A stretch of DNA of 64,000 bases, taken from the NCBI GenBank assembly GCA_040902225.1, contig JBBDXT010000007.1:1-64000 (forward strand). Direction: 5' to 3'. The notes below the pieces were generated by a model. The model ran no database searches. It was not told the origin of the DNA and saw nothing but the letters and a program-made list of their open reading frames with translations. Shown piece by piece: positions 1 to 64,000 of the stretch (positions are counted from its first letter, which is position 1; the number at the start of each line of letters is the position of its first letter). A program made the position numbers and the translations under genes. Source of the stretch: Chloroflexota bacterium. GTDB lineage: Bacteria > Chloroflexota > Limnocylindria > QHBO01.

Positions 1-743
1 GCGACCTGGCCACGCTGGTGACCGAGGTGACCGAACGCGAAGTCGCGCTCGACGACCTCCTGAGCCGGCTGGCCGAGCAGCGGTCGGCGTGCAGCGGTGT
101 GCTGCCCGCCGGCTGCCGCTTCTGGGTTCGCTCGCCCGAGGGACGGGAGGTGTTCGTGGTCGAACAGCTCCCGATGCGGCGCCAGATCGAGTACCACGCC
201 TCACGGCGGTACGGCTCCGAGCCGGTGACCCACCGGCTCAGCTTCCCGTACGTCGTGTTCGTGGTGCCGAGCGTCGGCGGTCGCATCGAGAGCGTCATGA
301 ACTTCTTCCGCACCAGCCCGCTGGGCAGCCTCGATGATCCGCTCGAGCACAGCTGCCTGCCCAACACCTCCGACGACGGCATCGTCTGCCTGGGATCGGT
401 ACAGGTGGCCGGCGACAGCAGCGCCGAACGGATCGAGGCGCTCATCGGGGCGTTCTGGGGATCGCGCTTCAACGCTGACATCCGGCGCCATCCGCTGCCG
501 TTCAGTGGAGGGTTCCGGGCGTGGGCGTCGCGCTCACGACGGGATCCGCTGGCCGGTCTGTCGGCCCCATACGACCGCTACTGGCGCACGCTGCGCCAGG
601 TGGTGGCCGCAGCGGCCGGCATGGCCCCCGAGGACCTGCCGGGAGCGGCGCCCAGCGGCGAGGGCCAGGCGTCAGTGGAGACGCCGGCGCCGGAGCAGGC
701 GCCGCCCGCGGAAGGAGGCGACTCCCATGCGGCGGCTGCTTGA
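1..743 (+). CDS. E2-like protein of a ubiquitin-like cassette (5' end cut by window)
   Basis: The frame is open to the left edge, so the true start may lie outside; the first visible start codon is GTG at 18, without a clear Shine-Dalgarno site. Numbered from that GTG (241 residues), the protein resembles the E2-like component of the ParB-related, ThiF-related (PRTRC, protein B / Prok-E2_D) cassette. A strand FPYVVFVVP (about 76-84) is followed by LPN and DDGIVCLGS (114-127), with C124 where the family keeps its conserved Cys. The last 40 residues are a Pro/Ala/Glu-rich, probably disordered tail. It overlaps the next gene by 17 bp and is followed by a JAMM peptidase and an E1-like gene, the usual partners. 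Family membership is from motifs; conjugation activity is inferred. Confidence 0.7.
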   Translation, partial: DLATLVTEVTEREVALDDLLSRLAEQRSACSGVLPAGCRFWVRSPEGREVFVVEQLPMRRQIEYHASRRYGSEPVTHRLSFPYVVFVVPSVGGRIESVMNFFRTSPLGSLDDPLEHSCLPNTSDDGIVCLGSVQVAGDSSAERIEALIGAFWGSRFNADIRRHPLPFSGGFRAWASRSRRDPLAGLSAPYDRYWRTLRQVVAAAAGMAPEDLPGAAPSGEGQASVETPAPEQAPPAEGGDSHAAAA

Positions 744-990
744 GCCGATGGCCCGCTGTCGGAGCCTCGAGTCCACGCGGACGACGGCATTGCTCGGCCA
801 GCGCCGGGCGGTGTACGCCACCGACGGCTCGATCCCCGGCGAGCTGGCCTGCGCGGCCTTCGCCGTGGCGGCCAAGCTGCTCAGAGACGGGGGGTTCCCC
901 CTCCGCGACGAGCGGCTGGTCGAGTACCGGCGCTTCGCTCACCTCGAGCGCATCGTCCTATGGCTGCCCGATCAGGAGGTGGGGCCATGA
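727..990 (+). CDS. Unrecognised 87-residue protein inside the ubiquitin-like cassette
   Basis: This gene is short but well supported. AAGGAGG lies about eight bases upstream of the ATG, its first 17 bases overlap the E2-like gene, and its TGA overlaps the ATG of the JAMM gene (ATGA). The protein is basic at the N-terminus, has a helical-looking middle (GELACAAFAVAAKLL) and ends in a strand-like IVLWLP segment. It lacks a C-terminal GG and I cannot match it to the small ubiquitin-like protein C of PRTRC cassettes. Its position between E2 and JAMM suggests an adaptor, substrate or small modifier; that role is a guess from context. Confidence 0.65.
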   Translation: MRRLLEPMARCRSLESTRTTALLGQRRAVYATDGSIPGELACAAFAVAAKLLRDGGFPLRDERLVEYRRFAHLERIVLWLPDQEVGP

Positions 991-1826
991 GCCTCTTTCC
1001 GATCATCACCGCGGACGAGTCCACGGTCGAGGAGGTCTCACTTCCCGCCTTCCTGGTGGCCCGCGACGGGCTCTACCTGCGCAAGCAGAGTCTTCTAGGA
1101 CTCTCGCAGACGCGGGTCGATGAAGTGGCCCACCTGCCAGCAGCCCGCGAGTACCTGGAGTACGCACTCCCCAAGGTGCCCGCGGCGCTGATGGGCCAGG
1201 TGGTCGGCTTCTTCCGCGCCATCTGGTCGCGGCAGAAGTCCGAGGCGCTGGCGCTGCTGAGCTGGGACGGCGAGTCGTTCGGACTGGTTATCCCAGAGCA
1301 GCGCGCCGGTGTTGCATCGGTCAAGCACCGGCTCGCTCCGGCGGACGTGCCCAATGGGGTGCGTCTGGTCGGCTCGGTTCACAGCCACGGCGCGCTGAGC
1401 GCCGGGGCCAGCCTGACCGACGAGGCCGACGAGGCCGACTTCGATGGCGTCCACATGGTCGTGGTCGGCGACGTCGACGAACGCAGGCCGAGCTACTCGG
1501 CGGCGATCGTGGTCGACGGCCGGCGCTTCGGCTGCCGCACCGCGCTGGTGCTGCAGCGGCCGCGGCGCTTCAGCTCACCTCCGGCCGAATGGCTGGAGCG
1601 GGTGAAGCCGATCGCGGTCGAGCCGAAGAAGGCCAAGGCCAACGGTCATGCCAGGCCGAACGGGAAGTCACGGTCCTCGTGGACGGTGTCGACCTGGACC
1701 TGGCGCGACCGGACCACGCTCGACCGGCTCCTCATCGAGGCGACCGAGCTGGCCAGCGAGCTGGGCGAGAGCCTGGTCTACCAGCTGACGCCGATCGCGA
1801 CGTCAGCCACGAAAGGAGGAACGTGA
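987..1826 (+). CDS. JAMM/MPN+ metallopeptidase of the ubiquitin-like cassette
   Basis: The 279-residue protein starts at ATG 987, with AGGAGGTGG just upstream; an earlier in-frame ATG at 960 lacks this site. The zinc peptidase motif is complete: E86, then H132-S-H134, seven residues, S142-x-x-D145. JAMM peptidases in such cassettes remove or trim ubiquitin-like modifiers, and this one corresponds to PRTRC protein A by order and layout. About 80 residues precede the JAMM fold; a Lys/Pro/Ala-rich linker near 210-232 precedes a C-terminal extension. Its stop overlaps the start of the E1-like gene (TGATG), which implies translational coupling. It is distinct from the small JAMM protein at the right end of the window. 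Confidence 0.8.
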   Translation: MSLFPIITADESTVEEVSLPAFLVARDGLYLRKQSLLGLSQTRVDEVAHLPAAREYLEYALPKVPAALMGQVVGFFRAIWSRQKSEALALLSWDGESFGLVIPEQRAGVASVKHRLAPADVPNGVRLVGSVHSHGALSAGASLTDEADEADFDGVHMVVVGDVDERRPSYSAAIVVDGRRFGCRTALVLQRPRRFSSPPAEWLERVKPIAVEPKKAKANGHARPNGKSRSSWTVSTWTWRDRTTLDRLLIEATELASELGESLVYQLTPIATSATKGGT

Positions 1827-2524
1827 TGATGCCTGAGCGCATCGTCCTGGTCGGACTGGGCGGCATCGGCTCCCAGCTGCTGCCCAGCCTGGTCCGCTAC
1901 CTGGCCTTCCGGCCAGAGCCACGCCCGATGCTGGTGCTCGTCGACGGCGACGCCTACGAGCCGGGCAACCGGACGCGGCAGGTCTTCCCCGAGAGCGCCA
2001 TCGGTTCGAACAAGGCCGAGGCCTTGGCCGAGGTGTATCGGGGCCTGACGGTGCAAGGGGTTGGCGACTACCTGACGGAGTCGAACGTGGCGGAGGTCAT
2101 CCGCGACGGCGACGCCGTCCTACTGGCGGTCGATAACCACTGGACCCGCTTCGTGGTCGACCAGCACCTCGCCACCTTGGACGAGGTGACGCTCATCAGC
2201 GGCGGCAACGACGAGACGGACGGCAACGTCCAGCTCGTCCGCCGCCGGGGTGGTCAGTTCGTCGACGGCAGCCTGGCCGAGATCCACGTGGAGATCGGGC
2301 GGGCCACCGAGGCCGAGTTCGCGGCCCGCAACGGCTGCGAGCGACAGGCCGAGGAGCGACCCCAGCTGGTGGTCACCAACCTGATGGTCGCCAGCGCGAT
2401 GCTCAACTGCCTGTGGGCGGTGCTCGAGCGCGGCAGCGTGTCCTACTCCGAGGTGTACCTCGACGTGATCGCGAACGCGATGAGATCGCGCTCGTGGTTG
2501 CGACAGGTGCAGCCCGCGGCGTAG
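1826..2524 (+). CDS. ThiF/E1-like adenylyltransferase
   Basis: This E1-like enzyme (232 residues) would adenylate the C-terminus of a ubiquitin-like modifier. The start at 1826 is set by AAAGGAGGA a few bases upstream and the TGATG overlap with the JAMM gene; an open frame reaching back to 1589 lies inside that gene and is rejected. The nucleotide-binding loop is GLGGIGSQ (10-17), with D40, N48, R49, R51 and K63 in the usual E1 adenylation pattern and D103 in AVDN. C171 and C195 are the only cysteines, so either could be the acceptor. No CxxC zinc pairs are seen. It is the last gene before a strong hairpin. Confidence 0.82.
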   Translation: MMPERIVLVGLGGIGSQLLPSLVRYLAFRPEPRPMLVLVDGDAYEPGNRTRQVFPESAIGSNKAEALAEVYRGLTVQGVGDYLTESNVAEVIRDGDAVLLAVDNHWTRFVVDQHLATLDEVTLISGGNDETDGNVQLVRRRGGQFVDGSLAEIHVEIGRATEAEFAARNGCERQAEERPQLVVTNLMVASAMLNCLWAVLERGSVSYSEVYLDVIANAMRSRSWLRQVQPAA

Positions 2525-2550
2525 GGCGGTTACCTCACGAGGTGAGGACC

Positions 2551-2585
2551 TGGCCGGGGAGGCGTCATGCGGCGCTCCCCGGCCA
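2551..2585 (+). terminator. Strong GC-rich hairpin after the ubiquitin-like operon
   Basis: TGGCCGGGGAG (2551-2561) pairs perfectly with CTCCCCGGCCA (2575-2585) around a 13-nt loop. A smaller hairpin, CCTCAC-GAG-GTGAGG (2533-2547), precedes it. There is no U-tract, as is common for terminators in GC-rich genomes. The hairpin separates the four-gene cassette from the ATPase gene. Confidence 0.55.
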
Positions 2586-2615
2586 ATCCACTCAACACAT
2601 AGCAGAGACGTTGCG

Positions 2616-3833
2616 ATGAACACATCGGCGCTGGCACGACAACCGAATCCACTGCCCAACCCGTTCCGACCCGGCAACGGCGTTCCGCCGCCGTACCTGG
2701 CAGGGCGCGACCGGCTTCTGGCGGCCTTCGAGGACTGGCTGCTCGAGGCGCCGCCCCTGCACGCCAACTGGGCACTGACCGGCCTGCGCGGCACCGGCAA
2801 GACGGTGCTGCTCGGCGAGTTCGCGGCACGCGCCGAACGCGCCGGCTGGCTGACCCTGCAGCGCGAGCTGGGCGACCGCCATCGCGACGACGTGCGCTTC
2901 GCCGAGGCGCTGGCCGAGGACTGCGAGGCGCTGATCGGCCGTGCCGACGCGATCGCCGCGGTGGGGCAGGCGGTCGAGCGCGGGGCGCGCTGGCTGCGCC
3001 CCAAGCGCATCACCGTCGGCGAGGTCAGCGTCGATCCTGAGTATGCCTCCGAGGAGGCGCCGCCGGCAGATGTCATGCGAATCGCTTTCGCGCAGCTCGA
3101 TTCGATCCTCAGCCACAGCAAGCGACCGGGAGCCATCCTCCTGTACGACGAGGCCCATCTGCTGGCCGATGACCGGCGATCTGAGCGCTTCCCGCTGTCG
3201 AGCCTACTCGCCGCTCTCGGTGCGGTGCAACGCCAGCGGCCCCGGGTCCGTGTTGTCCTGGGCGGCCTCCCGACCCTGAGCCTCAACCTCAAGCGCGCCC
3301 GCACCTATGCCGAGCGCATGTTCCGCCACGCGGTGGTCGACAACCTCGAGCTTGAGGCTGCCTCGGAGGCGTTGGCGATCCCTCTGGCCACCAGTGGCCG
3401 GGGCTTCGGCCTGTCGCTCATCGGCGAGATCGTCGAGCAGACGGCCGGCTATCCGTACTTCCTGCAGTTCTTCGGCGCGTTCACCTGTAGCCGGATCGGG
3501 CTCGACCATATCGCGCTCGAGGACTTCCAGCGGGTCGAGGCGGCACTGCTGCACGAGCTCGACCTGGCCTTCTTCGAGGATCGCTTCGAGGGCGCCGCGC
3601 CGACCGAACAGGTACTGCTGCTAGCCATGGCCCGCTGCGGCGGTCGCGCCACGCTGGCGCGCCTGTACGACGAGGCGGGCAGCGCGGTCAATGTGCCGGT
3701 TGGCCTGCGGCGGCTGATGGACCGCGGCCTGGTCTACCGGCCCACGCGCGCTACGTACGACTTCGCGCTGCCCCTGTTCGGCTCGTACCTGCGGCGGCGG
3801 GCGAAAATAACAAAGTTATCGTCGGGACGATAA
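2616..3833 (+). CDS. AAA+ ATPase (AAA_16/ORC-like)
   Basis: The 405-residue P-loop ATPase has Walker A GLRGTGKT (56-63) and Walker B ILLYDEAH (174-181). A lid-like region rich in Arg/Leu follows and a winged-helix-like C-terminus (about 310-390) may bind DNA. No signal peptide or membrane segment is seen. Such ATPases often accompany mobile elements or ubiquitin-like and defence cassettes as DNA-dependent or regulatory motors. Here it lies between the E1-like gene and a tyrosine recombinase, and its stop codon falls inside a perfect palindrome just 5 bp before the recombinase start. The exact role is unknown. It could work with the ubiquitin-like cassette or with the recombinase. Confidence 0.75.
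   Translation: MNTSALARQPNPLPNPFRPGNGVPPPYLAGRDRLLAAFEDWLLEAPPLHANWALTGLRGTGKTVLLGEFAARAERAGWLTLQRELGDRHRDDVRFAEALAEDCEALIGRADAIAAVGQAVERGARWLRPKRITVGEVSVDPEYASEEAPPADVMRIAFAQLDSILSHSKRPGAILLYDEAHLLADDRRSERFPLSSLLAALGAVQRQRPRVRVVLGGLPTLSLNLKRARTYAERMFRHAVVDNLELEAASEALAIPLATSGRGFGLSLIGEIVEQTAGYPYFLQFFGAFTCSRIGLDHIALEDFQRVEAALLHELDLAFFEDRFEGAAPTEQVLLLAMARCGGRATLARLYDEAGSAVNVPVGLRRLMDRGLVYRPTRATYDFALPLFGSYLRRRAKITKLSSGR
3807..3833 (+). promoter_or_regulatory. AT-rich double palindrome at the ATPase-recombinase junction
   Basis: TTATCGTC-GG-GACGATAA (3816-3833) is a perfect inverted repeat overlapping the stop codon of the ATPase. An overlapping inverted repeat, ATAAC-AAA-GTTAT (3807-3819), shares its middle arm. 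The stretch is markedly AT-rich for this DNA and ends 5 bp before the recombinase ATG. It could be an operator, an attenuator-like hairpin or a recombinase-binding site. Confidence 0.5.
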
Positions 3834-3838
3834 TTTCG

Positions 3839-4786
3839 ATGCCGATGCGCCCAGCACTGCCATCCAGCCTCCTGTTCGATCCCGCATTGGACGAGCTGAT
3901 CGCAGACTACGAGCAAGCACTCCGCGCAGAAGGGCGCAGCCCACGCACGATCGAGTGGTATGAAATGTTCCTGCGCGAGTTCTGCCGCTTCGCAGGGCGC
4001 GCGGGCCGGACGCTGACGTTGGATGACCTGTCTCCGCCCGTCGCTCGTCGCTGGCTAGTCGCACTTCGATCCAGACCGAAGCCACCGGCGCCCGCCAGCC
4101 TGGCCGGACGCGTGCGCTCCCTGCGCGCCTTTGGGAGCTGGATACAGTCCGAGTTCGAACTAGACCGTCACCCGTTGCAGGGACTGAAAACGCCGCGCGT
4201 TCCACGCACCCTGATCCATTCGTTGCGCGATTCGGACGTGCGAGCCCTACTCGCCGCCGCCGGTCAAGGGCCGTGTGGCGACCGAGACGCGGCACTCCTG
4301 CTCGTCATGCTCGATTCAGGCATACGGTTGAGCGAGGTCAGCGGGTTGCACGTGGCGGATGTCGACTTCGAGAACGGTTACTGTCAGGTCATGGGCAAGG
4401 GCTCAAAGGAGCGCCGCGTGCCGCTCGGGCGCTCGGCACGCCGCGCGCTACGTCGGATTGTCTTGGCTCGTGGCCACGTGGCGGCCAGCGCGCCACTATT
4501 CATCGCCGCCACCGGAGAGCCATTGAGCCGTTCCGGGGTGCAGAAGATCGTGCGCCGTGCTGCGGACCGCGCCGGCCTCGAGGTCCGTTGCTCGCCGCAC
4601 ATCTTGCGCCACACCTTCGCGCGTTCCTTCTTGGCGAACGGTGGAGATGTCTTTAGCCTGCAGCGGATTCTGGGCCACAGTCCCGCGTCGCTCGACGTGA
4701 CCCGGCGTTACGTGGAACTCCTCGACGAAGACCTGCGGGAGGTGCACCGCCGGGCATCGCCCATGGACCTACTGCGCCACCGTTGA
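3839..4786 (+). CDS. Tyrosine recombinase/integrase (XerC/D-like)
   Basis: The 315-residue protein has the two-domain layout of XerC/D-type recombinases. It has a SAM-like core-binding domain (about 15-115) and a catalytic domain carrying R163 (GIRLSE), the K of MGKGSKERR (187), H254-x-x-R257, H280 (LGH) and Y291. ATG 3839 is used; ATG 3845 is possible. The protein is strikingly similar to the second recombinase of this window (22022-23041), sharing SPxTIEWY near the N-terminus and CSPHxLRHTFA plus GGDxFSLQRILGH in the catalytic part. A tRNA-Thr fragment lies 70 bp downstream, which suggests that it acts as an integrase on a tRNA target. Confidence 0.9.
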   Translation: MPMRPALPSSLLFDPALDELIADYEQALRAEGRSPRTIEWYEMFLREFCRFAGRAGRTLTLDDLSPPVARRWLVALRSRPKPPAPASLAGRVRSLRAFGSWIQSEFELDRHPLQGLKTPRVPRTLIHSLRDSDVRALLAAAGQGPCGDRDAALLLVMLDSGIRLSEVSGLHVADVDFENGYCQVMGKGSKERRVPLGRSARRALRRIVLARGHVAASAPLFIAATGEPLSRSGVQKIVRRAADRAGLEVRCSPHILRHTFARSFLANGGDVFSLQRILGHSPASLDVTRRYVELLDEDLREVHRRASPMDLLRHR

Positions 4787-4857
4787 ACGGCGTCCTGAGA
4801 AGGAATCAGGTCGTTCCGTGGGCACCGATGGTCCACGCGACCAATTCGTCCTCTCAA

Positions 4858-4898
4858 AGCCAAGTAGCTCAGCGTCGAGCAACGGTTTCGTAAACCGT
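4858..4898 (+). pseudogene. 5' half of tRNA-Thr(CGT), probable attachment-site remnant
   Basis: The run starts with seven acceptor-strand bases, then TAGCTCAG and a D-arm with GCTC/GAGC, then a complete anticodon arm: stem ACGGT/ACCGT with loop TTCGTAA and anticodon CGT. This matches bacterial tRNA-Thr(CGT). The variable loop, T-arm and 3' acceptor strand are missing, so it is not a working tRNA. The break just after the anticodon arm, next to an integrase gene, is what integration at the anticodon arm would leave. Confidence 0.65.
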
Positions 4899-5252
4899 GC
4901 TCGCCATGCTTTTGCCGCCGATACTCAGATCAGAAACAACTGCTGGGGGGCGTGAGTCGAGCGTAGGCCCCCCGTATGACCGCAGTTCTGGCGGCGCGGC
5001 CGGATCTGGGCATTCGACCGCGTACGCCCTCCAGATTGCCCCCCACGCGGGGATGTCACCCCGCCAGATGCACCTCGAACAGCCACGGGCCATCGATCTG
5101 AGTGGTGCGTCCGGGCAGTAGCCGTTGGGGTCTCTGACGGTCACTTTATGGCTGCAACCGAGCGGCGGCAGGTCGCGGCGTCGGCTAGTGCTGGAGGGAC
5201 GCATAGCAGCCCGCTGCTTGCCACGGGGCGCACAACTGGCCACGATGGCGGC
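4899..5252. other. Gap without recognisable gene
   Basis: Open frames on both strands here have no start signals and no recognisable motif. It may be decayed element DNA to the right of the tRNA-Thr fragment. Confidence 0.5.
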
Positions 5253-5657
5253 ATGGCCTACTGGATCATCAGCCTGGCGCTCATTGTCTTTGGATTTCTT
5301 GGCTCGTGGAGCATCGGGCAGCCGTTCCTGCTGGTCGGTCTGGCAATGCTGGTGCTCGGCGTATTTCGGCATCGCCCGCTGGTCTTCTGGCCGCCGATGC
5401 TTGCGGTGATCGCCTACAACATCGTCTATTGGGCTGTAGCACCCTTTTGGTGTGCTACCAGCGAGGCGATCGGGGGGACCTCGCGCACGGTGTGCCGGAG
5501 TCTTATCGGGCTTCGATTTGAGGGAGAAGGCATCTACAACCCGTCGCTCATGCCCGCGATCGTTGCGGGTCACGTGGTAGCCGCGTTAGTCCTGGTAGTC
5601 GCCTTTGCGCTCCTATGGCGGGATCGCCGCGAGCAGTGGAACGCGGCCGCGAGCTGA
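5253..5657 (+). CDS. Small multi-spanning membrane protein, unknown function
   Basis: The predicted 134-residue protein starts at ATG 5253. It has about four hydrophobic segments (roughly 4-22, 24-40, 46-66 and 98-118) with a polar loop of about 30 residues containing two cysteines between segments three and four, and a basic C-terminus (RDRREQW). An upstream in-frame ATG at 5148 would add a hydrophilic stretch that looks non-coding. I do not recognise the family. No operon partner is obvious, as the neighbouring DNA on both sides holds no clear gene. Confidence 0.5.
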   Translation: MAYWIISLALIVFGFLGSWSIGQPFLLVGLAMLVLGVFRHRPLVFWPPMLAVIAYNIVYWAVAPFWCATSEAIGGTSRTVCRSLIGLRFEGEGIYNPSLMPAIVAGHVVAALVLVVAFALLWRDRREQWNAAAS

Positions 5658-6083
5658 GGCTGCCACACTCGTCCCAGCAGATAGCCGGCCGAACCGCCCG
5701 GATCGGCCAATCTGAGCGTGAACCACGGAACGGAAGGCGCGCCGGGAGGCGTCTTGGGCTTGCGTGACCCCGCTTGGGGCCCCGAAGATGGGGACCGTCC
5801 CCGCGCCACCGGCCACGGTGTCCAGCGCACTCACCCCCAGCCCGCGGGCACGGCAGCTAAGCATCCTGAAGCACTGCGGTTGGGGCAGCTCTTGCGGCTC
5901 GTGTTCCCGGAGTACTTCCGCTAGTCGGGTAGCGCCTGACGAGCACGCACCGGCACTCTTGACGTGGCGCTCGGCTGGTCGCCTAATACCGCGCATGGGG
6001 CGGATCGGCGCGGGGTAGTTGCTCATTCCACTGCTGCTGGCCGCCTGTGCCAGGACGGATAGCCCGCGTACCGGCGGTGTCCG
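5658..6083. other. Gap without recognisable gene
   Basis: Only short, overlapping open frames on both strands are present and none has a motif or start signal I can support. Confidence 0.5.
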
Positions 6084-6782
6084 GTGCTTCTAAGGCGGCG
6101 AGCGCGCACTTTGGCTGTGGTCGGCCTTGCCATCGGGGTGATGCTCTCGGGCTGCGCGGTCGCCGCCGACAACCAACTGGAAGCGTATCTGCGCGCGGCA
6201 GCGGGCGCCGAGAGGGATCGCGGGTGGCACTACCTCAACGAGTTCGCTCGTGACTTGGGTTACGCCAACGATCAGGCTGCCTACGTCGCTGATGCCACGG
6301 CGGCCGATTGGGACTACTTCGAGTGGTCCGATGCACACATCCTGTGGATCGATGATGGCTTCGCCCAGGTCCGACTCACGCTGGTCTCAGCACCAGCGAC
6401 TGTGCCGCCGCTCCTGCTGCAGCACGCGCTGCTCCATGGGATCTGCAGGGGTGAGGACTTCTCGCCGGCTGGCCTCGGCGCCTTCGTCGATACCCGGCTG
6501 TTCAGCGCCGGTGGCCTGTGGGGGGCGGAACAACCGGGTCCGCTGGGCGCTGCAACAGTCAGTTCATTGGTGACGCTGCATTCGGGGAGTAATCGGACGC
6601 CGAGCGCGGTCGGCTTTGTCTTCCAGGACCCTCATCTCCTCCCAGGGCTCTCGACGCTAGAGAACGTCATCGTCGCCGGCCTGCGCGCTCGCGACGCGGG
6701 CCGCTCGTGCGCGAAGCCCGTGCGCTGCTCGACGCGGTTGGCCTCGGGGAGCGGATGGACTTTCCGCCGGCCGGCCTATTGA
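6084..6782 (+). CDS. Lipoprotein whose C-terminus is fused to an ABC ATPase remnant
   Basis: Starting at GTG 6084, residues 1-23 form a lipoprotein signal (basic RRRAR, hydrophobic core, lipobox LSGC with C23). The next 140 or so residues are an unrecognised soluble domain. From about 6594 the same frame abruptly reads as the Q-loop region of an ABC ATPase (VGFVFQDPHLLPGL, then LENV) with no Walker A before it, and then becomes random Arg/Ser-rich sequence to the stop. The simplest reading is a lipoprotein gene that lost its own end when ABC-transporter DNA was joined to it. The 233-residue product is probably not functional in its last third. Confidence 0.5.
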   Translation: MLLRRRARTLAVVGLAIGVMLSGCAVAADNQLEAYLRAAAGAERDRGWHYLNEFARDLGYANDQAAYVADATAADWDYFEWSDAHILWIDDGFAQVRLTLVSAPATVPPLLLQHALLHGICRGEDFSPAGLGAFVDTRLFSAGGLWGAEQPGPLGAATVSSLVTLHSGSNRTPSAVGFVFQDPHLLPGLSTLENVIVAGLRARDAGRSCAKPVRCSTRLASGSGWTFRRPAY

Positions 6783-6796
6783 GATGGGCACATTGA
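6594..6796 (+). pseudogene. Fragment of an ABC transporter ATPase, frameshifted
   Basis: The fragment covers only the stretch from the Q-loop (VFQDPHLLPGLSTLENV) to about 35 residues further. After about 6700 the homology continues in a different frame (REARALLDAVGLGERMDFPPAGL), so a frameshift lies near 6690-6707. Walker A, the LSGGQ signature and Walker B are all absent. The best relatives by eye are LolD/MacB-type ATPases such as the intact one at 15165-15869 (VGYVFQDLNLLAGLNARENV). Confidence 0.6.
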
Positions 6797-6856
6797 CTGG
6801 CGCGCTGCGTCGCAGTGGGGCACGCTGCTGCCATCAGTGGCGCGATCCCCTACAGA

Positions 6857-7453
6857 TCACTGATCCGGTCGTTCGTCACCCTTGGCCTTTAGCAGCACGT
6901 AGGCAAGCAAGCCTCCGAGCAACACGCTACCGGTAAGGAGCCAGGACGCGCGGTCTGCCCCATCAGCTGCGATCCACGCCCATCGGGCAGGGTGGAAGAC
7001 GTCCTCGCCACCGCCTGCCACCGCCACCGCCAGGAGGTAGACCGCGGGGATGACGGCCGCCACGCGCCAGCCGACGAACGGGTAGGCCAGCAACAGGAGC
7101 CCCAGGAAGACGAGCAGGTCGCGGGCAGCGATGGCGCCCGCCGGTGCCAGCCCTGTACGCTGCATGAGGTACGCCCCACTTGCGGTCAGCCCCACGGCCA
7201 GTCCCGCCAGCATGAGGTCCAGCCAGCGGACGGGGCGGCTGCCCACTGTCTCCAGCTGTCCATCACCCCGTCCACACCCCCAGCCGACGGCCACCGGCAC
7301 GGCCAGGGCCAGGAAGCAGGCCGCCGCGACCGTCGCGCCGACGGGGCTCGGAGTCGCTGATGCGGCCGACGCCGGCAGGGCCAGCCCCACCAGCGTCAGC
7401 ACCATGGCGAGGCCGATGACCGGCGCACCGCGCACCTGGAGCCACAGGCTCAT
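6857..7453 (-). CDS. Integral membrane protein, third gene of an ABC export operon
   Basis: The 198-residue protein has about six hydrophobic segments and no enzyme motif. Its ATG (7453) overlaps the stop of the preceding gene (ATGA), so it is co-translated with an ABC permease-like protein and an ATPase. A start further upstream (7525) lies inside the neighbour and is rejected. It is probably a permease or accessory subunit of the ABC transporter encoded by 6857-9512. Confidence 0.65.
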   Translation of the reverse strand: MSLWLQVRGAPVIGLAMVLTLVGLALPASAASATPSPVGATVAAACFLALAVPVAVGWGCGRGDGQLETVGSRPVRWLDLMLAGLAVGLTASGAYLMQRTGLAPAGAIAARDLLVFLGLLLLAYPFVGWRVAAVIPAVYLLAVAVAGGGEDVFHPARWAWIAADGADRASWLLTGSVLLGGLLAYVLLKAKGDERPDQ

Positions 7454-8727
7454 GGGACAACGGCGATCTGATCGATCGGGAGGCCCTCGCACATCTGCGA
7501 CAGGCGCTCGGCACGGGCCATCCACTCGCGGCGCACCTCAGGTGTGGCAGCCTCGAGGTCCACCACGACCGCGAGTACCTCGGGGTAAGGCGGACCCTGG
7601 GTGTATCCGTACTGGTCCTCAAGTCCCGCCTGGCTCATGCCACCGGCCGCCGCGTACCAGGCCTGCAGGTAGTCGAGCACGATGGCCCCGGTGCTGCCGC
7701 CCGGACAATCGGGGAAGGGAGGCGCCATGCTGTAGGCGAGGCTGTTGATGATGTCGTCCCGCTGCGATAGGGCGCCGTTGAAGCTGAAGGCAAGGGCGCC
7801 TTCGGGCTTCACGCTCGCATCGGCCTCGGTGTAGACCGATGGTGCTGGGATGCCGGCCGCCTGCCAGACCGTGCGGACGTCGCGGACGATGCCGGCCACT
7901 TCATCGGCCCGTTGGCGATGCTCCGGCCAGGTGCAGACGGTGACGCCATCCGTGGTCGAGCAGTCGAGTGCGGCGGGATCTCGCGCGACCGTTGGGGAGT
8001 ACGTCATACCGCTGACCAGCGCGACACCCACGGCCAGCGACAGAGCCAACGGTACCGCCGGAACGACGACGCGACGCAGCATGCCCGCGCCGCCGCTGAC
8101 GAGCAGCGCCGCGGCGCCGATGATGCCGGCGTCCACCAGACCCGACGCCATCGCGGCTTTGAGGTCCAGGTCGCGCTCAAGCCCGCAGCAGTCGCGGAAC
8201 ATGCCGGTCAGGTGCCGCAGCCAGAGCGGATCCATGGCCGGCAGGAAGGCCAGCCACAGGAACGGCAGCACGATGGCGACTGGGCCGGCCACGGCGAACG
8301 GCAGCAGCAGCCCCAGGGCCAGGCCGAGTGCGCCGAAGCCGGCCAGATCGAGCGCCGACATGGCGATGAAGCGAGCATCGGGCAGCCCGCCGCCCGAGCG
8401 TGCCAGCTGGGCCACGATAGCGACCGTCACCGCCAGCACCCCGACCAGCACCGCCGGCACGACCGCCCAGAAGCCGATGGCCAGGCGCGATCGGACCGAT
8501 GGCGCCGACCACACGCGGCCGCGCCGCAGGCGCGACCCCTCCCAGGCGGCGCTGGCGGCGACGAAGGGCGCGATGAACCCCAGGGTGCTGGTCCCCTGAG
8601 CCGACGCGTCGACCGCGTATCCGTCGGACGGGTAGAGGAAGCCGACGTAGGCCGCGGCGAGCACGCAGATCGGAATGGCCAGCCAGAAGGCCGGCATGGC
8701 CCGCAGAGCGGTGCGCAGACGGATCAT
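7450..8727 (-). CDS. ABC-type membrane protein with large C-terminal soluble domain
   Basis: The 425-residue protein has about six hydrophobic segments in its first 245 residues (starting near 14, 50, 90, 130, 150 and 200). A soluble C-terminal domain of about 175 residues follows, containing several cysteines (CSTTDG, VCTWPE, PDCPGG, QMCEG) that could form disulphides if extracellular. Permease-like proteins with such a domain occur in Actinobacteria next to ABC ATPases, but I cannot name the family with certainty. It overlaps the ATPase gene upstream (ATGA at 8724-8727) and the membrane protein downstream, so the three form one operon. The substrate is unknown. Confidence 0.65.
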   Translation of the reverse strand: MIRLRTALRAMPAFWLAIPICVLAAAYVGFLYPSDGYAVDASAQGTSTLGFIAPFVAASAAWEGSRLRRGRVWSAPSVRSRLAIGFWAVVPAVLVGVLAVTVAIVAQLARSGGGLPDARFIAMSALDLAGFGALGLALGLLLPFAVAGPVAIVLPFLWLAFLPAMDPLWLRHLTGMFRDCCGLERDLDLKAAMASGLVDAGIIGAAALLVSGGAGMLRRVVVPAVPLALSLAVGVALVSGMTYSPTVARDPAALDCSTTDGVTVCTWPEHRQRADEVAGIVRDVRTVWQAAGIPAPSVYTEADASVKPEGALAFSFNGALSQRDDIINSLAYSMAPPFPDCPGGSTGAIVLDYLQAWYAAAGGMSQAGLEDQYGYTQGPPYPEVLAVVVDLEAATPEVRREWMARAERLSQMCEGLPIDQIAVVP

Positions 8728-9512
8728 CGGTCGCCGTCGACGAGGGTGGCGTAGGCAGCCTCGGCGGGGTAGCTGCTGCCGCCGGGCGCCAGGGCCATGA
8801 AGGCGGTTACGGTGCCCTGGAACCGAATCTGGCCGTGGTCAAGGACGACGACGGTGTCGAACAGGTCGGTCAGGTCGTCGACCTGGTGGGTGGAGACGAC
8901 CACCGGCACGCCTCGCGCGAGGTCGCGGACCGTCTCCCGGAAGCGGGCGCGTTGCCCGGGGTCGAGACCGGCGGTGGGTTCATCGAGGAGCAGCAGCTGT
9001 GCTCGGTGCACGAGGAGCTGAGCCAGGCTGACACGACGCTGCTGCCCGCCGGACAGCTGCGCGGTGCGGCGATCCGTCTCGCCGGTCAAGCCGACCTTCT
9101 CGAGAGCCGAGGGTGCAGCGTGCCACGCATCGGCGCGCGACATGCCTTTCAGCCAGCCGGCGTAGGCAACCTGCTCACGCGCGGTGGTTCCGGGGATGGC
9201 GCGGAAGTGCTGTGGCATCCAGCCCACGGCCCGCCGGATGGCGCCGACATCGCGCCGCCGGGTCGCTTCGTGTTCGCCGAGTCGCACGCTCCCCCCTGTC
9301 GGGCGCAGGGCGGTGGCGCCGAGTGACAGCAGGGTCGTCTTGCCGGCGCCGTTCGGGCCCAGGATGACCGTCGCGCCTGCCGGCGTTGCCCAGCTGAACT
9401 CATCGAAGACGCGCGGCCCGGCACCGCCCAGGACGGTCGATCGAGGGTATGAGAAGACGAGGCCGGTGAAGGCCAGGCTCGGGTATTCAGGTCCGTGCAG
9501 CACGGCGACCAC
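8724..9512 (-). CDS. ABC transporter ATP-binding protein
   Basis: The start GTG 9512 is chosen because AAGGAGG lies six bases upstream; in-frame starts further out (9536, 9563) read through this site. The 262-residue ATPase has Walker A GPNGAGKT (52-59), signature LSGGQQRR, Walker B LLLLDEP and the switch His (STHQ). The CcmA/ABC-2 style and the two membrane genes behind it indicate an export-type transporter. It is the first gene of the minus-strand operon 9512-6857. Confidence 0.85.
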   Translation of the reverse strand: MVAVLHGPEYPSLAFTGLVFSYPRSTVLGGAGPRVFDEFSWATPAGATVILGPNGAGKTTLLSLGATALRPTGGSVRLGEHEATRRRDVGAIRRAVGWMPQHFRAIPGTTAREQVAYAGWLKGMSRADAWHAAPSALEKVGLTGETDRRTAQLSGGQQRRVSLAQLLVHRAQLLLLDEPTAGLDPGQRARFRETVRDLARGVPVVVSTHQVDDLTDLFDTVVVLDHGQIRFQGTVTAFMALAPGGSSYPAEAAYATLVDGDR

Positions 9513-9622
9513 GGCGATCCTCCTTGGGAACTGCATCGTAGTCCGGCCAACGGCGACGGTCACTACGGGAAATCACGGAACCCAACGCGCGAAATCCCGT
9601 TCGGGGGATCGCGGTTCGTGTG

Positions 9623-10017
9623 TCATTCGAAGGGCCTTAGTAACCCGATCTCACTCAGCCACTCGAAGGTAGTCCGTGGCGCCTTTTCGTGGTTGCAGGT
9701 CCAGCATGTAATTTGGCCATTTTGGAATTCGTTTGACCCGCCGCGCGATCGTGGATACGCGTGGTCGATGTTCGATTGGAGCGGCCCGTGACCGGAATCG
9801 TGGCGGTGAGACCCTAGGCCACTCGTAGGGCGCTCCGCCAGCCCGCGATGCTCGCGGTCGGCCACGACCGCGACGAGGGTCGGGATTGCCGGCACACTAT
9901 GCACAACAGCTCGCGACCGGAAGCGACATCGTGGGGCTTGCCCGAATCGACGCGGACCGCGAGCGGTAGGTCGAGGATCTCGATGACGACCGTGCGTTTG
10001 GCGTCGTTGGTCCCCAC
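9623..10017 (-). pseudogene. HNH endonuclease remnant
   Basis: On the minus strand, 9772-9626 encodes the second half of an HNH nuclease: IDHAYPRSRGG, then NEFQNGQ, then CWTCNHEKAPRT. This matches the usual H-x-x-PRS-x-GG, N, CxxCN-x-x-K pattern. The expected first zinc pair appears further upstream in a different frame (LLCIVCRQS near 9905), so at least one frameshift separates the halves. No start codon with a ribosome-binding site is evident. A shortened product with the intact C-terminal part cannot be excluded. HNH genes of this kind are common passengers of mobile DNA. Confidence 0.55.
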
Positions 10018-10096
10018 GCGGCGGCAGCCTTGGGAACGGCGATCGTTGGCCTGCCGGTGGTTCGTCCCTCACGCTCTTCGAGAGCGTGTCCGCATG

Positions 10097-11128
10097 TCAC
10101 GTCGGTCGCCGTCGATTCACGAGCCAGACCGCTGCCCCGACGCCCGCCAATCCGACGAGGCCGAAGGTGATGCCGTCGTACGGAGCCCATCCCAGCGCCA
10201 TGTCGTCGGTCACCCCAAGGGTCACCCCCACGTACCCGTGCTCCGAGAGCCAAGTACTGCCCGGCGTGTCTTGAACATCGGCAGGGTCGGCTGGCGGCAC
10301 GCCGGCCTCAGTGGCAACCCTTCGGGCCTCCTCGTGTCCAAGCAGCTGGCCGTCCGGCGCAAACCAGCCCCAGCTGGTTGCGACTGCGCCCGGGATGTTG
10401 ATGTATTCCCCCGTCTCCGCTGAGTACTCGGCGATAGGCTGCGGCTCCAGGGTTCCAAGCCACCTCTCGTGCGCCTGGCCCAGCGCGAAGAGGATCGCGA
10501 AGGTCAGGGCGGCACCGAAGAGGAAGGCCGGGAGCGTCCTCCCGAGGAGTGCACCGACCGCCAGGCCGATGCCGAATGCCCCAAAGGCCCGCACCACGGC
10601 CAACGGTCCATTGAGCCCGATTAGCGCCGAGAATCCACCGTACCCCCACCGCACCCAGTCGTCGGCGACTGGCATGGCCGCGATCGCCGCGATGGTCATG
10701 GCTGCCAGCAGGACCAGGCCGATGGGCCTCACCTGACGAGCCAACCAGCGAACCCGCGAGCCGTTGAGCGACCATGCCGTTGGAGCCGTCCGGGCTTCCA
10801 GCTCGCGCGCGACGATCGGGACACCACCCAGCAGGCCCAGCAGGAAGGGCAGGGCACCCATCACCGACAGCGGCACCGTCCCCTCGCCATCAAGGTAGCT
10901 CTCGCCCAGGATCCCCGATCCCGCTTGGATGAGCGCGAAGCAGTCCGCGCCAGCACCGGTTGCATCCTGCAACGCCAAAGCTCGATCGATACATGCCTGC
11001 GAGATGTGCAGTGCGTCGATCCGGAGCGCGATGCTGATCCCCAGGACCGTAGCTGCAACCGCTGCGAGAGCCGCCACGCCGACCTCGAAGCGATGCAGCT
11101 TGAGGGTCACCCACGCGGCGGCCAGCAT
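10097..11128 (-). CDS. ABC-2 type permease
   Basis: The 343-residue membrane protein has about six hydrophobic segments (near 15-35, 90-112, 135-155, 165-190, 195-215 and 320-337). Two polar, presumably extracellular loops lie at about 36-88 and 216-315. Its ATG overlaps the stop of the ATPase gene (ATGA at 11125-11130), so the pair forms a two-gene ABC exporter. The arrangement resembles actinobacterial ABC-2 exporters for peptides or antibiotics, but the substrate cannot be read from the sequence. Confidence 0.75.
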   Translation of the reverse strand: MLAAAWVTLKLHRFEVGVAALAAVAATVLGISIALRIDALHISQACIDRALALQDATGAGADCFALIQAGSGILGESYLDGEGTVPLSVMGALPFLLGLLGGVPIVARELEARTAPTAWSLNGSRVRWLARQVRPIGLVLLAAMTIAAIAAMPVADDWVRWGYGGFSALIGLNGPLAVVRAFGAFGIGLAVGALLGRTLPAFLFGAALTFAILFALGQAHERWLGTLEPQPIAEYSAETGEYINIPGAVATSWGWFAPDGQLLGHEEARRVATEAGVPPADPADVQDTPGSTWLSEHGYVGVTLGVTDDMALGWAPYDGITFGLVGLAGVGAAVWLVNRRRPT

Positions 11129-11982
11129 CAGGCGGCAGCCTCACTACCGTCGGGTGCAGCCGCGGACATGTGGCCGAGCACGATCTCCTCCAGCGAGGCC
11201 GGGCGGCCGATCGAGGTGCGACGCACAAGGGCCAGCGACTCGCCACCGGGGGCGGGGAACGATCCGATCGCGCGATCGCTTCCGAGCTCCCCCGCTGCCA
11301 CGGTTCGGTATTCCTGCTTCGCGGCTGCGATGGACGTGTGCAGGACCAGCCTGCCGTGGGCCAGCACGACGAGCCAGTCGCAGGCCTGGTCAACATCGGT
11401 CACCAGGTGCGAGGACAGGACCGCCGTGGCGCCACGCGTTCGGATGTCGTCGACGAGCGCCGTCAGGAAGTGCCGTCGCGCCAACGGATCGAGATTGGCC
11501 AACGGCTCGTCGAGCAGGAGCAGCGGCGCGCGAGTGCCGAGCGCCAGCGCCAGGCCGACCTGCGCCTGCTCGCCGCCGGAGAGCTCTCCGACCTTGCGAT
11601 CCACGGAGAGACCGATCTCCTCGATGCGCCGCCGGGCCCACGCGCGGTCGAATGATGGTCGCGCCGCTCCAGCCATGTGCAGGTGATCGCCGATCGACAG
11701 GCTGCGGTACAGCGCTGGCTGCTGTGGGACGTAGCCGATGGCGTTCACGGCCTCGGTGCGGTTGCGCTGTGGGTCATGGCCATCCACCAGGATTCGACCT
11801 TCGTCGGGCGGCTCGAAGCCGAGGCAGGCCCGGATAAGCGTTGACTTGCCGGCGCCGTTAGGCCCGACCAGCGCAGTAATCGATCCCTCGGCAATCGTCA
11901 GTGATAGATCCCGAACGGCCCAGGGCTGACTCCGGCGGTAGCGCCGGCCGAATCGCTCGGTGTGCAGCGGTGTCTCAGACAT
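11128..11982 (-). CDS. ABC transporter ATP-binding protein
   Basis: The 284-residue ATPase has Walker A GPNGAGKS (40-47), Q-loop YVPQQP, signature LSGGEQ, Walker B LLLLDEP and the switch His in SSHL. A C-terminal tail of about 70 residues follows the nucleotide-binding domain, as in CcmA/DrrA-type exporter ATPases. A weak Shine-Dalgarno (AAGGG) precedes the ATG. It pairs with the overlapping permease gene. It diverges from the histidine kinase at 12116, which suggests that the two-component system may control this exporter; this is inference from proximity. Confidence 0.85.
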   Translation of the reverse strand: MSETPLHTERFGRRYRRSQPWAVRDLSLTIAEGSITALVGPNGAGKSTLIRACLGFEPPDEGRILVDGHDPQRNRTEAVNAIGYVPQQPALYRSLSIGDHLHMAGAARPSFDRAWARRRIEEIGLSVDRKVGELSGGEQAQVGLALALGTRAPLLLLDEPLANLDPLARRHFLTALVDDIRTRGATAVLSSHLVTDVDQACDWLVVLAHGRLVLHTSIAAAKQEYRTVAAGELGSDRAIGSFPAPGGESLALVRRTSIGRPASLEEIVLGHMSAAAPDGSEAAA

Positions 11983-12115
11983 CGGCGGACCCTTGTGAGG
12001 TTCGCTCCAACGTACCGCCAGGCAAAGGCCTCGCCTATTGATGATTCTGCCGATGGCGCGGTGCGTGATTTCACGTAGTGCTAGAGACGCGGGGCTCTGG
12101 TACGGTGCCGAGGAG

Positions 12116-13777
12116 ATGCGTCCGCTTTCCGTGCTGAGGGCCTACCTGAACGCCGGCCTGCCGCCGCGGATCCGCGACCTGTTCGCCGTCGGCGTGATTG
12201 TGATAACCGCAATCCTCGGTCTCAGCGCCTTCCGGACGGGCGCGCCGGACGAGGGCATCACCTTTTACCTCGGCCCCGACCGTATGGTGGTGGCCGACAT
12301 CTCGCCTTGGGGAGCGGCCGCTCAATCGTCGCTGCGACCAGGGATGGTGGTGCTGCGCATCAATCAGTCGTCAGTCAGCCCGATCGCCAGCGACCGCGAC
12401 CAGCCCGTCCGCCAATCTGAAGAGTGGCCGGCCATCGTCGCGGAGCGACTCGACTACGTGGAGGCCATCTCGGTCGCCGACTACGACCAGGCGCTGGCAT
12501 CCGGCAGCGATCCACCCCTGACCGCTGTCCACGCCTACCTGGCCACACCGGGCAGCATCGAGGAGAGCTGGCCCAGCGTGGTCGTTGGCCTCGCGCTGCT
12601 GGCGGGGGTCTGGTGGTGGTTGCTTGGTTACTGCGCGGCCCCAGTCCGGGGCTTGGCAGGCGCAGCATCCGCTGCCATCACCGTGCCGTTGTTCCTGCTC
12701 CCCTTTGCGCTGACTTGGGGTCGCGATACGCTGCTGCTGCTCGCTGTCATCCTGCCGCTCGCATCCCTGCCACTGGCCGATGGCCTGAGTGGGCTCCTCC
12801 CGGCAACAGAGCGACACGCGGCTCGGGCGCTTCTCCTCACCGCTGTGCTGGTGGCAGTCGGCGTCGGCATCCTCCTCGTACAGACTGGATCGGGTGGCCC
12901 CGCCACGCTGGTCTCGGTCGGGATGGCCGCTGCGGTTCCAATCATCTCCGCAGCAAGCCTCTCTCGAAACGACAGCAAGACTCGATTCAACAACGGCGGG
13001 ATGACGCTTGCCCCGTTGGAACTGGCGGCGCTCAGTCTGACACCGCTGTTCGGGCTGATCGCGCTCGGGTTCCATTCCACGAGTCTGCTGTGGCTTCTGG
13101 TCTTCTGGGTGATTGTGCTGGCTGCGGCCCAGCGCTTCTCGATCGCGCCTCTGAATCGGACGGTGGCGACGACCCGCCTGCAGCGGGACCTGGTGGTGGA
13201 GGCCACCGAGGCGGAGCGTGCGCGCATCGCCACCGACCTGCACGACGTGGCCCTTCAGGAGCTGACCATGCTCGCCATGCGGCTCGACGCGAAAGGTGAC
13301 GAGGAATCGGCGGACGCAGCGCGCGAGGTGGCCGATCGGGTGCGTGAGATCTGCGGCGACTTACGCCTGCCACTCCTCGACGACTTCGGCGTCGGCCCAG
13401 CCTTGGCGTGGCTCGTGGACCGTCTCGATCAGGCGACGCCGGCGCGCATCACGCTCGCGCAGAATGACGCAGGCCGCTTACCGCCCGAGGTGGAACTAGC
13501 CATCTTCCGCGTCGCCCAGGAGGCGCTGGGCAATGCGGTTCGCCACGGGATCCCGCCAATCGTCGTCCGATTCCAAGCGGGCAGCGGTCGCGCCTCCCTC
13601 TCGATCGATGACGCAGGGCCCGGCATCGGTCCGGATGCAGTGCAAGGCGCCCAGCAGGCGGGCCGTTTCGGCCTGCTCAACATGCAACAGCGGGCGGAGC
13701 AGGTGGGTGCGCTTCTGGATGTGCGGAGATGGCCGGGAGGCGGGACGCACGTGGCGCTGGAGTGGCGAGCCCCATGA
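12116..13777 (+). CDS. NarL-family sensor histidine kinase with PDZ-like sensor region
   Basis: The chosen start is ATG 12116; an upstream ATG (12038) would add a hydrophilic stretch ahead of the first membrane segment. The 553-residue protein has one membrane helix (about 22-38), then an outside region containing a PDZ-like stretch (about 58-86). A block of about seven further membrane helices (160-355) follows, then a HisKA_3 dimerisation helix with ERARIATDLHD (phospho-acceptor His near 376) and a HATPase with N, G1 (DAGPGIG) and G2 boxes. Its stop overlaps the start of the response regulator (ATGA). The signal is unknown; the ABC exporter next door is a likely target. Confidence 0.85.
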   Translation: MRPLSVLRAYLNAGLPPRIRDLFAVGVIVITAILGLSAFRTGAPDEGITFYLGPDRMVVADISPWGAAAQSSLRPGMVVLRINQSSVSPIASDRDQPVRQSEEWPAIVAERLDYVEAISVADYDQALASGSDPPLTAVHAYLATPGSIEESWPSVVVGLALLAGVWWWLLGYCAAPVRGLAGAASAAITVPLFLLPFALTWGRDTLLLLAVILPLASLPLADGLSGLLPATERHAARALLLTAVLVAVGVGILLVQTGSGGPATLVSVGMAAAVPIISAASLSRNDSKTRFNNGGMTLAPLELAALSLTPLFGLIALGFHSTSLLWLLVFWVIVLAAAQRFSIAPLNRTVATTRLQRDLVVEATEAERARIATDLHDVALQELTMLAMRLDAKGDEESADAAREVADRVREICGDLRLPLLDDFGVGPALAWLVDRLDQATPARITLAQNDAGRLPPEVELAIFRVAQEALGNAVRHGIPPIVVRFQAGSGRASLSIDDAGPGIGPDAVQGAQQAGRFGLLNMQQRAEQVGALLDVRRWPGGGTHVALEWRAP

Positions 13778-14370
13778 TCCGGCTGGCAATCGTCGATGAC
13801 CACCCGGTCGTGCGTGAAGGAATCGCGGCTCTGTTGCGTGAACAACCCGACATCGAGGTGGTCGCGCTAGCCGGCGATGCTGAGGCCGCGGTCCCGCTCC
13901 TGGCCGACGAGACGCTCGATGTTGTCCTGCTGGACATCCGGCTTGGGTCGATGAGTGGTCTCCAGCTCCTTTCTGCGGAGGGCCGACCCCCCAGGCCGGC
14001 GATCGTGGTGCTCACCGCCTACGACTACCCGCACTATGCCGATACCGCTCTCCGGCTGGGCGCCTCCGGGTACGTGCTCAAGAGCGCGCCATTCGCTCAG
14101 CTGCTGTCGGCAATCCGCCGGGCAGCCGACGGCCAGCTCGCGTTCGACATTCGGCCAACACGAGGCGTCCGACTGACGCCACGCGAGGCGGTCGTCGTCT
14201 CGTTGGTGGTCCAGGGCCACAGCAATGACGAGATTGCCGGTCAGCTGGGTATCAGCGCCCGGACCGTTGAGACGCACCTCAGACACCTGTTCGAGCGGCT
14301 CGGTTTGGCATCGCGGACCGAGTTGGCGACGCGCGCCCTCCGTGAGGGCTGGCTCGACCTGCCCGCCTGA
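13774..14370 (+). CDS. NarL/FixJ-family response regulator
   Basis: The 198-residue protein has a receiver domain with the acidic pair D8-D9, phospho-acceptor D54 (VVLLDIRLG) and a conserved Lys in YVLKSAP. A LuxR-type helix-turn-helix follows (about 130-190: LTPREA, then NDEIAGQLGISARTVETH). It is the cognate partner of the kinase upstream, with which it overlaps by four bases. It would bind DNA as a dimer when phosphorylated. No target site can be identified with confidence. Confidence 0.9.
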   Translation: MIRLAIVDDHPVVREGIAALLREQPDIEVVALAGDAEAAVPLLADETLDVVLLDIRLGSMSGLQLLSAEGRPPRPAIVVLTAYDYPHYADTALRLGASGYVLKSAPFAQLLSAIRRAADGQLAFDIRPTRGVRLTPREAVVVSLVVQGHSNDEIAGQLGISARTVETHLRHLFERLGLASRTELATRALREGWLDLPA

Positions 14371-14569
14371 GGTGGGTTGCAGATCGACCCGCCACGCGCC
14401 TCTCAACCGCTGCTCTCAGTTAGCCGCACGCGCCTCTGAGACGGCCCCCCTCTGCTCGCCCCCCTGCAACTGGCACCGATCGTATGACCATCGCCCTCTG
14501 CACCGCCGGTCCCGCGCAAGCGTCCTGCCTGAGAACGAGTAAGGACGTAAGACCCCGCGCCATCTTGCG

Positions 14570-14592
14570 CATTACATACTCGGTATGTAATG
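14570..14592. promoter_or_regulatory. Perfect palindrome upstream of padR, probable PadR operator
   Basis: CATTACATAC-TCG-GTATGTAATG is a perfect 10-bp inverted repeat with a 3-bp spacer, 40 bp before the PadR start codon. It contains the ATGT/ACAT-type half-sites typical of PadR operators, and it is AT-rich in GC-rich surroundings. It probably overlaps the promoter, so that PadR represses its own operon. Confidence 0.7.
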
Positions 14593-14631
14593 ATCCGCGC
14601 GAAATCGCTCGCCACAAGGGAAGACCGTCCA

Positions 14632-15168
14632 GTGTCAGTACGCTTCGGGTTGCTTGCGCTCCTCGCAGAGGCGCCCACGCATGGGTACCAGCTCAAGACC
14701 GATTTCGAGCGCCGGACCGCAAACCAGTGGGCGCTGAACATCGGCCAGGTGTACACAACGCTCCAGCGCCTGGAGCGCGATGGCCTGGTCCTGCCGATCG
14801 AGCCCGCCGATGACCGGCACGAATACTCGATCACCGCAGCGGGCCGTCGCCTGCTCGATGACTGGTTCATCACCCCGGTCCTCGCCGAGGGGCCGCCGCG
14901 CGACGAGCTGACGATCAAGGTCCTGCTCGCCATCGCCGCCGGCGACATCGACGTCACCGGAGTCCTGCAGCGCCAGCGAACGGCATCGGTCGAGCAGCTG
15001 CAGGCCTATACCCGGCGTAAGGCGCAGGCAGACCCGCAGCGAGAGGTCGCTTTCCTGATGATGCTCGACGCGCTCATCTTCCGCACCGAGGCGGAGATCC
15101 GCTGGCTGGACGCCTGCGAGGCGCGCATCCTCCAGATGGCCAAGGCAACCAGGGGGGAAACCGAGTGA
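14632..15168 (+). CDS. PadR-family transcriptional regulator
   Basis: GTG 14632 is preferred because the protein then begins MSVRFGLLALL like typical PadR proteins and AAGGGAAG lies upstream. ATG 14590 is in frame but falls inside the palindromic operator. The 178-residue protein has the winged-helix PadR domain (about 1-85, with HGYQL, GQVYTTLQRLERDGLV and YSITAAGRRLL) and a Vir_C/PadR C-terminal helical dimerisation domain. It overlaps the ABC ATPase gene (GTGA), so it heads a padR-ATPase-permease operon. PadR proteins commonly repress an adjacent exporter until a ligand binds. Confidence 0.88.
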   Translation: MSVRFGLLALLAEAPTHGYQLKTDFERRTANQWALNIGQVYTTLQRLERDGLVLPIEPADDRHEYSITAAGRRLLDDWFITPVLAEGPPRDELTIKVLLAIAAGDIDVTGVLQRQRTASVEQLQAYTRRKAQADPQREVAFLMMLDALIFRTEAEIRWLDACEARILQMAKATRGETE

Positions 15169-15869
15169 CCACGCTGGTGCAGCTCGACGGTGCCGCCCGC
15201 TGGTTCGGCAGCGGCCACACCGAGGTGGTCGCCCTCCATCCCACCGACCTGACCGTCTCCAGCGGCGAGCTGGTGGCGATCATGGGTCCGTCGGGGTCCG
15301 GCAAGACCACGCTGCTCTCGCTGGTCGGCGGTCTCGACCGACCGAGCCGCGGGCGGGTTCTGGTCGAAGGCACGGACGTTGGCGCACTCGGCGCTCGGGA
15401 GCTGGCGATCCTGCGGCGGCGAACGGTGGGCTATGTCTTCCAGGATCTCAACCTGCTGGCCGGGCTCAACGCACGCGAGAACGTCAGCCTCCCGCTGGAA
15501 CTCGACGGGCGGCCGCTTGGCGAAGCACGCCAGGCCGCCCAAGAAGCGCTTGATTCGGTCGGCCTGGCGAGCCTTGTCGACCGCTTCCCCGATGACCTGT
15601 CCGGTGGCGAGCAGCAGCGGGTGGCGATCGCCCGAGCGCTCGTCGGCGGCCGTCGCATCCTCCTCGCCGACGAGCCAACCGGTGCCCTCGATTCGATCAC
15701 TGGCGAATCGGTCATGCGCCTGCTGCGCGCCCACTGCAACGAGGGCGGAACGGCGATTCTGGTGACGCACGACGCGGCCCACGCCGCCTGGGCGGACAGG
15801 GTCGTCTTCCTCCGCGACGGACGGGTCGTGGATGAGGCCCGGTCCCCCTCGAAGCACGACACGGCATGA
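15165..15869 (+). CDS. ABC transporter ATP-binding protein (LolD/MacB type)
   Basis: The 234-residue ATPase has Walker A GPSGSGKT (41-48), Q-loop YVFQDLNLL, signature LSGGEQQR (146-153) and Walker B ILLADEPTGALD, the pattern of the MacB/LolD/FtsE subfamily. It begins at GTG 15165 within the padR stop and ends overlapping the ATG of the FtsX-type permease. Such pairs expel peptides or lipoproteins or act as mechanotransmission systems instead of importing solutes. Regulation by the PadR upstream is likely. Confidence 0.9.
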   Translation: MTTLVQLDGAARWFGSGHTEVVALHPTDLTVSSGELVAIMGPSGSGKTTLLSLVGGLDRPSRGRVLVEGTDVGALGARELAILRRRTVGYVFQDLNLLAGLNARENVSLPLELDGRPLGEARQAAQEALDSVGLASLVDRFPDDLSGGEQQRVAIARALVGGRRILLADEPTGALDSITGESVMRLLRAHCNEGGTAILVTHDAAHAAWADRVVFLRDGRVVDEARSPSKHDTA

Positions 15870-18298
15870 ACACCGCTGGCACGCGGGCCATCCTGCGCAT
15901 CGCCCGCCGCAACATCGGCCGCAGCCGATGGCGCAGTGCACTCATCGCCGTGCTGATCATGTTGCCGGTCGCCGCCATGGTGGGAGCGACTGCGGTGATG
16001 ATCGCAGTCACCCCTACCGCCGAGCAGAGCGCCTCGCATCAGATGGGCCGCGCCGATCTACTGGTCTATCCCAGCGGCGAGGGCGCTAGCGTGGCTGCCC
16101 TCCAGGGCGTCCTTCCACCCGGGAGCCGGATCGAGCCGTTCGTGTACGGCGAGGATCACCTGGTCCTGACCGGGATGGAGGCCTCGGTCACGGTCCGCTC
16201 GCTGGATCTGCAGGGGTTGGCCCACGGGATGGTCAGCCTGCTGAGCGGGCGCACCCCGGCCGACGGGAGCGAGGTGGCGATCAGCCAAGCGGTCAGCGCC
16301 CTGGCCGGTGTCGGCATCGGCGACCGGACCACTCTGAAGGGGCTGGGGACACCGACCGTGGTGGGTCTCGTCGAGGACAGCTTCGACCTGCAGTCGCGCT
16401 TCATCCTGGTGGACGGGTCGGCGGCGCGTACAGCTCCCGATGATTCCGTCACCTGGCTGGTGGGTCTGCCCAGCGGCACTGATCCGGGGAGTCTCGATTG
16501 GTCAAGCGTCACGGGACCGACCGGCTCGCTCTTCGCGGTTACCACGCGCACCAATCGGGTCTCGGCGGCCGACCAGGCCAGCCCGACGATCATCGTGCTC
16601 GGCGGGCTGGCGATGGTCGAGGTCGCGCTGGTCGCCTCCGCCGCATTCGCCGTCAGCGTCCGGCGGCGGCAGCGCGAACTGGGTCTCATGGCCGCCGCCG
16701 GCGCGTCCCCGCGTCACCTGGCAGGGACCGTGTTGGCGGAGGGGCTCCTGCTCGGTGTCCTAGGCTCGCTCGCCGGGATCGTGGTCGGGCTGCTTGCTGC
16801 GGAGGCGTTCTCGCCATGGCTCGACCAGCTCACCGATCGACGGACACCGCCTATCAGCCTCTCACCGACCTGGATCGGCATGGCGGCGGGGATCGGGCTC
16901 ATTGCCAATCTGCTGGCGGCGCTCGCGCCGGCCTGGACCGCAGCCCGTGTTCCCGTGACCACCGCACTGTCGGGGCGCCGGCCGCCATCGACTCCCGCGC
17001 GCAGGACCCTCGCGTTCGGCGTGGCGCTCATTGGCATCGCTATCGGCCTGACGCTGGGCGGCTCTGCCCTCCGTCTGCGGGACGGTGGGAACCCGCTCAG
17101 CATCCCGATGCTGCTGCTTGGTGCGGTGGGCGGGACACTGGGCTTTGGCGCCTGCAGCCCGTGGCTAGTGGAACGGCTCGAGCGGCCGGCGCGCTTCCTA
17201 CCCTTGGCCAGCCGCATCGCGCTGCGGGACACCGCGAGGGCGCGGTCACGGAACGGTCCGATCATCACCGCCATCCTGGCCAGCTTCGCTGCGACCGTGG
17301 CGCTTGCCGCCTATGCCACCAGCCTGGCCGCCTCTAACGCCGCTCACTGGCAACCGTACATGCAGTCAGACCAGATCTACCTGCAGGGCAATGTCGATGA
17401 GGCCGGGCCGGACGTTGCAGAAGCACTTGGAGCGGTTGCTGCCGCCCCGATCCCCGGTATCGGCAGCGAGGGTCAGTTCCCGCTCGTGACTACCGGCAAC
17501 GGCGCCACCCGCCAGCAGTTCGGCTATGTCACCGTTGGCGATGCCGAATTGTTGAAGGTCCTGCATGCCGAGGACGCCGTGACGGACCTGCAGGACGGAT
17601 CGGTGGTGCTGTTGCCTGAGAAGCCGCTCAACGTGTCGACTGCCACCGTCGAAGTGACCGATGCGCAGGGAACAGTGGTCAGCACGACAAATCTCCCGGC
17701 CCGGGTGGTTGCCATCGGACTGGCGACTGGGGCGCTTCCGCAAGCGGTGGTGTCGGCCGAGACGGCCCGCCGGCTCGGCTTGGGCATTCCCGCGAACGGC
17801 AGATACCTCCTGCGCCTCTCACGCGACGTCACCGATGCGGATCTGGCCAAAGCAGCCGAGATCGCCGGCGGCTATCCGGACACGTTCGCTGACGCCGCCC
17901 TGCCACCGCATCTGGCTGGCGAGGGATTCCGAATCGTGATGTTGGTCGCCAGCCTGCTGCTGGCCCTGAGCGTGACCGGCGTGGCAGTCGCCCTCGGCGA
18001 GGCCGAGTCGCGCCCCGAGCAGCGCACGCTTCTGGCCCTCGGCGCACACCCGCAGTTACGTCGATGGGTCGCTGCCGGGCGTGCCGGTTCCATCGCACTG
18101 CTCGCTGGAGTGCTCGCGGTCCCTGCGGGCCTGCTCCCCGTGTGGGGCCTGTTCGCCAGCCGCAACGCACCGCTCGTCGTACCGGTGCCGGAGGTACTCG
18201 CCGCGGTTATCGCCTTGCCGGTCCTTGCGATCGTAGGCACGTTGCTCCTCAGCCGGCCGATCCCCAGCTGGTCGGCCTTCAGAGATCTCGCCCGCTAG
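15866..18298 (+). CDS. FtsX/MacB-type ABC permease with two FtsX domains
   Basis: The 810-residue protein has an N-terminal membrane helix (about 20-45), an outside MacB-like domain and a first FtsX block of three helices (about 235-370). A second unit follows with a helix near 470-490, an outside domain, and a second FtsX block (about 690-800). This duplicated layout is usual for actinobacterial-type FtsX permeases that work with a LolD-like ATPase. A weak hairpin, ATCTCG (18285-18290) with CGAGAT (18304-18309), follows the gene. It is the last gene of the padR operon. Confidence 0.88.
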   Translation: MNTAGTRAILRIARRNIGRSRWRSALIAVLIMLPVAAMVGATAVMIAVTPTAEQSASHQMGRADLLVYPSGEGASVAALQGVLPPGSRIEPFVYGEDHLVLTGMEASVTVRSLDLQGLAHGMVSLLSGRTPADGSEVAISQAVSALAGVGIGDRTTLKGLGTPTVVGLVEDSFDLQSRFILVDGSAARTAPDDSVTWLVGLPSGTDPGSLDWSSVTGPTGSLFAVTTRTNRVSAADQASPTIIVLGGLAMVEVALVASAAFAVSVRRRQRELGLMAAAGASPRHLAGTVLAEGLLLGVLGSLAGIVVGLLAAEAFSPWLDQLTDRRTPPISLSPTWIGMAAGIGLIANLLAALAPAWTAARVPVTTALSGRRPPSTPARRTLAFGVALIGIAIGLTLGGSALRLRDGGNPLSIPMLLLGAVGGTLGFGACSPWLVERLERPARFLPLASRIALRDTARARSRNGPIITAILASFAATVALAAYATSLAASNAAHWQPYMQSDQIYLQGNVDEAGPDVAEALGAVAAAPIPGIGSEGQFPLVTTGNGATRQQFGYVTVGDAELLKVLHAEDAVTDLQDGSVVLLPEKPLNVSTATVEVTDAQGTVVSTTNLPARVVAIGLATGALPQAVVSAETARRLGLGIPANGRYLLRLSRDVTDADLAKAAEIAGGYPDTFADAALPPHLAGEGFRIVMLVASLLLALSVTGVAVALGEAESRPEQRTLLALGAHPQLRRWVAAGRAGSIALLAGVLAVPAGLLPVWGLFASRNAPLVVPVPEVLAAVIALPVLAIVGTLLLSRPIPSWSAFRDLAR

Positions 18299-18438
18299 CG
18301 CCCCGAGATGTTTCTGTCGCCCCAGGGGGGCATGCCTCCGTTGGGCCAGTGTGCGTCAATGACGCCACAGAGACTCAGGTACGACTTTGTGCTGTGGGGG
18401 GGTAACCACGTGAGTGCAGTGGAGAAGGAGTTGCAAGC

Positions 18439-18894
18439 ATGCCAATGATCGCCGACCGAGTCGATGCTGCCCGTCGGGGCGCCAATGACACCGTCATCTG
18501 TCGGCTCCCCTCCGGCTGGGCGGTCGTCGGCGATCTTCAGTTCCTGCCTGGCTACTGCCTGCTGCTGGCGGATCCGGTTGTAGCCAGCCTGAACGACCTC
18601 GACGACGCGCGCCGCGACGAGTTCCTGCGCGACATGGCCCGCCTCGGGGACGCGATCCTGCATGTCACGTCGGCAGAACGGATCAACTACGAGATCCTGG
18701 GCAATTCCGAGCCGGAGCTGCACGCGCATCTCTTCCCGCGCTACACGACTGAACCGCCCGAGCTGCGGCGGATGCCCGCATGGTTCTACGACTGGGCCGC
18801 AGCACCGCGATACGACGCCGAGACGCACGCGGGGCTGCGCGACGCGCTGCGGAGAGCGCTCCTGGGCGACGCCGGGCCAGCGGCCCAGCCGTGA
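18439..18894 (+). CDS. HIT-like protein with a variant histidine triad
   Basis: The 151-residue protein has the HIT fold signature NSEPELHAHLFPRY. Aligned on HxHxHxxPR, the first His is replaced by E93 while H95 (the expected nucleophile) and H97 remain. The core of 100 residues is preceded by the usual strand-rich region (VICRLPSGWAVVGD, LPGYCLLLADPVV). AAGGAG lies upstream of the ATG. HIT proteins hydrolyse or transfer nucleotides; this variant may still be active. It stands alone between the FtsX permease and an insertion sequence. Confidence 0.75.
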   Translation: MPMIADRVDAARRGANDTVICRLPSGWAVVGDLQFLPGYCLLLADPVVASLNDLDDARRDEFLRDMARLGDAILHVTSAERINYEILGNSEPELHAHLFPRYTTEPPELRRMPAWFYDWAAAPRYDAETHAGLRDALRRALLGDAGPAAQP

Positions 18895-18958
18895 CCGCTC
18901 TGCAGCCCGAACAGTTGCGGAACCGGCGCCACACCCGTTGCCCGGTCTGTACGACTAA

Positions 18959-19998
18959 GGGCCTGTGGCCGAAAGTTCGTGCCGGGCTGAGCCGCTTCGC
19001 GCCAGATAAGGTGTCGCATCCGACGCTCAGGTTGCCGGCATGGCCTTCGCGATCGCCTTGACCGATGCGCAGGGGGAGCTGGTCGCCGACCTGTTCGACC
19101 CGCCCGCCCGCCGCGGCGCGCCAGCCCAGATCCCGCGCCGTCAGATGGTCGAGGGCGATGCTGTTCCTGGCCCGCACCGGCTGCCAATGGCACTACCTGC
19201 CCGAGCGCTACGGGGCCTGGAGCGCGGCCTGGGCCCAGTGGCGGCGCTGGCGGGCCAACGGCGTCTGGGAGCGGGCGATGGCCAGGCTGGCGGCGGTGGT
19301 GCGGGTGCTCCACGATCGAGAGCCGCTGCCGTCGATGGTCATGATCGACGCCCAGACCGTGCGGGGCGCTCGCTACGGCCCGACCTTCCACGCGGCCGGT
19401 GGCCGAGGCGACCGCACGATCGGCACTAAGCGCAGTATGCTGGCCGAGATTCTGGGGCTGCCGGTCGCCGCCCACGCCGGCTCGGCCCGCCCGCACGACG
19501 TCACCGCTGCTCGGGAGCTCCTGCGCCAGCACCTCCCGGACCTGCCCCGCCTGCGGGCCATCGTCGGCGAACGGGCCTCCCGCGGCCTGGCCAAGCTCGC
19601 CGCGCGCAAGCGCGTGCGGCTCGACGTCAAGGCGCGGCCACCTGGCCAATCGGGCTTCGTCCCGATGGCCCCGCTGTATCGGATCGAGCACGCCATCGCC
19701 CAACTCGGGCGCTGGCGACGCCTGTCGCGCTGCTACGAGGGCACCGAGGCTAGCGCCCGGGCCTAGCTCGAGGTCGCCTCCGTCGGCTACCTCGTCTGGC
19801 GGGCAGTCGTCTAGCGGGGCGAGCCTCGCGCCTCGCCAGCATCTCCGTCTGCCGGAGCCGGGCTCAACGCGCTCGCCCGGCGATCCTCGGCCGGTCCCCT
19901 CACCGCCCCGGCGCCGGCGCCGGGCCACCCTGCGTCGCTGGTGTCACTGAGGGCTCAGACCCCCACTCCCAGATCAAGTCGATTTCATACACAGGCCC
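18959..19998 (+). mobile_element. Decayed IS5-type insertion sequence
   Basis: The left end GGGCCTGTGGCCG (18959) and the right end, read inwards on the other strand, GGGCCTGTGTATG (from 19998) share their first nine bases. Both ends are flanked by TAA (18956-18958 and 19999-20001), the three-base duplication typical of part of the IS5 family. The 1.04-kb element holds one transposase gene, broken by a frameshift and a nonsense codon. Confidence 0.7.
19040..19814 (+). pseudogene. IS5-family transposase, frameshifted and interrupted
   Basis: The first part, from about 19040, reads ALTDAQGELVADLF in one frame, which is the N-terminal DUF4096 domain of IS5 transposases. Near 19150 the homology moves to another frame (LFLARTGCQWHYLPERYGAW), so a frameshift has occurred. 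The catalytic region follows (VMIDAQTVRG and, near the end, YRIEHAIAQLGRWRRLS, containing the conserved Glu). A TAG at 19764-19766 stands where the family continues; in the same frame LEVASVGYLVWRAV runs on to the next stop at 19812-19814, consistent with a Trp codon changed to stop. The transposase is therefore almost certainly inactive. Confidence 0.75.
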
Positions 19999-20001
19999 TA
20001 A

Positions 20002-20707
20002 GGCCCTGTGTATGAACCCCCAGCGGCGGAGCGTGAATGTCTGATCGTGCGATGGGCCGATTGGCACTTGACCCGGGCCAGCCGTGTCATAGTCTCGCCC
20101 TGCACTTGGGCAGTAGAGGATGAACATGCGTTTCCGCACGCTTCTCATCGTGATGTTGGCGTCGGCTCTGACGGCCTGCTCGGCGACGAGCACCACGCCT
20201 GAACCAGCCGGGTCCGCTCCGCCTCCGCCCCAAGCGCCGGCGGGGTGGGCTTCTGCCGGCTCATTCGGGGGTGCCGGCGGAACGGGAATGACCGCGATGT
20301 CCCTCTTCCTTCAAGAAGGGCCGGTCGCCGTGAGCACAGCTTGCCAGGGCAGCGGCGACCTGGTGGTCATGCTCTCGGGGTTGCCGCCATCCGACGCCCA
20401 GCCGGTCGTGGGCACTTCGGCGATCTTCCGGTGTGACGAGCAGACCGCGACCGCTCGCGTCGAGTTGACTGACGCACCCTCGGGGGACGTAAGGGTCTCG
20501 GCGTTCGTCGTCGAAGGGGGCGGGACCACTCGCCATGCGGCATACAACATCTCGGTCGAGCAGCCGCTGGGAACCGCCTCGCAGTGAGCCCACTGCGCGT
20601 TGGTCAACTTCGATGATGTAGGCCACCAGGGGCAGCCTGAACTCGAAATGCGACAGCTTCTATGGCGCGAATGGGCTATTCGGGATCAGGAGTTCATACA
20701 CCGGGCC
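20002..20707. mobile_element. Transposase-less element with matched ends carrying a lipoprotein gene
   Basis: The left end GGCCCTGTGTATGAAC (20002-20017) matches the right end read inwards, GGCCCGGTGTATGAAC (20707 down to 20692), with 15 of 16 bases identical. Both sides carry TAA (19999-20001 and 20708-20710). The ends differ from the adjacent IS right end by one base in the first 15, so the same transposase family could move it. The 706-bp interior has no transposase, only the lipoprotein gene 20120-20587. The element shares its left TAA with the IS. Confidence 0.65.
20120..20587 (+). CDS. Small predicted lipoprotein, cargo of a transposase-less element
   Basis: The 155-residue protein begins with MNMRFR, a hydrophobic core and lipobox LTAC (C20), followed by a Ser/Thr/Pro-rich linker (about 22-45) and a beta-rich domain of about 110 residues with two cysteines (75 and 104) that may form a disulphide. 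A weak AGAGG precedes the ATG; ATG 20126 is an alternative. No family is recognised. The gene is the only one inside the element flanked by GGCCC-GTGTATGAAC inverted repeats, so it may be a mobile passenger gene. Confidence 0.65.
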   Translation: MNMRFRTLLIVMLASALTACSATSTTPEPAGSAPPPPQAPAGWASAGSFGGAGGTGMTAMSLFLQEGPVAVSTACQGSGDLVVMLSGLPPSDAQPVVGTSAIFRCDEQTATARVELTDAPSGDVRVSAFVVEGGGTTRHAAYNISVEQPLGTASQ

Positions 20708-20710
20708 TAA

Positions 20711-20943
20711 GTGAACGGCAGACCCAAGTTTGGTGTCAGGTTGTCGCGTACTGGGCCGTGCTCTTGGCCGCCACCACCCTCGGCAAGTTTTCGCGGGCGG
20801 CCTCGGCCATCGTCGCGGCAATCGTGACGAAGTAGCCCAATGATCGTGCCTGCATGACCATCTCCATCAGGTGCGCGAGTATCCGTAAAGCACGCCAGAA
20901 GACGGGTGTATATGGGCTCCGCCGGCAGGTTCACGCCAGAAGC
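20711..20943. other. Gap without recognisable gene
   Basis: This lies between the right end of the transposase-less element and the next gene. I see no motif, RNA or clear regulatory signal in it. Confidence 0.4.
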
Positions 20944-21360
20944 CTAGGGACCCGCCGGCGCGATGTCGTAGGGGCAGATGTGGAAGGCCTCGTTCAGATC
21001 CTCGCCTCCGCCGAGGCCGTCGAGCACGAGGCCCTCCCGACCGATGACGGTGCCCCACGGATTGACCACCACGGCGCGGCCGTTGACCCGCCAGGCGGCG
21101 ATGCCAGCGGGCCAGAAGACGGGCAGCGTCTCGCCGGTCGCCACCGCTACCAGAATCAGCTCGTCTCCGGAGGTCGCGACCCGGACCGGCACCAGCAGGG
21201 CTGCCGGGCAGCCCGGCGTGAGACCTGGAGGGTCGGTGCGTAGGTGTAGGGCATGGGCGCCGTACGGCGGCGCCGGACCGAGGAACAGACGCGCGACGGC
21301 GGACGCAGCGATCACAACGGACAAAATCGCTGCAACCAATCCCCACCTTCCCCGGGTCAC
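20944..21360 (-). CDS. Predicted membrane-anchored or secreted protein, unknown function
   Basis: The 138-residue protein starts at GTG 21360. An N-terminal hydrophobic segment (about 7-26) looks like a signal anchor or signal peptide. The remainder is a beta-rich soluble domain with two cysteines (51 and near 129) and a conserved-looking FHICPYDIAP near the end. No enzyme motif is seen. It stands alone on the minus strand between the mobile element and a small hypothetical gene. Confidence 0.55.
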   Translation of the reverse strand: MTRGRWGLVAAILSVVIAASAVARLFLGPAPPYGAHALHLRTDPPGLTPGCPAALLVPVRVATSGDELILVAVATGETLPVFWPAGIAAWRVNGRAVVVNPWGTVIGREGLVLDGLGGGEDLNEAFHICPYDIAPAGP

Positions 21361-21519
21361 GGCCGCATTGTGATCCTCGGATCGCTGTCACATCAATAGT
21401 GGGCTGTGCGAGTGTGCGTGAATACACCATGAGCAGGGTCCCGGGGTGGCTTCTGCGGAGGTCCTCACGGCCCACATCCGCACAATGGGGTATCCACGTG
21501 AGCGCAGTAGGATGGGCGC

Positions 21520-21930
21520 ATGCGGATGCCGAAACGATTCAAGGACATGCCTTGGTTTCGCATTCCATCGCGGTCGCGACATGCTGGTCCTGGCCTGGTT
21601 TCGGGACACGGTGGTCCTGACCCGGTTATGGAGATCCTCGTTGCGGAGATCCTCGATCCGGTCCTGGTCCCGCTCGGATTCGCGCCCGGCCAGGGCGGTA
21701 TTGTTGGGGAACGCGGTCAGGTGATCTTCTGCCGAGGTGAGATCGACAGCCCAGATGGTGGTTGCGTGGATCTCGTCCTTGACGTCGAAGCCACGCCCGA
21801 CTGGAAGATCACCGACGTCCGCTACTGGGGGTTTCCGAGCGACCGATGGCACCTCGACTTCGACCGAGGCGCCCGACTTGCTGATCAGCTGGCCGGCCTC
21901 GCGCAGACCCTCCCGGACGAGTTGGGGTAG
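21520..21930 (+). CDS. Small hypothetical soluble protein
   Basis: From ATG 21520 the protein has 136 residues; an AGGA lies upstream. The convincing part begins at the internal ATG 21628 (100 residues), since residues 2-36 are basic and low in hydrophobic pattern, so the start is uncertain. The domain is acidic with alternating strands (ILVAEILDPVLVPLGF, CVDLVLDVEATPDWKITDVRYWGF) and a C-terminal helix. No family is recognised. Confidence 0.45.
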   Translation: MRMPKRFKDMPWFRIPSRSRHAGPGLVSGHGGPDPVMEILVAEILDPVLVPLGFAPGQGGIVGERGQVIFCRGEIDSPDGGCVDLVLDVEATPDWKITDVRYWGFPSDRWHLDFDRGARLADQLAGLAQTLPDELG

Positions 21931-22021
21931 GGGCGTTGCGCGCGGCGGCCCTACCGACACGGTGACCCAGTACAACGCAGGACTGGCTGGCGGCCGTGAC
22001 CTGACTCTTGGGACGCCGACC

Positions 22022-23041
22022 CTACCTCAGGCCCTGCCGAGAACGATGAGCCGGGGGTGCACTCCTCGGCGTATGAACTTCAGGACGCACTGCCCCCGCT
22101 CCCAAGAGGCGATCGGCCGGAGAGGCGGCGCGGTGGCGAGCAGCTACGTCGGTGTCCGCCAGCGCCACGTAGCGCTTGACCATGTCCAGCGTGGCGTGGC
22201 CCAGGATGCGCTGCAGGCTGAAGGCATCACCGCCGTTGACCAGGTAGGCGTGCGCGAAGGTGTGGCGCAGGGTGTGCGGGCTGCAGCGGCCGGGGATGCC
22301 GGCGCGCAGCTTGAGGCGCCGAAAGACCTGCTGGATGCCGCGCCAGCCCAGCGCGCCGCCACGGCGCGAGCGGAAGATCACGCCGTCGGGTGCGCCATCA
22401 TCCTGGCGCAGATAGCGCGCCAGCGCCTGCCGGGCGATGCTGCCGACCGGCACGATCCGCTCCCGCGCCCCCTTGCCCACGACCTTGACGCTGCCGTCGG
22501 GATGCAGGTCGGCGCTGCGCAGCCCGGCCAGCTCCGACAGGCGCAGGCCGGTGTCGAAGAACAGCAGCAGGATGGCCCGGTCGCGGGTCGAGGCGCCATC
22601 CAGCAGGCGGCGCAGCGCATCGTCGCTCAGCGGCTCGACCAGCTTGTGCGGCACCCGCGGCCGACGCAGCATCCGCAGCGCGCGCGCCTCAGCCAGCTCC
22701 TCGGCGGCGCACCAGTTGCCGAAGGCCTTCAGGCCGCGCACGTAGCCGGCCACCGAGACCGGCGACAAGGTCGCACGCAGGCCGAGCAGCCAGTCCCGCA
22801 GCTCAGCCGGCGCCAGCATGTCGAGCGGCCGATCGGCACCCAGATCGCGCCGCGCACGGCCCAGCACCATCCGATACCACTCGATCGTCTTGGGCGAGGC
22901 GCCCTCCGCGCCCTTGGCGGTCAGAAACAGCTCGATCGCTCGGCCGACGGTCAGCCGGACGACTGCAGAATCAGGTGCCCACGCGCCGCGTAGCCAAGAG
23001 TCAGGTGCCCAAGAATCAGGGGAGTCAGGTGCCCTAGCCAT
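22022..23041 (-). CDS. Tyrosine recombinase/integrase next to tRNA-Gln
   Basis: The start ATG 23041 has a perfect AAGGAGG seven bases upstream; a longer frame reaching 23206 runs through the tRNA and is spurious. The 339-residue protein has a core-binding domain (about 30-125) and a catalytic domain with R167 (GLRLSE), K190 (VGKGARER), H256-x-x-R259, H282 (LGH) and Y291. It is closely similar to the recombinase at 3839-4786. The N-terminus carries repeated APDS units encoded by 10-bp direct repeats. The gene sits just downstream of the 3' end of tRNA-Gln, the classical position of an integrase in a tRNA-targeted island. Confidence 0.9.
   Translation of the reverse strand: MARAPDSPDSWAPDSWLRGAWAPDSAVVRLTVGRAIELFLTAKGAEGASPKTIEWYRMVLGRARRDLGADRPLDMLAPAELRDWLLGLRATLSPVSVAGYVRGLKAFGNWCAAEELAEARALRMLRRPRVPHKLVEPLSDDALRRLLDGASTRDRAILLLFFDTGLRLSELAGLRSADLHPDGSVKVVGKGARERIVPVGSIARQALARYLRQDDGAPDGVIFRSRRGGALGWRGIQQVFRRLKLRAGIPGRCSPHTLRHTFAHAYLVNGGDAFSLQRILGHATLDMVKRYVALADTDVAARHRAASPADRLLGAGAVRPEVHTPRSAPPAHRSRQGLR
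22971..23034. repeat. Three exact TCAGGTGCCC direct repeats in the 5' end of the integrase gene
   Basis: Copies lie at 22971-22980, 23001-23010 and 23025-23034, each preceded by AGAA, AGAG or GGAG, plus a partial TCAGGGG at 23016. Spacing is 30 and 24 bp. They encode the repeated APDS segments, but the exact match at the DNA level would also suit arm-type binding sites for the integrase. Confidence 0.6.
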
Positions 23042-23078
23042 GATTCGTCCTCCTTGCCGAGGACGAGACAGAGGCCAA

Positions 23079-23097
23079 ATACCACCACCCGTGGTAT
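23079..23097. promoter_or_regulatory. Inverted repeat upstream of the integrase
   Basis: ATACCAC-CACCC-GTGGTAT is a perfect 7-bp inverted repeat, 38 bp upstream of the integrase start codon. It is in position to be an operator or core-type recombinase site. Confidence 0.45.
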
Positions 23098-23110
23098 GGT
23101 CGAGAGCACG

Positions 23111-23131
23111 AATCCCACATGTTGTGGGATT
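23111..23131 (-). terminator. Perfect hairpin just downstream of tRNA-Gln
   Basis: AATCCCACA-TGT-TGTGGGATT is a perfect 9-bp inverted repeat directly after the 3' end of the tRNA on the minus strand. It could end the tRNA transcript, although there is no U-run, or be part of the attachment site. Confidence 0.45.
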
Positions 23132-23134
23132 GGC

Positions 23135-23205
23135 TGGGGCGGAAGGATTCGAACCTTCGATCTCCTGATCCAGAGTCAGGCGCCTTACCGCTTGGCCACA
23201 CCCCA
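23135..23205 (-). tRNA. tRNA-Gln(CTG)
   Basis: On the minus strand the acceptor TGGGGTG pairs with CGCCCCA, with one G-U. The D-arm is GCC/GGC, the anticodon arm CCTGA/TCAGG with loop CTCTGGA (anticodon CTG), and the T-arm GAAGG/CCTTC with TTCGAAT. Length is 71 without CCA, which is not encoded. The complete cloverleaf shows that it is intact. The integrase lies at its 3' side. Confidence 0.93.
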
Positions 23206-23363
23206 ACAGTGCCGGCCGATGTTACCAGACCACCCCTGAATGACCGATCTCGCGTCCATAGGTCCGGGGACCACTAGCCCGGATTGGCGGTGGCAGTCCA
23301 TCGAACCCATCGGTAGGGTTTTGGCATCCAGGCACCGCCCCAGTTAGAGGCCGGTCAAGACCG

Positions 23364-23750
23364 ATGAGCACTGCAGTTGAACCCCGCGAATGGCGCCGCT
23401 ATGGCCTCGGTGGGCCGCCGGAGCCATGGCAGCACGATGCCCAGCGTGACATCGATCGTCTGGCAACCTCGTATTACCTCGACGTCATGGAGTTGCGCAG
23501 CCAGATCCTCGCGTCGCACCCCGATGAGGAGGTGTGGCTGAAGGTGGAGGAGCTCCACACGACGGCCACCCGGCACAAGACGGAGATCGACTACACCCTG
23601 CGCCACTGGGCGACTCCGGTTGAGCGCGCTCGCGTGGCTGATCGGCTCGGCTCGATGATGCGGATCGCCCGTCGCCTGAACACGTTCCTGCATCGCCCGC
23701 ACGGGCCACTCGGGGACGGCGACCCCGCGCCCGAGCCCACCGTCGCCTGA
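23364..23750 (+). CDS. Hypothetical helical protein
   Basis: The 128-residue protein is soluble and mostly helical, rich in Arg, Glu and His, with no cysteine or hydrophobic segment. A central helix (about 35-100) could form a coiled coil or four-helix-type bundle. ATG 23364 is used without a clear ribosome-binding site. It is the first gene on the chromosome side of the tRNA-Gln and is co-directional with the dehydratase gene 27 bp further on. No family is recognised. Confidence 0.6.
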   Translation: MSTAVEPREWRRYGLGGPPEPWQHDAQRDIDRLATSYYLDVMELRSQILASHPDEEVWLKVEELHTTATRHKTEIDYTLRHWATPVERARVADRLGSMMRIARRLNTFLHRPHGPLGDGDPAPEPTVA

Positions 23751-23764
23751 GGGCCACCCGGCTC

Positions 23765-23770
23765 TACACT
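23765..23770 (+). promoter_or_regulatory. -10 box for a leaderless transcript (threonine dehydratase-like gene)
   Basis: TACACT lies 7 bp before the ATG, so transcription would start at or next to the start codon. Confidence 0.55.
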
Positions 23771-23777
23771 CCGGGGC

Positions 23778-24758
23778 ATGCCCCGCTATCCGCTCCTGGC
23801 CGACATCCTCGAGGCTCGAGGGCGCCTGCACGGCATCGCCCTCAACACGCCGCTCGAGGACTCTCCGACCCTCGCTTCCGAAAGCGGCGCAACCGAGCTG
23901 CGCCTGAAGCTGGAGATGCTCCAGCCAACCGGATCGTTCAAGACCCGCGGGGCCCATAACAAGGTCGCGCTGGTGGCCGCCGCTCAGCCGGACGCCGAGC
24001 TGGTGACGGCCAGCAGCGGCAATCACGGTATTGCCGTCGCCACCGCCGCGGCGCTGCATGGGATGCGGTTGACGGTGCTGGTCGGCGCGTCGGTCTCACC
24101 CGCCAAGCTGGAACGGCTGCGGGCGCTCGAGTCCGACAGCTGCGTGGTCGAGATCTTCGGCCGCGACTCCGACGACGCCGAGGCGGAGGCGCGACGTCGC
24201 GACACCGAGCGGATCGCGGTGTACGTGCCCCCGTACAACGATGCGGACGTGATCGCCGGGCAGGGCACGGTCGCGGCCGAGGTGCTCGAGGAATGGCCGG
24301 CCTGCGACGCCCTGGTGGTCCCGATCGGGGGCGGCGGGTTGATCGCCGGCATCGGCCTGTGGGCCAAGGCGCTCAAGCCGGGCCTGCGCCTGGTGGGGGT
24401 CCAGCCGTCGGCCTCGCCGCCGATGTACGCCTACCTGGAGTCGAATTCCACCAAGCCGATGCCGATCGCCCCGACCCTGGCCGACGGGGTTGCCGGCAAC
24501 ATCGAGCGCGACAGCATCACCTGGAAGATGTGCCGCCAGCTCATCGATGAGGTGGTGCTGGTCGACGAGGAGCAGATCGCCGATGCCATGCGCTGGGCGA
24601 TCGAGGTTCACCACCTGGTGGTGGAGGGGAGCGGCGCGCTCGGCATCGCTGCGCTGCGGGCTCAGCTCGGCGGTCTCGCCGGTCGCCACGTGGCGGTGGT
24701 GCTCAGCGGCCGCAACGTGGACGCCGAGACGCTGCAGCGCGTGCTGGCGCAGGGGTAG
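23778..24758 (+). CDS. PLP-dependent threonine/serine dehydratase-like enzyme
   Basis: The 326-residue fold-type II PLP enzyme has the Schiff-base Lys K55 in TGSFKTRGA, the phosphate or carboxylate loop SSGNHG, and the glycine loop GGGGL. The length and the absence of a C-terminal ACT domain point to the short, unregulated type (catabolic threonine dehydratase or serine racemase/dehydratase), unlike biosynthetic IlvA of about 500 residues. It would convert threonine to 2-oxobutyrate or serine to pyruvate in the cytoplasm. The gene has a -10 box 7 bp before the ATG and no Shine-Dalgarno. Confidence 0.85.
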   Translation: MPRYPLLADILEARGRLHGIALNTPLEDSPTLASESGATELRLKLEMLQPTGSFKTRGAHNKVALVAAAQPDAELVTASSGNHGIAVATAAALHGMRLTVLVGASVSPAKLERLRALESDSCVVEIFGRDSDDAEAEARRRDTERIAVYVPPYNDADVIAGQGTVAAEVLEEWPACDALVVPIGGGGLIAGIGLWAKALKPGLRLVGVQPSASPPMYAYLESNSTKPMPIAPTLADGVAGNIERDSITWKMCRQLIDEVVLVDEEQIADAMRWAIEVHHLVVEGSGALGIAALRAQLGGLAGRHVAVVLSGRNVDAETLQRVLAQG

Positions 24759-24761
24759 CAT
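24756..24761 (+). promoter_or_regulatory. -10 box for a leaderless transcript (membrane protein gene)
   Basis: TAGCAT overlaps the stop codon of the dehydratase gene and lies 6 bp before GTG 24768. Confidence 0.45.
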
Positions 24762-24767
24762 CGGGCC

Positions 24768-25451
24768 GTGACGGAGCCGATTCAGCCACTGCAGTCCCGC
24801 GGCGGGAGCCGGGGCGCGGCCGTGCTCGGCGTGGCCCTGATCGTGCTGGGGTTGATCTTCTTTGCCGGCCAGGCGCTGAACATGGACATCGGCGAGGTGG
24901 CCTGGCCGTTCTATGTCGTTGCGCCCGGCCTGGCACTGGCGACCCTGGGCCTGACCCAGCGGCGCGGCTCGGGACTGACGATCGCCGGCAGCGTGGTGAC
25001 GATGGTCGGCCTGGTTCTCCTCTACCAGAACGCCACCGATCGGTTCGAGAGCTGGGCATACGCCTGGGCGCTGGTAGGCCCCGGCGGCAATGGCCTCGGC
25101 ATGCTGCTGTACGGGACCCGCAGCGGCGACCCCAAGATGGCGCGCGACGGCTTCCGGACGATCCTCGGTGCGCTGGGCCTCTTCGCCGTTGGGCTTGTCT
25201 TCTTCGAGGGGATCATCGGTATCAGCGGGGACCGTCTGCCGCTCCCCAACTGGGTGCTGCCGGTGGCCGTGATCGTGATCGGCGTGCTGGTCCTGCTGCG
25301 TGGCCTGACCTTCCGCGATCGCTCGGCACCGTCTTGGGGCGGCGCGGACGAGGAGGGCGGTGCGCCGGTCCCCAGCTCGCCGCCTGACGGCGAGCCGCCA
25401 GCGGAGGCGGTCGGCGCCACCCCCGCCGAGGAACCCCGGGCCGAGAGCTGA
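24768..25451 (+). CDS. Predicted membrane protein, unknown function
   Basis: The 227-residue protein has about six hydrophobic segments between residues 17 and 185, short loops and a Pro/Glu/Ala-rich soluble tail from about 190. It resembles small DUF-type membrane proteins with paired helices; no transport or enzyme motif is seen. It starts at GTG 24768, six bases after a -10-like TAGCAT, and lies 9 bp after the dehydratase gene. Confidence 0.65.
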   Translation: MTEPIQPLQSRGGSRGAAVLGVALIVLGLIFFAGQALNMDIGEVAWPFYVVAPGLALATLGLTQRRGSGLTIAGSVVTMVGLVLLYQNATDRFESWAYAWALVGPGGNGLGMLLYGTRSGDPKMARDGFRTILGALGLFAVGLVFFEGIIGISGDRLPLPNWVLPVAVIVIGVLVLLRGLTFRDRSAPSWGGADEEGGAPVPSSPPDGEPPAEAVGATPAEEPRAES

Positions 25452-25459
25452 GCCAGGCC

Positions 25460-26038
25460 GTGCTGGAGGTCCACCCGGTCACTGCCGACCGCTGGGAAGA
25501 GCTGGCCGCCTTCTTCGGCCCTTCCGGCGCCTTTGGGCATTGCTGGTGCACCTGGTGGCGGCAGACAGGAGCGGAGTCCAGCAAGGGCGTAGAGAAGGGC
25601 GGCGCTGCCAACCGCGCGCTGATGCACGAGATCGTGAAGGCCGGCTCCGAGCCCGGCCTGCTCGCCTATCGCGACGGCCAGCCGGTCGGCTGGATCAGCG
25701 TCGCTCCCCGCCCGCAGTACGGACGCATCATTCGCTCGCGGCGGATCGGCCCTGAGCCCGAGGAGGCAGCCAACGAGCGCATCTGGTCGGTCGTCTGCTT
25801 CTGGATCCCGCGCAGGGAGCGGGGCAAGGGAGTCGCGAACGGCCTGCTGAAGGCGGCGGTCGACCACGCGCGTGCACGCGGCGCGGCGGTCCTCGAGGCA
25901 TACCCCCTCGACACGGCTGGTGGGCGGCACCCGCCTGCGAATGTGTTCACCGGCACCCTGGCGATGTTCCAGCGCGCGGGCTTCAGGGAGGTTGACCGGC
26001 CGCGAGGCGCGCAGCTGGTCGTGCGGCGGGACCTGTAG
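25460..26038 (+). CDS. GNAT-family N-acetyltransferase
   Basis: The 192-residue protein has the GNAT acetyl-CoA loop in RRERGKGVANGLLKAAVDHAR (about 114-134) and the preceding strand WSVVCFWI. The N-terminal part is distinctive, with HCWCTWW (about 28-34) followed by a long helix. This N-terminal Cys/Trp motif is typical of a GNAT subgroup found in Actinobacteria and Chloroflexi. GTG 25460 starts nine bases after the previous gene. The substrate is unknown. Confidence 0.8.
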   Translation: MLEVHPVTADRWEELAAFFGPSGAFGHCWCTWWRQTGAESSKGVEKGGAANRALMHEIVKAGSEPGLLAYRDGQPVGWISVAPRPQYGRIIRSRRIGPEPEEAANERIWSVVCFWIPRRERGKGVANGLLKAAVDHARARGAAVLEAYPLDTAGGRHPPANVFTGTLAMFQRAGFREVDRPRGAQLVVRRDL

Positions 26039-26050
26039 CAGGGGGGCACG

Positions 26051-26056
26051 TATCCT
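26051..26056 (+). promoter_or_regulatory. -10 box just upstream of kgd
   Basis: TATCCT lies 10 bp before GTG 26067; the leader would be only a few bases long. Confidence 0.5.
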
Positions 26057-26066
26057 TAGCGGCACC

Positions 26067-29000
26067 GTGGCAGACGAAGAGGCGACCGAGACCACGCGCA
26101 TCGAGCGAGCCCTGGAGGGGGTCAACGCCGGCTACATCGCGGAGATGCAGGAGCGATGGCAGGCGGACCCCGCATCGGTCGATCCGGAGTGGCGGGCCAT
26201 CTTCGAACCCGCCATCGCCCCTCCCACAGATGGCCAGGCGGCTGTGCCTCCACCGGCCGAGGCCTCCTCACCAGCAACCGATGTGGCCGCCCCGGTTCTC
26301 CCGGGTGGCGCGACGCCACTTCGCGGCCCCGCCGCGCGGCTCAGCCGCAACATGACCGCATCGCTCGCGGTCCCAACCGCCAGCAGCTTCCGCGACGTTG
26401 AGGTGGCGACGCTCGAGGCGCGGCGGCGAGAGCTCGTCGCACAGCTGACACCGCGCCGGGTCAGCTTCACGCACCTGATCGGCTTCGCCATCGCCCGAGC
26501 CGCGGCCGAGCAGCCCGGCATGACCGCCTACCACCTGGAGGCCGATGGCGCGGCGTATCGCGTCGATCCGGGCGGCGTGCACCTGGGGCTGGCGGTCGAT
26601 GTCGAACGGCCCGATGGCGGCCGCTTCCTGGTGGTGCCGGTGATCCGCTCCGCCGAAGCGATGGACTTCACCGCCTTCCAGGCTCGATACGAGGAGCTGG
26701 TCGAGAAGGCGCGCGCCAACCGCCTCTCACCGGATGACATGGCCGGGGCCACCATCACGCTCACCAACCCTGGGACGCTCGGAACGACCGCCTCCGTCGC
26801 GCGGCTGATGCCGGGACAGGGCGCCATCGTGGCGACCGGCGCCATCCGGGACGTGGGTCCGGCGCGGGTCATGACCATCAGTTCGACCTATGACCATCGT
26901 GTCATCCAGGGCGCCGAGTCTGGCGCCTTCCTGGGGCGCATCGACGCGCTCCTGCAGGGAGCGGATGGCTTCTACGAGTCGCTCGGGCTGGAGCCGAGCG
27001 CCGCAACACCACCGCCCCCAGCTGCCGCAACGGCGGCCTCGACCGATGACCTCCGAGCGGTGGCGGCCGGAATGGCGCTTGTCCGCGCGTATCGGTCCTT
27101 CGGGCATCTCGCGGCCCGGCTCGATCCGCTCGGCAGCGAGCCGGTGGGCGACCCGGCGCTGGCTCCCGAGCCGCTGGGCCTGACGCCGGAGGCGATGGAA
27201 CGCGTCCCGACAGACCTGCTGCGCATCGACGTGCCGGGGGCGACGCTGGCCGAGGCGCTGCCCGCCCTGCGGGCGACCTACTGCGGCTCCATTGCCTACG
27301 AGGTCGAGCACATCGCCAGCCACGACGAGCGCGTCTGGCTACGGCAGGCGATCGAGTCCGGCGCGCATCGGGCCCCCATGAGCCCCGAGGAGAAGCGTGC
27401 CCTGCTCGAACGGCTGACAGTGGCGGAAGGCCTGGAGCGCTTCCTGCACAAGGCCTACCTGGGACAGAAGCGGTTCAGCATCGAGGGCCTCGACACCATG
27501 GTCCCGATGCTCGACCAGCTGCTCGCGGGTGCGGGCGCCTCCGGTGCGCAGGACGTGGTGATCGGGATGGCGCACCGTGGACGGCTGAATGTGCTGGCGC
27601 ACATCGTGGGGGTCAGCTACGAGGGCATCCTGGCCGAGTTCGAGGCGAGCCGCGGTGGGAGCGACGCCCTCGTTCCCAAAGGTGGGCTGGACGACGTGAA
27701 GTACCACCTCGGCGCGCATGGGACTTTCACAACTCCGGATGGCAAGGCGTTGCGTGTCACCCTGTCCCCCAATCCGAGTCATCTCGAGGCGGTCAATCCG
27801 GTGGTCGAGGGCCACGCGCGGGCGCAGCAGTCGGATCGGAGCGCCGCGGTGGCAACGGTCGATCCGGATCGGACGATCCCGATCCTGATTCATGGCGACG
27901 CGGCCTTTGCCGCTCAGGGGGTGGTGGCCGAGACGTTCAACATGGCGCGCCTGGCGGGCTACCGGACGGGCGGCACCCTGCACCTGATCGCCAACAACCA
28001 GGTTGGCTTCACCACCGAGCCCAGCGAGGCTCGCTCAACCGTCTACTCCAGCGACCTGGCCAAGGGGTTCGACGCACCGATCATCCACGTCAACTCGGAC
28101 GATGCGGAGGCCTGCCTCGCGGCCGCGCGGCTCGCCTGGATGTATCGCGAGAAGTTCCACGGCGACGTGGTGATCGACCTGGTCGGGTACCGGCGCTACG
28201 GCCACAACGAGGGGGACGAGCCCGCTTATACCCAGCCGAAGATGTACACCGCCATCGCTGCGCACGCGAGCGTGCGCGAGCAATATCGGTCCAGCCTGGT
28301 CGATGGCGGAGTCGTCTCCGCGCAGGAGGCCGATGACTGGGCGAAGGCCTTCGCCAAGGACCTTGCCACCAGGCAGGCCGCCGTCCGCAAGCACGCGGAG
28401 CCGCAGCTCGACCGCGGCGAGGAGGCGATCTCCGCGGAGGAGTCGCCCGTGCCGATCACTGCCGTCAAGGCCAAGGTTCTGCGCGCCGTCAACACGGCGC
28501 TGCTGGCCACCCCCTCCGGCTTCACCCTCAACCCGAAGCTTGCCAAGCAGCTCGACCGCCGGCTGGCGGCGCTCGACGATCCCGAGCCGCGCATCGAGTG
28601 GGCACATGCCGAGGCGCTGGCCTTCGGCTCGCTCCTGCTCGAGGGCAGTCCCATCCGCCTGACCGGTCAGGACACCGTGCGCGGCACCTTCAGCCAGCGA
28701 CACCTGGCCTTGCACGATGCAAAGAGCGGCGACGTCCACGTCCCGATCCACCACCTGCCCGGCGCACGGGCCAGCTTCGAGCTGCACAACAGCCCGCTCT
28801 CCGAATATGCCTGCCTTGGCTTCGAGTACGGCTACGCGACCACGGCGCCCGAGGCGCTGGTGCTGTGGGAGGCGCAGTACGGCGACTTCGTAAACGGGGC
28901 CGAGATCATCGTCGACCAGTTCATCATCGCCGGGCTGGCCAAGTGGCGGCAGACCTCGCGGCTCACCCTGCTCCTGCCACACGGCTACGAGGGATCGGGG

Positions 29001-29621
29001 CCTGAGCACTCATCGGCGCGCCTGGAGCGGTTCCTGGCGCTCGGTGCCGAGGGCAACATCCGGGTCGTCTATCCCACTACCCCGGCGCAGTACTTCCATG
29101 TGCTGCGCCGCCAGGCCCGCCACGGCGACATGCGCCCGATGGTGGTCATGGCTCCGAAGTCGCTCCTCCGCCTGCCGCAGGCGGCATCCCGTCTGGCCGA
29201 CCTGACGGATGGCGCGTTCGCATCGGTCCTGGACGATCCCGCCGTGGCGGCAGCCGATGCCGTCCGTCGCGTGATCCTGTGCAGCGGCAAGGTCTACTAC
29301 GACCTGGCCGGCTCGGAGCTGCGCGCGGAACAGTCCGACCTGGCGATCGTGCGCTGTGAGCGCCTGTATCCGTTCCCCACCGACGAACTCGAGGTCGTGC
29401 TCGCCCGCTATCCGGGCGTCGAACGAGTGGCCTGGGTCCAGGAGGAGCCGCGCAACATGGGCGCCCGCAAGTTCGTGCTGCCCAAGATCCGGCACCTCGT
29501 CCCGTTCCGGATTCCGCTCGGCGATATCAGCCGGCCCGAGCGGTCACGTCCGGCGGAGGGCTATCCGGCCGCGCACCACATCGAGCAGGCGCGCATCGTG
29601 CGAGAAGCGCTCACCAGCTAG
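26067..29621 (+). CDS. kgd: Multifunctional 2-oxoglutarate metabolism enzyme (E2 core-E1 fusion)
   Basis: The 1,184-residue enzyme fuses three parts. They are the short N-terminal helix of OGDH E1 (residues 20-50), an acyltransferase E2 catalytic core without lipoyl domain (about 85-310, with the catalytic His in STYDHRVIQGAESG near 276), and a full thiamin-diphosphate E1 (about 335-1184, with GMAHRGRLNVL, HGDAAFAAQG and HNEGDEPAYTQP). This matches Kgd/SucA of Actinobacteria and some Chloroflexi, which makes succinyl-CoA or succinic semialdehyde from 2-oxoglutarate in the TCA cycle. GTG 26067 is preferred; the frame upstream belongs to the acetyltransferase region. A hairpin overlaps its stop codon. 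Citrate synthase and malate dehydrogenase lie 16 kb away. Confidence 0.93.
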   Translation: MADEEATETTRIERALEGVNAGYIAEMQERWQADPASVDPEWRAIFEPAIAPPTDGQAAVPPPAEASSPATDVAAPVLPGGATPLRGPAARLSRNMTASLAVPTASSFRDVEVATLEARRRELVAQLTPRRVSFTHLIGFAIARAAAEQPGMTAYHLEADGAAYRVDPGGVHLGLAVDVERPDGGRFLVVPVIRSAEAMDFTAFQARYEELVEKARANRLSPDDMAGATITLTNPGTLGTTASVARLMPGQGAIVATGAIRDVGPARVMTISSTYDHRVIQGAESGAFLGRIDALLQGADGFYESLGLEPSAATPPPPAAATAASTDDLRAVAAGMALVRAYRSFGHLAARLDPLGSEPVGDPALAPEPLGLTPEAMERVPTDLLRIDVPGATLAEALPALRATYCGSIAYEVEHIASHDERVWLRQAIESGAHRAPMSPEEKRALLERLTVAEGLERFLHKAYLGQKRFSIEGLDTMVPMLDQLLAGAGASGAQDVVIGMAHRGRLNVLAHIVGVSYEGILAEFEASRGGSDALVPKGGLDDVKYHLGAHGTFTTPDGKALRVTLSPNPSHLEAVNPVVEGHARAQQSDRSAAVATVDPDRTIPILIHGDAAFAAQGVVAETFNMARLAGYRTGGTLHLIANNQVGFTTEPSEARSTVYSSDLAKGFDAPIIHVNSDDAEACLAAARLAWMYREKFHGDVVIDLVGYRRYGHNEGDEPAYTQPKMYTAIAAHASVREQYRSSLVDGGVVSAQEADDWAKAFAKDLATRQAAVRKHAEPQLDRGEEAISAEESPVPITAVKAKVLRAVNTALLATPSGFTLNPKLAKQLDRRLAALDDPEPRIEWAHAEALAFGSLLLEGSPIRLTGQDTVRGTFSQRHLALHDAKSGDVHVPIHHLPGARASFELHNSPLSEYACLGFEYGYATTAPEALVLWEAQYGDFVNGAEIIVDQFIIAGLAKWRQTSRLTLLLPHGYEGSGPEHSSARLERFLALGAEGNIRVVYPTTPAQYFHVLRRQARHGDMRPMVVMAPKSLLRLPQAASRLADLTDGAFASVLDDPAVAAADAVRRVILCSGKVYYDLAGSELRAEQSDLAIVRCERLYPFPTDELEVVLARYPGVERVAWVQEEPRNMGARKFVLPKIRHLVPFRIPLGDISRPERSRPAEGYPAAHHIEQARIVREALTS

Positions 29622-29647
29622 GGATGCGATTCACCACGTAGCTGGTG
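29612..29647 (+). terminator. Hairpin over the kgd stop codon
   Basis: CACCAGCTA (29612-29620) pairs perfectly with TAGCTGGTG (29639-29647) around an 18-nt loop. No U-run follows. Confidence 0.4.
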
Positions 29648-29663
29648 CGTCGGGCAGAGGACA

Positions 29664-29767
29664 CTATTCAAGTCGTCCTCCGATCCCTCATTCCCTCGGG
29701 GACTCGGCGGTCGGGCGGAGGCGACGCACCCGCGCTTCGGCCCTCACTCCAGTCGTCCTGTGAATAG
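29664..29767. other. Intergenic inverted repeat CTATTCA...TGAATAG
   Basis: CTATTCA (29664-29670) and TGAATAG (29761-29767) bound a 104-nt stretch. Inside, AGTCGTCCT occurs twice in direct orientation (29671-29679 and 29751-29759). No gene is present in 29622-29820. The stretch could be a structured RNA or a small repeat element. Confidence 0.4.
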
Positions 29768-29808
29768 CCCGCGTTGCCTCGCCCCGGGGCAGAGCCCGCA
29801 AGTCTTCC

Positions 29809-29814
29809 TATACT
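29809..29814 (+). promoter_or_regulatory. -10 box for leaderless thrC
   Basis: TATACT lies 6 bp before the ATG, so the mRNA would begin at the start codon. Confidence 0.6.
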
Positions 29815-29820
29815 CGGCCG

Positions 29821-30879
29821 ATGCCTCCGCACCTCCCGCTCTTGGAGCGGTACCGGGACCTCCTCGCTCGGCCAGGCGAAGCCTTCCCGATCACCCTCGG
29901 CGAGGGCGGCACCCCGCTGGTCCACGCCTCACGGCTCGGCGCGGAGCTGGGCCTCGACGCTCTCTACCTGAAGTTCGAGGGGACCAACCCGACCGGCTCG
30001 TTCAAGGACCGTGGCATGGTGCTGGCCGTCAACCGGGCGGTGGCTTCGGGCGCGCGGGCCGTGGTCTGCGCCTCGACCGGCAACACCGCTGCGTCGGCGG
30101 CAGCCTACGCGGCCGCTGCCGGGCTCCCCTGCCACGTCGTCCTGCCGGCCGGCAAGGTGGCCCGCGGCAAGCTGGCGCAGGCCCTCGCCACCGGAGCCCG
30201 ACTCATCACGGTCGACGGCAACTTCGACCAGGCACTGGCAGCCGTCAGGGCGCTCGGCGACGAGGGGAGTGTCGCCATTGTCAACTCGGTCAACCCGGAT
30301 CGCATCGCCGGGCAGCAGACCGGGGCGTTCGAGATCGTCGACGAGCTCGGCCGGGCACCCGATGCTGTGGCCCTGCCGGTCGGCAACGCGGGCAACATCA
30401 CCGCCTACTGGGCCGGCTTCGTACGCTACGCCGCCTCCGGCCGGACTGACGGCCGCCGGCCGCGCATGCTCGGCTTCCAGGCCGAGGGCGCGGCACCGAT
30501 CGTGAACGGGGCGCCGGTCGAGTCGCCGGAGACGGTCGCCACGGCCATCCGCATCGGGAATCCAGCCTCCTGGGAGGGAGCGGTGGGCGCTCGCGATGAG
30601 TCCGGGGGACTGATCGAAACGGTCAGCGACGAGGAGATCCTCGCCATGCAGCTGCGGATTGCTCGCAGCGAGGGCGTCTTTTGCGAGCCGGCCTCGGCGG
30701 CGGGGGTCGCGGGCGTGGCGCGCCTTGCCCATGAGGGAAGGCTCGGCCGCGCGGAGACGGTCGTCTGCATCCTGACCGGGCACGGGCTGAAGGATCCTGA
30801 CGCCGTGGCCGGGGAGGAAGGCTCGCTCTCGCTGGTCGCAGCCGACGCGGCGTCAATTCGTAAGGCAATGCGCCTCTAG
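29821..30879 (+). CDS. thrC: Threonine synthase
   Basis: The 352-residue PLP enzyme converts O-phosphohomoserine to threonine. It has GEGGTPLV (27-34), the PLP Lys K62 in [17 protein letters not shown], and the glycine-rich phosphate loop PVGNAGNI. The length matches the compact bacterial/archaeal type. Homoserine kinase lies 0.6 kb downstream with a DNA-repair gene between. A -10 box (TATACT) immediately precedes the ATG. Confidence 0.93.
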
Positions 30880-30897
30880 CCCAGGTGGGATTGGCTC

Positions 30898-30903
30898 TAG
30901 ACT
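30898..30903 (+). promoter_or_regulatory. -10 box for leaderless tag
   Basis: TAGACT lies 6 bp before the ATG of the glycosylase gene. Confidence 0.5.
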
Positions 30904-30909
30904 CGACCC

Positions 30910-31479
30910 ATGGCCGACGCTCGCCCGCGCTGCCCGTGGGGAACGGGCGATCCTCTCAACCTCGCCTACCACGACACCGACTGGGGCGTCTCGATCCACG
31001 ACGATCGGCGCCTCTTCGAGCTGCTCAGCCTGGAGGGAGCGCAGGCCGGCCTGACCTGGATCACGATCCTGCGCAAGCGCGAGGGCTACCGGCGCGCCTT
31101 CGATGGCTGGGATCCCGAGCGCATCGCCGCGTACGGGGCCGAAGACGAGGCTCGCCTCCTGGCCGATCCCGGGATCGTGCGAAATCGGGCCAAGATCAGG
31201 TCCGTCATCGGGAATGCAGGAGCCTACCTGCGCCTGACCGATGCGCCGGGTGCCTTCGACCGCTACGTGTGGTCCTTCGTGGATGGGACGCCCGTCGTGA
31301 ACCGATGGACTTCTATGAGCGCGGTCCCCGCCGAGACGGATGCCTCACGAGCCCTGTCGCGGGACCTGAAGAAGCGCGGCTTCTCCTTCGTGGGGCCGAC
31401 CAGCGTGTACGCCTTCATGCAGTCCGCCGGCCTGGTCAACGACCACCTGGTCAGCTGCTTCCGTCACGGCGAGGTCTAG
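30910..31479 (+). CDS. tag: DNA-3-methyladenine glycosylase I
   Basis: The 189-residue helix-hairpin-helix glycosylase removes 3-methyladenine from DNA. It begins RCPWG, and YHDTDWG follows (20-26). C8 and H21 with C and H of the C-terminal NDHLVSCFRH provide the zinc-site ligands of Tag. The recognition region LEGAQAGLTW is conserved. It is a separate transcription unit between thrC and thrB judging from its own -10 box. Confidence 0.92.
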   Translation: MADARPRCPWGTGDPLNLAYHDTDWGVSIHDDRRLFELLSLEGAQAGLTWITILRKREGYRRAFDGWDPERIAAYGAEDEARLLADPGIVRNRAKIRSVIGNAGAYLRLTDAPGAFDRYVWSFVDGTPVVNRWTSMSAVPAETDASRALSRDLKKRGFSFVGPTSVYAFMQSAGLVNDHLVSCFRHGEV

Positions 31480-31493
31480 CGCCCGGCCGTCCG

Positions 31494-31499
31494 TATACT
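31494..31499 (+). promoter_or_regulatory. -10 box for leaderless thrB
   Basis: TATACT lies 8 bp before the ATG, as at thrC. Confidence 0.55.
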
Positions 31500-31507
31500 C
31501 GGGCCGC

Positions 31508-32446
31508 ATGCCCACGCCCATGGCCACGATCGAGGTGCCGGCCAGCAGCGCCAACCTGGGAAGTGGCTTCGACTGTTTCGCCGCCGCGCTCAGCCTGAAG
31601 CTGCGCGCCGAGCTGTACGCCGGCGACGAGGCCGGCATCCTGCTGAACGCCCATGGCGAGGGCGCCCCCGGCCCGGACGACGATCCGGCGCAGAACCTCC
31701 TGATCCGCGCATTCCGTGAGGGCCTGCGCCTGGCACATGGATCAGAGCACGGGGCCGGCGCCTGGCGGATCGAGGCGAGCAGCATGATCCCGGCCGCGCG
31801 CGGCCTCGGGAGCAGCGCCGCCGCAATCGTGGCCGGGCTCCTGCTCGGAGCGGCTGCCGGGCGCCACGCCCCCGATGCGGACGAACTGTTCACCCTGGCT
31901 GCAACGCTGGAGGGTCACGCGGACAATGTCGCGGCGGCCCTGTATGGCGGCATCACCCTGTCGGTGGCCGGGGAGGTGGGCACGACCCCACTCCTGCGAC
32001 GCTTCCGCGTCCCGGAGGCATGGATCCCGGTCCTGTTCATCGCGTCGGCCACGAGCCGCACCCAGGGGATGCGCGACGCGCTGCCGGCGACGGTCCCGCA
32101 TCACGAGGCCGCGGCGGCCGCTGCGCGCGCCGCGCTGCTGGCAACCGCCGTGGTCACCTCGGACGCCGGCCTGCTGCGCACCGCCATGGATGATCGGCTG
32201 CACCAACCGTACCGGCTGCCATTGCTGCCGGGGACGGCGGGGCTGATCGGGACTGCCTATGACCACGGCGCGGCAGGGGCGGCGCTCTCCGGCGCGGGGC
32301 CCAGCGTGCTTGCCATCTGCGACTCGCCGATCAGCGCCCACGCGGTCGAGAAGGCGTGGAACTCGGCCGAGGTACAGGGCATGGCGACTCGCCTGCGCTT
32401 CGACACCGGCGGCGCCCGCCTCAGCACGCCAGAAGCGGTCCGATGA
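31508..32446 (+). CDS. thrB: Homoserine kinase
   Basis: This is a GHMP kinase of 312 residues. [13 protein letters not shown] (12-24) is the N-terminal signature, [10 protein letters not shown] (about 98-107) the ATP-binding motif 2, and [11 protein letters not shown] the C-terminal motif 3. It phosphorylates homoserine for threonine synthase upstream. Its stop overlaps the ATG of the ABC-F gene (ATGA), so these two are translationally coupled. Confidence 0.93.
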
Positions 32447-34458
32447 GCCTCGTCACCTTGACCGGGATCGCCAAGAGCCACGGCGCCCAGCACCTCTTCG
32501 ACAACGTCAACCTCCAGATCGGCACCGGCCGGCGGATCGCGATCGTGGGTCCGAACGGCGCCGGCAAGACGACCCTGCTCGAGATCATCACCGGCGAGCA
32601 GGAGGCCGACACCGGGACGGTCACGCGCGGCAAGAACCTGGCGATCGGCTACCTGCGCCAGGAGGTGGCCCAGTCGCAGGGACGCACGGTGGTGGCCGAG
32701 GTGCTGGCAGGCGCCGGCGCGGTGAGCGGCATCGAGCGCCGGATGCGGCACATCGAGGCGGAGATGGCCGAGGCGAGCGGCGATCCGGCCGCCGCGGACG
32801 AGCTGGCCGAGCTGATGGACGAGTACGGCCGGCTCCAGCATCGCTTCGAGCAGCTGGGCGGCTGGTCGCTGGAGGCAGAGGCGCGCCGCATCCTCGGCGG
32901 GCTCGGCTTCGCGCAGGCCGACATGGACCGTGACATCGGCCAGTTCTCCGGTGGCTGGATGATGCGCGTGGCGCTCGGCCGCCTGCTGCTCGCCAACCCC
33001 GACCTCCTTCTGGCCGACGAGCCGACCAATCACCTCGACCTGGCATCGGTCGAATGGCTGCAGGGATTCCTGGCCGAATACGCCGGGGCGGTGGTGCTGG
33101 TCAGCCACGACCGCGACTTCATCAACGCCGTCGTCAACCGCGTGGCGGAGCTGAACCACGGCCTCTTCACCGAATACGTGGGCGACTTCGCCGATTTCGT
33201 CGAGCAGCGCGATGAGCGGATCGCCCAGCTTGAGATGCTGGCCAAGTCCCAGGGGCGCACCATCGCCCGGATCGAGCGCTACATCGAGCGCTTCCGCTAC
33301 AAGAAGGCGAAGGCCAGGCAGGTCCAGAGCCGGATCAAGCAGGTGGCGCGCATCGAGCGGATCGAGGTGCCCACTAACCGGACCAGGTCGGTCAAGTTCC
33401 GCTTCCCGGCGCCGCAGCGCAGCGGCCGGGTGGTCATCACCCTCGATGGGATCGTGAAGCGCTACGGGGCACACACCGTCTACGACGGCCTCGACCTGGT
33501 CCTGGAGCGCGGGCAGAGGGTGGCCCTCATCGGTCCAAACGGAGCCGGAAAGAGCACGCTCCTCAAGATCCTGGCGGGCGTCCTGCCATTCGAGGGCGGC
33601 GCGCGCGAGCTCGGCATCAACGTTCGGGTCGCCTATTTCGCCCAGCACCAGATCGACGCCCTGAACCCAGCCAACACGGTCTTCGAGGAGTTGGCAGGGG
33701 CCGCCGCGCGGATGAGCACCGCCGAGATGCGCCGTCTTCTCGGCGCGTTCCTCTTCACCGGGGCAGCGATCGAGAAGAAGGTGGAGATCCTGTCGGGTGG
33801 CGAGCAGACCCGCCTGGCACTGGCCAAGCTGATGGCCGATCCAGCCAACCTGCTCTGTCTCGACGAGCCGACCAACCACCTGGACATCCAGTCTCGTGAC
33901 GTCCTGGAGGACGCCCTCAACGCCTTCCCCGGCACGATCGTGTTGATCACGCACGACCGATACCTGATTCGCTCGGTGGCGAACGCGATCGTCGAGGTCA
34001 ACGCCGGCGAGGCAACCCTCTACCCCGGCGACTTCGAGTACTACGCGGCCAAGCGCGGGCTGGACATCGAGACGCGCGGAGCGGTGGAGGGGATCGCCAC
34101 TCCCCGTGGGATCGAGGCCGTTCCAGCGCGTCCGCGCGAGTCGGCGGTCGATGCCGCCGCGCGCAAGCGAGTCGAGGCGGAGGCGCGCAATCGCCGCTAT
34201 CGCCGGACCCGTGACCTGCGCGATGCCCTGGAGCGGGTCGAAAAGGAAGTCCGCGAGACCGATGCGGCCCTGGCCGAGATGAGCGAGCGCCTGGCCGATC
34301 CCGCCATCTATGCAGATCATCACGCCTTCCGTGAGCTGATCGACGGTCACAATGCGGCCAGAGACTTAGCCGACCAGCTCGGCACGGAATGGGCGCGGTT
34401 GAGCGCCGAGCTCGAGGCCGCCGAGGCGGAGGAAAGCCTCGCCCCCAGCGCCCGATGA
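32443..34458 (+). CDS. ABC-F family ATPase (Uup/EttA-like)
   Basis: The soluble 671-residue protein has two ATPase domains and no membrane segment. Walker A motifs are GPNGAGKT and GPNGAGKS, signatures FSGGWMMR and LSGGEQTR, and both Walker B regions end in DEPTNHLD. The charged linker between them (about 260-320) is the P-site tRNA interaction motif region. The Arg/Glu-rich C-terminal 100 residues form a coiled coil as in Uup. ABC-F proteins act on the ribosome in translation or antibiotic protection. The start at ATG 32443 overlaps the homoserine kinase stop and the end overlaps the transporter ATG. Confidence 0.92.
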
Positions 34459-35414
34459 TCTCGCGGCCCTCGTCCGATGTCATCGGCGCGCTCCTGATCG
34501 TGGTCGCCGCCTCAGGGTTCGGGGTGCTCGGTCCCATGGCCCAGTACGCGAATCAGGCCGGGGTTTCGAGCCTGACCCTGGTGACGTGGCGTGCAGGGGT
34601 GGGCGCCCTCGTCGTGCTGCTCTTCGTCGTCGTGCGAGCCGCGGCCGGGACTCGGCTGTGGCGACCGTGGCGCGAGCTCCCGCGACGCGATCGGCTCGTC
34701 CTGGCGCTGTCGGCCCCGACCAATGCGGCCCTCAACCTGGCCATGTTCGTCGCCTTCGTGCGCATCGGGATTGCGCTCGCATTGCTGATCTTCTACATCT
34801 ACCCCGCCCTGGTGGCCCTGGCCAGCGTGATCTGGTTCGGGGAGCGGCTCGACCGGCTGCGGTGGGCGGCGCTCGGCATCTCGATGGCGGGCGTGGTACT
34901 GGTCGTGGCCGGGGCCGGCGACCTTGGATCACTCGACGCGCTGGGGATCGGCCTGGCGGCGATCGGCGCGCTGGCCCAGATGTTCTACGCGCTTGCCGCG
35001 CACCACGGCTTTCGCGCGGTCCCCGGGACACAGGCCGCGACATTCACCATGGGAGGCGCCACCCTCCTCTACCTGGTCGCGTTTGCGGTGATCGGCCGGC
35101 TACCGGAGATGGGCCAGCCGCTCGCCAGCGTGGCAGCGCTCTGGCCGGTCCTCGTCGCGGGGCTGGTGGGGGCGGGGCTGGCGACGGTCTGCTTCATCGC
35201 TGGCATTCGGATGCTGGGCGCGCCGCGCGCGACCATCCTTGCGACCCTCGAGCCGGTGGTCGGGATCGCCCTGGCGGCGTTCCTGTTCGGCGCGCTGCCG
35301 ACTCCTCCGCAGGTCGCCGGCGGGGCACTGATCATCGCCGCCGGGATCGTGCTGCAACTGCGTCCGAGCGGCGAGATCGCGGAGCACGAGGCGGTCGCCG
35401 ACCCTCCCGCCTAG
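34455..35414 (+). CDS. DMT-superfamily permease (EamA)
   Basis: The 319-residue protein has ten predicted membrane helices arranged as two EamA repeats (about 10-145 and 155-300). It starts at ATG 34455, overlapping the ABC-F stop, and its stop codon shares CTAG with the convergent HAD gene. EamA permeases export amino acids or other metabolites; the substrate is unknown. Coupling to homoserine kinase and ABC-F suggests constitutive expression. Confidence 0.88.
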
Positions 35415-36133
35415 CTCGAGCGAACGACTTCCGGCAGCTCGGCCAGCGAAGCGATCACCCTGGCCTCCGGTGGAACGGCCTCGCGCCGGTCGCTCCACTC
35501 CGGCCGGCGGATGAGGATCCCGTCCATCCCGGCGGCTTCGGCACCCTCGATATCGGCCCGATACGAGTCCCCGACCATCAGCGCCTCTCGGGGAGTGACG
35601 CCGGCGCGCGCGGCGGCGAGGCGGAAGAGGGAAGGATCGGGCTTGGAGAGGCCGACTGCGCCCGACGCGATCACGAAGTCAAGCTCTTTCCCCAGTCCCA
35701 GCCCGTCGACGATCGGCAGCAGATTCGAGCCCCAGTCGGAGACGATGCCGAGCCCCATGCCCAGCTCCCGCAGCTCGCGAACGGCCGGCAGCACGTCGGG
35801 GTACAGCTCCCAGGACTCGGGAGCGTACTGCGCCGCAAGGATCGTATCGATCAGCTGGTGGTCGGGATCCTCGACCCCCAGCTCGCGCAGCATGAGCGAG
35901 TGGTATTGGCGCCAGGCCGCGTCGATCTTCGCGTCGTCGCCCCAGGTGTCGTTCCCCGACCGGTGATAGCTGTCCCAGAACCAGCGGTCCGCGACCTTCC
36001 ATGCCTGCTGCACCTGCTCGTCGGTGATGTGGCGGCCGTGCTCGGCAAGAAGGCCGCGCAACGCGTCGCCCAGCGTGTTCCGCGGCGCGAGCAGCGTGAA
36101 GCCGGCATCGAGGCAGATGAGTCGGTAGCGCAT
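35411..36133 (-). CDS. HAD-superfamily hydrolase
   Basis: ATG 36133 gives 240 residues beginning MRYRLICLDAGFTLL; an earlier in-frame ATG (36157) is possible. Motif I is CLDAGFTL, in which the second Asp of DxD is replaced by Gly, motif II is VSDWGS, and motifs III/IV are LSKPDPSLF and MVGDSYRADIEGA. The helical cap is class I. The DAG substitution is known in some HAD-IA members and may change activity from phosphatase to another reaction or abolish it. A -10-like TACCGT (36144-36149) lies 10 bp before the ATG. Confidence 0.85.
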   Translation of the reverse strand: MRYRLICLDAGFTLLAPRNTLGDALRGLLAEHGRHITDEQVQQAWKVADRWFWDSYHRSGNDTWGDDAKIDAAWRQYHSLMLRELGVEDPDHQLIDTILAAQYAPESWELYPDVLPAVRELRELGMGLGIVSDWGSNLLPIVDGLGLGKELDFVIASGAVGLSKPDPSLFRLAAARAGVTPREALMVGDSYRADIEGAEAAGMDGILIRRPEWSDRREAVPPEARVIASLAELPEVVRSS

Positions 36134-36195
36134 TCGGCCGCCTACGGTAGCCCGCATCTCGACAAGGTGTTCAAGTGATCTGATCAGTTGGGCGC

Positions 36196-36201
36196 TACCC
36201 T
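36196..36201 (+). promoter_or_regulatory. -10-like box for leaderless mutY
   Basis: TACCCT lies 6 bp before GTG 36208. Confidence 0.4.
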
Positions 36202-36207
36202 CCGCGT

Positions 36208-37107
36208 GTGTCCGAACAGCTGACCGATGGCTCCGCGCTGGCGCGCGTTCGCTCCTCGCTGCTGTCCTGGTACGCGACCGATCACCGCGACTTTCCGTGG
36301 CGTCGCACCGCCGATCCGTATGCCGTCCTGGTCAGCGAGGTGATGCTCCAGCAGACCCGGGCCTCGCGCGTAGCAGAGCGCTTCCCAACCTTCTTGCGCC
36401 GATTCCCCACGGCCGCTGCCCTTGCCGCCGCAACCGAGGCGCAGGTCCTCGCCGCATGGTCCGGCCTCGGCTACAACCGGCGTGCGCTGGCCCTGCGCCG
36501 AGCGGCGACCGAGGTCGCCGACCACGGCTGGCCGCGGGGCGTGGCCGCGCTCGAGCGGCTGCCGGGGATCGGTCCATACACCGCTCCGGCCGTGGCCAGC
36601 CTCGCCTTTGGAGAGCCGGTGGGCGTCGTGGACACCAACGTCCGCCGCTGGCTGGTGCGTCGCTTTGGCGTCCGAGCAGACGGCCCACCACACGTGCTGC
36701 AGGCCCTCGCCGATGCCCTCGCTACCGCCGGCAACGCCGCCGACGCGGCGCCCTGGACCCACGCCACCATGGAATTCGGGGCGTCGGTCTGCACTCCGCG
36801 CAACCCGCGGTGCGACGCGTGCCCCATCGCCGATGGTTGCCCCTCGCGAGGCATGGCAGCATCGGTCCCGGTCCCGCGCCAGGCGCCCTTCGCAGGTTCG
36901 GATCGCGCCCACCGCGGTGCCATTCTCCGTGCCCTGTCCGGAACCCGCGATCATTCCATCACGATTCGAGCGGCGAGCGATCTCGTGCCCCGGGGCGCAG
37001 CTGAGCGCGTCCTCGCCGGGCTCGAGCGCGACGGACTCCTGCATCGGTCCGGTCGACGACTGCTGCTGGGCGGTCGGTCGGAGTCGGCCGCTACAATCGG
37101 CCCGTGA
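36208..37107 (+). CDS. mutY: A/G-specific adenine glycosylase
   Basis: The 299-residue HhH-GPD glycosylase removes adenine mispaired with 8-oxoguanine. Catalytic E44 (VSEVMLQQT) and D142 (VVDTNV), the hairpin LPGIGPYTA, and the iron-sulfur loop C195-x6-C202-x2-C205-x5-C211 are all present. It is shorter than E. coli MutY: the C-terminal NUDIX-like lesion-recognition domain is replaced by only about 70 residues with a winged-helix look. Its stop overlaps GTG of the next gene. Confidence 0.92.
   Translation: MSEQLTDGSALARVRSSLLSWYATDHRDFPWRRTADPYAVLVSEVMLQQTRASRVAERFPTFLRRFPTAAALAAATEAQVLAAWSGLGYNRRALALRRAATEVADHGWPRGVAALERLPGIGPYTAPAVASLAFGEPVGVVDTNVRRWLVRRFGVRADGPPHVLQALADALATAGNAADAAPWTHATMEFGASVCTPRNPRCDACPIADGCPSRGMAASVPVPRQAPFAGSDRAHRGAILRALSGTRDHSITIRAASDLVPRGAAERVLAGLERDGLLHRSGRRLLLGGRSESAATIGP
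37092..37097 (+). promoter_or_regulatory. -10 box inside the end of mutY
   Basis: TACAAT lies 6 bp before GTG 37104 and would give a leaderless mRNA for the peroxiredoxin-fold gene. Confidence 0.5.
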
Positions 37108-37601
37108 GCACCGCGACCGCCGGCCTCAAGGTCAAGATCGGCGACCAGATCCCGTCGGTTGGGCTGCGCGCCACGGACGGGTATCTGCTCAACCTGCGGA
37201 GCCTCGTCGGCAAGCAGCCGGTGATCCTCCTCTTCTTCGGCGGCCCCACCCTCAAGGGAGCTGCCCGTGAGCGCGGCGACGCTCTGGCCGAAGCGCTCAA
37301 GGAGGCGCACCCACGGCTCGCCCGCCAGGGCGTGACGGTCATCGGCGTCACGACCGGCAACGAGCAGCAGCAGGCCGCCTATGTGAAAGAGCTTGACCTG
37401 CCGTACCTCCTCTTCTCCGACGAGCGCCTGATCGCGGTGTCGCACCTGGGCATTCGCACGACCGAGGTGCGCGGCACCGTCAACGCCGAGCCGACCGCCT
37501 TCGCCGTGGGCGTGGACGGCACCATCCTGGACATCGTCGAGCAGGCCACGCCCAAGGGCCTGGTTGCCCGTCTGCTCGAGGCGATCTTCCCGCCGGGCTA
37601 G
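37104..37601 (+). CDS. Peroxiredoxin-fold protein without any cysteine
   Basis: The 165-residue protein has the AhpC/TSA thioredoxin-like fold: GDQIPSVGLRATDG, then PVILLFFGGP (39-48), then VTVIGVTTGN, LPYLLFSDE and PTAFAVGVDGTI. At the catalytic position, where the family has TP-x-C, it reads LKGAARERG (50-58), and the entire protein lacks cysteine. It therefore cannot be a thiol peroxidase. Possible roles are a scaffold, a chaperone or a redox-inert partner. It overlaps mutY by four bases and precedes an alcohol dehydrogenase. Confidence 0.78.
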   Translation: MSTATAGLKVKIGDQIPSVGLRATDGYLLNLRSLVGKQPVILLFFGGPTLKGAARERGDALAEALKEAHPRLARQGVTVIGVTTGNEQQQAAYVKELDLPYLLFSDERLIAVSHLGIRTTEVRGTVNAEPTAFAVGVDGTILDIVEQATPKGLVARLLEAIFPPG

Positions 37602-37605
37602 GCCG

Positions 37606-38634
37606 ATGCTCGCCGTCCGGAGCTACGCCCCCGGCGAGCCGCTGCGCATCGAGGAGATGCCGCTCCCCAAGCCGAAGGGCCCGGAGATCAGGATCAGGGT
37701 CGGCGGCTGCGGCGTGTGCCACACCGATCTGCATATCGCCCGCACCAATCGCATCCGCGTCCTGCGGCCGCTCACCCTTGGCCACGAAGTCGCCGGCTGG
37801 ATCGACGCTGCCGGCCGACGCGCCGCCGCGGAACTGAAACGGGCGCGGCTGGCCGAGGGAGACGGGGTGCTCGTCTTCGGCGGCTGGGGCTGCGGCGCCT
37901 GCACCCAGTGCGCCGCCGGCGCCGAGCAGCGTTGCGAGCGCTCCGCGTCGCCCGGGTTTCAGCGGGACGGTGGCTACGCCGAGTACATGCTGGTGCCTCA
38001 TGCGCGCCACCTGGTTGCCCTTGGTCATCTCCACCCCGATTATGCCGCCCCGCTGGCCGACGCCGGCGTGACACCCTGGCGCGCCGTTCAGCGCGCCACG
38101 CCGTGGTTGCAGCCCGGGGCGCGGGTGCTGCTCATCGGCTTCGGAGGGCTCGGCCAGTTCGCGCTCCAGTACCTGCGCCGCCTGCCAGAGCTGACGATTG
38201 CGGTTCGTGAGCTGAGCCCCGACAAGCTGACGCTGGCCGGGGAACTGGGCGCGGACCTGGGGCTGCTGATGGGCGACGAGGCGCTAGTGGAGCTGGGCCT
38301 CGGCGGACCAGCCGACGTGGTCTTCGACTTCGTCGGCAACGATCCCAGCCTCGACTACGCGGCTCGCAACGTCGCGCCGGGCGGCCTCGTGGCGGTCGTC
38401 GGCGAGGGCGGCGGCCGCTACGAGTTCACGTTCGACCGCATGCCGGTCGAGGCAAGCCTGACCACCACCGCCTGGGGCTCGTTGAACGACCTGCACAGCG
38501 TGGTCAGACTTGCCAAGCGCGGCCGGCTGAAGTGGCACGTTGAACGGATGCCGCTGGCCGAGGCCGCAATCGCCCACGACCGGCTGGCCGAGGGTCGCGT
38601 CAGCGGCCGGATCGTCCTCGTCCCGGGGACCTAG
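37606..38634 (+). CDS. Zinc-dependent alcohol dehydrogenase
   Basis: The 342-residue MDR-family enzyme begins at ATG 37606. Catalytic zinc ligands are C35 (CGVCHTD), H60 and E61 (GHEVAG). The structural zinc site is C96-x2-C99-x2-C102-x7-C110. The nucleotide loop GFGGLG lies in a Rossmann domain, with an acidic residue in the following strand region suggesting NAD. It oxidises an unspecified alcohol in the cytoplasm. It starts four bases after the preceding gene and is likely co-transcribed with it. Confidence 0.88.
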   Translation: MLAVRSYAPGEPLRIEEMPLPKPKGPEIRIRVGGCGVCHTDLHIARTNRIRVLRPLTLGHEVAGWIDAAGRRAAAELKRARLAEGDGVLVFGGWGCGACTQCAAGAEQRCERSASPGFQRDGGYAEYMLVPHARHLVALGHLHPDYAAPLADAGVTPWRAVQRATPWLQPGARVLLIGFGGLGQFALQYLRRLPELTIAVRELSPDKLTLAGELGADLGLLMGDEALVELGLGGPADVVFDFVGNDPSLDYAARNVAPGGLVAVVGEGGGRYEFTFDRMPVEASLTTTAWGSLNDLHSVVRLAKRGRLKWHVERMPLAEAAIAHDRLAEGRVSGRIVLVPGT

Positions 38635-38699
38635 GCGATTCGCGCCCTGGCGGCGACGCGCCCGGCCAGCAGCCCGGACGCCGCAGCTGCCACTGGCCC

Positions 38700-38846
38700 G
38701 TAATTCTCAGCGCCGGGCGCTTACGTCGGAGAAGCGGCGTAGGGGATGGCTGACCCAGAGCTACCTCCCAACCTGTGAGACGTATCTGGTCGACCGCCAC
38801 ATAGGGGGTCGCGCGCGGGCCGTAAGACACCGTCAGTGAGAATTAC
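38700..38846. other. Intergenic 10-bp inverted repeat GTAATTCTCA...TGAGAATTAC
   Basis: The perfect arms (38700-38709 and 38837-38846) bound a 147-nt stretch between two convergent genes. No gene is seen in 38635-38875. This could be a structured RNA, a bidirectional terminator or a small repeat element. Confidence 0.45.
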
Positions 38847-38875
38847 CTCACGTGCGGCAGCAGCCCGAATTCAGG

Positions 38876-40360
38876 TCAGTCGGAGAGACGCGCTATGGCG
38901 GCGTCGATGCGTGCCAGCGTTCGCTCCCGCCCCAGGAGTTCCATCGAGCCGAAGAGCGGCGGCGACACGAGGCGGCCGGTGATCGCCACCCGCAGCGGCC
39001 GGAAGAAGTCGCCGGCTTTCCAGCCATGCGCCTCGGCGGTGGTACGGCAGATCGCCTCCAGCTCGCCGGCGGCGAAATCGGGCTCGGGCACGGCGGCCAG
39101 CGCCTCGTGCGCCAAGCGCAGCGCCTCTGCGGTCTCATCGGCGGACCGCCCCTTGGGCAGCAGCAGTTCCGGCTCGTACAGCGCGGCGACCTGCTCATCA
39201 TTCTCGGTCAGGAAGGCGGCCAGCTCGGTGGCATCGCCCAGCCTGACGAGCCGTTCCTTGAGCAGCGGCGCCAGGCGCATCAGGATCCCGTCGTCGAGCT
39301 GCTCCGGCAGGAACGGGCGCAGGCGGTAGGCCAGCTGCCCATCGGCCAGCGATCGGATGTACACCCCGTTCAGATAGTCCAGACGGTCCTTGTCGAAGAC
39401 CGCGCCCGCCTTGTGGACCTCGCCGATCTCGAACCGCTCCGCCAGCTCGGCGATCGAGAAGATCTCCTCCTCGGTCCCCGGCGACCAGCCCACGAAGGCG
39501 AGGAAGTTGACCATCGCCTCGGGCAGGTAGCCCTGCTCCCGGTAGGCGGTGATCGCGGTCTGCGACTTGCGCTTGCTCATCTTCGACCGATCCGGGTTCA
39601 GGATCAGCGGGATGTGCCCGAACTTCGGCTCCCCGTAGCCGAGCGCCCGGATCAGGGCGATGTGCTTGGGCGTGTTCGACAGGTGGTCCTCGCCGCGCAC
39701 CACGTGCGTGATCGCCATTGCCTCGTCGTCGACCACCACCACGAAGTGGTAGAGCGGCATCCCGTCGCCGCGAACGATGACAAAGTCACCCAGCAGCGCG
39801 TTGTCGAACTCGACCTCGCCGCGGATCAGGTCGTCGAAGCGGATCTTCTCCGCGGGAACCGAGAACCGGAGTGCCGGACGGCGGCCTTCCGCCTCGAAGG
39901 CGGCGCGATCGGCATCGGTCAGGCGCAGGCAGCGACCGTTGTAGCGCGGCGCCTGGTGGTTGCGCTCCTGCTCGTGGCGCACCGCGTCGAGCTCATCGGG
40001 CGTGCAGTAGCAGTGGTAGGCCACACCACTGGCCAGGAGCCGATCGGCCTCGCGTGCATACAGCTCCATGCGCTGGCTCTGGCGGTAGGGCGCGTATGGC
40101 CCGATGTCGTCGCCCCCCGCCACCTGTGGCCCCTCGTCCCAGCTGATCCCGAGCCAGTGCAGGCTGTCGATGATGTCGCTCTCCCAGGCCTCCGTCCCGC
40201 GAGCCACGTCCGTGTCCTCGACTCGCAGCACGTAGGTGCCGCCGACGTGGCGTGCGAAGAGGAAGTTGTAGAGGCTGGTGCGCGCCGTGCCGATGTGCAG
40301 CGGGCCGGTGGGGCTGGGCGCCATCCGGACGCGGATGGGGGTCGGATCGGGGGTGCTCAT
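38876..40360 (-). CDS. gltX: Glutamyl-tRNA synthetase
   Basis: The 494-residue class Ib synthetase has PSPTGPLHIG (16-24, HIGH motif) and SKMSKRK (KMSKS motif, about 258-264). The zinc-region cysteines are reduced to HCYCTPDEL. The C-terminal anticodon-binding domain is complete. It charges tRNA-Glu and, where GatCAB is present, mischarges tRNA-Gln; whether the tRNA-Gln of this window is charged this way cannot be told. The ATG at 40360 is preceded by a -10 box at 10 bp. Confidence 0.95.
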   Translation of the reverse strand: MSTPDPTPIRVRMAPSPTGPLHIGTARTSLYNFLFARHVGGTYVLRVEDTDVARGTEAWESDIIDSLHWLGISWDEGPQVAGGDDIGPYAPYRQSQRMELYAREADRLLASGVAYHCYCTPDELDAVRHEQERNHQAPRYNGRCLRLTDADRAAFEAEGRRPALRFSVPAEKIRFDDLIRGEVEFDNALLGDFVIVRGDGMPLYHFVVVVDDEAMAITHVVRGEDHLSNTPKHIALIRALGYGEPKFGHIPLILNPDRSKMSKRKSQTAITAYREQGYLPEAMVNFLAFVGWSPGTEEEIFSIAELAERFEIGEVHKAGAVFDKDRLDYLNGVYIRSLADGQLAYRLRPFLPEQLDDGILMRLAPLLKERLVRLGDATELAAFLTENDEQVAALYEPELLLPKGRSADETAEALRLAHEALAAVPEPDFAAGELEAICRTTAEAHGWKAGDFFRPLRVAITGRLVSPPLFGSMELLGRERTLARIDAAIARLSD

Positions 40361-40370
40361 CGGTCGCCCG

Positions 40371-40376
40371 ATGGTA
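40371..40376 (-). promoter_or_regulatory. -10 box just upstream of gltX
   Basis: On the minus strand TACCAT lies 10 bp before the ATG. Confidence 0.5.
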
Positions 40377-40500
40377 GCAGGGGGGCCTGCGCGGTCGGTG
40401 GCGCCCGAGGGTGGGCGTCCGCGTCATGACCCTCTGTGCGGCCGTGCGGCTGTGCAGCTGTGCAGCACAAACGACCATGACCACAGCGCTGCAGCCCGAG

Positions 40501-41172
40501 CTACTCGCCGAGCAGGTCCTCCACGACCGGTTGGATCGCGTCGACCCACATCGAGTATTGGGCACCCGAGGGATGCAGGCCGTCGCGGGCGACCAACGAC
40601 CGGTCGCTCGCGGCCGCCTGCGAGATCTCGAAGATCTCCGGCACGAAACGTATCCCGCGTGCGGCGCACGCCTCGCCGAGGAGCACGTTGACCCGCTCGA
40701 TCCCCGCTCGCTGCTGCTCCGGCGAGCCAAACGCGCCACCCTGCGGGGTCGCGGTGTAATCCGGCGTGGCAATGCACAGCGCCCGGTCTGCGGCCACGGA
40801 GGCGAGCATCGCATCGATGATCTCCTCGACGTTGGTGCGGTAGACCTGCTCGGGGACTCCCTGGACGACGTCATTGGCGCCGATCATCAGCGTGACGAAT
40901 TGGGGCCGCAGCCCTGCCAGAGCCGGCAGCTCATCGTCGATCAGGTCAGCCGAGGTGTGGCCATTCACGCCCAGGTTCGCGACGAGCTGCAGTGCGGGCA
41001 GCCGAGCCACCAGCTGGCTGGGCCAGCTCTCGGCGGCGCTGATCGAGGTGCCGATCGTGTACGAATCGCCGAGCGCCACGTACCGCAACGCACCCTCCGG
41101 GACCGATGAGGCGGCCGGGCTGCAGGCTCCCAGTCCCATGACGAGGGCGGCGGCCGCCAGGCCGGCCTTCAC
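40501..41172 (-). CDS. SGNH/GDSL hydrolase lipoprotein
   Basis: Starting at GTG 41172, the 223-residue protein has a lipoprotein signal with lipobox LGAC (C17). SGNH block I is ALGDSYTIGT, block II is NLGVNGHT, block III IGANDV and block V DGLHPSGAQY, so the Ser, Gly, Asn and His-Asp catalytic residues are all present. It is an extracytoplasmic esterase or lipase anchored to the membrane. Its GTG overlaps the stop of the upstream DUF1801 gene. Confidence 0.85.
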   Translation of the reverse strand: MKAGLAAAALVMGLGACSPAASSVPEGALRYVALGDSYTIGTSISAAESWPSQLVARLPALQLVANLGVNGHTSADLIDDELPALAGLRPQFVTLMIGANDVVQGVPEQVYRTNVEEIIDAMLASVAADRALCIATPDYTATPQGGAFGSPEQQRAGIERVNVLLGEACAARGIRFVPEIFEISQAAASDRSLVARDGLHPSGAQYSMWVDAIQPVVEDLLGE

Positions 41173-41543
41173 CGCCCCAGCGTCGGGTTGCCCTTCGCGG
41201 TATTCAGTTGCACCGCCTGCTTCACGAGCTCGCGCAGCGCATCGGCCGGGATGTCGTCGACCGACGTGATCTTGATGTGTCGCATGCGCTCCCCGTCTCC
41301 GGTGAGCACCTTCTTGGGATCGTCCATCTCGGTGCCGCGCCAGAAGCCGATGTCGACGTGCTTCGGATAGGCCTTCATCCAGATCATCGGTCCGTTCCAT
41401 TCCCAGACCGGCTGGGCCCACTTGATCCCCACCGCGGAGTGCGGCGCTCCCTCCTTGACGACCTCGCGCAGCCGCTTCATGGCGTCCGTGCGCCAGTCGT
41501 CGAACGCGGCGATGTACTCGTCAACGGTCTTCTGCCCGTTCAT
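41169..41543 (-). CDS. DUF1801 domain protein (YdhG-like)
   Basis: The 124-residue cytoplasmic protein is a compact DUF1801 domain with VDEYIAAFDDWRTDAMKRLREVV, then IKWAQPVWEW and HVDIGFWRGTEM. This family shares the iron-chaperone frataxin-like fold of YdhG in Bacillus, but function is not established. It is translationally coupled to the SGNH lipoprotein gene. Confidence 0.82.
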   Translation of the reverse strand: MNGQKTVDEYIAAFDDWRTDAMKRLREVVKEGAPHSAVGIKWAQPVWEWNGPMIWMKAYPKHVDIGFWRGTEMDDPKKVLTGDGERMRHIKITSVDDIPADALRELVKQAVQLNTAKGNPTLGR

Positions 41544-41599
41544 CGGTCAGTTGGTCCTCATTGCGTATGCGAACAATGTAGCCGGAGGCCCAAGGCGGG

Positions 41600-42628
41600 T
41601 CAGGCGAGCACTGCGCGGACCTCCCCGACGATGTCGCCGCGTGGGTCGACGATCCTTGGCGCCGTGCGCTCGCGCACGCGCGCAAGCCCTTCCGCGTCAA
41701 GCACGCCGAGTCGCGCCAGGGCAGCAGAGGCCGCCACGTCACCTGCTCGACGGGCGAGGTCGCCGTCCTCGATCTTCACCGCCAGCCCAACAGGGGCGTT
41801 GGCCGTCCCGTTCTTCAGCACCCCGATCGCCCGGATGCCCTCCGCGCCCGCCTTCGACACCAGCCGCCCGGGTCGCGCCCTCATCAGCTCGGTGTCAAAC
41901 CGGCGCCGGTCGCCGGCGACGAGCTCGGGGTGGGCCGTCATCGCGTCGCGGATCCGCTCCAATGCCATCCGTAGCGCGGCATCTGGTACCGAGGAGGGGT
42001 CCGCGAGGCGCGCGAAGGCCAGCGCCAGGCCGCGAAGTGGCAGTCCGAACGACACGACGCCGCAGCCGTCGGTGGCAGTTTCGATCGCGGACCTGGCAAT
42101 GCCGCTCATGAGCGCAACCGTGTCGAGTGCCAGCTCCTGCACGGGGTGATCGGGCTGCCAGTAGGTCTCGATCGGCCAGCCGGCGGCCTTGGCATGGAGG
42201 GCCATCGCAGCATGCTTGCCTGAGCAGTTGTGCCGCAGCGGGGTGAGCGGCTCACCGTCGCGGATCAGGCGCTGTGCCGTCTCGACATCGAATGGCGGGT
42301 GGACGCCGCAGGCCAGCACGTCGCGGGTGAGCCCGCCTGCCCGCAGGACGGCCTGGACCGTTCGTACGTGACGATCCTCGCCGGAATGAGAGGCGGCCAT
42401 GATCGCAAGCGACTCGGTCGGGTTTGGAAAGTCGTACGCGTCGAACCGGCCGGAGGCGACGAAGGGTGCGAGCTGGAATGGCTTCGCCGAGGACCGAATG
42501 AAGGCGAACTCGTCGGGGTCACCGAAGGACCAGGTCAACTCCCCAGTTGGCGAGACGACTGCGATCGAGCCGCGGTGGCGCGACTCGACCCGATCGCCGC
42601 GAGTGACCTCGACCAGGAGGCGGGCCAC
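41600..42628 (-). CDS. L-asparaginase II family protein
   Basis: The 342-residue protein matches the asparaginase II family (thermolabile type of Rhizobium etli) with FIRSSAKPFQ (about 43-52), MAASHSGEDRHV, HNCSGKHA (about 133-140) and TDGCGVV. The Ser-Ser-Lys and the Cys/His set of this family are visible. It would hydrolyse asparagine to aspartate and ammonia. It starts at GTG 42628 only 20 bp after the bactofilin stop, so it is likely co-transcribed with it. Confidence 0.88.
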   Translation of the reverse strand: MARLLVEVTRGDRVESRHRGSIAVVSPTGELTWSFGDPDEFAFIRSSAKPFQLAPFVASGRFDAYDFPNPTESLAIMAASHSGEDRHVRTVQAVLRAGGLTRDVLACGVHPPFDVETAQRLIRDGEPLTPLRHNCSGKHAAMALHAKAAGWPIETYWQPDHPVQELALDTVALMSGIARSAIETATDGCGVVSFGLPLRGLALAFARLADPSSVPDAALRMALERIRDAMTAHPELVAGDRRRFDTELMRARPGRLVSKAGAEGIRAIGVLKNGTANAPVGLAVKIEDGDLARRAGDVAASAALARLGVLDAEGLARVRERTAPRIVDPRGDIVGEVRAVLA

Positions 42629-42648
42629 CCGGGCGCGGACCTATCGGG

Positions 42649-43296
42649 TCAGGAGTTGCTGCCGGTGCCGGTGCCCGAGGCGGCCCGGTCGGGCGCGGGC
42701 TGACCCTCGCGATCCTTGTTGAAGATGCTCCCCTGGCCCTGCGACGCGGCGGACGACTGGGCGGCAGGCTGTGCGGTGCCCCCGCCCTTGGCGGGTGCGC
42801 TGGCGGCCGCCGGTGTGGGGGCGTTGGAGGAGGCGCGGCCCTCGGGGGTCATCATGACGCCGCCCTCGAAGTGGGCACCCTCCTTGACGACCAGGACCTG
42901 GGCCTTGACCTTGCCCTTGACCCGGCCGGTCGAGCCGATCTCGAAGCGGCCGCCGCAGTCGACGTCCCCCTCGTAATCGCCGTTAATGATCACGTTCGCG
43001 GCGGTGATCGAGCTGCGAACCTTTGCCTGTGGGCTGATGATCAGGGTCCCGGAGCACTCGATCTCACCGCTCGCCTCGCCCTCGATCCGCAGGTCGCGGT
43101 CCGAGACGTACTTGCCGTTGAAGCGGGCGTGCGGATCGATGACGCTCTCGTTGCCCGGATCTGGGCGGCGGAACTCCATCGGATTGGGCGACGTCATCTC
43201 TGCCTCATCGGGAAAGCTATCGGGATACAGGTTGCCGACGACGTCCTCGCGGAGGCCAGAGTCGGCCTTGGTGTCTCGCTTGGTTCCGAAGACCAC
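42649..43296 (-). CDS. Bactofilin
   Basis: GTG 43296 is chosen because GGAAGGAG lies upstream; the frame further out (to 43407) crosses this site and has no signal. The 215-residue protein has a short N-terminal region and the right-handed beta-helix DUF583 core (about 60-155), with repeated hydrophobic turns such as GEIECSGTLII, KVRSSITAANVIING, DYEGDVDCGGRFEIG and VKGKVKAQVLVV. A Pro/Ala/Gln-rich tail follows. Bactofilins polymerise without nucleotide as cytoskeletal filaments linked to cell-wall or polarity functions. It diverges from upp. Confidence 0.9.
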   Translation of the reverse strand: MVFGTKRDTKADSGLREDVVGNLYPDSFPDEAEMTSPNPMEFRRPDPGNESVIDPHARFNGKYVSDRDLRIEGEASGEIECSGTLIISPQAKVRSSITAANVIINGDYEGDVDCGGRFEIGSTGRVKGKVKAQVLVVKEGAHFEGGVMMTPEGRASSNAPTPAAASAPAKGGGTAQPAAQSSAASQGQGSIFNKDREGQPAPDRAASGTGTGSNS

Positions 43297-43420
43297 AGCT
43301 GGCTCCTTCCTCTGCGTCGCGGAGCACAACGTGCTGGCACAGGGCGCGACGAATCGGCGTAAGGACGGATAGCCTAGCAGCCAAACGGAAATCGAGGTAG
43401 TGGGCAATCCGGGCGCCGCC

Positions 43421-43426
43421 TAGAAT
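43421..43426 (+). promoter_or_regulatory. -10 box for leaderless upp
   Basis: TAGAAT lies 7 bp before the ATG. Confidence 0.55.
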
Positions 43427-43433
43427 TCGCCCG

Positions 43434-44165
43434 ATGGATGCCGCCCGATTCCCGAATCTGCACGTCTCGCAGCACCCGCTGGTCGCGCACAAGCTCGCCC
43501 TGCTGCGGGACCGAACAACCGAGCCCAAGAAGTTCCGCGAGCTGGTTCGTGAGCTCTCCTGGCTGCTCGGCTACGAGGCGATGGCCGACCTGACCACTCG
43601 GCCGATCACCGTCGAGACGCCGCTGGAGCCGATGGCCGGCGTCGAGCTCGAGCCGAAGGTCGGGCTCGTCCCCGTGCTGCGGGCCGGCCTGGGAATGGTG
43701 GATGCCATGCTCGAGCTGATGCCGAGCGCCGAGGTGTGGCATATCGGCCTGTACCGCGATGAGCGCAGCCTGAAGCCGGTCGAGTACTACAACAAGCTTC
43801 CCGACGCTGCCACTGTGCAGGTCTGCCTCATCCTGGACCCGATGCTGGCGACCGGCGGCTCGTCGTCCGCCACGGTCGACATCCTCAAGGCCTGGGGCGC
43901 CGCCCGCGTCAAGCAGGTCTCGCTGATCGCCGCCCCAGAGGGGGTGGCAACGCTCTCGGCCGCGCATCCCGACGTCGCCATCCACGTCGGTGCCGTCGAC
44001 CGAGCGCTGAATGAGCGAGGGTACATCGTGCCCGGCCTGGGCGACGCCGGGGATCGGCAGTTCGGAACCTTCGCAGGGCCATCATCCGAGCCGGGGCACG
44101 ATCCTGCGGACGAGACCGCGGAAGTGGTGCGGCGCCTGCAGCGCAACCTCGCCGGCGACGTGTAA
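43434..44165 (+). CDS. upp: Uracil phosphoribosyltransferase
   Basis: The 243-residue enzyme makes UMP from uracil and PRPP in pyrimidine salvage. The PRPP loop [14 protein letters not shown] (131-144) and the C-terminal uracil-binding [16 protein letters not shown] are conserved. It is about 30 residues longer than the usual 209-residue Upp because of an acidic C-terminal extension after the FGT motif. A -10 box lies 7 bp before the ATG; the divergent bactofilin has its own leader and ribosome-binding site. Confidence 0.94.
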
Positions 44166-44489
44166 CGGCGAGCGTCGTCCCGGGCGGTTATTCAGCAACA
44201 GACTGGTCGGTCGGGCGAACCCTTGGACCTGTCGCTCCGCCCACGCAGCAGTCACCCAGAGACTGAGGCGTCGGAGGAAGGCGTGCCGGTGGACATACCA
44301 GTGCCCCTGTGAATAACGGCCGGCACGCGGCCGGTTCCGGGCAACGAAGTGCCCCGAAGGAACCGCCGCCGGTCCGTTGATGCAATCTCGGGTGCCCTTG
44401 GCTGCCCCTTCGGGACAACCAGAGAATAGGCGCCGGCCCACCGGCATGGCAATCCCACTTATCCCCGAATTTCAAGGAACCTTCATAAC
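44166..44489. ncRNA. Gene-free, highly structured stretch; candidate non-coding RNA
   Basis: No coding frame is credible here. Several helices are visible. GTTATTCA (44187-44194) pairs with TGAATAAC (44310-44317). CGGCCG-GCACG-CGGCCG (44317-44333) forms a hairpin. GGTTCC-GGGCA (44333-44343) pairs with TGCCC and GGAACC (44350-44354 and 44359-44364). A further hairpin CCC-CTTC-GGG closes near 44405-44414. The sequence does not match RNase P RNA, tmRNA or 6S RNA on either strand. DnaA-box-like nonamers occur at 44308-44316 (TTATTCACA, minus) and 44490-44498 (TTGTCCACA, plus), so a protein-binding role is also possible. Confidence 0.35.
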
Positions 44490-44948
44490 TTGTCCACAGC
44501 CCATCCCCGAGTCGGGCGCTACGCTGGCGGCATTACCAAGCGCCGCGTCCTGTTCGTGTGCACGCACAACTCGGCCCGCTCGCAGATGGCGGAGGGGATG
44601 CTGCGGGCCTGGGCCAGCGACCGCTTCGAGGTCTCCAGCGGCGGGATCGAGGCGACCGGCGTTCGCCCCGAGGCGATCGCCGTCATGCACGAGCTCGGGA
44701 TCGATATCAGCGCTCACGCATCCAAGACGATCGAGCAGTTCATGGGTCAGCCGTGGGACTGGCTGATCCCGGTCTGCGAGGAAGGATGCGAGGCCTGTCC
44801 ATACGTCCCCGGGGCAAAGGCGGTCCTTCGCTGGTCGTTCGACGACCCGTCGAGCGCCACCGGCAGCGAGGAGCAGCGCCTGGCCGAGTTTCGTCGCGTG
44901 CGGGACGAGCTGGCGACCGCCATCCACGCTTTCGTGGCGGCGAACTGA
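44490..44948 (+). CDS. arsC: Arsenate reductase-type low-molecular-weight phosphatase
   Basis: The 152-residue protein has the LMW-PTPase loop C24-THNSA-R30 with [17 protein letters not shown], and the C-terminal cysteines C96, C100 and C103 that thioredoxin-coupled arsenate reductases use for disulphide relay. It could reduce arsenate or act as a phosphatase. The start is uncertain: TTG 44490 is the only start codon before the catalytic loop, with AAGGAA upstream, and it coincides with a DnaA-box-like TTGTCCACA. No arsB or arsR lies nearby. Confidence 0.8.
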
Positions 44949-44984
44949 GCCTGGGTCGCCCGGCCTCCGCGAAAGGCGCTGCGC

Positions 44985-44990
44985 TAGACT
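44985..44990 (+). promoter_or_regulatory. -10 box for leaderless mdh
   Basis: TAGACT lies 8 bp before the ATG. Confidence 0.55.
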
Positions 44991-44998
44991 CGCTCGCG

Positions 44999-45984
44999 AT
45001 GCCCGACTCGCACGTGAAGGTGGCGGTCACCGGCGCCGCCGGACAGATCGGCTACGCCCTCCTCTTCCGGATCGCCTCCGGCCAGATGTTCGGCCCGCGC
45101 ACCACCGTCGACCTGCACCTGTTGGAGCTCGAGGCTGCCCTGCCAGCGCTCGAGGGGGTGGCGATGGAGGTGGAGGACTGCGCCTTCCCGCTGCTGCGGC
45201 GTGTGGTGCGGACATCCAGCGCCGACGAGGCCTTCGCCGGGGTCAACTGGGCCCTGCTGGTGGGGGCGGTCCCGCGCAAAGCGGGGATGGAGCGCAAGGA
45301 TTTGCTGACCATCAACGGCGGCATCTTCTCAACGCAGGGCCGGGCGATCGCCCGCAACGCCGCGCCGGACGTCCGGACGCTGGTGGTCGGCAACCCGTGC
45401 AACACCAACTGCCTGATCGCCGCCGCGAATGCGCCGGAGATCCCAGCCGACCGATGGTTCGCGATGACCATGCTCGACGAGAACCGTGGCCGCTCACAGC
45501 TGGCGGCGCGAGCGGGCGTGCCGGTCGAAGCGGTGATGGACCTCGCGATCTGGGGCAACCACTCCTCGACCCAGTTTCCCGATTTCTACCATGCCCGGAT
45601 CAGTGGTCAGGGGGCAGCCGAGGTCATCGACGATGAGGCCTGGCTGCAGGGCGACTTCATCAGCATCGTCCAGCAGCGCGGTGCGGCGATCATCGCGGCT
45701 CGCGGTCAATCGAGCGCCGCCAGCGCGGCCAACGCCGTGATCGACACCGTTCGCAACATCACCCAGCCGAGCGGCGAGATCTTCAGCTCCGCGATCCCGG
45801 CACCCGCGGAAGGCGGCTACGGCGTTCCAGAGGGGATCGTCTTCGGCTACCCGCTGCGCGCGGGCGCGCCGGGCAGCGTCAAGGTCGAGCCCGGAATCGT
45901 CCACAATGCGTGGGCACAGGCCAGGGTCGACGCGAGTCTGGCCGAGCTGATCGAGGAGCGCGAAGCGGTCATGGAACATATCCG

Positions 45985-45988
<4 letters not shown>
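44999..45988 (+). CDS. mdh: Malate dehydrogenase
   Basis: ATG 44999 gives 329 residues with the NAD-binding loop [11 protein letters not shown] (11-21), the substrate-binding [10 protein letters not shown] and the active-site His in WGNHSSTQ. The layout is the cytosolic-type MDH of Thermus and Actinobacteria (about 327-329 residues). It interconverts malate and oxaloacetate in the TCA cycle. Its stop overlaps the ATG of citrate synthase (ATGA), so the two TCA enzymes are made from one mRNA, transcribed from a -10 box right at the start codon. Confidence 0.95.
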
Positions 45989-47292
<1,304 letters not shown>

Positions 47293-47302
47293 GGCCCGGC
47301 AC

Positions 47303-48082
47303 ATGCGACTGACAGTCCTGGGGCGCAGCCCCGCGCGTCCAAATCCCGGCGAGGCGTGTGCCGGCTACCTGGTCGAGGGTGGCGGCTCGCGCATCCTGAT
47401 GGACGTTGGGCCGGGTGTGGTGGCGCAGCTGCTGCGCCGCAACACGCCCGACGAGCTCGACGCGGTGGTGATCAGCCACATGCACACGGACCACTGCCTC
47501 GACCTGATCACGCTCCGCTACAGCTACCCGTGGATCGACGTCGCCAAGCGGCGGCTGACCGTGATCGTGCCGCCGGGCTCCACCGGCCAGCTGGCGGAGA
47601 TGGCGCTCGGCGCGGGCTACGCCAACTTCTTCGACAAGAGCTTCATCTTCGTGGAGCACGACGGCAAGCGGCCGATCGAGGTCGGCAACCTGCGCCTTGA
47701 GCCGGAGGAGACGCAGCACTACGTGCGTACCTGGGGCTTCCGCATCTCCGCAACCGGGGCCGATGAGGACCCTGATCGGATCCTGACCTACTCAGCCGAC
47801 TCCGGGCCGTGTGACGCGCTGCCGCGCCTGGCCGACGGCGCCGAGCTGTTCCTGTGCGAGGCGGCCCTGCGATCGCTCAAAGAGGACGACCCCGAGCCGC
47901 AGAGCCGCGGGCATCTGCTGCCTTCGGAGGCGGCCGCGACTGCGCAGGACGCGCGGGCGCGGAAGCTGCTGCTGACCCACATCCCGGTCGCTGACGGCGG
48001 TGAGTGGGCGCTGACGGAGGCCCGTTCGGCCTACGACGGATCGGTCGAGATCGCAGAGCCGCTGCAAAGCTACGAGGTCTGA
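47303..48082 (+). CDS. MBL-fold metallohydrolase (RNase Z-like family)
   Basis: The 259-residue protein has the metal motif ISHMHTDHCLD (about 57-67), with further ligands in EETQHYVRTWG and YSADSG, and a terminal His in LLTHIP. The arrangement resembles the cAMP phosphodiesterase/RNase Z-like group of MBL hydrolases. It starts 10 bp after citrate synthase and its end overlaps the convergent membrane protein gene by 13 bp. The substrate is unknown. Confidence 0.85.
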   Translation: MRLTVLGRSPARPNPGEACAGYLVEGGGSRILMDVGPGVVAQLLRRNTPDELDAVVISHMHTDHCLDLITLRYSYPWIDVAKRRLTVIVPPGSTGQLAEMALGAGYANFFDKSFIFVEHDGKRPIEVGNLRLEPEETQHYVRTWGFRISATGADEDPDRILTYSADSGPCDALPRLADGAELFLCEAALRSLKEDDPEPQSRGHLLPSEAAATAQDARARKLLLTHIPVADGGEWALTEARSAYDGSVEIAEPLQSYEV

Positions 48083-48615
48083 TCGGCTTCCGACACGACT
48101 CGCGCAGCGCCGATGTAGCGATCCGCCGACCAGGTGGCAAGCGCCCACAGCACCGATACCGCCAATGTGATGCCGAAGACGGCGACCGTCACGCGTAGCG
48201 CGCCGCCACCCAGCACCGCCTCCATCACGACCGTCACCAGCAGCAGACCGCCGATCACGATCGCCGCCATCACCAGCCCGATCTTGGCCGCGGTCACCAC
48301 GAACCAGCCCAGCGACCGGCTCTGGGCCCGGCCGGTCAGCCACAGGACGGTTGGGCCGGTCGCCCCGTACAGCGAGACATAGAGCCCCGGCGCGCCGAAG
48401 AGGTGCTCGGTCCCCAGGCGCAGCTGCAGCACCAGCGCCGCGAGTAGCCAGGCCGCCAGCAGCGCGCTTCCCGCCCCAACGCCGATCAGCCACACCAGCA
48501 GCAGGGTGGCGGTGCCGCCGGAGAGACGCTCGACCAGCTCGCCGTCATTCCCCTCGACCAGCCTGGTCGGCCCGTCCTCGGGGAGCTGCGGGGGGACCTC
48601 GTCGGGCACCGTCAC
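48070..48615 (-). CDS. Predicted four-helix membrane protein
   Basis: The 181-residue protein has an acidic N-terminus of about 35 residues and four hydrophobic segments (about 36-66, 74-95, 103-130 and 136-158). It starts at GTG 48615 overlapping the stop of the PLP enzyme gene (GTGA), so it is the last gene of a minus-strand operon with mmsA and the cystathionine synthase/lyase. No family is recognised. Confidence 0.6.
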   Translation of the reverse strand: MTVPDEVPPQLPEDGPTRLVEGNDGELVERLSGGTATLLLVWLIGVGAGSALLAAWLLAALVLQLRLGTEHLFGAPGLYVSLYGATGPTVLWLTGRAQSRSLGWFVVTAAKIGLVMAAIVIGGLLLVTVVMEAVLGGGALRVTVAVFGITLAVSVLWALATWSADRYIGAARVVSEADQTS

Positions 48616-49766
48616 GCGGAGGCGACCTGCAACGCCGCCTCCAGGTCGGCGATCAGGTCCTCGACCGCCTCGATCCCCACCGAGAGGCGAACCAGGTCCG
48701 CGGGCACCTCCAGCGGCGAGCCGGCAGCCGAGAGATGCGTCATCACCGCCGGCAATTCGATCAGCGACTCGACCGCCCCCAGGGATTCGGCAAGCGTGAA
48801 GAGGCGGGTCGCCTCCGCCAGGCGACGGGCCGCGGGCTCTCCGCCGGCCAGCTCGAAGCTGAGCATCGCCCCGGGGAGGCGCATCTGCCGAAGCGTCAGC
48901 TCGTGCTGGGGGTGATCGGGCAGGCCGGGGTAGTAGACCCGCGTGACCGCGCCCCGGCCGGCGAGCCAGTCGGCGATGAGAGCCGCGTTGGCCGACGCTC
49001 GCTCCATGCGCAGCGCGACGGTGCGCATGCCACGCATCACCAGCCAGCAGTCGAACGGAGATGGGACCGCGCCGGCGGCGTTCTGGTGGAATCGCAGCTT
49101 CTCCTCGAGGTCGTCGCGGCGGGTGACGAGCAGCCCGCTGATCACGTCCGAGTGCCCGGAGAGGTACTTGGTGGCCGAGTGCACAACGACGTCGGCGCCC
49201 AGCTCCAGCGGCCGCTGCAGGAACGGTGTCGCAAAGGTGTTGTCGACCACGGTCAGCGCGCCGGCCACGGCCGCCAGCCGCGCCACGGCGCTGATGTCGA
49301 TTACCTTGAGGAGCGGGTTCGTCGGTGTCTCGACCCAGACCATGCGCGGAGCGGGCGTCCCGCCCAGCGCCGCGGCGAGCGCGTCGAGGTCGCGCAGGTC
49401 CACCGCATCGGTCTGCACCCCATATCGGCTCCAGACCTTCGAGGCAAGGCGCCAGGTGCCTCCATACGCGTCGTCCGACAGGATCAGCCGGTCGCCCGGG
49501 TCGAGCAGGTAGAGCACGTTCTGCGTCGCCGCCAGTCCTGAGGCATAGGCAAGCCCGTGAGTGCCGCCCTCGAGCTCCGCGATCGCGGCCTCCAGCGCCT
49601 GGCGAGTCGGATTGCCGCTCCGTCCGTACTCGTAGCCTCGGCGCGGCTTGCCGACGCCGTCCTGCCGGAAGGTGGCGCTCATCTGGATCGACGGCGAGAC
49701 GCCGCCGCTGATCTCGTCGGGCTCCGCGCCGGCGTGGACGGCCAGCGTCTCGAATCGGTCTGTCAT
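48612..49766 (-). CDS. metB: Cystathionine gamma-synthase/lyase family PLP enzyme
   Basis: The 384-residue Cys/Met-metabolism enzyme has the PLP Lys in SATKYLSGHSDV (about 195-206), the RSGNPT motif near 49 and the YASGLAA loop. It belongs to the cystathionine gamma-synthase, gamma-lyase and O-acetylhomoserine sulfhydrylase family. Which reaction it performs cannot be read from sequence; metB is the most common assignment. The gene follows methylmalonate-semialdehyde dehydrogenase by eight bases. Confidence 0.85.
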   Translation of the reverse strand: MTDRFETLAVHAGAEPDEISGGVSPSIQMSATFRQDGVGKPRRGYEYGRSGNPTRQALEAAIAELEGGTHGLAYASGLAATQNVLYLLDPGDRLILSDDAYGGTWRLASKVWSRYGVQTDAVDLRDLDALAAALGGTPAPRMVWVETPTNPLLKVIDISAVARLAAVAGALTVVDNTFATPFLQRPLELGADVVVHSATKYLSGHSDVISGLLVTRRDDLEEKLRFHQNAAGAVPSPFDCWLVMRGMRTVALRMERASANAALIADWLAGRGAVTRVYYPGLPDHPQHELTLRQMRLPGAMLSFELAGGEPAARRLAEATRLFTLAESLGAVESLIELPAVMTHLSAAGSPLEVPADLVRLSVGIEAVEDLIADLEAALQVASA

Positions 49767-49774
49767 TCAGGTTG

Positions 49775-51313
49775 TCAGCGGGTGCGTGGGAAGCCCAGGT
49801 CGACCTTGCTCGTCGCCGGATCGGGCCAGCGGGAGGTGACTACCTTGGCCCGCGTATAGAACTGCACTCCCTCAGGACCGTACATGTGCAGGTCACCGAA
49901 GAGCGACGCCTTCCAGCCGCCGAAGGAGTAGTAGGCGACCGGCACCGGGATCGGCACGTTGATGCCGACCATCCCGACGTTGACGTCGAACTGGAACTGG
50001 CGCGCTGCCCCACCGTCGCGGGTGTAGATGGCCGTGCCATTGGCGTACGGGTTGTCGTCGAGTACCTTCATCGCATCGGTGTAGGTGGGGACGCGCACGA
50101 TCTCGAGCACAGGCCCGAAGATCTCGTTGCGGTAGCAATCCATCTCCGGCGTCACGTTGTCGAGCAGCGACACGCCCAGGAAGAAGCCCTTTCCCTCCTG
50201 GTAGAGCGCGTGCTTCCGGCCGTCGACCTGCAGCGTCGCGCCCTGCGCGGGGCCGCTCTCCAGGTACGAGGCCACCTTGTCGCGGTGCTCGCGCGTGATC
50301 AGCGGGCCCATCTCGGCGTCGCCGTCAGTGCCGGGGCCGACCTTGATCTTCGGCAGGCGCCGCTCGATGGCGTCTACCAGCGGGTCGGCCACGTCGCCGA
50401 CTGCCACGACCACGCTGATCGCCATGCAGCGCTCGCCGGCTGAGCCGTAGGCGGCAGAGACGGCGGCATCGGCGGCCATCTCGATATCGGCGTCCGGCAG
50501 GACCACCATGTGGTTCTTGGCCCCGCCGAGTGCCTGGACGCGCTTCCCATTCCTGGTGCCCGTCTCATAAATGTGGCGCGCCACCGGCGTCGAGCCCACG
50601 AACGAGACAGCGGCGATGTCCGGGTGCTCGAGGATACGGTCGACCGCAACCCGGTCGCCCTGCACCACGTTGAAGACGCCGTCGGGCACCCCGGCCTCCT
50701 TCAGCAGCTCCCCCAGGTAGACCGATGCCGACGGATCCTTCTCGGACGGCTTGAGCACGAACGTGTTGCCGCAGGCGATGGCGTTGCCGAACATCCACAT
50801 CGGCACCATGGCCGGGAAGTTGAAGGGAGTGATGCCGGCAGCCACGCCGAGGGGCTGGCGGATCTGGTAGACGTCGATGCCGGAGCTGACCTGCTCGCTG
50901 AAGCCGCCCTTGAGCAGGTGCGGGATGCCGGTCGCGAACTCGAGGTTCTCGAGGCCGCGCGCCACCTCGCCCAGGGCGTCGCTCGGCACCTTGCCGTGCT
51001 CGCGGGTCAGGTGCGCGGCAATCTCCCCTCGATGCTCCTCGACCAGGTTGCGGATGCGGAACAGGATCTCAGTTCGGCGGCCGAGGCTGGTCGCGCGCCA
51101 GGCCGGGAACGCGGCGTTGGCCGCCGCGACCGCCGCGTCGACCTCCTCGACCGACGCGAAGTCGACCTCGCGCGCCAGCTCGCCGGTGGCGGGGTTGTAG
51201 ACCGGCCCGCTGCGCCCGCTGCTGCCCGCCACGCGAGCGCCATTGATCCAGTGGCTGATGCGCTCGGCGGTATGAGCGCCCGTGCCGGCGGGGGGCTGGG
51301 CGACGGTGGTCAT
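49775..51313 (-). CDS. mmsA: Methylmalonate-semialdehyde dehydrogenase (CoA-acylating)
   Basis: The 512-residue aldehyde dehydrogenase has the catalytic Cys in GSAGERCMAIS, the NAD region FVGSTPVARHIYETG and the ITPFNFPAMVPMWMFGNAIACGN pattern in which the asparagine is part of the active site. The absence of the conserved general-base Glu, with GGAKNHMV in its place, marks the CoA-acylating MMSDH class used in valine, pyrimidine or inositol breakdown. It heads an operon with the cystathionine synthase/lyase gene. Confidence 0.92.
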   Translation of the reverse strand: MTTVAQPPAGTGAHTAERISHWINGARVAGSSGRSGPVYNPATGELAREVDFASVEEVDAAVAAANAAFPAWRATSLGRRTEILFRIRNLVEEHRGEIAAHLTREHGKVPSDALGEVARGLENLEFATGIPHLLKGGFSEQVSSGIDVYQIRQPLGVAAGITPFNFPAMVPMWMFGNAIACGNTFVLKPSEKDPSASVYLGELLKEAGVPDGVFNVVQGDRVAVDRILEHPDIAAVSFVGSTPVARHIYETGTRNGKRVQALGGAKNHMVVLPDADIEMAADAAVSAAYGSAGERCMAISVVVAVGDVADPLVDAIERRLPKIKVGPGTDGDAEMGPLITREHRDKVASYLESGPAQGATLQVDGRKHALYQEGKGFFLGVSLLDNVTPEMDCYRNEIFGPVLEIVRVPTYTDAMKVLDDNPYANGTAIYTRDGGAARQFQFDVNVGMVGINVPIPVPVAYYSFGGWKASLFGDLHMYGPEGVQFYTRAKVVTSRWPDPATSKVDLGFPRTR

Positions 51314-51459
51314 GCGGGAGCGGCTCCGTTGTGCGTGAGGGAAAGAGTACCCCGCGAGGGCCTAGATTGCCTATGCATGCCTTGTGGCCGTAGGTCGCGC
51401 GGGCTTGGACCGACTCGGCTTTGGACTCCTCGACGGAGGACCCCCGTCAGGCCGCGGAA

Positions 51460-54378
51460 TCACCGATCCCCGCGGACGCCGGGAGAGGCCAAAGCCAGCG
51501 CGTCCTGCCGGATCGGCGTCGGGTTGACGGTGGTCGCGACCCAGCTGGCGATCTCGGTTCGGCGCGCCGCTCCAAGCTTGGCGAGGACGTGCTCCACGTG
51601 CGCGCTCACCGTCCTCGGGGAGACCGACAGCTCATTGGCAATCTCGCCATTGGTCAGGCCGCTGGCGATAAGGCGCGCGACCTCGTACTCGCGGACGGTG
51701 AGCGGGTGCCAGGCCGGTTCCTCCGCTGAATGGCGTCGGTTCAGGCGCTCCAGCTCCTCGACGCGGGCAAGCACCGGCGGGCTGTCCAGTCGCTCCGCAG
51801 TGGCCCGCACATCAGCGATAAGTTTGGAGGCCTCGATCGCGCGGCTCAGGCGGAGCATGCAGCCGGCGAGGTCCAGTCGGGCCCACATGCCCTCCCACAC
51901 CCTGCCGCGACCATCCCAGCCCCGCACTGACCGCTCCAGTGAGGCCCGCGCGGCGGCGAGGCTACCCGCAGACAGCGCGAGGAGGCCGGAGGCGTGGTCG
52001 AGCGCTGCCGATCGGTCGCGCCCTTCCAGGAAGGCCGCCGCAGTGGCGAACCAGCGTTCCGCATCCGCCGGTCGCCCGGCCGCGATCCGCGCCCGAACTC
52101 CGGTGACGACGATCGGCGCAAAGCGGGCCCGCTCGCCGCTTTGGGTTGCCAGCTCGAGCGCCTTCCCGGTGCGGGTGATCGCCTGCTCGTGGTCACCGGC
52201 GAGGAGGTCACGCTCGGCCAAACCCCACGAAGCGGCGAGCACGAAATCAGGTGCAGATAGGGCGTCGGCGAACGCCTCCGCGGCTCCCAGGTGTTCCACA
52301 ACCGTTGTCTGATCTCCGCGGGCGAGGGCGGCATAGCCGATTGCCCAGCGCGCCATGACGGCGGCCCGCTCGCAGCCGCGATCTGCGAGCGCGTGCTCCC
52401 CTTGGGCTGCTGCCGCGTCCCAGCGCCCGTCGGCCCACGCTACCAGCGCACTTGTGGCCGCCATCACGTGAGCGCAGTGCGACTGGTCGATTGCATCCGC
52501 ATAGCGCAGCCCCTCATCAATGAAGTGCGCAGCTCGCGGATAGTCCATCACGCGCGCGGCCATCACCGCCCCGTCGCGGTATGCCGTGACCCCGCCGTCC
52601 TCGAAGCCGCGCTCGCGAGCCTCCCGGGCAACCGCCGCGATGCGATTCAGTCCCTCCTCCACGCGCCCGTCGAGCACGTCCACCATACCGTCCAGGGACG
52701 CGACCCAGAGGAGTGCCTCGTCATCACCCGCCTCCCGGCTGGCCTGGCGTGCAGACTCCATCGCGGCGCGCGCGGTATCGAGGTCCAGCGACTCCAGCGA
52801 AACGTAGCTGAGCTCGATCTGCAAACCGGCCAAAGCGCTGCTGGTGCGCGATCCTGGGGACAATGCCGCAATCTCCTCCATGGCCGCCCTGATGGCCGTC
52901 AGTCGGTCCGCCACCGGTCGCGCGCGGCGACGTGCCATGCCGATCAGCGTGACGAGCTGGGTCGCCGCAGCGACATCGTCGCCAGCCTCCTGGAACCGTG
53001 CGCGAGCTTCCCGGGCCGCCCATTCGCACAGGTCCGTCTCCTCGACGGCAGCTGCCTCGATTGAATAGGCCTCGAAGATCTCGGCCTGCTCTGTGACAGG
53101 TAGCTCCGGCGGCAGGTTGTCGACGGCACGGCGGCACAGGTCGAACGCTTCCCTGTGCGACGAGAGGCGCGAGGCGACCCGCGCCCCCTGGAGCGCCGAG
53201 CGGAATGCCTGCGTGGTCATCCCGGCGCGCTCATAGTGAAGCGAGGCGTGGATCTCCGAGGCGCCTTCCAGCTCTCCGCCGAACTCGCCCGCGCGCGCGT
53301 GCAGCCGGCGGCGCTCGTTCTCCGGCAGGCTGCGGTACAGGACATCGCGCAGGACCTGGTGGCGGAAGTCATACAGGCCGCGGGTCCCGGGCGGCTCCAG
53401 GACGTGCTCGTCCAGCAGCTCGCGAAGGGCCGCGTGCAGCGAGTCGGCTGGCACATCCATGATGCCGGCCAGGACCTCCGGCACGAAGCAGCGTCCGATC
53501 ACCGCCCCCGAACGTGCAACCACTTGCGCCTCCGGGGAGAGGTGGCGGATGCGCTGCAGGATGGCGTCCTCCAGAGTGTCCGGGACGCCTGCATCCCGAA
53601 TCAGACGGCCGTCGATGCGTTCTCGGTCACCGAGGGCGCCCAGTAGCTCTTCGATATGCAGCGGGACGCCGTCAGTGCGCTCGTACACCGCAGCCACCAC
53701 GTCGCGCGGGGCCGGCAGCCCGGTGTCGAGGATTAGCGCTGTCATCAGGGCAGTCTGCTCGCGGGTCAATGGAGCCAGGCGCGCCTCCTCGGCCATCCGC
53801 TGAGTCAGCAGCCGGGCGCGCCAGGCGCGCAGCAGCGCGTCTGGGACCAGCTCATCGGTCCGGTAGACCCCAACCAGCAACAGAGGACGGTCCCCGCTGG
53901 CGCGTGCAAGCTCGGTGAGGATCTCGAGGCTCAGGTCGTCGGCCCATTGCAGATCGTCGAAGGCGAGCATGGTTGGCGCGTCAAGCGCGCCAACCATTAG
54001 ATCAACGGCTTGTAGCACAAGCAACCGGCGCTGCGGGTGCGGTGCCGCGATGCTCGTGTCGGCCAGCTCCAGCAGCTTGCGCCCGAGCTCCTGCCACGGC
54101 TCACATCGGACCATCGATCGAGCCATGTCCAGCAGCGATGCGGCCGGGACGTCGCGGTCCTGGGGCGCGAGGAAGCCGCCTGCTGTCCGAAAGCCCGCGG
54201 CCGTCGCCTTGGTGTCGATCGCGCTCAGCAGGCGCGACTTGCCGATGCCGGCCTCACCAGCGAGCAGCAGGAACTGACGTCGTCCCGCTGCAGCTTCCTC
54301 CAGTCGGCGTTCAGCCAGATCGAGGAGGTCATCGCGGCCGATCAGGATCGGCGACAAGCGAGCACCGAAACGTGGCAT
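51460..54378 (-). CDS. Large LuxR-family regulator with ATPase domain
   Basis: The 972-residue regulator has an AAA_16-like ATPase at the N-terminus (Walker A GEAGIGKSR at 41-49, Walker B LAFDDLQW near 140), a long TPR-like helical middle (about 350-870) and a C-terminal LuxR helix-turn-helix (about 900-960: LTVREYEVARLIASGLTNGEIANELSVS). It resembles MalT/LAL regulators that switch with ATP and an inducer. It diverges from two DUF4242 genes, and a -10 box (TAGACT, 54390-54385) six bases before its ATG indicates a leaderless transcript. Confidence 0.9.
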   Translation of the reverse strand: MPRFGARLSPILIGRDDLLDLAERRLEEAAAGRRQFLLLAGEAGIGKSRLLSAIDTKATAAGFRTAGGFLAPQDRDVPAASLLDMARSMVRCEPWQELGRKLLELADTSIAAPHPQRRLLVLQAVDLMVGALDAPTMLAFDDLQWADDLSLEILTELARASGDRPLLLVGVYRTDELVPDALLRAWRARLLTQRMAEEARLAPLTREQTALMTALILDTGLPAPRDVVAAVYERTDGVPLHIEELLGALGDRERIDGRLIRDAGVPDTLEDAILQRIRHLSPEAQVVARSGAVIGRCFVPEVLAGIMDVPADSLHAALRELLDEHVLEPPGTRGLYDFRHQVLRDVLYRSLPENERRRLHARAGEFGGELEGASEIHASLHYERAGMTTQAFRSALQGARVASRLSSHREAFDLCRRAVDNLPPELPVTEQAEIFEAYSIEAAAVEETDLCEWAAREARARFQEAGDDVAAATQLVTLIGMARRRARPVADRLTAIRAAMEEIAALSPGSRTSSALAGLQIELSYVSLESLDLDTARAAMESARQASREAGDDEALLWVASLDGMVDVLDGRVEEGLNRIAAVAREARERGFEDGGVTAYRDGAVMAARVMDYPRAAHFIDEGLRYADAIDQSHCAHVMAATSALVAWADGRWDAAAAQGEHALADRGCERAAVMARWAIGYAALARGDQTTVVEHLGAAEAFADALSAPDFVLAASWGLAERDLLAGDHEQAITRTGKALELATQSGERARFAPIVVTGVRARIAAGRPADAERWFATAAAFLEGRDRSAALDHASGLLALSAGSLAAARASLERSVRGWDGRGRVWEGMWARLDLAGCMLRLSRAIEASKLIADVRATAERLDSPPVLARVEELERLNRRHSAEEPAWHPLTVREYEVARLIASGLTNGEIANELSVSPRTVSAHVEHVLAKLGAARRTEIASWVATTVNPTPIRQDALALASPGVRGDR

Positions 54379-54384
54379 GGCCCG

Positions 54385-54390
54385 AGTCTA
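54385..54390 (-). promoter_or_regulatory. -10 box for leaderless LuxR-family regulator
   Basis: On the minus strand TAGACT lies 6 bp before the ATG. Confidence 0.55.
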
Positions 54391-54409
54391 CGCACCAGAT
54401 CAAGCGGGT

Positions 54410-54471
54410 CATCGGTCGAATGACCTATGTCTGGAGGGCCGGCCCGCTGCCTTGGCGCGCCATCGGTCGAA
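54410..54471. repeat. Two CATCGGTCGAA direct repeats in the divergent promoter region
   Basis: Exact 11-bp copies lie at 54410-54420 and 54461-54471, 51 bp apart, between the LuxR-family regulator and the DUF4242 genes. They are candidate binding sites for the regulator. Confidence 0.45.
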
Positions 54472-54560
54472 ACGCCTGCCGGCTCATTGGTCATGCGGGC
54501 GATGACAGCGCCAAAGATCGTCCGCACCCTCACAGACGAGATCCGTAGCGAAGGTGGTTG

Positions 54561-54809
54561 ATGGCCAAGTTCATGGATGTCCACTCAGGGTTCGTGGGCG
54601 TGACCGCCCAGCAGCTGAAGGAAGCGCACGAGCGCGACCTAGCAGCTGAGGCAGACGAGGGCGTGCATTTCGAACGCGCCTGGCTCGACCCGGAGAGGGG
54701 GAAGGTCTTCTGCCTGGCGACCGGGCCCACACGCGAGGCGGTCATGCGCGTGCATGAGCGGGCTGGCCACCCGACGCGAGAGGTCTACGAGCTCCAGATA
54801 GAGATATGA
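54561..54809 (+). CDS. DUF4242 protein (SCO4226-like)
   Basis: The 82-residue protein starts at ATG 54561. It has the ferredoxin-like DUF4242 layout: a first strand MDVHSGFVGVT, helix QQLKEAHERDLAAE, a strand with FERAWLDPERGKVFCLA, then REAVMRVHERAGHPTREVYEL. The H/C positions match the nickel-binding SCO4226 family. It is immediately followed by a second copy and a secreted protein. Function in metal sensing or storage is inferred. Confidence 0.78.
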   Translation: MAKFMDVHSGFVGVTAQQLKEAHERDLAAEADEGVHFERAWLDPERGKVFCLATGPTREAVMRVHERAGHPTREVYELQIEI

Positions 54810-54832
54810 CCAGAAGGTCTGTAGGAGGAACG

Positions 54833-55084
54833 ATGCCGCTCTTCATGGACACCCACAACCTCGATGGCGGCGTCACCACCGACGCCGTCGCCCAGGCCCA
54901 CATGGCCGATCTCAAGACCCAGGACCGCTACGGCGTGCGCTACCTGCGCTACTGGGTAAACGAGAGCGACGGGAAGATCTACTGCCTGGTCGATGCGCCG
55001 GATGCGGATGCCGCCAACCGCGTGCACCGCGAGGCCCATGGCCTGGTGGCCGACGCCATCTATCCCGTGGTCGAGGGGCAGTAG
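54833..55084 (+). CDS. DUF4242 protein, second copy
   Basis: ATG 54833 has a strong GGAGGA upstream; an earlier start at 54806 overlaps the previous stop but has no such site. The 83-residue protein is the same fold as the neighbour: MDTHNLDGGVTTDAVAQAHMADL, then VRYLRYWVNESDGKIYCLVDAPDADAANRVHREAHG. It shares the Cys and His pattern with the first copy. Tandem copies suggest a heterodimer or duplicate binding partners. It precedes the secreted small protein by 42 bp. Confidence 0.78.
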   Translation: MPLFMDTHNLDGGVTTDAVAQAHMADLKTQDRYGVRYLRYWVNESDGKIYCLVDAPDADAANRVHREAHGLVADAIYPVVEGQ

Positions 55085-55126
55085 CGGCTGCCTCACCCAT
55101 CGCGCACACACACAGAGGAGATACCG

Positions 55127-55447
55127 ATGAAGCGTCTCGTACTTGCCGCACTGTTCGCGTCGGCCCTGACCGCCTCGCTGGCCGGCCTGGCCGCCGCCCA
55201 CGACGACTCGACCTGTACCAACCTGTTCGGTTATCCGCACGGGTATCACATCGTCGCCGACTACGTGACCGGCCTCGGGAGCGAGTTCCTTGGTGGTCCC
55301 GGCATCGATTGGCCGCCAACCGAGCTCAACGCCGCCGGCGGGGCTGCACTCCCAGGTGGACCCGGTCCGGCCTTCCACTTCGTGAACGGCGTGGCTCCCG
55401 GCGCGTCGTTCTGCACCGACTCGAAATCGCCGGGCGCCCACTTGTAG
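55127..55447 (+). CDS. Small secreted protein
   Basis: The 106-residue protein has a signal peptide (MKRLVLAALFASALTASLAGLAAA, cut after AAA) and a short mature region rich in Gly, Pro and His with two cysteines (near 31 and 97). GAGGAG lies upstream. It is the last gene in the DUF4242 unit and probably co-transcribed with it. No family is recognised. Confidence 0.6.
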   Translation: MKRLVLAALFASALTASLAGLAAAHDDSTCTNLFGYPHGYHIVADYVTGLGSEFLGGPGIDWPPTELNAAGGAALPGGPGPAFHFVNGVAPGASFCTDSKSPGAHL

Positions 55448-55501
55448 ACAGCAGCGATCCGGGGTGGGCGGTGCGCAGCGCGCCACCCATCCCAGCAGTC
55501 C

Positions 55502-56518
55502 TCAGCCGACTGAGCGACCCCGGCGCACGACGAGGTCGGCGTGCGTGGTCCGCCAGTCGTAGGCGTCTACCTGCTCGTCGCCGGCAAGCAGCCCGACCTC
55601 CCGCAGCCAGTCGTCGTTGTAGAGCTTGCCCAGGTAGTTGCGTCCGCTGTCAGGCACCAGGATGACGAACAGCGCAGCGGGGTCCTCTACGGATCGGGCC
55701 ACCTGTAGGGCCGCCCAAAGCGCCATCCCACCGGACTCCCCGAACAGGATCCCCTCGACCGCCGTCGCCTGTCGGGCGGTGAGCATCGAGTCGCGGTCCG
55801 AGACCCTTACGATCAGGTCGCAGATCTCGGTGTCGTACGTCTTGGGCCAGAAGTCCTCGCCGACCCCCTCGGTCAGGTACGGCTGCGCATCACCGCCGGA
55901 GAAGACGCTCCCCGCCGGGTCGGCCCCGACCACCACGACCTTCGGGTTCTGTTCGTGGAGGTAGTGCCCGACGCCGCTGACCGTGCCGCCCGTCCCAACT
56001 CCCGCCACGAAGTGCGTGACTCGCCGCTCCGTCGCCTCCCAGATCTCGGGGCCGGTTGCGGAGTAATGGGCCCCCGGATTGGCGGGGTTGGTGTACTGGT
56101 CCGGCTTCCAGGCGTTGGGGATCTCGCGTGCCATCCGGTCGCTGACGCGGTAGTAGCTGCGCTCATCGTCCGGCGCGACGTCGGTGGGACAGATCACGAC
56201 CTCCGCCCCGTACGCGCGCAACAGTGCCCGCTTCTCCTGGGACTGCTTGTCGGCCATCACGAAGATGCACCGATAGCCCTTCACGGCGGCGGCCATCGCC
56301 AGCCCCACGCCGGTATTGCCGCTGGTCGGCTCAACGATGACGCCGCCGGGCTTCAGCAGGCCTGCCCGCTCGGCTCCCTCGATCATTGGCAGGGCGATGC
56401 GATCCTTGACCGATCCGCCGGGGTTCATGTGCTCGAGCTTCGCCACCAGCCTCGGCGCGAGTCCGGCCGCCAGCCGATCCAGAGCAACCAGGGGCGTGCC
56501 GCCGATGGCGGCGGTCAC
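55502..56518 (-). CDS. Cysteine synthase / cystathionine beta-synthase-like PLP enzyme
   Basis: The 338-residue fold-type II enzyme has the PLP Lys in GGSVKDR (K38), EPTSGNTGVGLAM, and the phosphate loop GTGGTVSG. It begins at GTG 56518, 22 bp after the lgt stop; family proteins usually have about eight more residues (the frame continues upstream with ERPGILPD), so the start is uncertain. The lack of a regulatory CBS pair points to the single-domain OASS/CBS group. A second, truncated cysteine synthase lies at the right edge of the window. Confidence 0.85.
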   Translation of the reverse strand: MTAAIGGTPLVALDRLAAGLAPRLVAKLEHMNPGGSVKDRIALPMIEGAERAGLLKPGGVIVEPTSGNTGVGLAMAAAVKGYRCIFVMADKQSQEKRALLRAYGAEVVICPTDVAPDDERSYYRVSDRMAREIPNAWKPDQYTNPANPGAHYSATGPEIWEATERRVTHFVAGVGTGGTVSGVGHYLHEQNPKVVVVGADPAGSVFSGGDAQPYLTEGVGEDFWPKTYDTEICDLIVRVSDRDSMLTARQATAVEGILFGESGGMALWAALQVARSVEDPAALFVILVPDSGRNYLGKLYNDDWLREVGLLAGDEQVDAYDWRTTHADLVVRRGRSVG

Positions 56519-56540
56519 ATCGGGCAGGATGCCCGGCCGC

Positions 56541-57419
56541 TCAGCCAGGCTGGACCTCCGGCGACGGCTCGCCCTTCTGCGCCTCGCGCTTCTGGGCCTC
56601 GGCCTGGGAAATCCAGGCGCCCGGGGACCCCCAGCCACGCACGTGGCGCAGGTACAGGAAGCCTCCCGCCAGGATCAGGCTTCCGAGCCCCAGCCAGGTG
56701 GCGGTTGGGAGGCCGGCGATCAGCCAGTTCTGCACGCGGAAGGTCTCGAGATAGGAGCGCACCGCTCCGTAGAACATGATGTAGATGAGCAGCATGTCGC
56801 CGTCGTACAGCCGAGCTGCGAAGCGACGGCTGATCCAGATCATGGCACCCAGCGTCAGGAGGCTGGCGATCGCCTCGTACGCGAAGAGCGGGTGGAAGCG
56901 GGTCGTCGCCTCCGGGTAGAGATTGAGGTTTGCCCAATCGGTCACCCGATGGGCGGCCGAGATCGGGATCCCCCACGGCAGGTCGGTGGGTGGGCCGTAC
57001 AGCTCCTGGTTGACGAAGTTGCCGAGGCGCCCGATCGCCTGTCCGAGTGGCAGCGCCATGACGAAGATATCGAACCAGCGGCCGGTCGGCAGGCCACGCA
57101 GACGGGTGTAGGTCCAGACCGCGGCCACGCCCCCGGCAACCGCACCCGGGATCCCCAGGCCGCCGTTCCAGACCGCCGGGATGAGCGAGAGATTCGCGGA
57201 ATAGAAGTCCCACTGGTGGATGACGTGATAGATGCGGGCGCCGATCACGCCACCGGCGATCGCCCACAGCAGCATCGACCAGCCGATCTCCGGATTCTCG
57301 CCACGGCGCCGCGCCTCGGCGGTCCCCAGCCACGCGGCGGCCAGGATGGCGGTGGCCATGATGATCCCGTACCAGTGGACGGAGAGAGGCCCCAGCTGCA
57401 GGGCGATCGGGTCAATCAC
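56541..57419 (-). CDS. lgt: Prolipoprotein diacylglyceryl transferase
   Basis: The 292-residue seven-helix membrane enzyme attaches diacylglycerol to the lipobox cysteine. Lgt signatures GNFVNQELYGPP (about 130-141), WNGGLGIPGAVAGG and HPLFAYEA are present. GTG 57419 is chosen because upstream frame sequence lacks signals and the family starts close to a first hydrophobic helix. It serves several lipoproteins found in this window. It is followed by the cysteine synthase-like gene 22 bp later. Confidence 0.9.
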   Translation of the reverse strand: MIDPIALQLGPLSVHWYGIIMATAILAAAWLGTAEARRRGENPEIGWSMLLWAIAGGVIGARIYHVIHQWDFYSANLSLIPAVWNGGLGIPGAVAGGVAAVWTYTRLRGLPTGRWFDIFVMALPLGQAIGRLGNFVNQELYGPPTDLPWGIPISAAHRVTDWANLNLYPEATTRFHPLFAYEAIASLLTLGAMIWISRRFAARLYDGDMLLIYIMFYGAVRSYLETFRVQNWLIAGLPTATWLGLGSLILAGGFLYLRHVRGWGSPGAWISQAEAQKREAQKGEPSPEVQPG

Positions 57420-57530
57420 GCGGCGGATGATACCCCGGGGGACTCGACATGACCGCTGGAGCCCGCGTCGGAACGTGTGGTCAACGCCGCGCCCACAGCG
57501 TATGGTGCAGCGACTCAACCGAGGGATCCG

Positions 57531-58841
57531 ATGAGCCACGCCGCCCCCAGCCCCGGCCCCGCCTCAGAGCGACCGCTCCTGCCCTTCTCGCACCTGCTGA
57601 AGCTGTCGATCTACTGGTTCGGCATCCTCACCATTTGGGGCGGGCTGGGCAACATCATCCTGCCGTCTCGCATCGAGGAAATCGACAAGGCGAACGCCGG
57701 CTTCCTGCTGGCGGTCATCAGCGGCGTGGCGGTGCTGATGGCGATCGCGGTCCAGCCGACGATTGGGATAATCAGCGACTACACCGTCACGCGCTGGGGA
57801 CGGCGGAAGCCATACATCGTGATCGGTGCGACGCTCGACGTCGTGTTCCTGATCGGGCTCGCGCTGTCGCAGACCTTCCTGATGATCCTCGTCTTCCTGG
57901 TGCTCCTGCAGTTCAGTTCGAACTTCGCGCAGGGCCCCTTCCAGGGCTACGTGCCGGACCTGGTTCCCGCCAAGCAGGTGGCGACGGCCAGTGGCCTGAT
58001 GGGCGTGATGATCGTGATGGGCCAGATCGCAGGCGTCGGTGTGGCGACCCTCGGACTTGGCGGCAGCCTTGTCCTGGCGACGATCGGGCTGGGGCTGATC
58101 GAGCTTGCGACCGCCATCGTGCTCGTGGTGTCGGTACGGGAGGGTTCAGGCGCACCGCCAAGGCCCGGATCGTGGCTGAAGGTCGCCGGGTCGGCCTGGG
58201 GCACGGACATCCTGAAAGAGTCGAACGTGCTGTGGCTGCTGCTGGTGCGCCTCTTATTCCTCGGGGCCGTGAACGCCACCACCCTGGCTCTCTTTTACTT
58301 TCAGCGCACCCATGGCCTTCCTGAGACCGAAGCCGGATCCCTTGTCTTTCTCGGCACGCTGGTGGTTGGCATCACCACGGCTGCCGCCGCCTTTCCCGGC
58401 GCGCGACTCTCCGACCGGTTTGGGCGTCGGCCGATGATCTGGGCCGCCTGCGCCATCGGATCGGCTGGCATGCTGTTGGTCGCCCTCTCGCCGTCGCCGT
58501 GGCTGGCCATCGCCGCCTTCGTGCCCTTCGGCATCGGGGTGGGGATCTTCCTCTCGGTCGACTGGGCTCTCATGACCGATGTCATCCCCAAGGACACGAC
58601 CGGGCGCTATATGGGGATCCTGAACGCCGGGACCGCCGCCGCCGGGCCGGTCTTCCTGGTGGTCGCGGGGACGGTGCTTGACCGCGTCGGTGAGCTGAAC
58701 TTCGCGAACGGACCACGCGCGGCGATGGTCGTCGCCGCGCTCTTCCTGGTGGGATCAGGGATCGCATTGCTGCGCGTCGATCCGACACGACGCGAGGCCC
58801 TCACCTCCTATGCCGAACCGGAACCGATCCCCGCGGCTTGA
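57531..58841 (+). CDS. MFS transporter
   Basis: The 436-residue protein has 12 predicted helices. The loop between helices two and three contains the DYTVTRWGRRKPYIVIG signature of the GPH/SLC45-like branch, with a related RLSDRFGRRPM later. ATG 57531 is used; an earlier start (57477) lies in the intergenic region. Its TGA overlaps the ATG of plsC (TGATG). The substrate is probably a sugar or glycoside, but this is inference from the branch. Confidence 0.88.
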   Translation: MSHAAPSPGPASERPLLPFSHLLKLSIYWFGILTIWGGLGNIILPSRIEEIDKANAGFLLAVISGVAVLMAIAVQPTIGIISDYTVTRWGRRKPYIVIGATLDVVFLIGLALSQTFLMILVFLVLLQFSSNFAQGPFQGYVPDLVPAKQVATASGLMGVMIVMGQIAGVGVATLGLGGSLVLATIGLGLIELATAIVLVVSVREGSGAPPRPGSWLKVAGSAWGTDILKESNVLWLLLVRLLFLGAVNATTLALFYFQRTHGLPETEAGSLVFLGTLVVGITTAAAAFPGARLSDRFGRRPMIWAACAIGSAGMLLVALSPSPWLAIAAFVPFGIGVGIFLSVDWALMTDVIPKDTTGRYMGILNAGTAAAGPVFLVVAGTVLDRVGELNFANGPRAAMVVAALFLVGSGIALLRVDPTRREALTSYAEPEPIPAA

Positions 58842-59590
58842 TGGATGCGGCCGAGCGAGCGCGGCGCACCGGTCCGCGGGAGCTGAGCGTCGAGGTCTCC
58901 ACACGCTATCGGGTCATGCGCTGGCTCGACGTGCTGGTCGTCCGCCTCCTCTTCGACATCCGCGTGGAGGGGCTGGAACGCTGGCCGGCGGCTCCCTTCT
59001 GCCTGGTGCTCAACCACCACAACGGCTGGGACCCGATGCTGGCGCTGGCCGCCACCCCGGAGACTCCGCGCGTCACCTGGTTCGGTCCCAAGGAGGCCGA
59101 TTTCTCGCATGGCTTCCGCAACCGGGTGATGGCGTTCGTCGGCGGCGTGATCCCGTATAACCCGGAGAAGACGACCCTCACCTCGGCGGTCCGGGCCGTG
59201 CGGCGCGTCTTTGTTGCGGGAGGCGTGCTCGGCATCTTTGCCGAGGGGACCATCGGCTTCCGCGAGACCGAGCTGCTCCCATTCGAGGAGGGGGCAGTGG
59301 CGTTTGCCGCGGCCAGCGGCGTCCCGATCGTCCCGTGCGCCATCGTCGGCAGCACGTTCCTGTGGTTTCGGAAGCGGGTCGTGTTCCGCTATGGCGAGCC
59401 GATCCCCACCGCGGAGACGCGAGGCCGAGAGGCGCGCGACGAGCTGGACCGCCAGGTGCGAGCGGCGATGCAGGCGCTTCTGCCCCGGACCGAGCCGCGC
59501 TTGCCGCGACGGAGATCGCTTCGATTCCTCGGCGACCTGCTGACGGGACCCGCGGACCTCGCACGGCGGAGGGCCGAGCTGGGGGAGTAG
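58841..59590 (+). CDS. plsC: 1-acyl-sn-glycerol-3-phosphate acyltransferase
   Basis: The 249-residue PlsC-family enzyme has HX4D as NHHNGWD (about 59-65) and EGT in FAEGTIGF (about 132-139). Family members make phosphatidic acid from lysophosphatidate at the inner membrane. ATG 58841 overlaps the MFS stop. The C-terminal 40 residues are basic. Substrate range is not determined by sequence. Confidence 0.88.
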   Translation: MDAAERARRTGPRELSVEVSTRYRVMRWLDVLVVRLLFDIRVEGLERWPAAPFCLVLNHHNGWDPMLALAATPETPRVTWFGPKEADFSHGFRNRVMAFVGGVIPYNPEKTTLTSAVRAVRRVFVAGGVLGIFAEGTIGFRETELLPFEEGAVAFAAASGVPIVPCAIVGSTFLWFRKRVVFRYGEPIPTAETRGREARDELDRQVRAAMQALLPRTEPRLPRRRSLRFLGDLLTGPADLARRRAELGE

Positions 59591-59710
59591 CCGCGGGGGC
59601 CACCATGGGCCACTCTAGCGTCGTGGTCGATCGTGCACTCGTGCTGCACGACTGCACGAGCGGCCCTGACACGGCCCTGACATCGCGACGCCCGCCCCTG
59701 AGCGCCCCGC

Positions 59711-59716
59711 TACCAT
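59711..59716 (+). promoter_or_regulatory. -10 box for a leaderless transcript
   Basis: TACCAT lies 6 bp before GTG 59723. Confidence 0.45.
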
Positions 59717-59722
59717 CCCGTC

Positions 59723-59995
59723 GTGCTCCCCGTCATCTGGGCCGTCTTCACCGTCTGCATGGTGGGAGGCTTCATCACCATGGCGGCGTACTGGCTCGAT
59801 GTGCAGGACCGCCCCGACCTCACCGTTCGGCAGCGGGTCGCCTGGTCGCTGGGGATCCTGCTCTTCCCGCTGGTGATCCCGGCCTACGCCCTCTTCGGCG
59901 GGCCGGGCTGGCCCCGCCCGCTGCTGATCGGCGCCTTCCTGCCGGCGGTAGCGCTCGCCATGGCCGGTGGCTTCGCCTCGGGGCTGTTCAGCTAG
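59723..59995 (+). CDS. Small membrane protein, unknown function
   Basis: The 90-residue protein has three hydrophobic segments (about 4-22, 41-60 and 66-86) separated by a short Asp/Arg-rich loop. It resembles small PLDc_N-like membrane proteins but no motif is diagnostic. GTG 59723 has a -10-like TACCAT six bases before it. Confidence 0.55.
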   Translation: MLPVIWAVFTVCMVGGFITMAAYWLDVQDRPDLTVRQRVAWSLGILLFPLVIPAYALFGGPGWPRPLLIGAFLPAVALAMAGGFASGLFS

Positions 59996-60002
59996 AACGC
60001 CC

Positions 60003-60008
60003 TATGAT
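60003..60008 (+). promoter_or_regulatory. -10 box for leaderless M20 peptidase gene
   Basis: TATGAT lies 8 bp before ATG 60017. Confidence 0.55.
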
Positions 60009-60016
60009 CCCTCGGC

Positions 60017-61426
60017 ATGTCCAACCTCGAGACCGCCCTTGCATACCTGCGAGACCACGCTGACGAGCACCTCAAGGGTCTCGACGAGTTCCTGCGGATC
60101 CCATCCATCAGCGCCGACCCGCAGCGTCGCGGGGATGTCCGCCGCGCTGCGGACTGGATCGCTGATGAGCTGACCAGGATCGGCGCCGAGCACGCGACCC
60201 TCACCGACACCAGCAGCCACCCGGTCGTGACCGCCGACTGGCTGCATGCAGGCGCCGATGCTCCCACGGCGATCGTGTATTGCCACTACGACGTGCAGCC
60301 GACCGATCCGCTCGACGAGTGGGTGCGGCCGCCGTTCGAGCCGCGCTACGAGGACGACATCGTCTACGCCCGTGGCTCCGGCGACGACAAGGGTCAGCTC
60401 TTCATGCACCTCAAGGCCGCCGAGGCGTGGCTGAAGGGGGTTGGGACCCTGCCACTCAACCTGCGGTTCTTCTTCGAGGGCGACGAGGAGCACGAGGCCG
60501 AGCCCTCGGAGACCTTCGTCAAGGCGCATCCCGAGCTGCTCGCCGGGGACGTCTGCATCGTCTCGGACTCGGACATGCAGGACGACGAGGGGACACCCGC
60601 CATCACCTACGGCCTGCGGGGCCTCGCCTACTGGGAGGTGAAGGTCCTTGGCCCGTTCCAGGACCTCCATTCCGGCATCTTCGGCGGCGGGGTCGACAAT
60701 CCGGCCACGGTCCTGCTCCGCATGCTGGCCTCGCTGACCGATGGCCACGGCCACGTCACCGTCCCCGGCTTCTACGACCGAGTGCGGGAGATGACCGGCG
60801 AGGAGCACGCGGCCTATGCGGCGGTGCCCTTCGACGAGGCCGATTGGGCCGAGCGGATCAAGGTCAGCGGACCGATGGACGGCGAGCAGGACTACACCCT
60901 CCTCGAGCGCCTCTCGGCTCGCCCGACGTTCGATGTCAACGGCCTGTGGGGCGGCTACTCCGGCGAGGGATCGAAGACGATCATCCCTGCCTATGCCGGG
61001 GCCAAGATCAGCACCCGCCTGGTGCCGGACCAGGATCACCGCGAGATCGAGCAGCTGATGGTCGACCACCTCAAGCGCATCGCGCCGCCCACGGTTCGCG
61101 TCGAGGTCAAGGTCATCCAGGGCGGTCAACCAGCCAGCACCCCGCTCGATCACCCGGCGGTCGTGATTGCGGCCCGCGCGCTGGAGCAGACATTCGGGAA
61201 GCCCCCGGTCTTCCATCGCATGGGCGGCTCGATCCCGGTCGTGGCGGCGATGGAGCGCGAGCTCGGCCTGCCCAGCGTGCTGATCGGCTTCGCCTCCCCG
61301 AACGGAAACTTTCATGCACCGAACGAGTGGATGCCGCTTGCCAACTATCGCGGTGGCATGGACGCGCTGGTGCGCCTCTGGCAGGAGATGGGAGCCGTCT
61401 CGCCAGCCGAGCTGCGCGGAGAATGA
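60017..61426 (+). CDS. M20-family dipeptidase
   Basis: The 469-residue dinuclear zinc peptidase has the H-x-D ligand in CHYDVQPTDP, the bridging Asp in RGSGDDKGQ, catalytic Glu pair in FEGDEEHEAEP, D in SDSDM and the distal His in FHAPNE. The intervening dimerisation domain (about 215-370) is present. It would cleave dipeptides or related acyl-amino acids in the cytoplasm. Its stop overlaps the ATG of the MerR-like regulator. Confidence 0.92.
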   Translation: MSNLETALAYLRDHADEHLKGLDEFLRIPSISADPQRRGDVRRAADWIADELTRIGAEHATLTDTSSHPVVTADWLHAGADAPTAIVYCHYDVQPTDPLDEWVRPPFEPRYEDDIVYARGSGDDKGQLFMHLKAAEAWLKGVGTLPLNLRFFFEGDEEHEAEPSETFVKAHPELLAGDVCIVSDSDMQDDEGTPAITYGLRGLAYWEVKVLGPFQDLHSGIFGGGVDNPATVLLRMLASLTDGHGHVTVPGFYDRVREMTGEEHAAYAAVPFDEADWAERIKVSGPMDGEQDYTLLERLSARPTFDVNGLWGGYSGEGSKTIIPAYAGAKISTRLVPDQDHREIEQLMVDHLKRIAPPTVRVEVKVIQGGQPASTPLDHPAVVIAARALEQTFGKPPVFHRMGGSIPVVAAMERELGLPSVLIGFASPNGNFHAPNEWMPLANYRGGMDALVRLWQEMGAVSPAELRGE

Positions 61427-62070
61427 CCGGGAAGACCAACCCGGACGATCCCTGGCTGGCGCTCGGGGCCGCCAGCCGCCTGGTCGGCGTCGCTCCTGAC
61501 ACGCTGCGGCGCTGGGCGGATTCGGGACGCGTCGAGAGCTTCGTGACGCCGGGCGGGCATCGCCGCTTCCTCCGATCGGCCCTCGAGGCGATGATGAATG
61601 CGCCGCGCAGGCACCGCTACGGCGTGGACCGGCTCACCGGCTCAGCCGGCACCATCTCGGGCGACGTGCACCGCCGCATGGCGCGGAGCGGAGGTGCGCC
61701 GCCCTGGCAGGCTCGGCTGAGCGCCGAGCAGCGCGCCGACTTCCGGCGCTGGGGGCAGCGAACCTTCAACCTCGTGCTCGAGTACGTGGCCGCCGGCAAG
61801 CGGGCGGAACGAACCCTGCTGCTGGGCGAGGCGGAGAAGATGGGCGCCCTGTACGGGGCCGAGGCATCGCGCGCGGGCCTCTCGCTGGCCGAGGCGGTCG
61901 AAGCGTTCCTCTTCTATCGGTCGCCGGTGCTGGAGGCGATCGCAGCGCACCTTCGCCGTCGGGCCGCCGAGCTGACGGACCTGACCACCGCGTATCGGGA
62001 GGCGACCGCGGCGATCGACGGCGTGCTCACCGCGCTCGTGGCCTCATACCGGGAAGGATCGGCTCCCTAG
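61423..62070 (+). CDS. MerR/HTH_17-like regulator with helical C-terminal domain
   Basis: ATG 61423 overlaps the peptidase stop. The 215-residue protein has an excisionase/BldC-type winged helix (about 10-55: LGAASRLVGVAPDTLRRWADSGRVESFVTPGGHRRF), then a helical domain (about 95-210) that may bind a ligand or partner. The C-terminal domain resembles RsbRD-like or similar sensor helices, though this is not certain. It may regulate the adjacent peptidase genes. Confidence 0.8.
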   Translation: MTGKTNPDDPWLALGAASRLVGVAPDTLRRWADSGRVESFVTPGGHRRFLRSALEAMMNAPRRHRYGVDRLTGSAGTISGDVHRRMARSGGAPPWQARLSAEQRADFRRWGQRTFNLVLEYVAAGKRAERTLLLGEAEKMGALYGAEASRAGLSLAEAVEAFLFYRSPVLEAIAAHLRRRAAELTDLTTAYREATAAIDGVLTALVASYREGSAP

Positions 62071-63203
62071 CTGACGATGATCAGCTCGGTGCTGTTGGTG
62101 TTGAGGCGCTCGCCCCCGGCATCGGTGCAGACCACGATGTCCTCGATCCGCGCACCCCATTGGTCGGCGATGTAGATCCCCGGCTCGATGCTGAACGCGT
62201 GGCCGGCCACCAGTCGCTCGTCATTGCTCTCGACGATGTATGGCTCTTCGTGCGTCTCCATGCCGATGCCGTGGCCGGTCCGATGCATGAAGGCGTCGCC
62301 GTAGCCCGCCTCCTCGATGATCCGTCGCGCGGCACGGTCGATATCAAGCGCCGCAACGCCGGGCGCGACCGCTGCACATGCCGCTGTCTGGGCCATCCGC
62401 AGCACCTCGTACATTGCCACGAAGTCTGGAGGCGGATCACCGACGAAGGCGGTGCGCGTCGTATCCGAGCAATAGGCCTCCCGCACGCCGCCGATGTCGA
62501 GCACGATGGCGTCGCCGGCCTCGATCACCCGCTCCCCGGGCTCATGGTGCGGGCTGGCCGAGTTGGGCCCCGATGCGACGATCGCGAATTCAGTGGTGTC
62601 GTGTCCCGCAGCCAGCAACAGCTCGTTGATGCGGCGGCTGACCTCGGCTTCGGTGCGCCCCGCCAGGCGCTCCGCCGTGATGGCCAGCATCGCCTCGTCG
62701 GCCGCGGAGGCCGCCGCACGAAGGCGATCGACCTCCTCCGGCTGCTTGATGCGACGGACGGCGCCGATCGCGGGACTGGCATCCACCAGCTCGGCGGGGT
62801 CGAGCAGGGCGCGCAACCGCAGCACGAAGCGAGACCACATCTGGTCCTGCAGGCCGACGCGGAGCGCCCCGCCCAGGCAGGCCTTGACCAGGCGGAAGGG
62901 ATCGTCCGTCTCATCCCACGGCACGATCTCGATGCCATCCGCCAGGGGGCCGATGGCGTGGCGCGCCAGCGGCTCCTCGAGTCGGGGAAGAATGAGGGCC
63001 GGCACCCCCTCCACGGGGAGGATGAGGCAGGTCAGCCGCTCCAGCGCCGGGGGGCGATAGCCGAGCAGGTACTCGTAGTCGGCCGATGGCGTGACGAGCA
63101 GCGCCGCGATGCTGCGGGCTGCCGCCTCGGCGGTGGCACGCAGCAGCCGATCGGCATAGACCGGGTCGGCGAAGCGCGTGCCGGCGGTGGAGATGAGGGG
63201 CAT
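62067..63203 (-). CDS. M24-family Xaa-Pro peptidase
   Basis: ATG 63203 gives 378 residues; an upstream ATG (63266) would read through the -10 box. The N-terminal creatinase-like domain precedes the pita-bread catalytic domain with metal ligands in VLDIGGVREAYCSDTTRT (two Asp), HRTGHGIGMETHEEP (His), FSIEPGIY (Glu) and ARIEDIV (Glu). It cleaves N-terminal residues before proline. The convergent MerR-like gene overlaps its end by four bases. It lies 11 bp after the JAMM gene. Confidence 0.92.
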   Translation of the reverse strand: MPLISTAGTRFADPVYADRLLRATAEAAARSIAALLVTPSADYEYLLGYRPPALERLTCLILPVEGVPALILPRLEEPLARHAIGPLADGIEIVPWDETDDPFRLVKACLGGALRVGLQDQMWSRFVLRLRALLDPAELVDASPAIGAVRRIKQPEEVDRLRAAASAADEAMLAITAERLAGRTEAEVSRRINELLLAAGHDTTEFAIVASGPNSASPHHEPGERVIEAGDAIVLDIGGVREAYCSDTTRTAFVGDPPPDFVAMYEVLRMAQTAACAAVAPGVAALDIDRAARRIIEEAGYGDAFMHRTGHGIGMETHEEPYIVESNDERLVAGHAFSIEPGIYIADQWGARIEDIVVCTDAGGERLNTNSTELIIVS

Positions 63204-63211
63204 CGGGCAGA

Positions 63212-63217
63212 AGGTTA
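63212..63217 (-). promoter_or_regulatory. -10 box for leaderless M24 peptidase gene
   Basis: On the minus strand TAACCT lies 8 bp before the ATG, overlapping the stop codon of the JAMM gene. Confidence 0.5.
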
Positions 63218-63637
63218 CCCGATCGTCAGCGGCACCTCGAATGCCTGCCCGCGGTAGATCCGCCACGCGCGAAGGGCGCGGGCGGGTGGCGCATCGGCCT
63301 CTGACAGGCTTGCCAGCAGGTAGAACGGGTCTGGGTACATCGCCGTGCGACGGTCGGTCGCCGATGGCACCGCCGCGGAGTGGGTGTGCGAGTGGAAGAT
63401 GGCGACCAGCTCCTCACCGGCGTCCTCGATGGCGAAGGTGATGCGAACCAGGTCCTCGGGATGCACGTTGTAGCGGAGTGGCGAGGCCTCCACGTTCCGG
63501 GCAGGGTGGAACCGGGTGGCGAGCCCGGTGCCGAGCGATCCGGAGAGGATGCCACACGACTCGTTCGGCAGCTCGGCGCGAGCGTGGCGCATCAGCTCAT
63601 CGGCGACCGATGGGGGCAGGCCAAGACCCTTCACCAC
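63215..63637 (-). CDS. mec: Small JAMM metallopeptidase, Mec-like
   Basis: The 140-residue protein is a minimal JAMM fold: E26 (PNESCGIL), H82-S-H84, seven residues, S92-x-x-D95. This matches Mec of mycobacteria, which releases cysteine from the sulfur carrier CysO after CysM has built it there. The overlap with the cysM stop codon supports that pathway. The CysO gene itself is not in the window; it may lie upstream of cysM. Confidence 0.85.
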   Translation of the reverse strand: MVKGLGLPPSVADELMRHARAELPNESCGILSGSLGTGLATRFHPARNVEASPLRYNVHPEDLVRITFAIEDAGEELVAIFHSHTHSAAVPSATDRRTAMYPDPFYLLASLSEADAPPARALRAWRIYRGQAFEVPLTIG

Positions 63638-64000
63638 AGCAGCGAGCGCTCCAGCTCCTCGTCCAGGTCGTCCAGGTCGCGGTCGTAGATGCCGGTCGAC
63701 AGGTACTTCCAGCCTCCGTCGGCCAGCAGCACGACGATGTTCCCCTCTTCCATCTCGTCCGCGGCTCGCAGGGCCACGTTCAACGCCGCGCCGGACGAGA
63801 GGCCGGCGAAGATCCGCTCCTCGCGCATCAGGCGCCGCACGCCGATCACCGCGTCGCGGTTGCTGACCAGGTACCGGTCGTCCAGGACCGATGCGTCCAG
63901 CACCGGCGGCACGAATCCCTCGTCGAGATTTCGCAGGCCCTGCACCTGCTCCCCGGGGAGTGGCTCCGCGGCGATGACCCGCGTGCCGGGCCGCTCTTGC
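63631..64000 (-). CDS. cysM: Cysteine synthase, 3' part (5' end beyond window)
   Basis: Only the C-terminal 122 residues are visible; the frame is open to the right edge. RVIAAEPLPGEQVQGLRNLDEGFVP and GLSSGAALNVALRAADEM are typical of CysM, and the C-terminus ends in RDLDDLDEELERSLLW, the long acidic tail seen in CysM proteins that use a thiocarboxylated CysO. The stop lies inside the start of the Mec-like gene, giving an overlap of seven bases. Confidence 0.88.
   Translation of the reverse strand, partial: QERPGTRVIAAEPLPGEQVQGLRNLDEGFVPPVLDASVLDDRYLVSNRDAVIGVRRLMREERIFAGLSSGAALNVALRAADEMEEGNIVVLLADGGWKYLSTGIYDRDLDDLDEELERSLLW

Follow-up and report, generated by a model that had tools for sequence, protein, structure and literature searches.

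A putative ubiquitin-like conjugation cassette of the PRTRC/type 6d kind on mobile elements of uncultured Chloroflexota

Gene layout and conservation of the locus

The window, that is the whole stretch of 64,000 nucleotides of Chloroflexota DNA analysed here, lies at the left end of contig C7 in a genome of 2.28 Mb assembled in 7 contigs. Four translationally coupled open reading frames were confirmed at positions 1-2524, coding for an E2-like protein, an 87-aa protein, a JAMM peptidase and an E1-like enzyme. The E2 gene overlaps that of the small protein by 17 nt, the latter overlaps the JAMM gene by 4 nt, and the JAMM and E1 genes share 1 nt (TGATG). GGAGG-type ribosome sites precede the small-protein, JAMM and E1 genes, and an AAA_16 ATPase gene followed by a Xer-type recombinase gene lies 3' of the E1 gene. 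A preliminary description of this DNA had reported an overlapping E2-JAMM-E1 set with strong ribosome-binding sites, linked to an ATPase and a recombinase. All of these open reading frames, overlaps and sites are indeed present, and the two linked genes are identified by PF13191 and by PF00589 and XerC matches, respectively. The features of the locus, in window coordinates, are the following:

1-743 (reading frame 3-743), + strand: putative E2-like conjugating enzyme of a Prok-E2_D clade, 5' end cut (PF14460, E=2.9e-5)
1-55, no strand: stretch identical to the second cassette copy on contig C2, ending where the two copies diverge
727-990, + strand: 87-aa protein of no known family, conserved in position and length
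987-1826, + strand: JAMM/JAB peptidase with an N-terminal extension, PRTRC_A-like (TIGR03735, E 7.8e-8; PF14464, E=7.6e-5)
1826-2524, + strand: E1/ThiF-type adenylating enzyme, 232 aa, single domain (PF00899, E=3.1e-18; PRTRC_ThiF, E 2.7e-12)
2525-2586, + strand: structured non-coding element, a small hairpin and a 14-pair GC hairpin, with no T tract
2616-3833, + strand: AAA_16-type ATPase (PF13191, E 1.2e-7)
3839-4786, + strand: Xer-type tyrosine recombinase (PF00589, E 3.8e-35; XerC model, E 3.4e-57)

A scan of one genome per species, covering 84,980 species, returned 27 further loci, of which 26 are labelled Chloroflexi and 1 Acidimicrobiia, all of them metagenome-assembled. The gene order is kept in all 27, so that the linkage in relatives, proposed earlier as a check, proved to be strict. 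The dN/dS ratio in the coding frames is 0.13-0.46, showing purifying selection on every gene, and for the small gene it exceeds 1 only in two wrong frames. The conserved order and this dN/dS pattern together indicate that the genes are not chance open reading frames. The E2 gene was found in 16 of the 177 genomes of the window's class, and several genomes contain three or four cassette copies. Viral carriage was rejected, since the viral contigs searched contained no relatives; plasmid records gave only distant PRTRC/ThiF relatives. Two copies may be decaying or may reflect assembly errors: the JAMM and E1 genes are apparently frameshifted in one (L045 / L069, G394:C97), and the E2 gene is shortened in the other (L046 / L075, G129:C29).

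The predicted conjugation proteins and their modifier

The same genome contains a second cassette copy (C2:21475-23998, numbered below as locus L003), which is 86% identical to the window copy. Upstream of its E2 gene, and preceded by an AAGGAGA site, lies the gene of a 78-aa ThiS-family protein (L003:10113-10349; PF02597, E 9.9e-7), which starts 325 bp and ends 88 bp before the E2 gene. A modifier gene was found at this position in all the loci with room for it (24/24). Over its first 55 nt the window matches the C2 copy without a difference, after which the copies diverge; a k-mer assembler would be expected to break a contig in this way, with exactly 55 bases in common, at a repeat boundary. 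The modifier gene is therefore missing from the window because the contig starts at a repeat boundary within the E2 gene; a true absence was rejected. The statement in the preliminary description that no obvious modifier gene was present reflects this contig edge, and the suggestion to look further left for ubiquitin-like and ParB-like genes was borne out for the former only, with a ThiS-type gene upstream in C2 and no ParB seen. Given the identical 55-mer at the break and the single VirD4 gene found in this genome, the second copy may represent strain variation within the metagenome bin and not a second element.

The modifier ends in AGVKG followed by a variable tail of 1 or 3 residues in 25/25 proteins found by pattern, with 15 different tails, although the pattern itself demanded AG-x-KG and was escaped only by L063 (GDELEF), L074 (N-masked) and L079 (contig edge). 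The L063 modifier, found besides these 25, ends in AGVKGREA. A constant AGVKG before a variable tail leads to the prediction that the JAMM peptidase trims the modifier to a reactive glycine. In the canonical Prok_Ub modifiers of this phylum the motif is GTKG; it is terminal in L115 and L118 and is followed by an extension in others. In a profile comparison, ThiS-type and Prok_Ub modifiers join only over the last 12 columns (P 9e-4), a match that appears too short to establish common descent of the whole protein.

The E2-like protein of the window has lost its first 13 codons at the contig edge, and residues are numbered here on the full-length copy (L003:10438-11217). The motif DDGIVCLGS, on which the earlier identification was based, contains the predicted catalytic cysteine (387-389, C142), preceded by an asparagine (363-365, N134). 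These two residues and G144 are invariant among 35-39 Prok-E2_D proteins, and the identification holds on the open reading frame, the family match and the invariant Asn and Cys. The window protein scores 24.3 bits against PF14460 (cut-off 25) and counts as above the cut-off only with its neighbours in frame, other E2s of the same clade exceeding it and reaching 33 bits. Classical E2s have a P-N-x7-C spacing and a glycine at -3, and the cassette E2 matches both; the histidine of the HPN motif is replaced by leucine (LPN). Another histidine, H176, is invariant in a 10-sequence alignment of the clade but not across the wider Prok-E2_D family.

No solved structure was found by sequence search. A model built on 35 sequences had a middling pLDDT of 70, with the best core parts at 83-93; it replaced a first model from 10 sequences (pLDDT 49.8) that gave meaningless matches and no E2. 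The top five PDB matches of the second model in Foldseek were mammalian UBE2L3/UBE2L6 (probability 0.38-0.72), all non-significant, with a best E of 0.055. The comparison with E2 folds that had been proposed ranks E2s first, below statistical significance and on a middling model. In the tree, a branch with support of 100/100 sets 19/19 cassette E2s apart, with a long stem between them and the other Prok-E2_D proteins of the phylum. By its sequence, the cassette E2 is assigned to Prok-E2_D, but in a clade of its own.

The zinc motif of the JAMM peptidase, HSHG-x6-S-x2-D (1380-1421), is complete, as described earlier, and present in 27 of 29 loci; the window protein gives 23 bits with PF14464, just under the cut-off of 25. 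The E1, far over the cut-off of PF00899, conserves the nucleotide-binding and catalytic residues in GLGGIGS, VDGD, NR(T)RQ, K and AVDN, in agreement with the adenylation residues previously noted. Its candidate catalytic cysteine (2336-2338, C171) is conserved and is found also in PRTRC-like E1s. The 87-aa protein keeps its place and length (mostly 85-92 aa) across loci, but it is fast-evolving and belongs to no Pfam or NCBIfam family. No E3 was recognised.

Two other JAMM sequences lie outside the cassette. L067 contains a further JAMM-like motif, HSHGGLARMSPTD. At 63215-63945 of the window, on the - strand, lies another JAMM protein, unrelated to the first (Prok-JAB, E 7.5e-22). Next to it is a cysteine synthase-type PLP-dependent enzyme, and the pair, truncated at the end of the window, looks like a chromosomal sulfur-metabolism locus.

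The structured element, the AAA ATPase and the mobile context

The element directly 3' of the E1 gene (L003:12999-13062 in the C2 copy) consists of a short hairpin and a GC-rich hairpin. In an alignment of 25 sequences, 91.6% of the cells pair, and changes on both sides of a pair occur in 15 cells as compared to 3.6 in shuffled alignments (0/500 shuffles reach 15, and slid controls are lower), an excess that is partly built in, as alignment and structure were derived from the same 25 sequences. In the subgroup to which the window belongs, the first hairpin fails to align. A covariance model placed the element after E1 in 16/16 cassette loci searched, including L080, which is outside the model, and in 0/6 type 6d-like loci; over the whole genome its matches were confined to the two cassettes. 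L063 has an additional, partial copy (L063:15036-15080) just before the AAA gene, beyond a TIR gene. An Rfam search of window positions 1-6000 gave nothing above the gathering score and no family for the element, which is apparently previously unrecorded. The element may be an attenuator of transcription reading into the AAA gene, a substrate for processing, or a site of recombination.

Of 25 loci with enough sequence after E1, 20 have the AAA ATPase gene within 900 bp 3' of it, and 22 have the gene somewhere downstream. Among the 177 genomes of the class, 16 have the E2 and 17 the AAA gene, and 10 have both (Fisher p 2e-8, in a test that ignores kinship among genomes). Most AAA genes with no E2 on their contig are cut at contig ends and two adjoin an E1, for which reason an independent orphan family was rejected. 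Synonymous divergence between the window and C2 copies is 0.26-0.38 for the four cassette genes and 0.81 for the AAA gene, which indicates that the locus is a mosaic.

Upstream of the cassette on C2 are relaxase-like, VirB4/VirD4-like and M23/SLT genes. Of 11 related genomes, 7 have a VirD4 homologue on the contig that carries the cassette, as does the window's own genome, where it is the only one found. None was found in three cassette genomes (G041, G129, G240), so that conjugative elements carry many copies but not all. Recombinases of different classes stand at the same place in different loci (Xer type, serine type or phage-type tyrosine integrase). Variable cargo sits between or beyond E1 and AAA, such as an N6/N4 DNA methylase (L003:13029-14378), a TIR protein (L063:12902-13876) and a HATPase protein (L061:13854-15947). 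In L071 (15726-17653), a second ThiF protein adjoins an unassigned 206-aa protein. Two loci (L073:13176-16360 and L080:15348-18974) have beside the cassette a second, unrelated ubiquitin-like operon with Multi_ubiq, a DUF6791-ThiF and an HTH-ImmA/IrrE protein, and in L080 also DUF6527.

Relation to known systems and proposed function

The closest likeness is to operon type 6d, which comprises a Ubl, a JAB with an N-terminal domain, an E1-like, an E2-like and an alpha-helical protein (Iyer et al. 2006, PMC1779556), and whose E2 has no classical histidine and an absolutely conserved histidine after the cysteine (PMC1779556). The cassette has the same kinds of genes in one operon, a Ubl with a conserved C-terminal glycine, an E2 lacking the classical histidine, a JAMM with an N-terminal extension and a small extra protein. 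It differs from type 6d in its ThiS-family modifier with a short tail, in the position of the small protein between E2 and JAMM, in the attached AAA ATPase and structured element, and in the separate E2 clade. In the Chloroflexota loci of the 6d type that were examined, E2, JAMM and E1 are directly adjacent, with DnaN-like clamps upstream in three. The small protein has no similarity to three Chloroflexota 95-aa proteins (hhalign probability 0.1%), which may or may not be the alpha-helical protein of type 6d.

The resemblance to PRTRC systems (TIGR03735-TIGR03737; Prok-E2_D, Prok_Ub), noted earlier, concerns the kind of system and not membership. The E2 is PRTRC_B-like, the JAMM PRTRC_A-like and the E1 PRTRC_ThiF-like, the proteins being homologous, and the Ubl end G[T/V]KG is shared. 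The NCBIfam scores are all far below the cut-offs (PRTRC_A 32.1 against 101.8 bits, PRTRC_B 19.7 against 131.45, PRTRC_ThiF 46.6 against 144.75), and the modifier matches the ThiS family and neither Prok_Ub nor PRTRC_C. Full PRTRC membership was rejected on both grounds. Judged from these relationships, the cassette is best described as a new branch of the PRTRC/type 6d kind, on mobile elements of uncultured Chloroflexota.

Our main reading, to which we give a probability of roughly 0.65, is that the cassette encodes a complete ubiquitin-like conjugation and deconjugation biochemistry and is carried on mobile elements. The biochemistry taken by itself appears likely, and the carrier elements would be integrative and often conjugative. 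The main reading is grounded in the gene order, the intact conserved catalytic residues, the C-terminal pattern of the modifier, the purifying selection and the placement on mobile elements. In the presumed order of reactions, the JAMM peptidase would cut behind the invariant AGVKG of the ThiS-type modifier and so remove its tail of 1 or 3 residues, and the E1 would adenylate the freed glycine and take the modifier on its conserved cysteine. The E2 would then receive it on Cys142 and pass it to lysines of target proteins, from which the JAMM would also remove it. The targets may be the element's own proteins, the linked AAA ATPase being the first candidate, and the hairpin after E1 would probably set AAA expression relative to the conjugation operon. 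If the targets are indeed the element's own proteins, the cassette would control the excision, transfer or establishment of the element, a tentative proposal to which we give somewhat less than even odds.

The preliminary description had suggested a link of the cassette to mobile-element maintenance or defence. Carriage on mobile elements is supported by conjugation genes, recombinases and several copies per genome. Maintenance and defence are rivals to our reading, defence being the main one. Bil and CBASS E1-E2-JAB systems tag proteins on infection, and a similar anti-phage or anti-element role, in which the cassette, as mobile cargo, tags invader or host proteins, is possible but doubtful. 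It would fit the patchy distribution in the class and the methylase, TIR, Multi_ubiq, ThiF and HATPase genes of the neighbouring slot, but the cassette is constant while these defence-type genes vary around it, and the operon has no recurrent effector or sensor besides the AAA ATPase. Type II CBASS (Cap2/Cap3) combines an E1-E2 fusion with a CD-NTase; the cassette shares its E1, E2 and JAB activities but has E1 and E2 as separate genes, and no CD-NTase or other nucleotidyltransferase was present among the recurring neighbour clusters examined. The E1 weakly matches the PADLOC E1-E2 and BilD models, although over the shared ThiF core only (for BilD, residues 2-114, E 2.3e-4). Bil also unites Ubl, E1, E2 and JAMM in one operon, with a tandem-Ubl BilA and a two-domain E1, BilD (PMC11354881), whereas the cassette has a single-domain 78-aa Ubl and a single-domain 232-aa E1.

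A PRTRC-like module for plasmid or element maintenance, working with partition or replication proteins, seems unlikely. The E2, JAMM and E1 are PRTRC-related, the canonical relatives in the phylum adjoin DnaN-like clamps, and a Marinobacter plasmid carries a PRTRC set with ParB, but neither a ParB nor a clamp gene was found among the recurring neighbours of this clade within about 10 kb. A sulfur-carrier pathway would have the E1 and its ThiS-type partner form a thiocarboxylate, with the JAMM as tail-trimming enzyme and the E2-like protein in a non-conjugating role. It agrees with the ThiS and ThiF matches but is very improbable given the constant presence of a protein of the E2 family whose Asn and Cys are invariant, the lack of recurring sulfur, cysteine or cofactor genes nearby and the mobile-element context.

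Returning to ubiquitin-like conjugation on a mobile element, we regard as rather speculative a further picture, in which a eukaryote-like tagging pathway would have the AAA ATPase as dedicated substrate or effector and a cassette-specific structured RNA or folded DNA site that balances or rearranges the module, the whole being a post-translational switch for the mobility of conjugative elements. The role of the PRTRC/type 6d branch is apparently not established, as a literature search returned no functional study. The cassette is compact, its modifier is defined and has a clear site of processing, its AAA partner is constant, and mobile elements carry it in several copies per genome; these properties would make the E1-E2-modifier chemistry and its target directly testable.
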